A stretch of DNA of 43,448 nucleotides from a bacterium (GCA_021813505.1 JAKAKI010000069.1:32874-76321); one strand, 5' to 3'. Shown: positions 1-43,448, counted from the first letter of the stretch. Numbers and translations are program-made. The notes: a model not told the origin generated them from the sequence alone.

Positions 1-848
1 GCGCCACCGGTGTCGAAGATTTCCTCGCGGCCGCCGCAGTGCGGACAGATGAAGTAGCTCATGTTCTCGACCAGCCCCAGGATGGGACTCTTGAGCTGAT
101 TGAACATGATCACCGCTTTCTCGGCGACGTTAAGCGCCACGTCCTGCGGCGTGGAAACGATCACCGATCCGGTCAGAGGGATCTTCTGGCATAGGCTGAG
201 CTGGATGTCGCCAGTTCCGGGCGGGAGATCTACCACCAGATAATCCAACTCACCCCATTCGACACCGCCAAGAAACTGGTCGATCATCTTCGAAAGCATC
301 GGTCCGCGCCAGACCACCGCCTGATCGGGCCGCAGGAAGAATCCCATCGAGATCACCTTGACGCCATGCGCTTCCAAGGGAAGGATTCCCTGTGAACCAG
401 CGGCCGGTGTATCTGTAATGCCCATGATCGTAGGAATGCTGGGGCCATAGACATCGGCGTCCATCAGGCCCACGGCGGCGCCGGTCTGGGCGAGGGCCAC
501 TGCCAAATTTGCTGAGACGGTGGATTTGCCCACGCCGCCTTTCCCGGATGCGACTGGAATCACATTGCGAATTCCGGGAATCATGAGCGCACCGGAGGAG
601 GGACGAACCTGCGCTGTCATCTTGATACTAACCTGCTCAACACCGGGAAGAGACCGGACCGCGGCCTCGGCCTCCGCTTTCAGCCGCTCCTTGACGGGGC
701 ATGCCGGAGTGGTCAGTTCAATCGTGAAGGCAACCGCACTGTCGCAGATTCGCAGATCCCTGACGAATCCCAGGGTAACGATATCGCGGTGCAAATCCGG
801 GTCCTGGACCCGCCCTAGAGCCTTGAGTACCTGTTCTTCTGTGGCCAC
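1..848 (-). CDS. mrp: Mrp/NBP35-family Fe-S cluster carrier ATPase (3' end outside the window)
   Basis: This is a P-loop ATPase of the Mrp/ApbC family, which binds and transfers Fe-S clusters to apoproteins in the cytoplasm. About 282 residues are visible. An N-terminal MIP18-type domain (residues 1-80, with TPACPVKE near 47-54) precedes the ATPase domain. The deviant Walker A motif SGKGGVGKST lies at about 101-110, DADVYGPSIP follows, then DLPPGTGD, and a CPHCGG metal-binding pair sits close to the window edge. The start is a GTG at 846-848 with AGGAG about 9 nt upstream; an in-frame TTG further upstream is less likely. The gene lies downstream of, and in the same direction as, korA-korB, but a terminator and a repeat separate them. 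A supply role for the Fe-S oxidoreductases nearby is inference only. Confidence 0.95.
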   Translation of the reverse strand, partial: MATEEQVLKALGRVQDPDLHRDIVTLGFVRDLRICDSAVAFTIELTTPACPVKERLKAEAEAAVRSLPGVEQVSIKMTAQVRPSSGALMIPGIRNVIPVASGKGGVGKSTVSANLAVALAQTGAAVGLMDADVYGPSIPTIMGITDTPAAGSQGILPLEAHGVKVISMGFFLRPDQAVVWRGPMLSKMIDQFLGGVEWGELDYLVVDLPPGTGDIQLSLCQKIPLTGSVIVSTPQDVALNVAEKAVIMFNQLKSPILGLVENMSYFICPHCGGREEIFDTGG

Positions 849-988
849 GCTGTCAATCTCCTGCGCAATTTTCAGTTTCTCAGGCGCCCACAATCGGTTC
901 TTTGGGCCGCTTCTACGCATACGCGAAAAACGGCAGATCCTTGGAGAGAATTGGACAATGATTTCGGGCCGGTGTGCCAATGGCCGTG

Positions 989-1204
989 GGGGCGTGTTGA
1001 AAAACCCCGAAGACGAGGTCATTGGCCAAAGAGCGCACGAGATTGCTTCGTCACTCCCCCCGCCTTCGGCGGGGACGTTCCTCGCAATGACATTTCACAC
1101 AGCCGATTCCATGACTGTGTCATTGCGAGGCGCGGCTCTTTGCGCCGAAGCAATCTCATTCGTTCGGCGTCTCCATTCCCCTCTCTGCTTTTTCAACACG
1201 CCCC
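989..1204. repeat. MITE-like element with 16-bp perfect terminal inverted repeats
   Basis: The segment begins with GGGGCGTGTTGAAAAA (989-1004) and ends with its exact reverse complement (1189-1204). Two further inverted pairs are nested inside: GAGATTGCTTCG at 1039-1050 with 1146-1157, and CCTCGCAATGACA at 1080-1092 with 1118-1130. The element could fold as one long interrupted hairpin. It has no credible gene and fills most of the 450-nt space between mrp and korB. Related copies occur near 4491-4693 and 21258-21375. It could be a non-autonomous transposon or a large REP-type element. Confidence 0.75.
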
Positions 1205-1247
1205 AAAGTCAGTGGCACGCCGCATGGACGGGCATCGCCAAAGTGAC

Positions 1248-1273
1248 AAAAGGCCGGGCATCAATGCCCGGCC
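1248..1273 (-). terminator. Rho-independent terminator after korB
   Basis: A perfect GC-rich stem, GGCCGGGC with GCCCGGCC around a short loop (1252-1273), is followed on the minus strand by TTTT (1248-1251) and more T-rich sequence. It lies 28 nt past the korB stop, the right place to end the korA-korB transcript before mrp. Confidence 0.75.
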
Positions 1274-1300
1274 CACCAAATTCACGATCGACAGGGGAAA

Positions 1301-2350
1301 CTACACTGATGTGCCGTTGGCTTTAACGGTCCAGCGCATGCCGCTATAGATGAGGTCTTTGAGCGAGCCCGGACCCTTCTTCGCCTGGGCCTGGGCGATC
1401 TGCTTGCTTAACAACTCATCGTATGTCGGCGCGACCACATCGCGGAAGACGCCGATCGGCACCGGGAAATCGGGACGGCCCTCGCGGCTGAGCAGAAACG
1501 CCAGCGAGGAATCCGTTTCGGTTTCGTCATAGACGAGCAAATCGGATTCGGACACGCCAGAACCCAGGGACGCCACTTCGAGTTTGTACCCGTTGAGACG
1601 AATACCCTTGTCGCGGTTCTTCCCGAACACCAGTGGCTTGCGGCTTTGCAGATTGACCAGCCGGTCGGATTTCACTTCACGGTCTTTGAGCGAATCCCAG
1701 GCGCCATCATTGAAGATGTTGCAGTTCTGGAGAATTTCGACAAAGGCCACGCCCTTGTGCATTGCAGCGCGTTTGAGGACTTCCTGCATATGGGCGGTTT
1801 CGCTGTCGATGGCGCGGGCCACGAATGTTGCCTCGGCCGCGATCGCGAACGACACCGGATTGATCGGGTGTTCAATTGATCCGACCGGTGTCGACTTGGT
1901 GATCTTGCCGAGTTCTGAGGTCGGTGAAAGCTGGCCCTTGGTCAAACCATAGATGCGATTGTTGAACAGAACGATCTTCACGTCGACGTTTCGCCGCAGG
2001 ATGTGCAGCATGTGATTGCCGCCGATACTGAGGCCGTCGCCGTCGCCGGTCATGACCCACACGGAAAGCTCGGGATGCGCGCACTTGATGCCGGTCGCAA
2101 TCGCGGTGGCGCGGCCATGGATCGTATGGAAGCCGTACGTGTTCATGTAGTACGGGAAGCGGCTGGAACAGCCAATGCCCGATACGAACACGATGTTCTC
2201 GCGCGCAATGCCGAGATCGGGCATGATCTTCTGCATCTGGGCGAGAATGCTGTAATCGCCGCATCCTGGGCACCAGCGCACTTCCTGATCGCTGGCGAAG
2301 TCCTGGCGGGTCGGGGCCGGTCTGGCGGTGGGCGGGGCAGTGGGTGTCAT
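1301..2350 (-). CDS. korB: 2-oxoacid:ferredoxin oxidoreductase, beta subunit (TPP-binding; 2-oxoglutarate type likely)
   Basis: This is the thiamine-pyrophosphate-binding beta subunit of a ferredoxin-linked 2-oxoacid oxidoreductase, which reversibly decarboxylates a 2-oxoacid to its acyl-CoA. The protein has 349 residues. CPGC is at 27-30, GIGCSSR at about 59-65, and the TPP/Mg motif runs from GDGD (102-105) to FNN (129-131). The ATG at 2348-2350 is chosen because the family N-terminus begins shortly before the CPGC motif; a longer frame upstream would run through korA and has no family character. The start lies 2 nt after the korA stop, so the pair should be co-translated. 2-Oxoglutarate is the usual substrate for this two-gene architecture, but sequence alone cannot exclude pyruvate or other oxoacids. 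Confidence 0.93.
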   Translation of the reverse strand: MTPTAPPTARPAPTRQDFASDQEVRWCPGCGDYSILAQMQKIMPDLGIARENIVFVSGIGCSSRFPYYMNTYGFHTIHGRATAIATGIKCAHPELSVWVMTGDGDGLSIGGNHMLHILRRNVDVKIVLFNNRIYGLTKGQLSPTSELGKITKSTPVGSIEHPINPVSFAIAAEATFVARAIDSETAHMQEVLKRAAMHKGVAFVEILQNCNIFNDGAWDSLKDREVKSDRLVNLQSRKPLVFGKNRDKGIRLNGYKLEVASLGSGVSESDLLVYDETETDSSLAFLLSREGRPDFPVPIGVFRDVVAPTYDELLSKQIAQAQAKKGPGSLKDLIYSGMRWTVKANGTSV

Positions 2351-2352
2351 GA

Positions 2353-4206
2353 CTAGATCAACTCCTCTATCTTCTGTTGCACTTCGCCGATGGTGAACGG
2401 CCGGCCCTGGACTTTGTTGAGGCCCACGACCGGCAATCCATACTCGCCGCGAAGCAGCAAACGCAACTGGCCCAGGTTGAGTTCGGGAACGAGAACAGTT
2501 TCGAAGCTCTTCAAGATTTGCCCGAGATCGGCCGGGAATGGGCTGATATGCCGCAGATGGACACTCGAGACCTTCTTCCCTTTGGCGCGCACGCGCTCGA
2601 CCGCGGAGTGAACTGCACCGAACGTGCTGCCCCAACTGACCAGCAGCAACTGGCCGCTCGTCTCGCCGAAGACCTCGGTCGGTGGAATATCCTGCGCCAC
2701 ACGCCGGATCTTCTCGGCGCGCAAATGCACCATGCGTTCGTGGTTGACCGGATCGTAGCTGACATCGCCGGTGACCTCGGCCTTCTCAAGTCCGCCGATG
2801 CGGTATTCCAGCCCCGGCGCTCCCGGCACAACCCAGGGCCGGGCCAGCGTCTTCGGATCACGCTGGTACGGTTCGAATGATTTGGCATCGGCGGCGTGGC
2901 TGACCGGGATCTTCTTCAAAGAAGCTAGATCGGGAAGACGCCACGGCTCTGAACCGTTGGCGAGATAACCATCCGTCATGAGGTAGACGGGGGTCATGTA
3001 TTTCACTGCGAGACGGCAGGCTTCGATGGCCATGCTGAAGCAATCGGCAGGTGTTGCGGGAGCGAGAACGACAACCGGGCACTCGCCATTGCGTCCCACC
3101 GCCGCCTGGAGCAGATCGGCCTGCTCGGTCTTGGTGGGCATCCCTGTGCTGGGTCCCGCACGCTGGACATTGACAACAACCAGCGGCAGCTCGGCCATCA
3201 CGGCAAGTCCAACAGCCTCCGACTTGAGCGCCGCACCCGGACCGCTGGTGCCAGTCACAGCAAGCGAACCGGCGTAGGAGGCACCAATAGTCGCGCAGAC
3301 CGCCGCGATTTCGTCCTCGGCTTGAAACGTGCGCACGCCAAAGTTCTTCAGATAGGCGAGTTCATGAAGCATCTCACTCGCGGGAGTGATCGGGTAGCTG
3401 CCGTAGAAAAGCGGAGTCTCGGCTAGCTGTGACGCGGCAACCAGGCCCAGGACCAGCGATTCGGAGCCGGTGATGTTGCGATACTCACCGGGAGGCAACT
3501 GCGCCTGACGCACCCGGAAGTGGCTGGTGAAGATTTCGGTCGTGTCCGCAAAATTGTATCCGGACTTCAGTGCCGTCTGGTTGGCGGCGACTGTCTCCGG
3601 CGACTTGGCAAACTTCTCGGCGATGAAATCCAGAGTCGTCTGCAGAGGGCGGTCATAAAGCCAATAGATGACCCCCAACGCATAGAAGTTCTTGCAGCGG
3701 TCGCGTTCCTTCTTGGAAAGGGGGGACTCTTCCAACGCCTTGGCATTCAACTGGGTAATGGCGATCGGAATCAGCCGATAGGCCTCCAGCGAGCCATCCT
3801 CCAGCGGATTGGCTTCGTAGCCAGCCTTCTTCAAGTTCGCCGTGGCGAAGCTGTCGGAGTTGACAATGATCGTGCCACCGGGGCCCAGGTCGCGCAGGTT
3901 CACTTTGAGGGCAGCCGGGTTCATCGCCACGAGGACATCGGGGGCGTCGCCTGGGGTGTGGATGTCGCTCTCGCTAAAGCTGATCTGGAAATTCGAGACA
4001 CCGGGGAGCGATCCCGCAGGGGCGCGGATTTCCGCAGGGTAGTCAGGCATTGTGCCTAAGTCATTGCCGGCAAAGGCAGTAGCCATCGTGAACTGATTGC
4101 CGGATATCTGGATTCCATCGCCGGAATCCCCTGCGAAACGGATCGTCACCCGATCCACGATTTCGACAGGCTTGTTGTTATTCGCTGCTTGCGACTTTGT
4201 CGCCAC
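2353..4206 (-). CDS. korA: 2-oxoacid:ferredoxin oxidoreductase, fused gamma-alpha subunit
   Basis: This 617-residue protein joins the gamma domain (about 20-220, beginning IRFAGDSGDGIQISGNQF) to the alpha domain (about 245-617) of a 2-oxoacid:acceptor oxidoreductase. The alpha domain shows YPITPASE at 271-278, the pyrimidine-binding region of the TPP enzyme. Together with the adjacent beta subunit it forms an alpha/beta-type KorAB enzyme that reduces ferredoxin. The chosen start is GTG at 4204-4206, with GGAGG 8 nt upstream; an ATG at 4269 would place the start inside the predicted promoter region. No separate delta ferredoxin gene is present here, unlike the second cluster at 7515-10436. The two clusters are therefore different enzyme types, not recent duplicates. 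Confidence 0.94.
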   Translation of the reverse strand: MATKSQAANNNKPVEIVDRVTIRFAGDSGDGIQISGNQFTMATAFAGNDLGTMPDYPAEIRAPAGSLPGVSNFQISFSESDIHTPGDAPDVLVAMNPAALKVNLRDLGPGGTIIVNSDSFATANLKKAGYEANPLEDGSLEAYRLIPIAITQLNAKALEESPLSKKERDRCKNFYALGVIYWLYDRPLQTTLDFIAEKFAKSPETVAANQTALKSGYNFADTTEIFTSHFRVRQAQLPPGEYRNITGSESLVLGLVAASQLAETPLFYGSYPITPASEMLHELAYLKNFGVRTFQAEDEIAAVCATIGASYAGSLAVTGTSGPGAALKSEAVGLAVMAELPLVVVNVQRAGPSTGMPTKTEQADLLQAAVGRNGECPVVVLAPATPADCFSMAIEACRLAVKYMTPVYLMTDGYLANGSEPWRLPDLASLKKIPVSHAADAKSFEPYQRDPKTLARPWVVPGAPGLEYRIGGLEKAEVTGDVSYDPVNHERMVHLRAEKIRRVAQDIPPTEVFGETSGQLLLVSWGSTFGAVHSAVERVRAKGKKVSSVHLRHISPFPADLGQILKSFETVLVPELNLGQLRLLLRGEYGLPVVGLNKVQGRPFTIGEVQQKIEELI

Positions 4207-4267
4207 TGCCAAGACCTCCAAAGGTATGATTCTACTAGTCCCGGCTCGATACGGGACGCAATTTCTC

Positions 4268-4296
4268 ATATTAGCGTATTTTGATCAGTGCGGCAA
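4268..4296 (-). promoter_or_regulatory. Predicted sigma-70-type promoter of korA-korB
   Basis: On the minus strand TTGCCG (4291-4296) and TAATAT (4268-4273) are separated by exactly 17 nt. They match the -35 and -10 consensus at four of six positions each. Transcription would begin around 4260, giving a leader of about 55 nt before the GTG start of korA. No operator was recognised. Confidence 0.5.
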
Positions 4297-4490
4297 CCAG
4301 ACTTTCCGGATAATCGCAGGGCCGAACCCCATTATATGACCGGACAGCGGGCCGGTCACCTGCAAAACCACGGCGCGGACCGGTTTGTTTCGCCAATTCA
4401 TCTCCTGAACGTAAGATGCAGGGAAATGGTTTGCGGGGTAGAGCGTTTTTGCCACGTGGTGTTCGATTCCTCCTCCCCCGCGCTACAGGC

Positions 4491-4693
4491 CATGATGAAA
4501 AACCCCGAGCAATCGAGGGGCTGTCGCAGCAGTGAGGCGGAGATTGCTTCGCTCCGCTCGCAATGACCTCGCGAGTGTCCCGAGCGAATTGTGCCCCAAG
4601 TCATTGCGAGGAGCGTCTCCGCCGAAGGCGGAGGGAGCGACGAAGCAATCTCGTGCGTTCCCTGTTCCAGAACACCGTTAGCAGGCGGGTTCA
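4491..4693. repeat. Degenerate copy of the MITE-like repeat
   Basis: TGATGAAAAACCCCGA at the left resembles the left end of the element at 989. The inner inverted pairs recur: GAGATTGCTTCG near 4540 with CGAAGCAATCTC near 4641, and CGCAATGAC with GTCATTGCGAGG at 4600-4611. The right terminus is poorly conserved (GGGTTCAACAGG near 4687). With the palindrome at 4754-4852, this accounts for most of the roughly 790-nt gap between korA and the acetyltransferase. No gene is supported between 4297 and 4998. Confidence 0.6.
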
Positions 4694-4753
4694 ACAGGCC
4701 CTGCAGCGCGGGGGGTGCCGCCACAACCTGGTCTCCAACTGGTCATAGGTGCG

Positions 4754-4852
4754 CGGGAGGGCGAGGCTCCTGCCGAGCCTCTTCGAATGGCGAGACCCGT
4801 CCCATCCCAGTGCCTTCGAAAAAGGAGGCTCGGCAGGAGCCTCGCCCTCCCG
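4754..4852. repeat. Long palindromic repeat, GAGGCTC/GAGCCTC family
   Basis: Two perfectly complementary 28-nt arms (4754-4781 and 4825-4852) with core GGGCGAGGCTCCTGCCGAGC surround a 43-nt loop. The same core forms inverted repeats at 16294-16369 and, degenerate, at 18940-18999, so it is a dispersed family in this genome. It lies in non-coding DNA upstream of the acetyltransferase. Confidence 0.8.
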
Positions 4853-4998
4853 ACCCAGCCCTCTACGGATATGACAACCTCGCCGACGAATCGATGGAAT
4901 CGAAGGATGGCAATCGCGATATTCCGCCTTCCCCGACGGAGCAAAACACCTTCGGGCCGATAACGAAGCGAGCACTGCATCCCGAAACGAGGACTCAC

Positions 4999-5445
4999 AT
5001 GGATCAGGACAAACCATACAAGATCGTTGACTGCAAAATCGACCCAACGGCCAAGATCTTTTCCCCTGTCAATCTTTACGGCTGCACGATCGGCAAGGAC
5101 TGCATGATCGGGCCATTCACTGAAATTCAGCGCGGCGCGGTGATCGGCGACCGCACGCGGATCCAGTCACACGGATTCATCTGCGAACTGGTGACCATCG
5201 AAGAAGACTGCTTTATCTCCCACGGCGTGATGTTCACCAACGACCGGATGCCGCCGCAACCGCGTGAGAAATGGGAAAAGACGCTGGTCAAGCGCAACGC
5301 GATGATCGGCACTGGCGCGGTCCTCCTCCCAGTGACAATCGGCAAAGGCGCCGTGGTCGGCGCCGGCGCCGTGGTGACGAAAGACGTCCCGGACTACACA
5401 GTGGTGGCGGGGAATCCGGCGCGGGTGGTGAAGAAGCTAAAGTAA
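4999..5445 (+). CDS. Left-handed beta-helix (hexapeptide-repeat) acyltransferase, WbpD/WlbB-like
   Basis: This 148-residue protein is a hexapeptide-repeat acyltransferase that probably acetylates a nucleotide sugar for surface polysaccharide synthesis. Isoleucine- and valine-led hexapeptides run through most of it (GCTIGKDCMIGPFTEI, GAVIGD, AVVGAGAVVTKDV). The stretch SHGVMFTNDRMPP and the ending VPDYTVVAGNPARVV strongly recall the WbpD/WlbB N-acetyltransferases, from family knowledge. The ATG at 4999 has GAGGA at a suitable distance and gives a typical N-terminus (KIVDCKIDPTAKI). A longer frame upstream would begin inside repeats. No sugar-nucleotide synthesis genes are nearby, so the substrate is unknown. 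Its last 27 codons and the following 95 bases are copied almost exactly about 1 kb downstream. Confidence 0.88.
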   Translation: MDQDKPYKIVDCKIDPTAKIFSPVNLYGCTIGKDCMIGPFTEIQRGAVIGDRTRIQSHGFICELVTIEEDCFISHGVMFTNDRMPPQPREKWEKTLVKRNAMIGTGAVLLPVTIGKGAVVGAGAVVTKDVPDYTVVAGNPARVVKKLK

Positions 5446-5540
5446 CCCGCTGAGTCTCGACTTCTTCAGTCTCACTCCCTCAAGAGCAGGGACCGGCCGA
5501 AGTTCGGAGCCACTGCATTCCCGCTTTGGCGGGAAAGACG
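5365..5540. repeat. 176-bp direct repeat, copy 1 (acetyltransferase 3' end plus spacer)
   Basis: This segment is repeated at 6356-6531 with a single mismatch (C at 5516, G at 6507) and a constant offset of 991 bp. It covers the last 27 codons including the stop of the acetyltransferase, then 95 nt of spacer that ends in a TTCCCGC/GCGGGAA hairpin (about 5518-5535). The two copies bracket the outer-membrane barrel gene at 5593-6258. Confidence 0.95.
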
Positions 5541-5592
5541 TCGGGGGTGAATTGCCCCTGTGTGAAATGTCGAACCAAAGCAGACGCAGGGT

Positions 5593-6258
5593 TTAGTGTT
5601 TAGATCCGAACACAAACAGCCCGCTAATCCAAATGCAATTGTAGTCCCCTACACCGGCTTTGAATTTGCTGATAGCGTAACGGGTGTATTCGGCACGGAT
5701 TCCGAGGTATCGGGCTATGTCATACTTCGCGCCGAAACCCATCGCCAGATTGCTGGCCGTCTGAGTCTCAGTCCATGGCGCCTCTGGGCTAACCCTGGGT
5801 GTGAAGGTCATCTTGGAACGCCAGAAGACTAGTCCGGCACGCGCGAAAATTGAGAATCTCTTGTTGAAGGGCAGATCGCCTATCGGCGTGACATCGAATC
5901 CGGTCAGTTCCGCTTCGAAGGCTTCTCCAAAGAACTCGATATGAGTCTTGCCAAGATAGATATAACCGGCTTCAACGCCAATGTACTTGTTCACCATGGC
6001 TCCGGCGAGCACGCGCCACGCCGTCCGGTTCGGAGAAATGTCCTCTTGTGTGAATCCCCTGTGCTCGGTGTCAAAGGTGGAATTGGCGTTGCCGATGCCA
6101 ACGCCAGCGTACCCACCAGGCACTGCGGCTTCACAGCGAGTTCCCAAGAACACGGTCACCAATACCAACGCCAACGCTCCGGCCCGAGCGAAATCAACCA
6201 TTTCTGGAACGCGACTCTTCGCTCCGGAGCTACTTGCACTCGATAGTTCGGGTTTCAT
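5593..6258 (-). CDS. Small outer-membrane beta-barrel protein (OmpA-barrel/porin-like), paralogue 1
   Basis: A 221-residue predicted outer-membrane barrel. A charged N-terminus and a hydrophobic stretch (about 25-42, LALVLVTVFLG) form a signal peptide with likely cleavage near CEAAVPG. Alternating amphipathic strands with glycine and aromatic residues follow, as in the eight-stranded barrels of the PF13505 kind. The ATG has a GAAGAGG-type ribosome binding site. It is clearly paralogous to the protein encoded at 6636-7289, sharing NKYIGVEAGY, FARAGL.FW.SKMT and RAEFTRY-like blocks. After its last strand it ends FVFGSKH, slightly longer than its paralogue, which ends in phenylalanine. Specific function is unknown; the gene lies between two copies of a 176-bp repeat. 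Confidence 0.8.
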   Translation of the reverse strand: MKPELSSASSSGAKSRVPEMVDFARAGALALVLVTVFLGTRCEAAVPGGYAGVGIGNANSTFDTEHRGFTQEDISPNRTAWRVLAGAMVNKYIGVEAGYIYLGKTHIEFFGEAFEAELTGFDVTPIGDLPFNKRFSIFARAGLVFWRSKMTFTPRVSPEAPWTETQTASNLAMGFGAKYDIARYLGIRAEYTRYAISKFKAGVGDYNCIWISGLFVFGSKH

Positions 6259-6355
6259 GGAACAACCTCTTCCCTGCGCATACGCACTATCTAGACATTG
6301 TAACTACCAAGAAGACGGAATTGCTCACCGGATGCAACCGTATTCTCAAGACGAA

Positions 6356-6436
6356 GGCGCCGTGGTGACGAAAGACGTCCCGGACTACACAGTGGTGGCG
6401 GGGAATCCGGCGCGGGTGGTGAAGAAGCTAAAGTAA
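6356..6436 (+). pseudogene. Acetyltransferase 3'-end fragment
   Basis: The reading frame here reproduces the final 26 residues and stop of the acetyltransferase at 4999-5445 (GAVVTKDVPDYTVVAGNPAR and the lysine-rich end). The rest of that gene is absent; upstream sequence instead belongs to the 5' flank of the barrel gene on the other strand. It is a gene remnant created by duplication and has no start of its own. Confidence 0.85.
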
Positions 6437-6531
6437 CCCGCTGAGTCTCGACTTCTTCAGTCTCACTCCCTCAAGAGCAGGGACCGGCCGAAGTTCGGAG
6501 CCACTGGATTCCCGCTTTGGCGGGAAAGACG
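6356..6531. repeat. 176-bp direct repeat, copy 2
   Basis: This is the partner of 5365-5540, with 175 of 176 positions identical. It follows the 5' flank of the first barrel gene and precedes the 3' end of the second. Similarity to copy 1 stops abruptly at both edges. Confidence 0.95.
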
Positions 6532-6635
6532 CCAGGCGAGGATCGGTACCCTCATCAGTCGTGTCTACACGAGGTGCGGCGGTGAGCGCTGAGCTTAGTC
6601 AGTGTCACGCTCGCGCCCAATGGCAATTCCTATCG

Positions 6636-7289
6636 TCAAAAGATGAACAGCCCGCTGACCCCGATGAAATTGAAGTCGCCCAAGCCGGCGTTGAACTTGC
6701 TGACGCAGTAGCGCGTGAACTCAGCGCGGGCAGCGAGGTGCCGTATGATGCCAAACTTCGCACCGGCACCGAGCGCCAGATTGCCGGCTGATGACGTGCT
6801 GCTCTGGATACCCGAAGAGGGGTTAGTGGTGGTCATCTTTGAGTGCCAGAAGATCAGTCCTGCCCTTGCGAAGACTGAGAATCCCCCGCCTACCGGCAGT
6901 GTTCCTACCGGAGTGATATCGACCCCGGTCACTTCAGCCTGGAAAGCGCGCACGTCAGGTTCGGTATGCGCGCGCGGCCTGCCAAGGTGGACGTATCCCG
7001 CTTCCACGCCAATGTACTTGTTAAGCGTCGCTCCGGCGAAGAGCCGCCACGCGGTCTGGTCCGGCTTGAGGTCTTTCTGCCCGAATCCCATGTGCAGCGT
7101 GTCGAAGACCGAACTGGCGTTGCCGATGCCAGCCCCGACATAACCGCCGAGTGATACAGCCGCGCTCCTATTTCCCAAAACGGCAATAGGTAAGACAACG
7201 CTGAGGACCAGGCACCGGGCCACGGACAGCGGGGCCGGGTACGGCTTCTTGATCGGACATGTAGTTGCACTTGTTCGTTCCGGTTTCAT
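6636..7289 (-). CDS. Small outer-membrane beta-barrel protein, paralogue 2
   Basis: A 217-residue paralogue of the protein at 5593-6258, roughly half identical by eye. The N-terminus MKPERTSA, a hydrophobic stretch LVLSVVLPIAVLG and a cleavage region near RSAAVS make a signal peptide. The body is a run of barrel strands and the protein ends in phenylalanine, as expected for insertion by the Bam machinery. The ATG at 7287-7289 has a strong AAGGAG site 8 nt upstream, preferred over a longer frame starting at 7385. The 5' flanks of both barrel genes share the motif AGACATTGT followed by a similar stretch, so the original duplication included upstream control sequence. Confidence 0.8.
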   Translation of the reverse strand: MKPERTSATTCPIKKPYPAPLSVARCLVLSVVLPIAVLGNRSAAVSLGGYVGAGIGNASSVFDTLHMGFGQKDLKPDQTAWRLFAGATLNKYIGVEAGYVHLGRPRAHTEPDVRAFQAEVTGVDITPVGTLPVGGGFSVFARAGLIFWHSKMTTTNPSSGIQSSTSSAGNLALGAGAKFGIIRHLAARAEFTRYCVSKFNAGLGDFNFIGVSGLFIF

Positions 7290-7435
7290 AGGGCACACTC
7301 CTTCCACGCACCACACCACCATCAAGACATTGTGATGATCAAGAACGCGAGATTGTATGCTTGAGGCAACTGCTTTATGGGACACTGAATGGGTTCAGTG
7401 AGCCGGACTGAGGTGCCTGCTCCGACTTGAACCCG

Positions 7436-7460
7436 AAAGGCCGGACACCAATATCCGGCC
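7436..7460 (-). terminator. Hairpin after korC, possible terminator
   Basis: A 7-bp GC stem (GGCCGGA at 7439-7445 with TCCGGCC at 7454-7460) and 8-nt loop lie 55 nt past the korC stop. On the minus strand only TTT follows, so termination may be weak. The stem resembles the one after the first korB. Confidence 0.5.
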
Positions 7461-7514
7461 CCCTACCAATTCGTGGTTTCCGCCAATCGGCCTGATGTCC
7501 GCGGCGCTTGTCGA

Positions 7515-8087
7515 CTAGACTTTAACCCCAACGCCGTCCCCGGCGCGCACCATGCGCCCATGATCGTAACCGCGCTTCAGGGCAGCAAGATTCATATCCT
7601 TGGTCGCCGGAGGGATCGAATCCAAAACGGCTTTCTGAACTGATTCGTAGCTCAAGAAATCACAGAAGGCGGTAAAGAAGCCCACCATCACGACGTTTTG
7701 GACCATCGCCCGGCCGACTTCCTCAGCGATGCGGGTGGCCGGGACGCCAAATGTCTGGAGGGATGCGCGCTGATTCGGACGGAGTGTCACCATATCCTCT
7801 TCATAGAGGAGGAGCCCGTCGTCGCGCAATTGCGGTTCGAACAATTCGTACGCCTCCTGGTTGAACGCCACCAGAATCGACGGACGTTGAATGTATGGAT
7901 ACGCGATCGGCGCCTGATCGACCACCACCTGGGTCGAGCAGGCCGAACCGCGCGCCTCGGGACCAAACGCTTGAATCATCGTGGCGTGGAACCGGTCGAA
8001 GATCGACGCGGCTTTGCCGACGATGATGCCGGCCATGATGACACCCTGGCCGCCGAAACCGGCGATCTTGATCTCTGCGCGCGTCAC
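7515..8087 (-). CDS. korC: 2-oxoacid:ferredoxin oxidoreductase, gamma subunit
   Basis: A 190-residue gamma subunit of a four-subunit 2-oxoacid:ferredoxin oxidoreductase. It starts with the family signature IKIAGFGGQGVIMAGIIVGK and contains FGPEARGSACSTQVVVD and FNQEAYELF, the CoA-side gamma fold. The start is GTG at 8085-8087, overlapping the TGA stop of the beta gene by 4 nt (GTGA), which implies translational coupling. A longer upstream frame would lie inside the beta gene. It is the last gene of the korD-A-B-C operon, in an order common for 2-oxoglutarate or branched-chain oxoacid enzymes. Confidence 0.94.
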   Translation of the reverse strand: MTRAEIKIAGFGGQGVIMAGIIVGKAASIFDRFHATMIQAFGPEARGSACSTQVVVDQAPIAYPYIQRPSILVAFNQEAYELFEPQLRDDGLLLYEEDMVTLRPNQRASLQTFGVPATRIAEEVGRAMVQNVVMVGFFTAFCDFLSYESVQKAVLDSIPPATKDMNLAALKRGYDHGRMVRAGDGVGVKV

Positions 8088-8994
8088 TGCACCACCCCCT
8101 GCCAGGCATCCGGCATCACGTAGCGGTCTCCCAGGACCTTGCGCAGATGCGCCACCTGGTTGCTCAAGTACGACGGCCGGTCGATATCGACAAACTTGCC
8201 GCAGACAATCGGGCCACCCATGCCGAGATCGCATTCGCGCGTATCGGCGCCGTTTTTGATGACGGCGTTTTCCTCATACGATTCAAGCGCCGCCAGACCG
8301 TCGCCGAGACGATTGCGCCGCACAAACAACGTCGGGCACGGCGCCACCATTTCAATAAAGGTGAATCCCGGTTTCTCCAGCGCTTCGCGGATCGACCGTT
8401 GGAGCTGCTTGACGTGATAGACAGTCCAACGCGCCACGTACACGGCGCCGCATGATTGGGCCAGGTACGGCAGGTTGAACGGCCGTTCGACGGAACCGTA
8501 CGGAGTCGTTGAGGCAATCGCGAACTCCGGGGTGGTCGGCGCCACCTGCCCGCCTGTCATCCCATAATTGAAATTGTTAACGCACAAGACGGTCATGTCG
8601 AGATTGCGGCGTGCGGCATGAATGAAATGATTGCCGCCGATCGCGAATAGATCACCATCGCCGGAGTACACTACAACCTTGGTCTTGGGGCTCGCCAGTT
8701 TGAGTCCGGTGGCAAAGGGAAGCGCACGGCCGTGGGTTGTGTGGAATGAATCAAGCAGGAGGTACCCCGCGACGCGGCCGGTGCAGCCGATCCCGGAGAC
8801 GATCGCGATGTTCTTGCGATCCAGGGATGACTCCTCGATGGCCCGGGTGAAGCAATTGACTGAAGTGCCAATGCCGCATCCGGGGCACCAGATATGCGGC
8901 ATGCGGTCCATCCGCAGCCATTCCTCCACCGGGTTGCTGTCGCAGGTCATGGGCGCGCTGACGGGATCTGTCACAGTGGCTTCGTATGATTCAC

Positions 8995-8998
<4 letters not shown>
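8084..8998 (-). CDS. korB: 2-oxoacid:ferredoxin oxidoreductase, beta subunit (second cluster)
   Basis: A 304-residue TPP-binding beta subunit. CPGC is at 38-41 with GIGCTGR at about 70-75, and the TPP motif runs GDGD (113-116) to NN (141-142). The segment FGLPYLAQ-like RPFNLPYLAQSCGAVYVAR and the later APCPTLFVRRN match the Kor beta family. The ATG at 8996-8998 overlaps the alpha-subunit stop by 4 nt. Compared with the first korB it is shorter and has different loops, supporting a distinct enzyme. Substrate specificity cannot be read with certainty; 2-oxoglutarate is the default inference for a DABC cluster. Confidence 0.94.
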
Positions 8999-10163
<1,165 letters not shown>

Positions 10164-10167
<4 letters not shown>

Positions 10168-10436
10168 AGGTCCCCGCTTTCCGGCTTGCGGCCATTCTTG
10201 ACGCCGTAAATCGCGAAGTCCGGGCAATACATCCCGCACAAACCACACCCCGAACACTTGGCGGCATCGGCGATGATCGGCGGATGATACCCTTTGAGAT
10301 TGAAGCCTTTGCTCATCGCCAGTACGCCGGTGGGGCAGAACTGGGCGCAAAAGCCACACCCTTTGCAGCGCTCGGTGTTGATCACCACGTGACCTTTCGG
10401 GGCCTTGGGCGCAGCGCTTTTCTTGGTCTCTACCAT
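10164..10436 (-). CDS. korD: 2-oxoacid:ferredoxin oxidoreductase, delta (2x[4Fe-4S] ferredoxin-like) subunit
   Basis: A 90-residue ferredoxin-like subunit carrying two [4Fe-4S] ligand sets, CKGCGFCAQFCP and CSGCGLCGMYCP. It passes electrons from the TPP centre to soluble ferredoxin. A short basic N-terminus (KKSAAPKAPKG) precedes the ferredoxin domain. The ATG at 10434-10436 has AAGGA 5 nt upstream. It is the first gene of the korDABC operon. Confidence 0.95.
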
Positions 10437-10579
10437 TCTAGTCCTTTGGAGTTCAGGCGCGGGGGCGATTCAGCGGATGTGACTGGAAATCGGTGACCGC
10501 TCGCTTCTTATACTGATCCGCCGGCCCACGGGAGATGATTTCTTCGCGCCACTTCCCGGCGTGCCGTAATCAGGATGCT

Positions 10580-10607
10580 AATTTATCATATTCCAGAGGC
10601 ATGCCAA
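10580..10607 (-). promoter_or_regulatory. Predicted promoter of korDABC
   Basis: On the minus strand TTGGCA (10602-10607) and TAAATT (10580-10585) are spaced by 16 nt. They match the -35 and -10 consensus at five and four positions. The leader to korD would be about 140 nt. The 240-nt space between the VOC gene and korD holds nothing else recognisable. Confidence 0.4.
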
Positions 10608-10675
10608 CGACTACAAGACGTTTTTTGACAAATTGTGGTAAGATTTCAGCGCCGCACTGATCAACACCATTTCAC

Positions 10676-11074
10676 TTACAATTCATATAAGACGATTCCG
10701 TTTCCGTCCAAATCACGAATGGTCACGCTGTGCAGCGCGCTGCCCGCTTCCAATGATCTTGAGCGCATCATCTCAACGCCGGCGGTCTGTAGCGCCGCGA
10801 CAGCCTTCGCGAGATTGGCAATCGAAAAGGCGAGTTGCACATTTCCCGGCGCGGCCTCATCATTCGTTCGCGGCAAGATTCGAAACACTGTCAGTCCCTG
10901 ATCATCCGCTTCGTGCGATTCGACGTAGCACGAGGAGAGATTGTCCGGGCTCAGTTCCAACCTCAGGCCGAGAACTTCGCTGTACCAGCGGTGCAGGCGA
11001 AGCACGTCGGCGGAATAGAGATTAACGCCGGCGGACACGATGCCGGTGGCGTTCTTGTGATGAATCGAGACCAA
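10676..11074 (-). CDS. VOC (glyoxalase/bleomycin-resistance) family protein
   Basis: A 132-residue single-module VOC protein. The beta-alpha-beta-beta-beta pattern shows as VNLYSADVLRLHRWYSEVLG at the front and SVTIRDLDGNGIVLYEL at the end. Metal-dependent lyase, dioxygenase or binding roles all occur in this family, and the substrate is unknown. The chosen start is TTG at 11072-11074 with GGAG 5 nt upstream; a GTG at 11036-11038 is the alternative and gives the shorter family N-terminus VSAGVNLYS. It begins 12 nt after the fabL-like stop, so the two are probably co-transcribed, but no functional link is evident. Confidence 0.85.
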   Translation of the reverse strand: MVSIHHKNATGIVSAGVNLYSADVLRLHRWYSEVLGLRLELSPDNLSSCYVESHEADDQGLTVFRILPRTNDEAAPGNVQLAFSIANLAKAVAALQTAGVEMMRSRSLEAGSALHSVTIRDLDGNGIVLYEL

Positions 11075-11086
11075 CCGGGCTCCGCG

Positions 11087-11863
11087 TCAGGTCAGCGAGT
11101 AGCCGCCGTCGACGACAACGATCTGGCCCGTGATCCACCGGGCGGCGTCGGTGCACAAGAACACGACGACATCCGCGATTTCGTCGGAGTCCCCAACGCG
11201 CCCGAACGGAGTCCGCTTGACGACCTCGCGCACCATGTCTTCGTAATTCGGAAACGACTTTAGCGCATCGGTGTCTACGAATCCGCCAGATACGGTGTTA
11301 ACGTTGATTGACTTGGGGGCCAGTTCATAGGCAAGGTAACGCGTGAGTGTCTCTATCGCCGCCTTCGAGATCCCGATGGCGGCGTAACCGGGAATGTACC
11401 GTCCGGCACCGAGCGAGGAGAGCGCAACGATCTTCCCACCCGGCGGCATCATGGGCACGGCCTTCTGGGCACAGAACAACATGGCTTCTGCATTGGTGTG
11501 CAATGAGAGGTCCCAGGCACGCTGATCGACATCCATGATGTTGGCGAACAAGCCAAGCGCTGCATTCGAGATCAAAATATCCACGTGGCCAAATGCTTGG
11601 GCCACCTGATCAAAGAGTTTCTCGTGAAAATCTTTGTTGCCGATGTTGCCACGGATGGCGAGTGCCTCGACTCCGTACTGACGGAGTTCGGCGACGGTTT
11701 CATCGGCAGCCGATCGTGAGCGGAAGTAGTTCACTACGATATTGGCGCCGCGGGCGGCCAGTTTTCGAGCCGAGGCTCGTCCGATGCCCTTGGTTCCACC
11801 CGTGATGACCGCGACCTTGCCCGCGAGATCGCGGGGTTGAGACTGAGTTGACACCGGGTTCAT
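11087..11863 (-). CDS. fabL: SDR-family enoyl-ACP reductase, FabL-like
   Basis: A 258-residue short-chain dehydrogenase with the NAD(P)-binding glycine motif TGGTKGIG (21-28) and SNAALG near 99-104. The catalytic region is SSLGAGRYIPGYAAIGISK, with Tyr160 and Lys167 spaced by six residues. This Y-x6-K spacing, instead of the usual Y-x3-K of SDRs, is the mark of enoyl-ACP reductases. VSGGFVDTDALKSFPN closely resembles the corresponding stretch of Bacillus FabL (recalled). It would reduce enoyl-ACP in the last step of each fatty-acid elongation cycle. The ATG at 11861-11863 has an AGGGG stretch upstream. FabL is best known in Firmicutes, so orthology here should be read as a family-level call. 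Confidence 0.85.
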   Translation of the reverse strand: MNPVSTQSQPRDLAGKVAVITGGTKGIGRASARKLAARGANIVVNYFRSRSAADETVAELRQYGVEALAIRGNIGNKDFHEKLFDQVAQAFGHVDILISNAALGLFANIMDVDQRAWDLSLHTNAEAMLFCAQKAVPMMPPGGKIVALSSLGAGRYIPGYAAIGISKAAIETLTRYLAYELAPKSINVNTVSGGFVDTDALKSFPNYEDMVREVVKRTPFGRVGDSDEIADVVVFLCTDAARWITGQIVVVDGGYSLT

Positions 11864-12460
11864 GATCTTCGCACCCCTCTGAAAGTCAGACTATTCCGGC
11901 AAAACGGGGTGAACAAAACGATTTTGATCGAGGTTTTCAAGTCCATTCCGGGTTGCCAAGACTCACCCTGGATGGCAGGATGGGGAGGTTTCATGGTAGA
12001 CTCAAGCAAAGAATACCCCTTTTCTGGCCTCCCGGAACGCCCCGGCGGCAAGCCGCTAACGCGATGCGAGGCAACGCGTTAACTCGTGCGCCAGGATGGT
12101 GCATCCGTGAAAGCCCTTGGTGTGACAAATTTCCCAAAATTCCTCTTGCGTATTTTTTGGGACACTGTATATAGGGCGCCCAAAGCGGGAGCCCGGCCTC
12201 TATCCGATCGCGGAATAAGGAAAGATGCCCCGCACCTGCTGAAACGATGAGATAACAAACATCTCCGAAGAACACTCCATCGGCTCGCTGTCTTGGCGGG
12301 TCTGTTTTTTTTGAGCGGAGTAATTTCCCTTTTCGAAGGGAGGTTGAAGAACAGTAGAGATTTTGAGACAGGTTTCTTAGCAGTCAGTTCAGTTTTCCCA
12401 AGCGAGTCAACTAAGGCAAGTCAACATGCATCGGGGCATAATCCCCGGGGAGGAAAGGAA
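11864..12460. other. Non-coding region between divergent genes, with two hairpins
   Basis: Nearly 600 nt separate the divergent fabL and lipoprotein genes. Two adjacent hairpins lie inside: TAACGCG/CGCGTTA at 12057-12081 (7 perfect pairs, 11-nt loop), and TGCGCC/GGTGCA at 12087-12103 (6 pairs with one G-T, loop AGGAT). No coding frame is convincing. The purine-rich GGAGGAAAGGAA just before 12461 is the lipoprotein ribosome binding site. The region could hold regulatory RNA or repeat debris; no known RNA family was recognised. Confidence 0.6.
12146..12173 (+). promoter_or_regulatory. Possible promoter of the lipoprotein-L,D-transpeptidase operon
   Basis: TTGCGT (12146-12151) and TATATA (12168-12173) are spaced by 16 nt. 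The -35 is weak. If used, the leader to the first gene would be nearly 285 nt; a nearer promoter may exist but was not seen. Confidence 0.3.
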
Positions 12461-13066
12461 ATGAGAAAGTCACTGAAGTTGCTGGTCCTGCCACTGCTCG
12501 TGGCATTGGTTGCCGGCTGTTCAAAGGCACCGGTCGTTGAAGAGAACAACGCCGTGCAGTCTGTCGGCACTGCCGAGCAGGCGCAGGCGTCGAAGTACGC
12601 TCCGGCCGAATGGCGCACCGTCCAGGACACCCTGGAAGCGGCCAAGGCCGAGAAGGCGAAGCAGGACAGCCGTTTTGCTCTGTTCCGTGGTTATGGCAAG
12701 GCGAAGGCTCTGTATGAGAAGGTTCCGGCTCTGGCTGCTGCTGCCAAGACTAAGGCAGAGGCTGAGTTGGCACGCATCCGCCAGGAAACCCAGACCATGA
12801 TCGCCCAGGCCCGTACTGAGCTCGATTCGGCTGCGGCAATGTTGTTGACGGCGCCCGTTGGAAAAGACAACAAGGCGGACATCGAGATGTTGAAGCAGGA
12901 TGTCGCCGCGTCCCAGCAGACGTTGACTGAGGCGCAGGGCGACTTCGACCGTGGCAATTATGACGGTGCCAAGGCGAAGGCGCAGACGATCATCGACAAG
13001 TCCAAGGCAGTCAAGACGGCTGTCGAGGCGGCGATCGCGAAGAAGGGCGGCAAGGGGAAGAAGTAA
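12461..13066 (+). CDS. Alanine/lysine-rich helical lipoprotein (DUF4398-like, possible peptidoglycan-linked)
   Basis: A 201-residue lipoprotein: MRKSLKLLVLPLLVALVAGC gives a lipobox with Cys20. The mature part is almost wholly helical and rich in Ala, Lys, Glu and Gln. The segment from about 44 to 115 (APAEWRTVQDTLEAAKAEKA onward) aligns with the N-terminal part of the next gene's product. The protein ends AIAKKGGKGKK, a basic tail with a C-terminal lysine. The ATG has an excellent GGAGG site, suggesting strong translation; a longer frame to 12293 is rejected for lack of one. It heads a four-gene plus-strand operon containing two L,D-transpeptidases. Braun's lipoprotein is attached to peptidoglycan by its C-terminal lysine through such enzymes, so a similar role is suggested here by inference only. 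Confidence 0.8.
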   Translation: MRKSLKLLVLPLLVALVAGCSKAPVVEENNAVQSVGTAEQAQASKYAPAEWRTVQDTLEAAKAEKAKQDSRFALFRGYGKAKALYEKVPALAAAAKTKAEAELARIRQETQTMIAQARTELDSAAAMLLTAPVGKDNKADIEMLKQDVAASQQTLTEAQGDFDRGNYDGAKAKAQTIIDKSKAVKTAVEAAIAKKGGKGKK

Positions 13067-13090
13067 TACACTTCTCTTCTTTGATATCCG

Positions 13091-13126
13091 ACGGCCGTTC
13101 GCCGTATTAGCAGGCGGAACGGCCGT
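13091..13126 (+). terminator. Intra-operon hairpin, possible attenuator or RNA-stabilising stem
   Basis: ACGGCCGTTC pairs perfectly with GAACGGCCGT, extended by GCC/GGC across a one-base bulge, 24 nt past the lipoprotein stop. No T-tract follows, so it is not a classical terminator. It could make the lipoprotein message more abundant than the downstream transpeptidase genes. Confidence 0.4.
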
Positions 13127-13192
13127 TGGCGTATCAGGTTAAGACCCTTGGGGGCAACAAGAACGTTTAGGGCCCGAAGCGGCCACAATAGC

Positions 13193-14269
13193 ATGAACAA
13201 AAAGCAGCGAATCATAACGTCCGGCGCAGGGATCCTGCTGTGCGCCTTCGTTCTGGCGGGATGTGCCTCCGCGCCGCTCGAACTTTCCCAACAAACCTGG
13301 TCATACCTGAAATCGAGTGATGAGCGCGGCGGCCGGGGAGCGCCGGAAGCCTGGAATCAGGCCCACGCCCAGTACGATTCCGCCTGGCAGATCATCAATA
13401 CGGAAAACGCCAAGTGGTTCTTCCTGCGCGATTATGCCCTTGCAGAGTCGCTGTTGATGCGCGCCAGCACCAGCGCCAATCGCGCGATCATTGTCGCCAA
13501 GGAAAACCGTGACCGTCGCCGCGAGGAACTGGCGAGGCAAATGACCGACTTGCAGGATCGGCTGAACAACCAGCGTGAGGAAGCGGACAACCACCTGGCA
13601 CGTCTGCAATTGCGCGACGCCCTCACACGGGCTGAGTTGAAACTCTCAGTCGCCTGGACCAGCCAGAGATTGGATTCACTCGAACTGATCGAAGCGGCCA
13701 TTGAAGATGCCCGCGCGGCCATCGCCGCCCTTGAAACCCGGTTGGCAGACGATGGAGTCGAAGACGGCCGGCAACCGCGCCAGTGGAAGCAGTGGATCCA
13801 GGAAACCGTCGAATGGACCAAAACCGGAGGTAACGCGCTGGTCGTTCTCAAGGCCGAACATCGCGCGTATCTGGTAAAAAAGGGCCGGATTCTGGATATG
13901 TTTCCGGTCGAGCTTGGCTATCGATCTGCACGCGGAAAGCTGCATTCCGGAGACGCCGCGACGCCCGAAGGACAGTATCGCGTGACCAAGAAGCGGGAGA
14001 CCGGAAGCAAATACTACAAAGCGTTGATGCTGGACTACCCCAATGCGGAGGACAAGGTCCGCTACGACAAGGCGCGCCGTAACGGTGAATTGCCAAAGTG
14101 GGTGCGCATTGGCGGAGATATCGAGGTCCACGGCGAGGGCGGCCGCGGCACCGACTGGACAAAAGGGTGCGTGGCGCTTGCGAACAATGATATGGACCGG
14201 ATAATGTCGTACATGGATGTGGGGGACCGCGTGACCATCGTTCGGCGCGCGGAAGGATGGCCAAAATGA
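13193..14269 (+). CDS. L,D-transpeptidase lipoprotein with N-terminal helical module (YkuD/YafK type)
   Basis: A 358-residue lipoprotein with lipobox FVLAGC (Cys24). Residues 45-190 are helical and resemble the preceding lipoprotein (APEAWNQAHAQYDSAWQIIN aligns with APAEWRTVQDTLEAAKAEKA). Residues 213-352 are a YkuD-type L,D-transpeptidase domain: His313 in IEVHGEGGRG and Cys326 in WTKGCVAL, with ATPEGQYRV (256-264) near the front. The residue before the catalytic GC is Lys rather than the usual His, as in YafK-like members. The enzyme would act in the periplasm on tetrapeptide stems, joining peptides or attaching a protein. The ATG at 13193 lacks a clear ribosome binding site. The next gene overlaps its stop by 4 nt. 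Confidence 0.85.
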   Translation: MNKKQRIITSGAGILLCAFVLAGCASAPLELSQQTWSYLKSSDERGGRGAPEAWNQAHAQYDSAWQIINTENAKWFFLRDYALAESLLMRASTSANRAIIVAKENRDRRREELARQMTDLQDRLNNQREEADNHLARLQLRDALTRAELKLSVAWTSQRLDSLELIEAAIEDARAAIAALETRLADDGVEDGRQPRQWKQWIQETVEWTKTGGNALVVLKAEHRAYLVKKGRILDMFPVELGYRSARGKLHSGDAATPEGQYRVTKKRETGSKYYKALMLDYPNAEDKVRYDKARRNGELPKWVRIGGDIEVHGEGGRGTDWTKGCVALANNDMDRIMSYMDVGDRVTIVRRAEGWPK

Positions 14270-14928
14270 AGAAGTGGATCGTTCTCTCATCCTTCGCCAT
14301 TGTCGCCGTTCTCGTGCTGGTGGTGATCGTCTATCCAAAGCAGGGATTTATTTGGAACGAGCCGGCCCCCACGGCTGATTCGCTGGCGTTGCAGGCACAA
14401 AAGAAACTCGAGGGGAAACAGGGGAACTGTACCGAGCGAGTCGCAGCAACCCGCCCCACACACCGTCCGACCAAAAAGAGCAAGGTCACCAATAAGTACA
14501 TCGTGATCGATTCTCACACCAACCGGCTCTACCTAAGAACCCAGGATAGCGTGCTTTTCACCGCACTTTGTTCGACCGGAACCGGAAAGTCGCTGGTGGA
14601 TAGCGGCAAGGGACGCGTTTGGCGGTTCGACACTCCCAAAGGGGCCTTCCACATCGATTCACGGTTGACCGATCCCTGGTGGCGAAAACCGGATTGGGCG
14701 TTCATTGAGGAAGGCGAGCCCATTCCCAAGAAGGAAGCGGACCGGCTCGACCCCAATATCATGGGCGATTACGCCATCGGCTTCGGCAACGGGTTCTTCA
14801 TCCACGGCACGATCTATGAACGTCTCATCGGTGTTGCCGTGACCCACGGATGCGTCCGGCTGGGCAGTGACGACATCAAGCGGGTGTACGATTCCGCGCC
14901 GGTCGGGACACCGGTCATCATCTTCTGA
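14266..14928 (+). CDS. Membrane-anchored L,D-transpeptidase (YkuD domain)
   Basis: A 220-residue protein with one N-terminal membrane segment (about 5-23, LSSFAIVAVLVLVVIVY), probably an uncleaved anchor or signal peptide. A low-complexity linker precedes the YkuD domain (75-220). The domain begins KYIVIDSHTNRLYLRTQDSV and carries FFIHG (His180) and the full catalytic motif THGCVRL with His194 and Cys196. The ATG at 14266 is chosen over one at 14257 because GGAAGGA then lies at a proper distance; it overlaps the preceding stop as ATGA. It is therefore translationally coupled to the first transpeptidase. It differs from that enzyme by its membrane anchor and canonical motif, suggesting distinct acceptor substrates. 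Confidence 0.9.
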   Translation: MKKWIVLSSFAIVAVLVLVVIVYPKQGFIWNEPAPTADSLALQAQKKLEGKQGNCTERVAATRPTHRPTKKSKVTNKYIVIDSHTNRLYLRTQDSVLFTALCSTGTGKSLVDSGKGRVWRFDTPKGAFHIDSRLTDPWWRKPDWAFIEEGEPIPKKEADRLDPNIMGDYAIGFGNGFFIHGTIYERLIGVAVTHGCVRLGSDDIKRVYDSAPVGTPVIIF

Positions 14929-14936
14929 GGTCTGAC

Positions 14937-15584
14937 GTGCTACACAATCCGAGACGACTGGTGAGGCTGCTGTTGCTGGCGGCCGCCATGCAACTTGCTT
15001 TTGCCGCGAGTGCATTTGCCCAGAAGGATGCGAACGGCGCGTCGATTCCCGGGTGCTTTGTTTCCGATACGGTTTACCACGCGGTCATCGATTTCAAGAC
15101 CAATCACATCGGGATCGTGTATGGCTCAATGCCGCTGGTCACGGTGGAGTTCATGCCGCGTGACGATGCATCGGATGTCGCCAAATTCGCGAAGAAGTGG
15201 AACGACAAGACCAAGTTATCGTGGCAGACAGCGACGACCCGGCACGTGTGGGCGGGACATCCCCAGGTCTCCGACACGGTGATCCGGATTGTTTCGGAGG
15301 TCGCCGACGTCGACCCGGAACGTATTCAGAGATTGCTGCCGGATCGGTTTGACCTGGAGCTGACCGGCGGGTTCCGCCTGAGGTTCATGACACCGGCTGG
15401 CGACTCCGCCAAGAAGGAACTCAGCGAAAAATGGCATGAGTTCAAGAGCCGCTGGAATCCATTCGGCCATGTCAACATCTTCGAAGTGCTCGTCGCTCCC
15501 AAGGATGCTCAGATCCTGTACTACGCTCTGGAGCCAGGAACGCCAATCGTGGCGCTGCCGGCAGATGAGAGCACTGGGAAATAG
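14937..15584 (+). CDS. Periplasmic protein of unknown function
   Basis: A 215-residue protein with a clear signal peptide (LLLLAAAMQLAFAASAFA, cleavage expected before QKD). The mature part shows mixed alpha/beta composition with no recognised family; a lone cysteine occurs in SIPGCFVSD. The start is GTG at 14937, with GAGG 6 nt upstream and 8 nt after the previous stop. It is the last gene of the lipoprotein-transpeptidase operon, so an envelope role is likely. It converges with lipB across a 45-nt gap without an evident terminator. Confidence 0.75.
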   Translation: MLHNPRRLVRLLLLAAAMQLAFAASAFAQKDANGASIPGCFVSDTVYHAVIDFKTNHIGIVYGSMPLVTVEFMPRDDASDVAKFAKKWNDKTKLSWQTATTRHVWAGHPQVSDTVIRIVSEVADVDPERIQRLLPDRFDLELTGGFRLRFMTPAGDSAKKELSEKWHEFKSRWNPFGHVNIFEVLVAPKDAQILYYALEPGTPIVALPADESTGK

Positions 15585-15629
15585 GAACTACTCGCAAGCG
15601 CATCCGGGCGATATGCCTGGTACCCCGGT

Positions 15630-16265
15630 TCACGGATTGACCCGCCTCAGAGCGTCCGCATAGGTCTCTTTAACTTCATCCACCGCGATTGCCCTACCGG
15701 TGATCTTCTCCATCGAGGTCATGACTTCCGCGGGCAGTCCGCACGGGTCAACGGCGCTGAAATAGCTCAAATCGGTGCTGACATTCAGCGCGATGCCGTG
15801 GTAGGAAATCCATTTGCGCACCGCGACTCCGATCGAGGCGATCTTGCACTCTCCCACCCACACGCCTGTATAGGTCGGGTGGTGCACGCCTTGGATTCCC
15901 CAATGTCCAATCGTGGCAATGATGACCTCTTCAAGCCAGTATAGGAAGCGGTGCAGATCACCGGTCAAAGCGCGCACATCCACTACCGGATACGCCACCA
16001 GTTGTCCGGGGCCGTGGTAGGTGACATCTCCCCCACGTTCGACGGCGACACATTCGGCTCCGCGAAGTTGTGTGGGCATTGAACGCGGCGGCTGTGCCGC
16101 CCGGCCGTATGTGTAGACGTGGGGATGCTCGACGAGGAAGACAGTGTCGGTGACTCTCCCAGCGAGCCGAGATTCCAATGCCTCAAGCTGTCTGAGATGC
16201 GCCTCTCGGTACGGCAGAAGCCCCCAGTCGACGATGGCGAGAGGTGTGAGCTTAGTCTCAGTCAT
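15630..16265 (-). CDS. lipB: Octanoyl-(acyl-carrier protein):protein N-octanoyltransferase
   Basis: A 211-residue LipB, which transfers octanoate from ACP to lipoyl domains, the first step of lipoate synthesis. The signature RGGDVTYHGPGQLVAYP is at 77-93. Lys141 in CKIASIGVAVRKWISYHG and Cys175 in DPCGLP are the catalytic pair of the family. The gene lies downstream of the E1-E2 dehydrogenase genes on the same strand, and the E2 lipoyl domain is an obvious substrate. About 300 nt of repeats separate it from the E2 gene, so shared transcription is uncertain. LipA is not in the window. Confidence 0.96.
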   Translation of the reverse strand: MTETKLTPLAIVDWGLLPYREAHLRQLEALESRLAGRVTDTVFLVEHPHVYTYGRAAQPPRSMPTQLRGAECVAVERGGDVTYHGPGQLVAYPVVDVRALTGDLHRFLYWLEEVIIATIGHWGIQGVHHPTYTGVWVGECKIASIGVAVRKWISYHGIALNVSTDLSYFSAVDPCGLPAEVMTSMEKITGRAIAVDEVKETYADALRRVNP

Positions 16266-16293
16266 TCGGATCTCTGGCTATGAGATACCGTGC

Positions 16294-16369
16294 GGTGGGA
16301 GGGCGAGGCTCCTGCCGAGCCTCTTCGCGCGGGGGGGCCAAGGCTCGGCAGGAGCCTCGCCCTCCCACC
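16294..16369. repeat. Perfect 29-bp inverted repeat, GAGGCTC/GAGCCTC family
   Basis: Arms at 16294-16322 and 16341-16369 are exactly complementary around an 18-nt loop. The core GGGCGAGGCTCCTGCCGAGC is the same as at 4754-4852. It lies between lipB and the E2 gene, where no coding sequence is seen. Confidence 0.85.
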
Positions 16370-16444
16370 GGCCTCTATCGTATCCGATCTACTGATCGCT
16401 GCGGCGTATTGAGATTCCGCCGTTGGATCGTTCCCGCGATTACC

Positions 16445-16504
16445 GGTGGGCGGAGCCCACCCTACTAATTCCGTGCGAATCAGGTAGGGTGGGCTGTGCC
16501 CACC
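16445..16504. repeat. Inverted repeat, GGTGGGC/GCCCACC family
   Basis: GGTGGGCGGAGCCCACCCTA (16445 onward) and its partner ending at 16504 match at 19 of 21 positions around an 18-nt loop. A related inverted repeat lies at 20220-20267. With the preceding palindrome it fills the 298-nt gap between lipB and the E2 gene. Confidence 0.75.
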
Positions 16505-16563
16505 TTCTTTCTCCCCTATTCGTGGATTCGCAGGTCGTTCAACACACCCCGCTGATCCCTGCT

Positions 16564-17868
16564 CTACGCCAAAGTCAATAGCGCGTCGTAGGGATTCTCC
16601 AGCCATTCGCAAACCCGGCGGAGGAATTGGACGGCAATGTGGCCGTCGATGATGCGATGGTCGAATGAGATCGTCAGGTACATCATGTCGCGAATGACGA
16701 TCTGGCCATTGCGTACCACCGGGCGCTTCTGGATCTGGTGCATGCCGATGATCGCCAATTCGGGCTGGTTGATGATCGGTGTCGACGCCAGAGCGCCGAA
16801 CATGCCGGCGTTGGTGAGCGTAAATGTCGAGCCAGTGATTTCCGGGAGTGTCAGCGCGTCACGGCGCGCGCGGTCGCTCAGATCGGCCAGCTCACGGGCG
16901 ATCTGCACAATCGGTTTCTGATCGGCGAACTTGACCACCGGCACGATCAACCCCTGATCGCGGGCGACGGCAACGCCGATGTGGTAGTACTTCCGGTAAA
17001 CGATCTGGTCGCCCTCAACCGAAGCGTTCACGTTGGGAAATTCCTTGAGCGCTGCCACGACGGCTTTGACGAAGAACGGCATGTACGTGACGTTGGCACC
17101 GGCCGAAGCCTTCCACTGCTCTTTTCTGGCCTCGCGCACGCGGACCAGTTCCGTCAGATCGACCTCGTCCATGCTCATCACGTGCGGCGAGGTTTGCTTG
17201 CTTTTGACCATGTGGTCGGCAATCACCTTGCGGACACCAGCTAGAGGGATGCGCTCGACAGGCTCACCCGCGGAAATCGCAGCCGGAGTGTACACTGGTG
17301 CTGTCTTCTGCGGCATGGCGGGTGAGATCGGAGCCGTTTTCGGAGCCGGCATTCCCTTCGCGGACGCCGAGGAGCTCCGTTCGCGGACATATTTCAGAAC
17401 ATCTTCTTTGGTCACGCGGCCACCTGCTCCCGAGGCCGGGATCTCCTGCAAGCTGAGATTGTATTCGCGCAGGAGTCGGCGAACCACCGGCGACGAGCGC
17501 TTGTCCTCGTCGGCACCGACAGCGATGGTTGCGACCGGCGCCCTGGTGGCGACCGCCACACCGCCGCCGTCTCCCCCAGCGTGCGCGATTGCTGCCCGCG
17601 GGGCGCTGATACCCGCCGGAAGCGATTCACCGGAGGCCAGGATGATTCCGATCTCGGCGCCAACGGCGACAACTGTCCCCTCGGGTACCAGGATCTTGCC
17701 CAACACACCGGCCTCGGCTGCGGGCAATTCGACGTTGATCTTGTCGGTCATTATCTCGACGACGGTCTCGTCTTTGGCGATGGGATCGCCTTCGGACTTC
17801 ATCCAGCGGCCCACAGTTCCTTCAACAACACTCTCGCCCATTTGCGGGACAACGATCGGGGTTGGCAT
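16564..17868 (-). CDS. 2-oxoacid dehydrogenase complex, E2 dihydrolipoamide acyltransferase
   Basis: A 434-residue E2 core protein. One lipoyl domain (1-78) carries the lipoylated Lys43 in MTDKINVELP. An Ala/Pro linker leads to the E1/E3-binding domain (about 124-161, SSPVVRRLLREYNLSLQEIP). A second linker leads to the catalytic domain (205-434) with HRIIDG at 404-409, where His404 and Asp408 are catalytic. The ATG at 17866-17868 has AAGGAT 6 nt upstream, and a longer frame into the E1-beta gene is rejected. It lies 61 nt after the E1-beta stop. Whether the complex uses pyruvate or branched-chain oxoacids cannot be settled; the E1-beta sequence leans to branched-chain. Confidence 0.94.
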   Translation of the reverse strand: MPTPIVVPQMGESVVEGTVGRWMKSEGDPIAKDETVVEIMTDKINVELPAAEAGVLGKILVPEGTVVAVGAEIGIILASGESLPAGISAPRAAIAHAGGDGGGVAVATRAPVATIAVGADEDKRSSPVVRRLLREYNLSLQEIPASGAGGRVTKEDVLKYVRERSSSASAKGMPAPKTAPISPAMPQKTAPVYTPAAISAGEPVERIPLAGVRKVIADHMVKSKQTSPHVMSMDEVDLTELVRVREARKEQWKASAGANVTYMPFFVKAVVAALKEFPNVNASVEGDQIVYRKYYHIGVAVARDQGLIVPVVKFADQKPIVQIARELADLSDRARRDALTLPEITGSTFTLTNAGMFGALASTPIINQPELAIIGMHQIQKRPVVRNGQIVIRDMMYLTISFDHRIIDGHIAVQFLRRVCEWLENPYDALLTLA

Positions 17869-17929
17869 CAGGTTATCCTTTGTCGAAAACCATGCAAGTC
17901 CATCAACGCGCGATGGACGACTTATCCGA

Positions 17930-18913
17930 CTAATACGCAGCCAGTTCGCGAGCCTTGGCGGCGATTTTTTCGCTGTTGGGAAGGTAATGCGCTTCCATGG
18001 CCGGGGCAAACGGCATTGGGGGGACGTCAAGGCCCGTCAAACGCGTGACAGGTGCATCAAGATAATCGAACGCCTGCTCCATGATGACTGCCGCGATCTC
18101 GCCACCGACACCGCCGGTTCGAGGCGATTCGTGAACGACCATCGCCTTTCCGGTTTTCCGGACAGACTCTAGGACCATCTCCTGATCCCAAGGCAGTAAT
18201 GTCCGCAGGTCGATCACTTCAACGTCGATTCCCTGGGTGGCCAACTGATCGGCCGCCGCCAGCGCGCGATGGACCATGAGCTGGTAGCAGACGATGGTCA
18301 ATGTCGTGCCGGGGCGTTTGATGTCTCCCCGTCCCAACGGCACCGTGTAGTCCTCTTCGGGCACATCACCGCGAATCCAACGGTAGAGCTTCTTGTGTTC
18401 GAGATACACGACAGGATCGTCGGCCCGCACCGCGGCTTTGAGCAGCCCTTTCGCGTCATACGGCGTCGAGGGGGCCACAACAACCAGACCCGGTGTACCG
18501 AAAAACCAATTCTCGTTGGTCTGCGAGTGGTAGAGTCCGCCGCCGATCTCCCCTCCACAGCAGATGCGGACAACCATCGGACACGTCCAGCCGCCACCGG
18601 TGCGATACCGCAGTTTGGCGGCCTGTTGGATGAGCGGATCGAATCCGCAGGAGACAAAATCGGAGAATTGGATCTCAGGGATTGGGCGCAACCCAACCGC
18701 GGCAGCGCCAACCGCGCCGCCAACGATGAATTCTTCTGAGATCGGCGTGTCGATCACGCGCACTGGACCGAATTCATCGAGCAGTCCTTTGGTAGCCTTG
18801 AAGACACCGCCATACAACGCCACGTCCTCGCCCATGACGAAGACGCGTTGGTCGCGCCGCATTTCCTCGGCCATGGCTTCGGTGATCGCTTCGATGAAAG
18901 TGATATTCTTCAT
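17930..18913 (-). CDS. 2-oxoacid dehydrogenase E1 component, beta subunit (branched-chain or pyruvate type)
   Basis: A 327-residue transketolase-like E1-beta subunit. Family blocks include FIEAITEAMAEEM, VFVMGEDV, GLYHSQ..ENWF and VDLRTLLPWD, then ESPRTGGVGGEIAAVI. The stretch VYLEHKKLYR followed by VPEEDYTVPLG is reminiscent of branched-chain oxoacid dehydrogenases, but pyruvate or acetoin enzymes are close relatives. With E1-alpha it decarboxylates the oxoacid and acylates E2. Its start at 18913 lies 132 nt after the E1-alpha stop, a gap largely taken by a palindromic repeat. Confidence 0.93.
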   Translation of the reverse strand: MKNITFIEAITEAMAEEMRRDQRVFVMGEDVALYGGVFKATKGLLDEFGPVRVIDTPISEEFIVGGAVGAAAVGLRPIPEIQFSDFVSCGFDPLIQQAAKLRYRTGGGWTCPMVVRICCGGEIGGGLYHSQTNENWFFGTPGLVVVAPSTPYDAKGLLKAAVRADDPVVYLEHKKLYRWIRGDVPEEDYTVPLGRGDIKRPGTTLTIVCYQLMVHRALAAADQLATQGIDVEVIDLRTLLPWDQEMVLESVRKTGKAMVVHESPRTGGVGGEIAAVIMEQAFDYLDAPVTRLTGLDVPPMPFAPAMEAHYLPNSEKIAAKARELAAY

Positions 18914-18939
18914 AGCTCGTCTTTCACGAAGGTCGTGAC

Positions 18940-18999
18940 GGCGAGGCTTCCGCCGAATCTTGTTGCCGCACGGACGCGTGGCTCGGCAGGAGCCTCGCC
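18940..18999. repeat. Degenerate GAGGCTC/GAGCCTC palindrome inside the E1 operon
   Basis: GGCGAGGCTTCCGCCGAATC (18940-18959) pairs with GGCTCGGCAGGAGCCTCGCC (18980-18999) at 16 of 20 positions. The right arm matches the consensus of the copies at 4754 and 16294 and the left arm has drifted. It lies between the E1-alpha stop and E1-beta start and would form a stem in the operon mRNA. Confidence 0.7.
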
Positions 19000-19045
19000 C
19001 TCCCCGCTCGAAGTCCGAAGTGGCCGGACAATATCGCTCGAGTAG

Positions 19046-20071
19046 CTACGATTGTTCTCCATAGTTCCTCGCCGGCGAAAACGAATACACGTCGTCGAGT
19101 GCTTCTTCCGGCCGGGGATGCGGCGAGGCTTCCGCTTCACGAATCGCCTCTTCGATTTCGGCGTCGACTCTCATCACGGTTTCTTCGCGTTCACCAAGTG
19201 TCATAATTCCGGCGCGATCGAGATGACGGCTGTACAGCTCGACCGGGTCGCGTTTCTTCCAGGACTCGAGTTCCACGGTCGTGCGATAATTCGCCGGGTC
19301 GATTTCCGAGTGGCCATACCAACGGTAGGTGAGGCACTCGATCAAGGTCGGCCCTCCCCCCTCGCGGGCCTTGGCGATCGCCTTCTTCGCCGTCGTATGC
19401 ACCAGCAGCATATCATTGCCGTCGATGGTCACGCCCTCGAATCCGTATGCCTTCGCCCGATCCGAATACTTTTCGACGCGACTCTGAAGGCTCGCCGGGA
19501 CAGATTCGGCCCAGAGATTATTCTGACAGATGTAGATGATCGGGAGGTTGTGGACACCGGCGAAATTAAGCGCCTCGTGAAACCCGCCCCGCGAGGATCC
19601 GCCTTCGCCGAAGAAGGACAAAACAACGTGCGGCTGCTTCTGAATCTTGTAAGCCAACGCGGCGCCGGTGCCGACCACAATCTGTCCGGCGACGGTCGAG
19701 GCCGGGGTGAATATGGCAAGTTCGGGATAGCCGAAGTGGCAGGGGTGGGATTTACCTTTGTCTGGGGAGTTCGCACGGGCATACATCTGGCGGAGAAGCG
19801 CCACCAATGGCATGCCTTTGGTGACGTACGCGCCTATCTCCCGATGGGACGGGGCGATCATGTCGTCTTTGGTGAGCCCATACGCTGGCCCAACCGTGGT
19901 GGCTTCCTGACCAACCGCCGAGAAGTAGGTTCCCGGGAAACGCCCCTGCTTGAACAACTTACGGCAACGCTCGTCGAATCGGCGGGTCTTGACCAGATGG
20001 TAGTACAATGCCCTCTGATCGTCGGCAGAGACCTGATCCATGTCCTTATTGACCACTGTATCGACCTTCAT
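19046..20071 (-). CDS. 2-oxoacid dehydrogenase E1 component, alpha subunit
   Basis: A 341-residue TPP-dependent E1-alpha subunit. FPGTYFSAVGQEATTVG lies at about 45-61, SHREIGAYVTKGM near 75-87, and the TPP motif GEGGSSRGGFHEALNFAG begins at 155 and ends at QNN (183-185). It decarboxylates the 2-oxoacid together with E1-beta. An alanine- and proline-rich region closes the chain (SPHPRPEEALDD). The ATG at 20069-20071 gives the usual family N-terminus, although its ribosome binding site is weak. It is the first gene of the E1-alpha, E1-beta, E2 series; no E3 (dihydrolipoamide dehydrogenase) gene is in the window. Confidence 0.93.
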   Translation of the reverse strand: MKVDTVVNKDMDQVSADDQRALYYHLVKTRRFDERCRKLFKQGRFPGTYFSAVGQEATTVGPAYGLTKDDMIAPSHREIGAYVTKGMPLVALLRQMYARANSPDKGKSHPCHFGYPELAIFTPASTVAGQIVVGTGAALAYKIQKQPHVVLSFFGEGGSSRGGFHEALNFAGVHNLPIIYICQNNLWAESVPASLQSRVEKYSDRAKAYGFEGVTIDGNDMLLVHTTAKKAIAKAREGGGPTLIECLTYRWYGHSEIDPANYRTTVELESWKKRDPVELYSRHLDRAGIMTLGEREETVMRVDAEIEEAIREAEASPHPRPEEALDDVYSFSPARNYGEQS

Positions 20072-20219
20072 GTTCCCGTCACCGGCCCTTTCAGACTGGG
20101 CAGACCGATGAGTTTGTCAGAGTTGACAATGAAAGTCAAGAGCTTTGGGCGATGGACGAACGTAAGGGTGGCCCCGGACACTTGAGAGGGGGAGTCGCGC
20201 CGGGGAGGCTGGAATGGTT

Positions 20220-20267
20220 GGCGGAGCCCACCCTTTCCGGTCGAGAATCTGCAGGGCGGGCTCCGCC
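20220..20267. repeat. Inverted repeat, GGTGGGC/GCCCACC family
   Basis: GGCGGAGCCCACCCT (20220-20234) and AGGGCGGGCTCCGCC (20253-20267) are complementary at 14 of 15 positions. It sits in the 300-nt divergent region between E1-alpha and the lysine-rich protein. A TTGACA at 20314 lies downstream, but no well-spaced -10 box was found. Confidence 0.7.
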
Positions 20268-20376
20268 CACCGGCCCTCTAGCGAAGGCCGCCGATTCGGC
20301 ACGCGTAACACCCTTGACACAGTCATTGCGCACCCGGCAAAAGCCGATATCTTGCGGGTCCTGACTGGAGGCAACC

Positions 20377-20919
20377 ATGAACGAGAATATCGAAAGACTG
20401 AAGCGTGAGATCGAGGAGTTGGAACGGCAGATCGCCGCGCATCCATTCGAGAGTCTCTTCGACCGGAAGCGATCTGATCAGCTCTACCACAAACTCAAGA
20501 AGAAACGCAAAGAGCTGGCCGAGGCGGAAAATGTGCTCGCCGGCGGCTCTCCGGAACTGCCATTTGGGGAACCAGAAGATCACGAAGTCGCTGCGATGAC
20601 GATTCCGGACTTGCACGAGGAGGACTTCCTTTCAGTTCCGCCGGTGATTCCACCCAAGACCGAGCCATACACTGCGCCAATCGCGAAAGTCGCGCCGGGG
20701 ATCGCAAAGACCAAGGTTGTCGCACCGAAGAAGGTCGCGGTGGCGGACAAAGCCAAGTCGGCGGCAAAGACAAAGTCCGCAGCCGGCAGCAGGAGCAAGC
20801 CACCGGCGAAAGCCAAGGCGAAACCGGCGAAAGCCAAGCCCGCTAAACCCAAGCCGAAGCCGAAGAATAAGCCCGCGGGCAAGAGTGCTGGCAAGTCCGG
20901 CAAGAAGAAATCGCGGTAG
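20377..20919 (+). CDS. Coiled-coil protein with Lys/Ala/Pro-rich C-terminal tail
   Basis: A 180-residue protein of unknown function. Residues 1-55 form a charged coiled coil (ERLKREIEELERQIAAHPFE, then LKKKRKELAEAENVL). A middle acidic part (EEDFLSVPP) leads to a tail from about 100 onward made almost wholly of Lys, Ala and Pro (KAKAKPAKAKPAKPKPKPKN). Such tails resemble histone H1-like and AlgP-type proteins and would suit nucleic-acid binding, which is inference. The ATG has GGAGG 5 nt upstream. It is transcribed away from the E1-alpha gene and lies 98 nt before a tRNA gene on the same strand. Confidence 0.75.
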   Translation: MNENIERLKREIEELERQIAAHPFESLFDRKRSDQLYHKLKKKRKELAEAENVLAGGSPELPFGEPEDHEVAAMTIPDLHEEDFLSVPPVIPPKTEPYTAPIAKVAPGIAKTKVVAPKKVAVADKAKSAAKTKSAAGSRSKPPAKAKAKPAKAKPAKPKPKPKNKPAGKSAGKSGKKKSR

Positions 20920-21017
20920 TCCGTTTTTCGCCTTCTTTGCCGTCGGGGGTTGACTCTGGGCCTGTCGCGATGTTTCTTCGGCAAGTTCTGTCCGCCGCGG
21001 CGGACCATGCAGGCGCC

Positions 21018-21088
21018 TGGGGGATCGTCCAACGGCAGGACACGTGGCTCTGGACCACGGTATCGGGGTTCGAATCCCTGTCCCCCAG
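21018..21088 (+). tRNA. tRNA-Gln (anticodon CUG)
   Basis: A complete cloverleaf can be drawn. The acceptor stem TGGGGGA pairs with TCCCCCA (21081-21087), the D-stem GTCC with GGAC, and the anticodon stem CGTGG with CCACG around CTCTGGA. The T-arm is CGGGG-TTCGAAT-CCCTG. The anticodon CTG at 21050-21052 reads CAG codons. The discriminator is G and CCA is not encoded. A wobble anticodon UUG partner is not in the window. Confidence 0.95.
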
Positions 21089-21257
21089 CTTGAGTTGAGT
21101 TCAGTTCAGACTAACCAACGCCGAGTACCTTGGACCCGCCGGGTCGATTGGGGAACTGCTTCCCGACCTCGATTGCGCACACCCACGCTCCTTCTTCTCC
21201 ATACGTCTTCCCGACGGAATGCCAGCATTTCCCCTCGGACAATCCCGCAGTAACGCG

Positions 21258-21375
21258 GCGTGTTGAAGAAGGCCGGGCAGGAGTGGGGCCTGCCAGTTTG
21301 CAGCGCTATCGGCAGGCTGGACACTCTTGGCCGGCCTCTCGAAATCACGAGAATGATGGTTTTTCAATACTCCCC
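21258..21375. repeat. Third MITE-like element, shorter
   Basis: GCGTGTTGAAGAA (21258-21270) and TTTTTCAATACTCCCC (21360-21375) resemble the terminal inverted repeats of the element at 989-1204, with one and two changes. Inside, AGGCCGG/CCGGCCT and GGCCTGCC/GGCAGGCT also pair. The rest of the 315-nt gap between the tRNA and the sensor kinase gene holds no supported gene. Confidence 0.55.
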
Positions 21376-21403
21376 AGCGTTGCGGGGCACCAGGCGACGA
21401 CAG

Positions 21404-23701
21404 CTATGAAACCAATTCTTTCGACTCAGCCACTTCCTCTGCACCCAGAGGAATGTACACGTGAAATGTCGTGCCCTTTCCCGGCTCGGTCTCGAACCAG
21501 ATCCGTCCGCCGTGCTTGTCAACGACCACGGCCCGTGCGATGGCGAGTCCCTGCCCCGTCCCTTTGCCGACTTCTTTCGTCGTAAAGAAATGATCGAAGA
21601 CGCGTTCGCGGATTTCCTGGGGAATCCCTGTGCCAGTGTCGCTGACCGTAATCGTCACACCTTCAGTCTTCGTGGAATCCTGCGGGGAGAGAGAGCGGCG
21701 GGTGCGCACCGTAATCGTCCCCTTCTCGTCGCTGCCATCGCCCACCTTTCCGGCAATTGCGTGTGCGGCGTTGACCAGCAGATTCAAGAACACCTGATTC
21801 AGATCACTCAGATGACAGAAGACGGCAGGCAGATCGTCCTCGAAATCGGTCACGATGTCTGCAACGTACTTCAATTCATTATTGGCAACCGTCATCGTGC
21901 TTTGAAGCGCCCGATTCAGATCGGCCGACTGCTTCTCTCCCTGATCCGGATGTGAGAAATCCTTCATTGCGCGCACGATCCTGGCGACGCGAGCCACCCC
22001 ATCGAGTGTCTGCTCAACCGTCCTGGGGACCTCCTGCATCAGGTACTCCAACTCGGCCGAATCCTGGGCCGCGGTGAATTCACGAACGAAAGTCTGCAGT
22101 TCAGGACTCGATGGCAGTGAACGGACCAGCTCATTGGATCGCGCGAGCAGCGCTGTCAAGTCTCCGAACGCATTGGAGAGAAACCGGACATTGTCGCCAA
22201 CAAACTGGACCGGTGTGTTGATTTCGTGGGCGATGCCGGCCGCCAGCGATCCGACCGCCTCCAGCTTTTGCGCCTGTCGAAGTTGCTGCTCGAAAGCGAG
22301 CCGGACTTCCATTTCGCGGCGCGCATCTTCGATGGCCTCCTCCAGCCGTGCTGTCCGTTCCACGACTCGATCTTCGAGGGATTCATTGAGATCCCTCATC
22401 GCCCGTTCTGACCCGTCGCGGGCCTGGATGTATAGGTTGACGAGGGTCACGATGCGCAGCCAAACAAGAACGATTGGCAACAAGGCAATAAGCTGAATCA
22501 GCAGGACGGCATCCGACATCTTATTGAAGTGCGCTCGTTGTTCATTCACCTCGGTTCTCATCCGGGACATCTCACCGCCGATGCCGGCGGAATAGGCCGC
22601 TTTCAGATTCCGGTATTCCTTTCCGTTCAACAGCTCCAAGGCCCCCGTCCGCTTGCCCGCGTGGACGAATGCAAACGCCTCGTGCTCAATTCTCACCAAT
22701 TGCAGGTTCGCTGCATCTGTGGCCGCGACACCATTGCCCGGGGAATCAGTCGGGGAGATCGCCATCGCGGCGTTCAGAAGAGAGTCAAGTTCTGGCTCAT
22801 GCTGCTGGTATCGTTCCTCCCAGTACAGGTCGCCCGTCGCGGCCGCCGCAATCGCTGACATGGTGAGCACTTCGTCGAGCCGGAGGATTCTACCGTTAAG
22901 CTCCTCCAGGTGAAGTTCAGTCGAACTCACGCGATGAAGTTCGCCTTCAAGGGTGCTCATGGCCCAGATTCCAAGGATGAAGGGTATCAGTGTCGTGAGG
23001 ATTCCCGCGATGAAGGTGCGCATTGGGAATCCCTGGCGGAAATCAGCGGGAGATTGCACATCTGGCACCCTAAAACGCTGGCTCAATAACAGCAGCAGGG
23101 CCAACCCGAGGAACAATAGGGCAAGTGAGGTCGGCAGTGCGGGCGGGATAAACGGGCTGCCGTACAGCAATGGGATGCCCGCCATGTACCCCAATATCAA
23201 TACTGCACCGATTAGCGTGACAATGGATCCGAGAGACAAAGTCAACGCTGAATGCCAATGGCGACGGCACCAGGACGATGAATGGAGGACCAACGCGACG
23301 CTGACAAATGCGAAGCATGCGGCGGTCAAAGGCGAGATATGCCCAATGGGCATCGCAACAGACATCTTGGGGACTTGCATCCCCAGGCGCTCTATTGCCG
23401 GATGAATTCCGAGTGTCGACAGGAAGAACAGGGGAACAGATACGGCCGCTCCCATGCCTGCAATCACAAGACTCGCCCGGCGTCCTCTCGTACTCTGAGG
23501 AATGCCGGCGAGGATGGAGACGGCAGTTCCGCACAGCACAAAGAGGACCGCCGTGCTCGGCGCCATCGGAATTCGATCTCTGAGCAATGCGATGAGAAGC
23601 GGAGATCCTGTCTTCCAACCAATCAGGGCTGTGACACCCATCCCTGAGGCCAGAAGCGCGAGTGTCAAGCTCGCGATCGCTGAAACACGGCGCGCTACCA
23701 T
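21404..23701 (-). CDS. Sensor histidine kinase with multi-pass membrane N-terminus
   Basis: A 765-residue hybrid-length sensor kinase. About six membrane helices occupy residues 10-205 in a MASE-like arrangement. Another helix near 230-250, an extracytoplasmic helical region (about 255-395) and a helix at 398-418 follow. A coiled coil (430-480) leads to the HisKA box with His492 in AAGIAHEINTPVQFVGDN. The HATPase domain shows N-box FLNLLVNAAHAI, G1 DTGTGIP and G2 GKGTGQGLAI. The signal is unknown. No receiver domain is attached. The gene follows the response regulator at 24128 on the same strand after 426 nt, so they need not be partners. The ATG at 23699-23701 has no strong ribosome binding site but an in-frame stop lies just upstream. 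Confidence 0.9.
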   Translation of the reverse strand: MVARRVSAIASLTLALLASGMGVTALIGWKTGSPLLIALLRDRIPMAPSTAVLFVLCGTAVSILAGIPQSTRGRRASLVIAGMGAAVSVPLFFLSTLGIHPAIERLGMQVPKMSVAMPIGHISPLTAACFAFVSVALVLHSSSWCRRHWHSALTLSLGSIVTLIGAVLILGYMAGIPLLYGSPFIPPALPTSLALLFLGLALLLLLSQRFRVPDVQSPADFRQGFPMRTFIAGILTTLIPFILGIWAMSTLEGELHRVSSTELHLEELNGRILRLDEVLTMSAIAAAATGDLYWEERYQQHEPELDSLLNAAMAISPTDSPGNGVAATDAANLQLVRIEHEAFAFVHAGKRTGALELLNGKEYRNLKAAYSAGIGGEMSRMRTEVNEQRAHFNKMSDAVLLIQLIALLPIVLVWLRIVTLVNLYIQARDGSERAMRDLNESLEDRVVERTARLEEAIEDARREMEVRLAFEQQLRQAQKLEAVGSLAAGIAHEINTPVQFVGDNVRFLSNAFGDLTALLARSNELVRSLPSSPELQTFVREFTAAQDSAELEYLMQEVPRTVEQTLDGVARVARIVRAMKDFSHPDQGEKQSADLNRALQSTMTVANNELKYVADIVTDFEDDLPAVFCHLSDLNQVFLNLLVNAAHAIAGKVGDGSDEKGTITVRTRRSLSPQDSTKTEGVTITVSDTGTGIPQEIRERVFDHFFTTKEVGKGTGQGLAIARAVVVDKHGGRIWFETEPGKGTTFHVYIPLGAEEVAESKELVS

Positions 23702-24127
23702 ATGAGTTCAATCAGGAAGCGATTGCCTCTCCTTAGCTTTCCCCGGTGTGGACATAAGCCCCCAGGAGGGAGGGCAATGTCCGCATCTGACATTCCTTTA
23801 TCTTCTATCGGTAACTGACAGCCCAGGGAGACCCCTCTCAGGAACTCTTGGGCAGGAGCCCAACGAGCACCTTCGGCACCATTCCAAGCATCGCTTCGCA
23901 TTGCGCGTCAACAGGTTAGCTAACTTGGCCGGAACTGGGTCTAGCGCGGAATGTCACAGTGTCAGAATCGCGAGCACCTCAAATCAACGTCCTCTGGCTG
24001 AGTCTTGACTTCAGAGGGTAGAAGTGATCTGCTCACGGCAGTTCCCCCGGCGTCCCTGGAGAAGGGGGAAAGAGGAGTTGGTTTTCCGACTACTCAAGTG
24101 ACGTGAATCTCAACCCAATCCATGTCG
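23702..24127. other. Non-coding spacer upstream of the sensor kinase
   Basis: No coding frame, repeat or RNA structure is convincing in these 426 nt. A purine-rich AAGGAGAGG lies about 23 nt before the kinase start on the minus strand, too far to serve the annotated ATG, and in-frame stops prevent an upstream start. Confidence 0.5.
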
Positions 24128-24526
24128 TCAGATTTGGTAGTCTTGCGCCAGTTTGACTTTCGGTAGCGCGCGAACTGCGGCGATTGTCTGGCGCAGGTCT
24201 GTCAGATTGAATGGCTTGTTCAAGAAGGCGGTGCTGCCACCAGAGATGTTTTGGGACACGTCGTGGCCGGGGTTGCTGTTGAGAACGATGACGGGAAGAT
24301 CGGGGTCGATATCGTGAATGTGGGCGACCAGTTCGGGGCCGGTCATGATCGGCATATGGACATCGGAGATGACCAAGTCGACCTGGCCGTTACTGGCGTA
24401 CTCCAAGCCGCGTTTGCCGTCCTCGGCAGTGGCCACAGTGTATCCATCCTCGCTGAGCAACTCGCTCAACAGCGAACGGATGACGATCTCGTCATCAACA
24501 ATGAGAACACGTCCCGATATCGTCAT
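24128..24526 (-). CDS. Single-domain response regulator (receiver only)
   Basis: A 132-residue stand-alone receiver domain of CheY type. The acidic pair is Asp11-Asp12 in LIVDDE, the phosphorylation site is Asp55 in LVISDVHMP, and the conserved lysine is in FLNKPFN. No output domain follows, so it acts through protein contacts or in a phosphorelay. The ATG at 24524-24526 gives the standard receiver N-terminus (MTISGRVLIVDDE); a longer frame upstream lacks family similarity. It lies 158 nt after the heme-containing sensor kinase gene on the same strand, its likely partner. Confidence 0.9.
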   Translation of the reverse strand: MTISGRVLIVDDEIVIRSLLSELLSEDGYTVATAEDGKRGLEYASNGQVDLVISDVHMPIMTGPELVAHIHDIDPDLPVIVLNSNPGHDVSQNISGGSTAFLNKPFNLTDLRQTIAAVRALPKVKLAQDYQI

Positions 24527-24683
24527 AGTGGGAACTTCAAGCCAGGCCGAATTCCTCCCGGCGAATCGCTGGCGTAATCGAAGCCATGAAACTCCTTCAC
24601 GCTGAAGCCGGTACACTTTCGCTCAGAGTATTGGGAAAACGGCACCGGAAAGGTCTGCCCGATCCAGTCCGTTATGTCACGCG

Positions 24684-26411
24684 TCAGGATGACTCCCTCG
24701 ACAGCGGCGGCCTCGAGAGAATCACGCCGGCCATGGGACCATCCGCGTCATCCAGGACGGACGGGAGATCGGGAGTAGCGGCGGGGAAGCTGAGTGTGAA
24801 CACCGTGCCGATCCCGACCTCGCTCTTGACGGCGATATCGCCGTTCATGTCCTGAACGAGTCCATAAGTGACCGAGAGCCCCAACCCTGTGCCCTTGCCG
24901 ATTTCCTTCGTAGTGAAGAAAGGTTCGAAGATCTTGTCTAAGTGCTCAGGCGGAATTCCCTCGCCGGTGTCTTCGATCTCGATATTGACCCGGCTGCCGA
25001 TGTTGCGCGTGGTCACGGTAATCGTGCCCCTTTGCCCGACCGCTTGCATGGCGTTGATCACGATGTTGGTGAAGATCTGCTGCATCTTGCCGTCGTGGCC
25101 ATGCACCTTCATGAGCGAGGGTTCCAGGTGAGTGACGATGCTGATCTGGTTCATTTCGACCTGGTGATCCACAAACGCAATCGTTTCACGTAATACCGTG
25201 TTGCAATCCACCTCCTGCAGTTCCTCTTTTGTGGATGCGCGCGCGAACTTCAGCAGGTTTTGGACGATCTGTTTGCAGCGCTGGCTTTGCCGCTCCATGT
25301 TCTCGACGTAGGAGAGGAATTTGGGGAGATCTTCGGCCGGGATTCCGGTATCGAGTTTGCGGCGCATCTTTTCGACGACGAGCTGTGAATACCCCATGAT
25401 CCCCGCCAGCGGATTGTTGATCTCATGCGCCACACCGGCGGCAAGCTGGCCAACGGCAGCCATCTTGCCGGCCTGGATCAATTGCTGCTGGGTTTGTTTC
25501 AATTCGGCCACGAGCGCTTCCAGCAAGTTCTTCTCGACCAGCGCCGTGCGGGAGGATTTCAAGTCCTCCGTCATCTTGTTAAACGACGCCGCGAGATCGC
25601 CGATTTCATCGCGCCGGTCCACCCGCACCCTACTGTCGTAATCCCCGCCGGCCACGCGCCGGGTCGCCACAACCAGGTCGTTGATCGAGCGAAGGCTCAA
25701 ACGCACGGCGACGGATGTTACAACCAGCGCCGCGAGAATCAGTACCAGAGAGATGCCCAGCATGTTTTTGCGCATGGCGCTGATTTCGGCATCGATGTAC
25801 CGCGTGGTCATCCCGATTCTGGCGGTGCCGACGACACGGTGGTTTTCGGCGTCGGTGTGTGCGTCATCGATTCCGTAGATCGTGAGTTCGGGCGCGGCCC
25901 TTTCGTCCATATTGCCATCGATGATGATCGCCGACCGAAATTCAACGTAGTTTTCCCTCCCATGAACACCAGTCGAATGGCAATCCTCGCAGGCACCGCT
26001 GTCGGCCATCGACATCATATTGACGCCGTGGCGAAGCGGCGGGACCTCGGCCAAAGACCGGGTGTTGGAATCATCCGGGTGAAGCCGGTTGCATTCGACC
26101 AGAATGGCCTCATCCCGGTCCAGAATCTGCGCGTACACAACTTCCTGTTCGGCCATGACACCGCTGATGTAGTCTCTGAGGGCAGCGGTATCCCCGATCA
26201 ACGTGGCGTAGGACGCGTTGTAGGCCAGATTGGCCGCCGACACGCGGCCCCGCTTCATCAGTTCGGAGCGAATCGCCAGATTGTCGTAGTACATGGAGAT
26301 CCACATCAACGAGAACACGAGGACAGCAAGCAGGACGGAAATCCCAGCAATCGCTTTCTTCTGGATTCCCAGCCTGAGGCTGAAGAATGATCGTAGTTGC
26401 TGTCCTGTCAT
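24684..26411 (-). CDS. Sensor histidine kinase with periplasmic c-type heme motif (CxxCH)
   Basis: A 575-residue kinase with two membrane helices (about 19-40 and 216-238) flanking a periplasmic sensor domain of about 175 residues. Within that domain ACEDCHSTG supplies CxxCH at 141-145, the covalent attachment motif for heme c; His150 and His128 are candidate second ligands. A HAMP domain (240-290), HisKA with His329 in AAGVAHEINNPLAGIMGYS, and an HATPase domain (DTGEGIP, GKGTGLGLSV) follow. The chosen ATG at 26409-26411 has GGAGA 6 nt upstream. An ATG at 26430-26432 overlapping the previous stop is possible and adds 7 residues. Together with the upstream binding protein and the downstream receiver it makes a plausible redox- or gas-sensing pathway. 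Confidence 0.9.
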   Translation of the reverse strand: MTGQQLRSFFSLRLGIQKKAIAGISVLLAVLVFSLMWISMYYDNLAIRSELMKRGRVSAANLAYNASYATLIGDTAALRDYISGVMAEQEVVYAQILDRDEAILVECNRLHPDDSNTRSLAEVPPLRHGVNMMSMADSGACEDCHSTGVHGRENYVEFRSAIIIDGNMDERAAPELTIYGIDDAHTDAENHRVVGTARIGMTTRYIDAEISAMRKNMLGISLVLILAALVVTSVAVRLSLRSINDLVVATRRVAGGDYDSRVRVDRRDEIGDLAASFNKMTEDLKSSRTALVEKNLLEALVAELKQTQQQLIQAGKMAAVGQLAAGVAHEINNPLAGIMGYSQLVVEKMRRKLDTGIPAEDLPKFLSYVENMERQSQRCKQIVQNLLKFARASTKEELQEVDCNTVLRETIAFVDHQVEMNQISIVTHLEPSLMKVHGHDGKMQQIFTNIVINAMQAVGQRGTITVTTRNIGSRVNIEIEDTGEGIPPEHLDKIFEPFFTTKEIGKGTGLGLSVTYGLVQDMNGDIAVKSEVGIGTVFTLSFPAATPDLPSVLDDADGPMAGVILSRPPLSRESS

Positions 26412-26431
26412 TGCCAGTCTCCGCCGCCTCA

Positions 26432-27451
26432 TCAGAACGTGACGACGTTTGAGTCCTTTACCACGCTCTCATCGAACGGGACTTTCAGGTGTTCCCGTAC
26501 TTTCAGGTTGACGGCAAGCGTGAAGGCCCGCGGCTGCGTTTGCCGCAGTTCTGCCGGCAGTTGCCCGGCGAGAATGCGAACCGCCAGTTCACCGGACTGC
26601 CTGCCGATATCAATGTAGTTGCAGTCAAGGGCGAGCAGCGCGCCGGCCTTGACATACGCCGATGACAACCCCATGATGGGGATGCCGGCCTTGATCAGTT
26701 CAAAGATGATGAACCGTGACGACCGTGGTGTCAGGACCGTCTGATCCGGCAGCATCCAGAAGACATCGATGGAATCCGTGAGCGCCCGAATTGCTTTGGG
26801 GATATCATTCTCGTTTTTCACCCACTGAATCCGGACGTCCATCTCCCCCACTCTTGCCATGGAGCGGACAGAGTCGACGAGCGATTTGGTCTGGGCCGGA
26901 TCGCTGATGATCCCGATGCGCCGGGCCGTGGGAAAGGCGCGTTTGATCTTCTGCAATTGAACGCGCAAGGGGATGTTCAGACTTGCGCCCGTCATGTTGG
27001 CCTGCGACACCAGATCGCCGGTGCCAGCCATTTCGGACAGGGACTTCAGAACCATGGAGTAGACGATGGGTATCCGCTTTTCGCGCCGGGAGATTTCGCT
27101 GGCCGCGCGGGTACCCAGCGCCAGAATAAGGTCGGGTTTGTCGTTCCGAAGGTTATCAATGGCCCGGCCGATGTCGGCGTCATTCCCGCCCAGTGTCACC
27201 ATCGTGGTGGCCGGGTCATAGCCGGTGGCCTGAAGCGCCCCGAGGAACCCATCGAATGCCAGATTGTATTCCGGCAGATCGAGGCTTTTGATGACGGCCA
27301 GCTTGATCCGGGTGGCGCCGGAGAAGGCCGGGTCACATACGACCTGCGCGTTGGCAAAAACCAACAGAAGTGCCAGGACTGTCGCCCGGATTCGGCGCAA
27401 GAACCGTAAAGGCAGAAAGCCGATGGTAGACCTGTACAACTGTTCCGTCAT
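26432..27451 (-). CDS. ABC-type periplasmic substrate-binding protein, PF04392-like
   Basis: A 339-residue periplasmic binding protein of the PF04392 (TrpX/YtfQ-like) kind. A signal peptide (RATVLALLLVFANAQVVCD) precedes the two-lobed fold. Family features include IKLAVIKSLDLPEYNLAFDG, PDLILALGTRAASEIS, NIPLRVQLQKIKRAFP and RRIGIISDP. The ATG at 27449-27451 is chosen; a longer frame has no signal-peptide character at its front. No ABC permease or ATPase gene is nearby. The next gene is a sensor kinase that starts at or just after its stop, so this protein probably senses a ligand for that kinase rather than feeding a transporter. The ligand is unknown. Confidence 0.85.
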   Translation of the reverse strand: MTEQLYRSTIGFLPLRFLRRIRATVLALLLVFANAQVVCDPAFSGATRIKLAVIKSLDLPEYNLAFDGFLGALQATGYDPATTMVTLGGNDADIGRAIDNLRNDKPDLILALGTRAASEISRREKRIPIVYSMVLKSLSEMAGTGDLVSQANMTGASLNIPLRVQLQKIKRAFPTARRIGIISDPAQTKSLVDSVRSMARVGEMDVRIQWVKNENDIPKAIRALTDSIDVFWMLPDQTVLTPRSSRFIIFELIKAGIPIMGLSSAYVKAGALLALDCNYIDIGRQSGELAVRILAGQLPAELRQTQPRAFTLAVNLKVREHLKVPFDESVVKDSNVVTF

Positions 27452-27581
27452 GACTCGCCGCTGATCCCGTTGCCGTACTGCTGTGTCATTCGGGGATTTC
27501 TGGATGCCCCCGCCCGCGTGCGATTCCACAGAACGCCGGATGTGTAAACTCTACCGCTCTATCAATCACAGATTCCGATTC

Positions 27582-28595
27582 TCAGAACCTGAGCTTGACC
27601 GTGAAGAAGTGGTTGCTCTCGAATACACCGGCCTGCGCCCATGTGTAATCCAATGTCGTTACGGTTCCCCCCCAAGGCACCCGCAACCCGGCTCCCAGAC
27701 TCAATCCATAAATGTAGCTGCTTCGCGGCGAGGCGCTGTATCCCCCGCGCAGGAACAACTGATCGGCCATTCCCCACTCCGAGCCGAACCGGAATTCATC
27801 CTGTGAAAAATTGTTGGACTGGTAGGCGCTGGTGAAGCGGAGGTGCTGCTTGCCGCGTGCCAAGACGTCCCAGGCCACTCCAAACTGGATGAACGACGGC
27901 AATTCGAATGATGCGGATTGCGTCCTTCCCTCTCCGGTTGAGGGGCCGGAGCCCTGCCCGGTTTCGATTGGAAGGCCGAAATCCGGCCCGTCGAACTTCA
28001 TGGCCGGTCCATAGTTCTTCGCCACGATCCCCAGAGTCAGGCCGCTGAGGGTCGGACGATACACAAAGCCCATGTCAAACGCGAGACCGCGCGCCGTTTC
28101 CCGGGAAATCTGCTCACTCACATAATTGCCATTGATTCCAAACGAAACGCGGTCTGTCAGCGTGCGCGCATAAGAGACACCCACCACCACGAACGAAGTG
28201 GCAAAGGTCTCGCCGGTGCCCTCGGGCTGCGAGGTCGTATAAACCATTTCATCACCCATGGACAGCACCTTGGCCGACAATCCAATCACACCCGCCGACC
28301 CGAGGTTGCGGCCGTAGGAGACATGATCGAGCGTGATGCCGGCGATGTATATCCGGTGAGAGGCGGACAGCTCGTTGTTTTCGATCCCGGCGGCACCGGC
28401 GGGATTCCAGAAGAGCGCCTCCACGCCGTCGGAACCGGCGATGACAGATCCGCCCATGGCTGCGCCGCGGGCATCGGTGGGAATCAGGAGTTCCAGTGCT
28501 CCCGCAGTTCCCAGACGGCGGTCACCGCCTGCCATGGAAATGGCCGGGGCCAGCAACAGGGCTGACATGATGATTAGCTTCGCAATCGTTCGCAT
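27582..28595 (-). CDS. PorV/PorQ-family outer-membrane beta-barrel protein
   Basis: A 337-residue barrel with signal peptide (AKLIIMSALLLAPAISMAGG). The mature N-terminus has the PorV signature: LGTAGALELLIPTDARGAAMGGS, then EALFWNPAGAAGIE. Regular amphipathic strands follow and the chain ends VKLRF, a Bam-type C-terminus. PorV-type proteins are type IX secretion shuttles that deliver proteins with C-terminal sorting domains to the cell surface; homologues outside Bacteroidota are often of unknown role. The ATG at 28593-28595 has GGGAGG 8 nt upstream. It is the last gene of the TonB receptor, secreted protein, PorV series, 54 nt after the secreted protein's stop. Confidence 0.88.
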   Translation of the reverse strand: MRTIAKLIIMSALLLAPAISMAGGDRRLGTAGALELLIPTDARGAAMGGSVIAGSDGVEALFWNPAGAAGIENNELSASHRIYIAGITLDHVSYGRNLGSAGVIGLSAKVLSMGDEMVYTTSQPEGTGETFATSFVVVGVSYARTLTDRVSFGINGNYVSEQISRETARGLAFDMGFVYRPTLSGLTLGIVAKNYGPAMKFDGPDFGLPIETGQGSGPSTGEGRTQSASFELPSFIQFGVAWDVLARGKQHLRFTSAYQSNNFSQDEFRFGSEWGMADQLFLRGGYSASPRSSYIYGLSLGAGLRVPWGGTVTTLDYTWAQAGVFESNHFFTVKLRF

Positions 28596-28649
28596 GATCA
28601 CAGCCTCCCAGAATTCCATCCGCCGAAAATGCGTCCTTGCACGCGGGCT

Positions 28650-31600
28650 CTAGTAGATCCTCAGCTGTTCCGCTTTTGTGAATACCGCCACTTTGCCGAT
28701 CTTCTGGCCGCCGCCGGGAATTGTGACTCGATAGATGTAGATCCCGCTGGCGGGCGGCAACCCGTTCTCCGTGAGCACGTCCCAACTCAACTCACTGGCC
28801 ACGGGATCGTCCTTCTTAAGCGTGCGAATGAGTTCGCCGTTCAAGTTGTAGATATCAAGGGTCAACTGGGTCGGCGGCAGATTCATGAATTTGATCTGAC
28901 GCGGATTCTGCTCGTTCTCGACGTCGGTCATGTGATAATAGGGATTGGGGAGCGGGTGGATTCTCTCCAGCGTCACCAGTCCCGAATCCTGCGCCTGCTG
29001 GCCGGCCTGCAAAGCGGCAAACTGAAACCGATCATCGCCGCGGTTGTACTTGTTCAACTCGATCTTCAGGATCTGGCCATCCGCGAGCTCTGACGACGAA
29101 TGGCTGTCCGCGACCGTTGGCCACCAGGCGTACTGAACGTCGAAGTCCCACCCATCATCACGGATAGAGCGAGTGGTATAGAACTCGTCTGCGGTTTCTG
29201 AATACGTGCTCTTGAGAACAAACAGATATTCGCGGCCCCCGGTATTCCGATCATCATCAGGCGGCAGCCACGTTTCATCGGCGGACGGCAGATGTATTTG
29301 TTCGACAAAGCACAGATTGACCTGTCGTGGCGGGTCGACGCTCACATCCCACGCGGTCAGCGGGACGAACGGATAATCCTGGTAACCATAGTTGGGGTCG
29401 CCGCCACGGAGGTAGCGGTAGGCGCGCTGCTTCACGGACGTCGAGAAGCGCAACTCGATCGGGACCAGGTCGGTGTCGCTGGGCAGCGATGAGCCCCAGA
29501 AGTTGCTGCCCTTGTCGAGTCCGCCGTTCATGAAGGCGCCGCCCCAATTCACTCCGGTCACCCATGGCGACGGGGAGCCTTCCCAGGTAACATCCTTGAT
29601 CCCCGGCGGAGGTCCGATCGCCTGAATCATCAGGCCATCGACCTCTGGATAGACAAAGTCTCCGGCCTGATTGGCCTGGTTGGACAATACCAGCAACCCC
29701 GTGGTCAGATTGGTCAGATTCCAGGTCAGGTCCGGATTAAAAGTCACCTCATACTGGTTGCCCGTTGCCCTTGCGGGATCCAGGAATCGAATTTCAACCA
29801 TACCCTCGCTGGAGCCGGAGACATGACGGGCCGTGTCAACCAGCGGCATGGCGATGGAATTCGGCACGGCCTCGATCGGCAGAATCCGGGTCTCCAGGAC
29901 CTCGGACAGCACTCCAACCAGCGCGCCATTCGCCCGGTATTCCTGCAAGTTCAGCGTATCATACGAATAGGCGGTCACACCGAAATAGTAGGGCCGGTTG
30001 TTGATCAAATTGCCGCCCTTGACACGGTCGCTGCTCGCCAACAGATAGTTGCGCAGCCCGGTGTTCGAGCCAACCTGGACGAGTTCACGCTCGACGCCTC
30101 CAGCCGCCGGATTGAACATATCCTTGTAGATCCGGGTCACTTCATCATCGATATCGAAAGTCGCAATCTTCTTCCACGGACCGACCCGCGATTCACCCTG
30201 ATAGATGTTGTATCCTTCCATGATGAACCGCTGTCCCAGAGCTGAGGATACCTGGACATCGCCCTCCGCCTCTGTGCCCCAGATCAATTGCACCTTGTTG
30301 GATAGGGGCTGGTACCAGACCGTCGGCTGCGGCGGCGGGAAGGGAATTTGGAATTTCAAATCGAATACCGCCTGTGCCCGCTCCGATACATCCTTCAACG
30401 CCGTGACTGACGACAAGTAGTCGGCGCCCTGGCCCACCATTACGGCGACCACGACGTTCTGAGTGTCATTCGGCGCCATGGTGAAGGGACCGGAGCTCAT
30501 CATCAGCCGGCGATCTTCCGCATTCACGTCAATCCAGCCCTCACCGGTCACCGGATCGCCGGCGACCTGGAACAGTGTGGTGATGCCATCCGGATCCTGC
30601 AGGGAATCTCCGGCCGCGTCCAGCCCACGCATATAGTTGTAGGTTTGGATGCTGTTGGTTGGGTCTGTGCCGTTGACGTATTTGTTGAACGAACGCATCG
30701 GCAGCCGGCGGAATCCATGAACGAAGTGCCCGTCCTCAAATACCGAATCTCCCGGAGACGGCACTTTAGGCCCCTGGAGAAAATCATAACCGACGGCCGG
30801 AGGCGCCTCGCCATACACATTGTCCGGACCGTCGTTATAAGCATATCCCAGCGACAGAACGGTGTCGCAACCGACGAGGTCGTTGTTCGCGTCACCCACA
30901 TCGGGATCCGACCACAGGGAGATGTAAGTATCCTGCAGTGTGTCTGACCCTTTATTGATGATCTTGAACGTCATGTAAATCGAGTTTCCGAGTGCGCCGC
31001 CACGGCCGAACGCGAAGGTGTACTGTTGTACTTCGAGACCCAACGGCGGCGTGGAACCGAGGCCGTTACGATGGCGGCCCAAATCTGCGTCGTTATAGAT
31101 GGCGTAGAGCGCCTGGTCACCGAGGATCAGCGGGATGCGCTGGTTTTGCTCGTCGAGTGAATCTGTGCCGGCAGCGTTCTTCAGCGAGGGGGCACCATCC
31201 GCGAAGGGCCAGCTCGCGTAGTCGGGATTCGATGTGGCGTCGTCGCCGCGATTGAGCTTGTAAACATGGAACCGTCCCTCATCAGGAACAAATGTGCCAT
31301 TGGCCATGCCGCCGGGACTGTACTCGGAGGTGTATTCGGCCACGGTGACACGCGGCGTACCATGAACCTTCGCGCCAACCCAGAGGCCGCCGGCGAAGAC
31401 GACCGATTTGGTGGTCCCCAGCGGGAAATACAAACCATCCGATTTTCCGAAGAAATTCGTGGGATCGTAGGCGAATGAGCCAACATTGCTGACCACCATC
31501 TTGAGGTTGTTGACCCCGATGTAGGCCGTGTTGTCAATAGCAGCCGGACGTACCTTTCCCCAAGTGGCGGAAGGACTCGTGGCAGCCCAGGCAGTACTGC

Positions 31601-31652
31601 TGCTCACCGCGACGATTGTCATCCATGCGACAGTTCTTTTCATTGAGATCAT
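28650..31652 (-). CDS. Large secreted protein with C-terminal FlgD/type IX-like domain
   Basis: A 1000-residue secreted protein. A signal peptide (RTVAWMTIVAVSSSTAWA) is followed by a long beta-rich region of unknown fold, rich in Gly, Asp and Tyr. The C-terminal 85 residues form an immunoglobulin-like domain: LTLDIYNLNGELIRTL then PPASGIYIYRV and IGKVAVFTKAEQL. This resembles FlgD Ig domains and type IX sorting domains. The ATG at 31650-31652 has GGAGG about 8 nt upstream, preferred over an ATG 9 nt downstream. The gene starts 29 nt after the TonB receptor stop. Surface exposure through the adjacent PorV-like protein is inferred. No enzymatic domain is recognised. Confidence 0.85.
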   Translation of the reverse strand: MISMKRTVAWMTIVAVSSSTAWAATSPSATWGKVRPAAIDNTAYIGVNNLKMVVSNVGSFAYDPTNFFGKSDGLYFPLGTTKSVVFAGGLWVGAKVHGTPRVTVAEYTSEYSPGGMANGTFVPDEGRFHVYKLNRGDDATSNPDYASWPFADGAPSLKNAAGTDSLDEQNQRIPLILGDQALYAIYNDADLGRHRNGLGSTPPLGLEVQQYTFAFGRGGALGNSIYMTFKIINKGSDTLQDTYISLWSDPDVGDANNDLVGCDTVLSLGYAYNDGPDNVYGEAPPAVGYDFLQGPKVPSPGDSVFEDGHFVHGFRRLPMRSFNKYVNGTDPTNSIQTYNYMRGLDAAGDSLQDPDGITTLFQVAGDPVTGEGWIDVNAEDRRLMMSSGPFTMAPNDTQNVVVAVMVGQGADYLSSVTALKDVSERAQAVFDLKFQIPFPPPQPTVWYQPLSNKVQLIWGTEAEGDVQVSSALGQRFIMEGYNIYQGESRVGPWKKIATFDIDDEVTRIYKDMFNPAAGGVERELVQVGSNTGLRNYLLASSDRVKGGNLINNRPYYFGVTAYSYDTLNLQEYRANGALVGVLSEVLETRILPIEAVPNSIAMPLVDTARHVSGSSEGMVEIRFLDPARATGNQYEVTFNPDLTWNLTNLTTGLLVLSNQANQAGDFVYPEVDGLMIQAIGPPPGIKDVTWEGSPSPWVTGVNWGGAFMNGGLDKGSNFWGSSLPSDTDLVPIELRFSTSVKQRAYRYLRGGDPNYGYQDYPFVPLTAWDVSVDPPRQVNLCFVEQIHLPSADETWLPPDDDRNTGGREYLFVLKSTYSETADEFYTTRSIRDDGWDFDVQYAWWPTVADSHSSSELADGQILKIELNKYNRGDDRFQFAALQAGQQAQDSGLVTLERIHPLPNPYYHMTDVENEQNPRQIKFMNLPPTQLTLDIYNLNGELIRTLKKDDPVASELSWDVLTENGLPPASGIYIYRVTIPGGGQKIGKVAVFTKAEQLRIY

Positions 31653-31681
31653 TATCTCGTCCTCCCAGCCCGCACAGCCAC

Positions 31682-34573
31682 TTAGAACGACACCTTGATT
31701 CCCGCGCGGATTTGCCGCGGCGGCCCATAGTTCAGCGGGTCGTTTTCCCGCAACGAGTACTTCTCCCATCCCGTCAGCCCGGACGAGTCATGGGATTCAT
31801 CGTATTTTGACAAGAACTCGCCGCCAGCGGCGGTCTCCGACCATCCCGTTGAATTAGGCAGCCCTGTGGTCTGGTAGACATTGGCGACGTTCTTGCGGTT
31901 GAACAGATTGAGTATCCACAACTGAAATTCAATGCGTGACCCACCCCAGGCAAAGGTCTTCGTCGCCTTCAAATCCATCTGCATTGTCCATGGCCCGGTC
32001 CGGGAGTTTACCGGACCGGTGCTGTACGCGCGGACGCTGGTCAGCGCCACGGCGTTGTATATCTGCTTCGGCGTGTATGGGAATCCGCTACCGGCAGTCC
32101 AGGCAATATTCAAGCCGGAATTCTCGAGGAAATGCCACTCGCCCAGCGCCGGGCCCTCATGATTGTCGGCACGCAAATCTAGAATGGCCGTCAGTTTATG
32201 ACGCTGGTCAAAGTCGAGGGAGTTAGCGGTCTTGGGTGCATCGCCGCCAAGCCACACCAGATCGCTCTGCGAGTTCGGTGTGGACCCGGTGCCGGTGCTG
32301 CGAGACAATGAATAGCTGGCCTCCACGCCGATATTGTGGGTGCGGCGCAACTCGAACGTTGCCTCAATTCCCTTGATCGTGCCAAAGTCGGTGTTGCGAT
32401 ACGTCGCGAAACTGTTGAGATGCGTCGGCTGATTGACCACCTGCGTCAGATTGGCCACGTCCTTGTAATACGTGGTCAGGTTGAATGAGGAGTTGGAGCC
32501 CAATTGGCGCGTCCAACCGATTTCGTATGCGGTGGTGCGCTCCGGCCGCAAGTTCGGGTTGCCGAACGGGAAGAAGTATCCGCCATTCTTGATCTTGTAT
32601 TCGAGGTAGTCATAAGACACATAAAGATTCTGCAAATCCGGCCGTTGCATGAAGCGTCCATACGAAACGTGGAAGACCGACTGATCTGTCACGGGGAACG
32701 CGATCCCCAGCCGCGGTGAGAGTTCGATTTCAGGTCGGCTGTCTCTCAGATCGTTCGGATCCAGCCGTCCGGCCAGATCACGCTGGTCATCGGTCGGATG
32801 CTCCAGCGAGAGATAGTGATCCGGGTCCAAAGGATCGGATTCATCACGCAAGCGCTGCGTGTTGACATTCAGGTAGTCGAGACGCAACCCGGCATTGACT
32901 ACCAGTCCGCTCAATTCAAGTTTGTCTTGAAGGTAGGCTGCAAATGTCAAAGGATGCTTGGCGCCTTGTAATCCGGAGTTCTCCAGCTTGTCCCCTGTGG
33001 CGTTGTAACCATAACGGTCAACATCCTGGAATCCGAGCTCCAACCCTTGATAGACTTTCGACGGCTGCAAGTGCTGATATCGGCGCAGCGTGTGGCGCTG
33101 GAATTCGGCACCGGCACGCAGTTCATGGAACCGGTTCGCCTGGCTGACGAGATCAAACTTGAACCCGACGTAGGAGGACTGGCGATGGAGATAGTTGTTC
33201 CAGACGGCGGATTCGTCACCGCGCAGCACATACGTGCGGCCATCGATGGTTGTATCTTCCACGGCGGTCGGGCCGTTGATGTCATCCCAGGATTGGAACA
33301 GTCCTTCCTGATCGAACCCGTAGCTGTCGCCCGGCCTCCCGTACCCCCAGACATTATCGAAATAGACGCCGTCTCCCCTGGTGCGCTCGGTGCTGAAGTA
33401 ACTTCCTGCGACGGTAAAGAAGGTCGCCGGGCTGATCACATGCTGAAGGGTCGCATTAATCGAATGATTGTTGTCCACGAGCCGTGGGGCATGCTTCATG
33501 TCGAACTTCCAGGAATTTCTCCAGAGTTTCCATCGGTCGGTCGAGGTGATACCGCCCAGTTTGAGGTCGGTGGCTCTTGACAGTTTCATGCTGAGCTTGC
33601 CGCGCCACGTCCATCCGCTCGAGCCATTGTCCGGCAGCGGGCCTCCGGCGATAACCGACGGGGTGCGGTCACCCTGCCAGCGGCGTTCGCCCGACATGAT
33701 GAACTTCACGCGGTTGGTGATGGGAGTGAGCGGCCCCGATAAGCTGAGATCGTAGAGATTGTAGTCGTAATTGCTGCCGTGGAAATTGTCGGTGATTGCC
33801 TCGGCGGTTCCGGCCAGGCGGTCGCCGCCTTCCTTGGTGGTGACATTGATCGCACCCGACGCCACCCAACCGTACTCAGCGTTGAAACCACCCGTCGTGA
33901 TCGAGATTTCTTCAAGATCATTGCTGTTGATCTGGGTCGTGGATACACCCGTTAGCGGATCCTGCTGGGAGAATCCATCCACATAATACGCGACTTCCGA
34001 CGTGCGTCCCCCGCGGACATTCAATTGATCTCCCGTTCGCATAACCACGCCCGGCTGGAGAGCGAGCAGGTCACGGTAGCCCCGGGTGGGCAGCGCTTCG
34101 ATTCGGTCCGCTTCGACCACGCGCAGCGAAGCGGTGCGATCTTTGATGACCAGAGGGCGCTCGGCGACGACGACGATCGTGCCCATCTCGATGGGCTTCG
34201 AGAACATGGTGAGATTCTGTTCCGTGTCCAAATCGACGGAGACCTTCAGGTCGCGGACTTCGATTTGCTGGAACAGCAGCATTTCCGTGGAACCGGGGTT
34301 CGATTCCTCCCCCGACAACGAAGCCAGCAGAGTGTATTTCCCCACCGGCACGTTGAGAAGGACGTACGCTCCATTCGCATCGGTGCGTGTCTGCAGGTTG
34401 GTCCCTTCGACAGTGACCAATGCACCCGCAATCGGCTCACCGGTTTGACGGTCGGTGACCACCCCCGAAATCTTGCCCGAGGTGCCCGCCAACACGGTGA
34501 CCGCGATGGCGAGAGACAGGATTCCAGCAACAGCGACAGCAATTGTCCAACGGTTGATCGAAGAAAGCACCAT
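31682..34573 (-). CDS. TonB-dependent outer-membrane receptor with carboxypeptidase-regulatory domain
   Basis: A 963-residue TonB-dependent receptor. A signal sequence (TIAVAVAGILSLAIAVTVLA) precedes a carboxypeptidase-regulatory-like domain (about 33-125, ISGVVTDRQTGEPIAGALVT). A plug domain (150-270) shows DLLALQPGV, VRGGRTSEVAYYVDG and ISITTGGFNAEYG. The remaining 690 residues are the barrel, ending GIKVSF with C-terminal phenylalanine. The ATG at 34571-34573 has AGGAG upstream. It imports or binds an unknown, possibly polymeric substrate at the outer membrane. It heads a three-gene operon with a secreted protein and a PorV-like barrel. No SusD-like partner gene was seen. Confidence 0.93.
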   Translation of the reverse strand: MVLSSINRWTIAVAVAGILSLAIAVTVLAGTSGKISGVVTDRQTGEPIAGALVTVEGTNLQTRTDANGAYVLLNVPVGKYTLLASLSGEESNPGSTEMLLFQQIEVRDLKVSVDLDTEQNLTMFSKPIEMGTIVVVAERPLVIKDRTASLRVVEADRIEALPTRGYRDLLALQPGVVMRTGDQLNVRGGRTSEVAYYVDGFSQQDPLTGVSTTQINSNDLEEISITTGGFNAEYGWVASGAINVTTKEGGDRLAGTAEAITDNFHGSNYDYNLYDLSLSGPLTPITNRVKFIMSGERRWQGDRTPSVIAGGPLPDNGSSGWTWRGKLSMKLSRATDLKLGGITSTDRWKLWRNSWKFDMKHAPRLVDNNHSINATLQHVISPATFFTVAGSYFSTERTRGDGVYFDNVWGYGRPGDSYGFDQEGLFQSWDDINGPTAVEDTTIDGRTYVLRGDESAVWNNYLHRQSSYVGFKFDLVSQANRFHELRAGAEFQRHTLRRYQHLQPSKVYQGLELGFQDVDRYGYNATGDKLENSGLQGAKHPLTFAAYLQDKLELSGLVVNAGLRLDYLNVNTQRLRDESDPLDPDHYLSLEHPTDDQRDLAGRLDPNDLRDSRPEIELSPRLGIAFPVTDQSVFHVSYGRFMQRPDLQNLYVSYDYLEYKIKNGGYFFPFGNPNLRPERTTAYEIGWTRQLGSNSSFNLTTYYKDVANLTQVVNQPTHLNSFATYRNTDFGTIKGIEATFELRRTHNIGVEASYSLSRSTGTGSTPNSQSDLVWLGGDAPKTANSLDFDQRHKLTAILDLRADNHEGPALGEWHFLENSGLNIAWTAGSGFPYTPKQIYNAVALTSVRAYSTGPVNSRTGPWTMQMDLKATKTFAWGGSRIEFQLWILNLFNRKNVANVYQTTGLPNSTGWSETAAGGEFLSKYDESHDSSGLTGWEKYSLRENDPLNYGPPRQIRAGIKVSF

Positions 34574-34987
34574 GGCTCCTTCTCCTCGTTCGTCGCGGAA
34601 TCGTGAACTGGCTGGCCGGCTTGAATGCAGCCGGATCAAATCAGCTCAACACTCACTTGGCGCTGCCGCGACATTCCCAATAATTGCGTGTCCGATACCC
34701 GTTTCCCCATGAACCTGCACTTCTGACTTCAGGCACACCGCCGTAGGCGGAGTAGCCGCCACTGCCATGATTATCGACAGTTTCCCCCGTTTCGAAAGTT
34801 TGGTCCGATACTTTTTGCTGAGTTCCGTTACGATACCCGCCGGGGAGCGTGCAAAACATTGCATACAGGAGGCTCCGTATCCTGATAACGCCCAATCCGA
34901 AACCGTCGGAATCGGCCGGTGAATGAGGTCCGAGGATGTCTTGATTAGCTGTGGCGAGCCGGGGAATCCGAAAGCACCGGCCGGCAA
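34574..34987. other. Non-coding region upstream of the TonB receptor operon
   Basis: About 414 nt. Small frames on the minus strand (ends near 34653 and 34646) have no family features, signal peptide or ribosome binding site. A GCGG/CCGC hairpin near 34740-34758 is visible. A cobalamin riboswitch was considered because of the receptor but its conserved boxes are not evident. Probably an untranslated leader and promoter region. Confidence 0.4.
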
Positions 34988-35551
34988 CTACAGATTGGAG
35001 AGGTCTTCCCAGCGGACGATGTGCCAGAGTCCGCCGGACGCCGAGGGGGCAAACCAGAACATCGCATCCCCCGAGGCCTCAAAGGAATCGTAGCCAAAGT
35101 CACCCGTCAAATCGCGCAGGGTCAATTGGAACGCCACGCGCCGCTTCTGAAGGACCCTCGGGCCTGTGGCATCGACGGACACTTCGGTCACACGGAAGAC
35201 AGGGATGCGAATCTCATCGAATACGCGCAGGAGCCTCCTGGTACGCTCCAAATCGCCCGATGGTCCATCGCGTGGGACGACCACCGTCTCGATCCCCTCA
35301 ACCCGATCGGGATCGAAATAGACAAAGACAAAATCCGGATCAAGCAGGGTCTCGTAGACATCAAAGTCCCGCTGTTCGTAGGCGTAGACGAAGTCATCGA
35401 GGACATTCTCGGGGGAGGTCAGCGGCTTGATCGGTGCGCCACCCCGTGGACCGATATTCGGAGGGGAAAACGGATTACTGCATCCTGCGGCTAGACACAA
35501 GGCGATGGTCCCCACCCTCCAGAAAGCTGATTTGCGAGTCGCTACTGACAT
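34988..35551 (-). CDS. Lipoprotein of unknown function (NTF2-like architecture), paralogue 2
   Basis: A 187-residue lipoprotein with lipobox LAAGC (Cys24). The mature part begins with a proline-rich linker, then a domain starting SPENVLDDFVYAYEQRDFDVYETLLDPDF and ending GGLWHIVRWEDL. The helix opening followed by beta strands and a final WxIVRWEDL strand is compatible with an NTF2/SnoaL-like fold. It is a distant paralogue of the neighbouring lipoprotein, which ends in the same motif. It begins 29 nt after that gene's stop, forming the last gene of a long minus-strand series. Exact function is unknown. Confidence 0.75.
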   Translation of the reverse strand: MSVATRKSAFWRVGTIALCLAAGCSNPFSPPNIGPRGGAPIKPLTSPENVLDDFVYAYEQRDFDVYETLLDPDFVFVYFDPDRVEGIETVVVPRDGPSGDLERTRRLLRVFDEIRIPVFRVTEVSVDATGPRVLQKRRVAFQLTLRDLTGDFGYDSFEASGDAMFWFAPSASGGLWHIVRWEDLSNL

Positions 35552-35580
35552 CGTCTGAATCCGATCCTGCGCCGTTCGCT

Positions 35581-36171
35581 CTATCGGAAGCGTGATTTGA
35601 GGTCAGCCCACGCCGCCGATCCGTCTCCGGTATGCAGGTCCTCCCAGCGAACGATCCACCACAACCCCTGAGAATTGCGCGCCAGCAACACCGCCATGTC
35701 GCCTTTGTATTCGGTCAATGTCGTATCCGTCGGCATAATGATGGAAGCGTCGATGACATAAGTCCTGTATAACGTTGCGACCGAGTCTTCATATCGATCG
35801 CTCCGGCCTGAGGTCGGCGCCCACGTGACATTGATCGCGCTGACACCGGCGAAGAGATTGCGAACGATCCGGTCTTCCTCGCTGCGATCCCATTGCAGGG
35901 CCGAGTCGGGAGGTCCGCTGAGCACGAAATCAAATGAATAGACGAACGTGTCCGCCAGTGACTGCGAATAGTGACCGGCGTTTCGTTCGATCATGGCATA
36001 GTAGAGATTGGTGTCGAGCGCGATCTGAGGATCGACCGGTGTTTTATACGTCCCCTGCTCTCCGGTGGGGCGATTGGGGTGCCGCGTTGAGAACGGATCC
36101 TTGGCGCATCCAAACATGACGATTGCCAGTGCCAGCACCAGACCAGGGACGTATGATGTCTTTGGCTTCAT
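35581..36171 (-). CDS. Lipoprotein of unknown function (NTF2-like architecture), paralogue 1
   Basis: A 196-residue lipoprotein: VLALAIVMFGC gives Cys22 as the lipidated residue. The mature domain opens with NLYYAMIERNAGHYSQSLADTF and ends GLWWIVRWEDLHTGDGSAAW, matching the plan of the next gene downstream. The ATG at 36169-36171 overlaps the preceding barrel stop by 4 nt (ATGA) and has AAGGA just upstream. It is thus coupled to an outer-membrane barrel and may be its lipoprotein partner, which is inference from context. Confidence 0.78.
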   Translation of the reverse strand: MKPKTSYVPGLVLALAIVMFGCAKDPFSTRHPNRPTGEQGTYKTPVDPQIALDTNLYYAMIERNAGHYSQSLADTFVYSFDFVLSGPPDSALQWDRSEEDRIVRNLFAGVSAINVTWAPTSGRSDRYEDSVATLYRTYVIDASIIMPTDTTLTEYKGDMAVLLARNSQGLWWIVRWEDLHTGDGSAAWADLKSRFR

Positions 36172-38039
36172 AAGTCCTTCGACATGGACAATTCCCAGCG
36201 GTCATCAAGATCGCGTGTGCCAAGCCCGGTGTCCTGGATGCGACGGCCAATGGAGACGCGCACCCTGTAACCAGTCGGGGACTGCCACTGGGCATTCATT
36301 AATATCTGGCGGCGCCAGAAGGGCGAATCCGCAACACGCCGAACACTAGTTCCTTCCCGGCGATGGGTGTACGAGCGCTTAAACTCCAGTCCGATTCCCG
36401 GTTCAATAGAGAAACCCCTTAATGGACGCCAACTCCACCGGCCATCCAGCAAGTGCGAGCGCCGGTCCCAGTCGACCGCCTGCACCCAGCCTTCGCGGTC
36501 GTAGAGTCCCCCGAAATCTTCGTAGCGATAAACATAGCGAAAAGTCCAGACAGTGCGCCGTGATTGCGTGAACCGGGCATCGGTGACAGATTCCGCCCGA
36601 CGGTAGAGCGTTCCGTGGCTTTGATCCCCTGCCGGAGCGAAATCCAGGTAGCGGTAGTGGGCACGGATCGAAAACGTTTGTTGCAGCAGCACAGACGGTG
36701 ACGGCCTCCACTCCAAGTGAGGCTCGAGGACGTAGACATCATTGGTATTGTTGTCCGCCGACTTCTCCGCTGCCAGGATCACCTGATGCTGGCGTTGGAA
36801 GGAGAATTCCGGCCGGGCCGTCAGTTCCGGTGAGAAGCGGTGAAAGAGGAAGAACTCCAGGACACGCTCCGCCTGGTCACGGTCATCGTAGAACGCACCG
36901 CTCACCGGAATCGTGTATGAAGTCACACGGGAGATTGCGTGGACTCCCGCCGAATCGGACGCCCCCAGCCTCTGGGTGAGAGCTGCATCGACCTCGCCGG
37001 TTTCGGCGCTCTGGTTACGGCGTACTTCGCGAAATCGATCGTCGACCCAGCGGTAACGATAATCAATTGTGAAGCCGAACGGGCCGATTGATGTGGTGGC
37101 ACCGAGGCTGTACGAGCGTCGGGCTGTCCGCGCATCGCCGGGGAGAACCAGCAAGTCACCTTCCGATTGTGAGGTGTGATAGGTATTTTGGTTGAGCGAC
37201 AACACGCCATCGACGCGCCACGCGACCGCGTGGGCGATGCCACGCCCCCCGGCAATCGCATCCGCCGCGTGATCCCAGTGCACATGCGCCAACCGGTAGA
37301 GTTTGTCCTGCCGGCCCACCTGATCGAAGCGATCACGCGATGGATAGAATCTGGAGCTTCCCCACTGCTCGTTCCATTCCACCAGAATGGAATCGAATTG
37401 CTGATCCCAATCGGTCTGCCATGACCATTTGGTGTCATTCGACGCCAGGTGCGCGCGGCTGTCACCTTCGTGAAGGAACTGCATCTGGGTCTTCAGTCCG
37501 GTCACCGGCAGTTTCGTTGTCCTCCATTGGGCGCCAAGCCGGCGCGCGAATCCGTCGTCATCGGACTTGAGTGATCCGGCGCGGTGCTGCGAGGCGGTCC
37601 ACCCGGCCTGCGCCTGAAGCGTCGCCTGGCCGGCAGCACGCCATGCCCCACCCGCCAGCACGCGCGACAGCAGCGTTTGCCGGTTCAATGCTTCGACGAA
37701 CGAATTCTGGTCGCCTTCCAGATCAACCTTGAGAGCCAGCGCGCGGGTTCGGGGTGAATTGAAAGTCAGAAGCGCATGATGTCCCCGCTGGCGGAGATCG
37801 CCACCACCGGAGAGGTCTCTTCGCAACAGATCCAGACGTTGCGCAAACTCGCCGGAGAAGCCTGTCGAATCACCCAGCCGGGCCAGAAGGGAATCCGACC
37901 AGGTCAGCGTGTGAGAGGCGGAGGAAAATGTCGAAACGCCCGAGATGGAAGGACTAGCCGTGGATTCGGCGAGTGGGAGGCTGGCCGCGCCGAGTATTGG
38001 CAGCAGGATCCAGCGCGAGTGTCGTAGCCAGCCGGACAA
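36168..38039 (-). CDS. Outer-membrane beta-barrel protein, overlapping rsmA
   Basis: A roughly 623-residue barrel-type protein of unknown function. From about residue 35 on it shows alternating strands with frequent Trp, Tyr and Arg (WDRRSHLLDGRWSWRP, RFTQSRRTVWTFRYVYRYED). It ends WELSMSKDL. A TTG start at 38037-38039 gives an excellent signal peptide (RHSRWILLPILGAASLPLA). A longer frame to 38114 exists but lacks such a sequence at its N-terminus. With the TTG start the gene overlaps the rsmA 3' end by 86 nt. It is followed by two lipoproteins, the first overlapping by 4 nt. Confidence 0.75.
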   Translation of the reverse strand: MSGWLRHSRWILLPILGAASLPLAESTASPSISGVSTFSSASHTLTWSDSLLARLGDSTGFSGEFAQRLDLLRRDLSGGGDLRQRGHHALLTFNSPRTRALALKVDLEGDQNSFVEALNRQTLLSRVLAGGAWRAAGQATLQAQAGWTASQHRAGSLKSDDDGFARRLGAQWRTTKLPVTGLKTQMQFLHEGDSRAHLASNDTKWSWQTDWDQQFDSILVEWNEQWGSSRFYPSRDRFDQVGRQDKLYRLAHVHWDHAADAIAGGRGIAHAVAWRVDGVLSLNQNTYHTSQSEGDLLVLPGDARTARRSYSLGATTSIGPFGFTIDYRYRWVDDRFREVRRNQSAETGEVDAALTQRLGASDSAGVHAISRVTSYTIPVSGAFYDDRDQAERVLEFFLFHRFSPELTARPEFSFQRQHQVILAAEKSADNNTNDVYVLEPHLEWRPSPSVLLQQTFSIRAHYRYLDFAPAGDQSHGTLYRRAESVTDARFTQSRRTVWTFRYVYRYEDFGGLYDREGWVQAVDWDRRSHLLDGRWSWRPLRGFSIEPGIGLEFKRSYTHRREGTSVRRVADSPFWRRQILMNAQWQSPTGYRVRVSIGRRIQDTGLGTRDLDDRWELSMSKDL

Positions 38040-38832
38040 AGTCCTGTGCGTCCAATTCTTCGGCACGTTTGCGCAGCAGATCGGCGCACTCACTCTGCAG
38101 TCGTGCCCAGTCATCCGCGGTCAGATGCCCCATCGCGCGCAGGTTGTTGGCGAGGACTTTTCGCTTTTGGGCAAATGCACGTTCGACAATATAGTCGATC
38201 CCGGGGACCGACTCAACGCCCGGGGTCGCCGGGACGAATTCAACACGCATGACAGATGACGTCACGCGGGGTGGCGGTACGAAGGCCCGTGGCGGGATGT
38301 CGAACAACCGTGTGCCGCTCGCCCGGGCCTGAAACCAGACGGAAACGGCGGACCGCTCACTGTCGCCCGGCTGTGCCAGCAAACGGTGGATGACCTCGCG
38401 CTGCAGGGTGACCACAGCACCGCGGAACTTCTGACGATGCTGGAAAACCCACTCCAGAATGGCATGTCCGATACCAAAGGGCAGATTGCCCAGAAGCCAG
38501 CAGCCGTCCGGTGGCTGGGCATCATCCGGCAAATCGAGGACATCGGCATGAAACAGCCGGACCGGGCTTCCCGAGGGAAATTTCTTGCGCAGCATGCCGA
38601 TGAGACGGCGATCCTTTTCAATCCCCCAAACTGTCACACCCGCTTCGACCAGCCGCTCGGTCAGAAACCCCTTGCCGGCCCCAATTTCGTAGACAATGTC
38701 ACCGGGCCGCAACGGGAGCGCCGCGACAAGTCGATCACCGATGGAACCGTCGGTGAGGAAGTTCTGCGAGAGGAACCGGCGCGCGCGCAGTTTGGACTTT
38801 GCGAGATCGACCGGTCTGATGGGCTTGCCCAT
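37954..38832 (-). CDS. rsmA: 16S rRNA (adenine(1518)-N(6)/adenine(1519)-N(6))-dimethyltransferase
   Basis: A 292-residue RsmA (KsgA), which dimethylates A1518 and A1519 in 16S rRNA during 30S maturation. LSQNFL lies at 21-26, SAM motif I GAGKG at 51-55, and the catalytic motif NLPFG at 116-120 (Asn-Leu-Pro-Phe). The C-terminal helical domain is present. The start at 38830-38832 is chosen because LSQNFLTD lies about 20 residues from the start in the family; a longer frame to 38934 runs through a palindrome. After the usual end (FVRLATTLA) the chain continues about 20 residues (LDPAANTRRGQPPTRRIHG) into the downstream barrel gene. It follows tatD, a common order. Confidence 0.92.
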   Translation of the reverse strand: MGKPIRPVDLAKSKLRARRFLSQNFLTDGSIGDRLVAALPLRPGDIVYEIGAGKGFLTERLVEAGVTVWGIEKDRRLIGMLRKKFPSGSPVRLFHADVLDLPDDAQPPDGCWLLGNLPFGIGHAILEWVFQHRQKFRGAVVTLQREVIHRLLAQPGDSERSAVSVWFQARASGTRLFDIPPRAFVPPPRVTSSVMRVEFVPATPGVESVPGIDYIVERAFAQKRKVLANNLRAMGHLTADDWARLQSECADLLRKRAEELDAQDFVRLATTLALDPAANTRRGQPPTRRIHG

Positions 38833-38908
38833 AAGGCCAAGATGCAACGGGATCCGGGCGCAAACAAGGAAAGGTGGATCGGGACCTGGCAACTGTACCG
38901 CAATCGTC

Positions 38909-38929
38909 GGGGCGTATGCAATACGCCCC
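38909..38929. repeat. Short perfect palindrome, GGGGCGTAT/ATACGCCCC
   Basis: Nine-base arms with a GCA loop lie in the 120-nt gap between the tatD stop and the rsmA start. Likely a REP-type repeat or mRNA stem; no T-tract follows on the minus strand. Confidence 0.65.
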
Positions 38930-38952
38930 CACACAACCGGCCAATCACACGG

Positions 38953-39723
38953 TTAGGTCAGAGAGATGCGAAAGAGTCGGGCTACGTTGGCGTCCGTCGC
39001 CGAGGAAATATCCTCGAGCGGACATTTGCGCAATTCGGCCAGCTTCTGAGCCACGACGGCGATATACGCTGGTTCGTTCCGGCGACCACGGTGTGGGTGC
39101 GGGGCCAGAAATGGGCAGTCGGTCTCGAGGAGGATTCTGTCGAGGCGGACCTTCTCGCCCACCGTGGCCATGCGACTGTCCTTGAAGGTGATGATGCCGT
39201 TGACCGACAGATGGAATCCCAGATCAATCGTCTTCTGCGCCTCTTCAACACCCTCGGAGAAACAGTGCATGACCCCGCCGACTTCGTAGCCTTTATGATC
39301 GAGAAGCAGTGCGAAAACGTCTTCGAAGGCACTGCGATTGTGAATCACCACCGGGAGATTGAGTTCCCTCGCCACAGCCAACTGGCCGATGAATGCCGCT
39401 TTCTGCTGATCACGCGGGGAATGGTTGCGAAAGTAGTCGAGTCCGATCTCGCCGATGCCCACAACTTTCGGGTGCGCGGCGAGCCGTCTCAACCGTTCCG
39501 CCGATTTGTCCCCCTCCCAATGCCGGGCATCATGAGGATGCACGCCAACCACCGCATACATGGCGGGGTGGCTCTCGGCCAGGCCGATGACACGCTGGCA
39601 GGAGTCGAAATCGGTGGCAATGTTGATGATGGTGTGCACGCCCGCAGCGAGGGCGCGGGCGACCACGTCCGGTCGATCCTGATCAAAGTCGGGAAAATCG
39701 AGATGGGCGTGGGAGTCGATCAT
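38953..39723 (-). CDS. tatD: TatD-family metal-dependent hydrolase (DNase)
   Basis: A 256-residue TIM-barrel hydrolase. The metal ligands are all visible: HAH at 5-7, Glu92 in GIGEIGLDYF, His128 in VVIHNR, His153 in VMHCFSE and Asp202 in LETDCPFLAP. TatD enzymes are 3' exonucleases or related phosphodiesterases. The ATG at 39721-39723 overlaps the metG stop by 4 nt, which supports an operon. Confidence 0.95.
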   Translation of the reverse strand: MIDSHAHLDFPDFDQDRPDVVARALAAGVHTIINIATDFDSCQRVIGLAESHPAMYAVVGVHPHDARHWEGDKSAERLRRLAAHPKVVGIGEIGLDYFRNHSPRDQQKAAFIGQLAVARELNLPVVIHNRSAFEDVFALLLDHKGYEVGGVMHCFSEGVEEAQKTIDLGFHLSVNGIITFKDSRMATVGEKVRLDRILLETDCPFLAPHPHRGRRNEPAYIAVVAQKLAELRKCPLEDISSATDANVARLFRISLT

Positions 39724-41648
39724 CCCACTTTGGCGCCGGAATCAATCGGTCCATCGGGGGTGACCAGGCGCAGTGTCTTGCCGATCGAGGCCGCCAGCAG
39801 CATGCCGTTTGATGTCACGCCCCGAATCGTGGCCGGCTGAAGATTGGCGACGACCACAATCGACTTCCCGATGAGCTCTTCCGGTTTGTAGTGTTCGGCG
39901 ATTCCGGCGACGATCTGGCGCGGTTCACCACCGATTTCAATCTGGAGCTTCAGCAGCCGGTTGGCGCCGGGAACCGTCTCCGCCGCGGTCACCCGCGCGA
40001 CGCGCAATTGCGCCTGGAAAAACTGATCGATCGTGATCACGTTCTCGGGAGCGGTGGCAACCGAGGCGGACTCCGGGGCGGGAGCAGTGGTAGGTTTTTC
40101 CATACGGGGGAACACTCCTTGCGCCAGATGGAACGGTCCGGGACAACGTCCCCAGCCGTGCAATCCGGCGCTGGTCAGCTCCTGGTCCGGGTCGGCGAAA
40201 CCGAGGGCGCGCAGAATCTCGCGGGATTTCCGCGGAATGTCGGCTGAGAGAATCACGGCGGCAATCCGAATCGCCTCCACGGTGGTTCCGAGAACTGTGC
40301 CCAGCCGTTCAGTCTGGCCGGCCTTGGCCAGCACCCACGGCGCCGTCCGCTCCATGTAGCGGTTGGCGGCGCGTGCCAGTTCCAATCCGGCGCTGATGGC
40401 TTCATTGGGAGAGATGCGCCGTACCGCATCCTCAAACCGCGCGGTTGCCTGAACGGCATCACGTTGCAGTTCTTCGTCAATTGGCCCGAGCGGTCCGATT
40501 GTGGGCTTACGCCCCTCGAAGTGGCGCTCGATTAGAGTCACGGCGCGGGAGACGAGATTGCCCATGTCGTTGGCGAGATCGGCGTTGTACTGCCTGATGA
40601 ACTCCTCGGCTTTGACATCGCCGTCCTGGCCAAATTGGAACTGGGTCAACAGCAGGTGGCGTGTGCCATCGGGGCCGAACTGATCGGCAATGGCATTCGG
40701 GTCGATGACATTGCGCAGCGACTTGCTCATCTTCTGGCCGTTGACCGTGAAGTATCCGTGGATGTAAAGCACCTCGGGGAGTGCCTCGTCCAACGCCAGA
40801 AGCATCGCAGGCCAGTAGATCGCGTGAAACTTGAGAATGTCCTTGGCCATCAGGTGGACTACTTCGCCATGCGTCCACCAGCGTTCGAAGTGGGACGGAT
40901 CATCTGCGTAGCCGATTGCCGTGATGTAATTGGGCAGCGCATCGACCCAGACATAGGCGTTCTGGCTGGGATCAAAAGGCAGCGGGATGCCCCAGTCAAC
41001 TTTCTCGCGTGAAATGGAGAAGTCTTCCAGACCCTGTTTGAACAGGCCCATCACTTCGCGGCGGCGTTCGTCGGGTTGAATCCGGATTTTGCCGGAGGCG
41101 ATCAACTCTTCGACTTTGGGCAGAAACGCCGACAGCCGGAAGAAGTAATTGCGCTCAGTGATCTTCCGGGGCGGATCGGGATGCAACGGACAGTGGCCGT
41201 CGACCAGTTCTTTTTCGGTGATGAATTTCTCGCATCCCAGGCAGTACCAGCCGGAGTACTCGCCCTCGTAGATCACGGGCCGGCCATCCGGCCCGACTGA
41301 CTTGTGAAGCCGTTCAAGCATCAACGACACACCGTGAACGTGGATGTCATCGGTGGTACGGATGAATCTGTCGAAATCGATATCGAGCCGCTTCCAGACT
41401 TCGCGGAAGTACGAACTGTGCTGGTCGCACCAGACTTGGGGCGTGACGCCATGCGCTGAGGCAACCTCGGCGATGCGTGCACCGTGCTCGTCGGTTCCGG
41501 TCAGGAAATAGGCGGGACGGCCGAGCACGCGATTGGCCCTGGCCAGGAAATCGGCCGCGATCGACGTGTACGCATGCCCGATGTGCGGACGATCGTTCAC
41601 ATAGTAGATCGGTGTGGTGATATAGATCGGGCGGGAGGTGTCAGGCAT
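39720..41648 (-). CDS. metG: Methionyl-tRNA synthetase with fused C-terminal tRNA-binding domain
   Basis: A 642-residue MetRS. HIGH is at 22-25, the zinc ligands are Cys136, Cys139, Cys153 and His156, and KMSKS at 306-310. WVDALPNYI and the anticodon-binding helical domain follow. A Pro/Ala linker (near 515-530) leads to a Trbp111-type tRNA-binding domain (about 535-642, ITIDQFFQAQLRVARV) that aids dimerisation. The ATG at 41646-41648 matches the family N-terminus (PIYITTPIYYVN); a GTG at 41690 gives a longer, non-homologous front. The overlap with tatD suggests coupling. Confidence 0.97.
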   Translation of the reverse strand: MPDTSRPIYITTPIYYVNDRPHIGHAYTSIAADFLARANRVLGRPAYFLTGTDEHGARIAEVASAHGVTPQVWCDQHSSYFREVWKRLDIDFDRFIRTTDDIHVHGVSLMLERLHKSVGPDGRPVIYEGEYSGWYCLGCEKFITEKELVDGHCPLHPDPPRKITERNYFFRLSAFLPKVEELIASGKIRIQPDERRREVMGLFKQGLEDFSISREKVDWGIPLPFDPSQNAYVWVDALPNYITAIGYADDPSHFERWWTHGEVVHLMAKDILKFHAIYWPAMLLALDEALPEVLYIHGYFTVNGQKMSKSLRNVIDPNAIADQFGPDGTRHLLLTQFQFGQDGDVKAEEFIRQYNADLANDMGNLVSRAVTLIERHFEGRKPTIGPLGPIDEELQRDAVQATARFEDAVRRISPNEAISAGLELARAANRYMERTAPWVLAKAGQTERLGTVLGTTVEAIRIAAVILSADIPRKSREILRALGFADPDQELTSAGLHGWGRCPGPFHLAQGVFPRMEKPTTAPAPESASVATAPENVITIDQFFQAQLRVARVTAAETVPGANRLLKLQIEIGGEPRQIVAGIAEHYKPEELIGKSIVVVANLQPATIRGVTSNGMLLAASIGKTLRLVTPDGPIDSGAKVG

Positions 41649-41709
41649 AATCGTGGTCTTTGGAATGAGTTGGGGAAACTTCCTGCACACGCGCTGCCTC
41701 GCGCGTGCA

Positions 41710-41733
41710 AAATGGGCACGGTGGGCCGTGCCC
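41710..41733 (-). terminator. Hairpin after ricT, possible terminator
   Basis: GGGCACGG and CCGTGCCC (41714-41733) form an 8-bp stem with a 4-nt loop, followed on the minus strand by ATTTTGC. It lies 20 nt past the ricT stop and 60 nt before metG. A second imperfect GC-rich stem follows near 41686-41709. Confidence 0.5.
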
Positions 41734-41752
41734 TATAAGCCCGCAGGCTGAA

Positions 41753-42676
41753 TTAGTCGAACCATGATTTCCTCTTTTCCCGCGCTTTCTTGATTTCAAT
41801 CAGCGGGATCTTCTGCTCCGTGCCATCGGCCCCGCGCACGATTATGCGCTCGTGAAGAATCTGAACGCGATCGACCGTGGCAGTTCCGGACTCGGTGGCC
41901 CACTCGCTGCCGACCCGCGGATACTGGCGTGTGGCTTCCTGGTAAAACCCGCTCTCATAGCGCAGGCAGCACAGGAGCCTCCCGCAATTGCCGGAGATCT
42001 TAGCGGGATTCAACGACAGATTCTGGTCGCGGGCGAGTTGGGTCGTCACCGGCTCGAATTCTTTGAGAAACATGGTGCAGCACTGTTCGTAGCCGCAGAT
42101 GCCCAGCCCCCCGACACGCCGTGCCTCATCGCGCGCACCGATCTGGCGCAATTCGATTCGCGTGCGATAGGTCGCCGCCAGGTCCTTGACCAGTTGCCGG
42201 AAATCGACCCGCTTTTCGGCCGTGAAATAGAACGTGACCTTGTTGCCGTCGTACTGCCATTCGGCGTCGACGACTTTCATCTTCAGGCCGCGCTCCTCGA
42301 CCATCTGGCGGCATAGCCGCCGGGCCTCGTGTTCCTTTTGGGAATTGGCGGCGGCCTGATCGAGTTCGGGCTTGCCGGCAATTCGCAGGATCGGGAGCGG
42401 TTTCACCTTGGCTTCGGCCGCATCCTTCGGACCAGGACGGAGCACGACACGGCCCATATCCTCACCGCGCTCGACTTGCACGATGACGCGATCGCCGATT
42501 CGAATGGGAAGATGATACGGATCGCGGTAATGGTCTTTTCGCGAGCCCTTGAATTCTACAAGGTAGACAACCGCCTCTCCCTTTTTCTCGGGCGGCGGAG
42601 GTGGAGCGGAAGGCGGCTCGACCGATTCGGTATCGGCCGCATATTCCGGCACAGGCTGGTCGGTCAGGTCATCCAC
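41753..42676 (-). CDS. ricT: PSP1-domain regulatory protein RicT
   Basis: A 307-residue PSP1/RicT (YaaT) protein. A Pro-rich N-terminus leads to a core with GDRVIVQVERGEDMG, the PSP1 region, and the cysteine cluster GICGYEQCC (Cys194, 199, 200) and NCGRLLCC (Cys231, 236, 237). In Bacillus RicT acts with RicA and RicF to modulate RNase Y and RNA turnover and carries Fe-S clusters; that is family knowledge. The start is GTG at 42674-42676 with GAGG 7 nt upstream. It lies between holB and metG, the conserved neighbourhood of this family. Confidence 0.92.
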   Translation of the reverse strand: MDDLTDQPVPEYAADTESVEPPSAPPPPPEKKGEAVVYLVEFKGSRKDHYRDPYHLPIRIGDRVIVQVERGEDMGRVVLRPGPKDAAEAKVKPLPILRIAGKPELDQAAANSQKEHEARRLCRQMVEERGLKMKVVDAEWQYDGNKVTFYFTAEKRVDFRQLVKDLAATYRTRIELRQIGARDEARRVGGLGICGYEQCCTMFLKEFEPVTTQLARDQNLSLNPAKISGNCGRLLCCLRYESGFYQEATRQYPRVGSEWATESGTATVDRVQILHERIIVRGADGTEQKIPLIEIKKAREKRKSWFD

Positions 42677-42766
42677 GTAAGTGCCTCGGGGCGAACAGTT
42701 GAGCCCATCTCAACGTTCATCTAACACTTACGGCAATGTTTTGGTCTGGTTCGCCCAAGTCAAGCC

Positions 42767-43448
42767 TTACTTCCGGCTGCCGAGGCGGGCACGCAGAGCG
42801 AGGAAGGTGGCGGAGACTGCCGAACGGGGCAGAACATTCACTCGAAGGACAGAACGTCCACTGCTGAGGATTCGCCAGCAATCCCAGCCGGTTTCCACGT
42901 CCCGGATGGCAGCGCCGCCCTCCGGACCCGGTGTACGCGCGATCCCGGCCGCGCGCGCGCAATCGCGACTCAAGCAGTAGGCCCATACGTCAAAGGCCTC
43001 CAAGGTGTGGTCGAGACCACGCCGGGTGAAGCCTTTGCCGATTTCTTCCAGAAGCGTCGAGGGCTGAGCCTGGAACGCACTTTCCCATAGAGTCAGGGCA
43101 TATTTCCGCCGGGTTTCGGCTTCCTCGGTGGCCAGGGCGACTGCGGCGCCCCATCCGCCTCCCGAGAGAGCGGCAATCAGGTCGGCTTGGGTCGCTTCGA
43201 CGCCGTTTTCGGCCTGCAGTCTGGCGGAAATCAACTCAGCAGCAACCGGCGCGAACCGGATCATCTGGCAACGGGAGCGAATGGTTTGGTAGATCCGTTC
43301 GGAATCGGTTGCAGTCAGGATGAAATGCGCTCCCGGCGGCGGCTCTTCGATGGATTTCAGAAGAACAGTCTGCGAGATCTTGTCCATTTGATCGGCGCCG
43401 AACAGGATCGCGACCTTGGCGCCGCCTTCGACCGATGTCTTGTTCAAT
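42767..43448 (-). CDS. holB: DNA polymerase III delta-prime subunit (partial, start outside window)
   Basis: About 227 C-terminal residues of a clamp-loader AAA+ subunit. The visible part starts within the Walker B-sensor region: KVAILFGADQMDKISQTVLLKSIEEPPPGAHFIL, then the sensor TIRSRCQMIRFAPV. A helical C-terminal domain follows. The product loads the beta sliding clamp together with delta and tau. The 5' end lies beyond 43448. It stops 90 nt before the ricT start. Confidence 0.85.
   Translation of the reverse strand, partial: LNKTSVEGGAKVAILFGADQMDKISQTVLLKSIEEPPPGAHFILTATDSERIYQTIRSRCQMIRFAPVAAELISARLQAENGVEATQADLIAALSGGGWGAAVALATEEAETRRKYALTLWESAFQAQPSTLLEEIGKGFTRRGLDHTLEAFDVWAYCLSRDCARAAGIARTPGPEGGAAIRDVETGWDCWRILSSGRSVLRVNVLPRSAVSATFLALRARLGSRK

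Follow-up and report, generated by a model that had tools for sequence, protein, structure and literature searches.

The locus described here raises the question of whether its four genes encode a covalent tether that joins peptidoglycan to the outer membrane and works by the logic of the Lpp system, with a different lipoprotein as substrate. In Escherichia coli, LdtA, LdtB and LdtC attach Lpp to the wall, LdtE is a 3-3 cross-linking enzyme, and DpaA is an amidase that detaches Lpp from the wall. The window, that is, the whole stretch of 43,448 nucleotides that was analysed, comes from a 3.9-Mb draft genome of Candidatus Zixibacteria. An earlier note had placed a lipoprotein, a YkuD lipoprotein, a membrane-anchored YkuD protein and an exported protein at positions 12461–15584 and had read them as a candidate peptidoglycan-tethering system with two L,D-transpeptidases; our analysis confirmed the placement. 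All four genes point the same way (+ strand), while the flanking genes, a short-chain dehydrogenase upstream and a member of the lipoate-protein ligase family downstream, are unrelated and lie on the opposite strand. Gene 1 (12461..13066, 201 aa) starts behind a good ribosome-binding site (GGGGAGGAAAGGAAATG) and encodes a helical, DUF4398-like lipoprotein, the candidate tether. It is followed by a gap of 126 nt with a stem-loop (13075..13144) and by gene 2 (13193..14269), a lipoprotein whose N-terminal module is a homologue of gene 1 and whose C-terminal part is a YkuD domain. Gene 3 (14257..14928), a putative L,D-transpeptidase of the YkuD family with a predicted N-terminal membrane anchor, overlaps gene 2 by 13 nt, an overlap present in 22 of 22 cassettes, and gene 4 (14937..15584) encodes an exported protein.

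The suggestion that the lipoprotein might be recurrently linked to YkuD genes was borne out across genomes. Among 132 genomes of the Zixibacteria phylum, a strong match to the lipoprotein was found in 43, and YkuD genes adjoined it in 42 of these; in the lone exception (G020) the lipoprotein lies at a contig end. Counted by presence and absence, both components were found in 42 genomes, the lipoprotein only in 1, YkuD only in 11 and neither in 78 (Fisher p about 5e-23, with shared descent uncorrected); such an arrangement greatly exceeds what chance would give. In 58 relatives, the order of the four genes is as in the window, with a single exception (G008, locus L054), where gene 2 is absent and genes 3 and 4 are fused. 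The order was also the same in all complete loci named by GTDB species, MAGs labelled as Calditrichota or Caldithrix included (L067, L085, L071), and in a locus from Krumholzibacteriia (L070) the cassette is cut by a contig end. The host genome has only two YkuD domains, both within the cassette, and 81 of the 100 YkuD matches in the 132 genomes fall within cassettes; exactly two YkuD domains were detected in 34 of the 42 cassette-bearing genomes and in 7 of the 8 GTDB-species genomes checked for YkuD.

Gene 3 has a clear YkuD domain (PF03734, E 9.6e-22; 78.6 bits against a cut-off of 23.4) with the canonical THGC-x-R motif (IHGTIYERLIGVAVTHGCVRL in the window), and its residues His183, Cys199 (14851-14853) and Arg201 are invariant in 21 sequences. 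When the gene 3 profile was compared with the six E. coli YkuD proteins, it scored 51 bits with LdtB, 48 with LdtA, 38 with LdtC and 35 with LdtE, against 3 bits with DpaA. A tree of 59 YkuD domains, in which long branches leave the exact joins unsure, separated gene 3, LdtA–E and two standalone YkuDs from gene 2, six standalone Zixibacterial YkuDs and DpaA (support 98/96). Judged by these comparisons, gene 3 is attacher-like, most closely resembling E. coli LdtB, LdtA and LdtC. Since LdtE groups with LdtA–C, this affinity by itself does not mean that gene 3 is an attaching enzyme.

The description of the locus as containing two L,D-transpeptidases holds as far as Pfam family membership (PF03734) goes and fails for gene 2, for which this assignment was rejected on residues, profiles and tree. 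The YkuD domain of gene 2 (13835..14239; residues 215-349, PF03734 E 7.8e-18) has the motif DWTxGCxA, and His313 (14129-14131), Cys326 (14168-14170), Ala328 and Lys249 are invariant in 22 sequences. Ala328 occupies the position of the transpeptidase Arg, two residues after the Cys, where Ala or Asn is expected of DpaA-like enzymes, and it is the loss of this Arg that tells DpaA apart from the transpeptidases (PMC8263019). Lys249 aligns with Lys83 of DpaA, which corresponds to a Lys common to carboxypeptidases (PMC10653827). Compared with the same six E. coli proteins, the domain profile of gene 2 scored 36.9 bits with DpaA, 18.1 with LdtA and 16.1 with LdtB, and the solved structures closest in sequence were those of DpaA, Csd6, Pgp2 and Bd1075, all of them hydrolases. 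Gene 2 therefore looks like a DpaA-type putative hydrolase with a detacher-like character. DpaA-like chemistry is not assured, because its score against the DpaA equivalog NF040599 (25.8 bits) is far below the curated cut-off of 365 and because standalone YkuDs of the gene 2 type exist without the lipoprotein; NF040599 also matches 21 of 22 relatives (best E 7.6e-11). With gene 3 on the side of LdtA/B/C and gene 2 on the side of DpaA, the cassette would bring together a candidate tether and two enzymes, one attacher-like and one detacher-like, and, given the resemblance of gene 2 to the enzyme that detaches Lpp, such a tethering system would be reversible.

The relationship of gene 2 to Csd6, Pgp2 and Bd1075 also permits a reading in terms of wall remodelling, in which gene 3 would make 3-3 cross-links, gene 2 would be an L,D-carboxypeptidase that trims stem peptides, and the only task of the lipoprotein module would be to keep the machinery at the outer membrane. 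These L,D-carboxypeptidases are YkuD hydrolases near gene 2 in sequence, and Bd1075 also in predicted fold. The position of LdtE among LdtA–C in the tree agrees with this reading, as does the finding that most YkuD enzymes of cassette-bearing genomes are encoded in the cassette. However, a Trp lines the D-Ala pocket of D-Ala carboxypeptidases (PMC10653827, PMC8263019), and whereas Csd6, Pgp2 and Bd1075 have such an aromatic pocket, gene 2 has Glu311 at the position of Csd6 Trp158, with Glu or Gln there in 22 of 22 sequences. This argues that gene 2 is no plain Csd6-type carboxypeptidase. Its loop (SKYYKAL..YPN..D) is nearer to that of DpaA (SRYYKAI..FPN..D), and the remodelling reading would not explain why the lipoprotein should be expressed apart from the enzymes. 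We consider wall remodelling an unlikely function of the cassette as a whole.

As for the lipoprotein, a known Lpp was ruled out: the Lpp leucine-zipper model (PF04728) matched neither gene 1 nor any other gene of the host genome, and it detected the E. coli control. Gene 1 has the lipobox LVAGC and the C-terminal tail AKKGGKGKK (basic tail, residues 194-201), and both the lipid Cys20 and Lys135 are invariant. DUF4398 (PF14346) matched 22 of 24 lipoproteins (E <0.1, best 1.1e-6) and, for the gene 2 proteins, 10 of 22, in most cases weakly, and gene 1 of the window reached 15.9 bits against a gathering cut-off of 27.9. Gene 1 differs from DUF4398 proteins in being longer than the model and in being followed by YkuD genes. 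Literature searches on DUF4398, on Zixibacteria and peptidoglycan, and on Caldithrix lipoproteins returned titles and abstract openings with nothing evidently on point. The resemblance of the N-terminal half of gene 2 to the lipoprotein, pointed out before, proved to be real: gene 1 and the helical N-terminal part of gene 2 (amino acids 1-200, 13193..13792) are related both in a pairwise comparison (BLASTP E 9e-6) and in a profile-profile comparison (E 1e-19) that covers 177 columns, approximately the whole lipoprotein. In the AlphaFold model of gene 2, the N-terminal half is long and helical and the C-terminal half is the YkuD domain.

That this module is joined to an enzyme within gene 2, and to a cyclophilin-like domain in one relative (L061), would fit a general carrier or scaffold. 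In such a scenario, the lipoprotein would be a non-covalent outer-membrane scaffold or activator that assembles with the homologous half of gene 2. It would place the YkuD enzymes or activate them, and its basic tail would bind the wall or the enzymes by charge. LpoA and LpoB, which act in this way on penicillin-binding proteins, are a precedent. The C-terminal tail bears directly on this scenario, and the expected conservation of a terminal Lys was not found: the last residue of 49 distinct linked lipoproteins is K in 28, R in 9, M in 5 and another residue in 7. A Lys occurs within the last four residues in 45 of the 49, as compared with 24% in the background (9% for a terminal Lys), which was sampled from 400 kb of the host genome plus the window (337 genes). 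Thus, it is the basic tail, rather than a strictly terminal Lys, that is conserved. Of 24 aligned lipoproteins, 19 retain the Lys at the end of the last helix (residue 195 of gene 1 in the window), and the L040 lipoprotein, which terminates with ENMP, lacks Lys in its final six positions. Lys-containing tails are also found beyond the cassettes: among 11 unlinked homologues of the lipoprotein, 10 have a Lys in the last four residues, and 5 come from genomes without detected YkuD. The tail is therefore no signature of the YkuD enzymes, and the idea that it marks linkage to them was left unsupported; it is compatible with attachment and does not constitute evidence for it. A Lys tail is mostly missing from four short Calditrichota lipoproteins of the DUF4398-like kind.

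Both the variable C-terminal residue and the Lys tails of unlinked homologues, including those from genomes lacking YkuD, favor a non-covalent partner. Nevertheless, a Lys in a non-terminal position is not fatal to the tether reading, since LimB of Coxiella is a lipoprotein attached to the wall through an internal Lys (PMC12274547, PMC12729407). A non-covalent role would leave unexplained why the two enzymes are split between the DpaA side and the Lpp-attaching side, as well as why lipoprotein and enzyme expression should be uncoupled by a hairpin, and we regard it as a rather doubtful explanation. The hairpin itself was present in 22 of 22 cassettes, in a gap of 92-321 nt 3' of gene 1, at the same place and with different sequence. 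It was stabler than mononucleotide shuffles (z at or below -2) in 18 of the 22, and that of the window had a z of -3.7 against dinucleotide shuffles. Scans for sigma-70 promoters and for terminators gave counts equal to chance expectation. The stem-loop is a candidate attenuator or terminator, or a 3' stabiliser; it may permit an excess of the lipoprotein over the enzymes, as expected of a structural tether, and it may also be an ordinary terminator.

As the best single explanation, we tentatively prefer a covalent tether that is reversible, is encoded in full by the cassette and links the outer membrane to peptidoglycan by the logic of Lpp, with an unrelated lipoprotein. According to this model, gene 1 would be lipidated, be taken to the outer membrane and extend its long helical chain toward the wall. 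From the inner membrane, gene 3 would link a lysine of the basic tail to the meso-diaminopimelate of stem peptides, whereas gene 2, anchored via its gene 1-like module, would hydrolyse the lysine-meso-diaminopimelate bond, as DpaA does for Lpp. The tethering proposal of the earlier note gained from the linkage, the invariant lipid Cys, the Lys-rich C-terminus and the attacher-like gene 3, and it lost ground to the variation of the terminal Lys and to the unlinked Lys-tailed homologues. Seven OmpA-domain matches in the host genome also count against it, since other links to the wall would be available.

The cassette resembles the E. coli system of Lpp, LdtA/LdtB/LdtC and DpaA in the Lys near the C-terminus of the lipoprotein and in the pairing of an attacher-like YkuD with Arg and a DpaA-like YkuD with Ala two residues after the Cys. 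In contrast to Lpp, gene 1 belongs to an unrelated, DUF4398-like group, is 201 rather than 78 aa long and has no invariant terminal Lys. All genes are gathered here in one cassette together with an extra fourth gene, gene 2, unlike DpaA, includes a homologue of the candidate substrate as a module, and the distribution covers Zixibacteria and related phyla rather than Gammaproteobacteria. Wall attachment outside Lpp is known for Coxiella LimB27, BpbA/B, OMP25, Lpg1810 and OutB; these are proteobacterial cases, and the available part of the source describes no cassette with a module common to enzyme and substrate (PMC12729407). That non-Lpp acceptors are on record there, and that DpaA-like enzymes have been proposed to detach wall-bound beta-barrels in Alphaproteobacteria (PMC8263019), would agree with gene 3 attaching another protein (e.g., a beta-barrel via an N-terminal Gly or Ala), gene 2 releasing it and the lipoprotein being accessory. 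Yet the constant companion gene of the enzymes is the lipoprotein, and we find such a different substrate highly improbable.

For the tether reading, the cassette offers a concrete candidate substrate, whose gene is clustered with those of the enzymes and which has a module in common with one of them. In its fullest form, this reading would describe an independently evolved and complete reversible covalent tether in Zixibacteria and related phyla. A single cassette, the home of most YkuD enzymes of these cells, would encode a non-Lpp substrate, an attaching transpeptidase, a dedicated DpaA-like detacher that carries the substrate module, and a YkuD-like partner without catalytic function. We put this forward as a possibility and with greater reserve. 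If true, it would mean that the outer membrane came to be anchored covalently and reversibly on more than one occasion. Should the lipoprotein be a mere partner, the locus still represents an envelope cassette with most YkuD enzymes of the phylum, of which we found no description in the literature searched.

No family was found for gene 4, and the catalytic HG..GC motif is absent in 27 of its 27 matches. Its AlphaFold model (pLDDT 81) gave 26 Foldseek matches below 1e-3 (best E 1.7e-4, with a TM of only about 0.36), and the matches in the PDB were all YkuD-type among the 50 matches listed. At the profile level, the comparison with YkuD reached an hhalign probability of 24%, and a few weak matches were obtained (best 4e-5). 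Profile matches of 1e-4 to 1e-10, by which gene 4 had appeared to be a clear pseudo-YkuD, stemmed from the fused L054 protein in the profile; only weak matches were left after its removal, and this claim was therefore cut back. Profile matches to TAL effectors were repeat artefacts. Gene 4 would most likely be a degenerate, non-catalytic relative of YkuD that acts together with gene 3, and in the tether model it would serve as the non-catalytic partner of that enzyme; in one relative (L054) the two genes are fused into a single protein.

The lysine at position 135 of the lipoprotein encoded by gene 1 (window 12863-12865), which lies in the motif APxGKxxKADIEL, was invariant in all 24 of the 24 aligned lipoproteins. 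Lys135 is a possible alternative acceptor for attachment to peptidoglycan.

Two hairpins were recorded around this gene. A strong one lies 3' of it (window 13075-13144), and hairpins of unrelated sequence were also found at the same position in the relatives examined. The other (window 12282-12310, + strand), some 150 nt before the gene begins, is a terminator-like hairpin with a T-run; terminator-like sites of this kind are about as frequent as chance predicts.

In one relative, a single protein at locus L054 (5014-6072; genome G008) represents a fusion of genes 3 and 4, and this genome lacks gene 2. In the isolate UBA10806 (L050/L082), gene 4 is interrupted by a run of unknown bases, and its C-terminus is encoded on a second piece in a different frame. 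At locus L061 (5315-6376; G046:C282), the lipoprotein module is joined to a C-terminal part that, judged by eye from its sequence, resembles a cyclophilin-type peptidyl-prolyl isomerase.

Standalone YkuD proteins outside the cassette (L127-L133) mostly resemble gene 2 closely; L127 comprises a tandem pair without the lipoprotein.

Regarding the labels of the relatives, L083 (titled "bacterium") matches a contig of G103 and L084 (titled "Ignavibacterium sp.") one of G115 in length and position, both contigs being assigned to the class of the window; the latter title is probably a misnomer.
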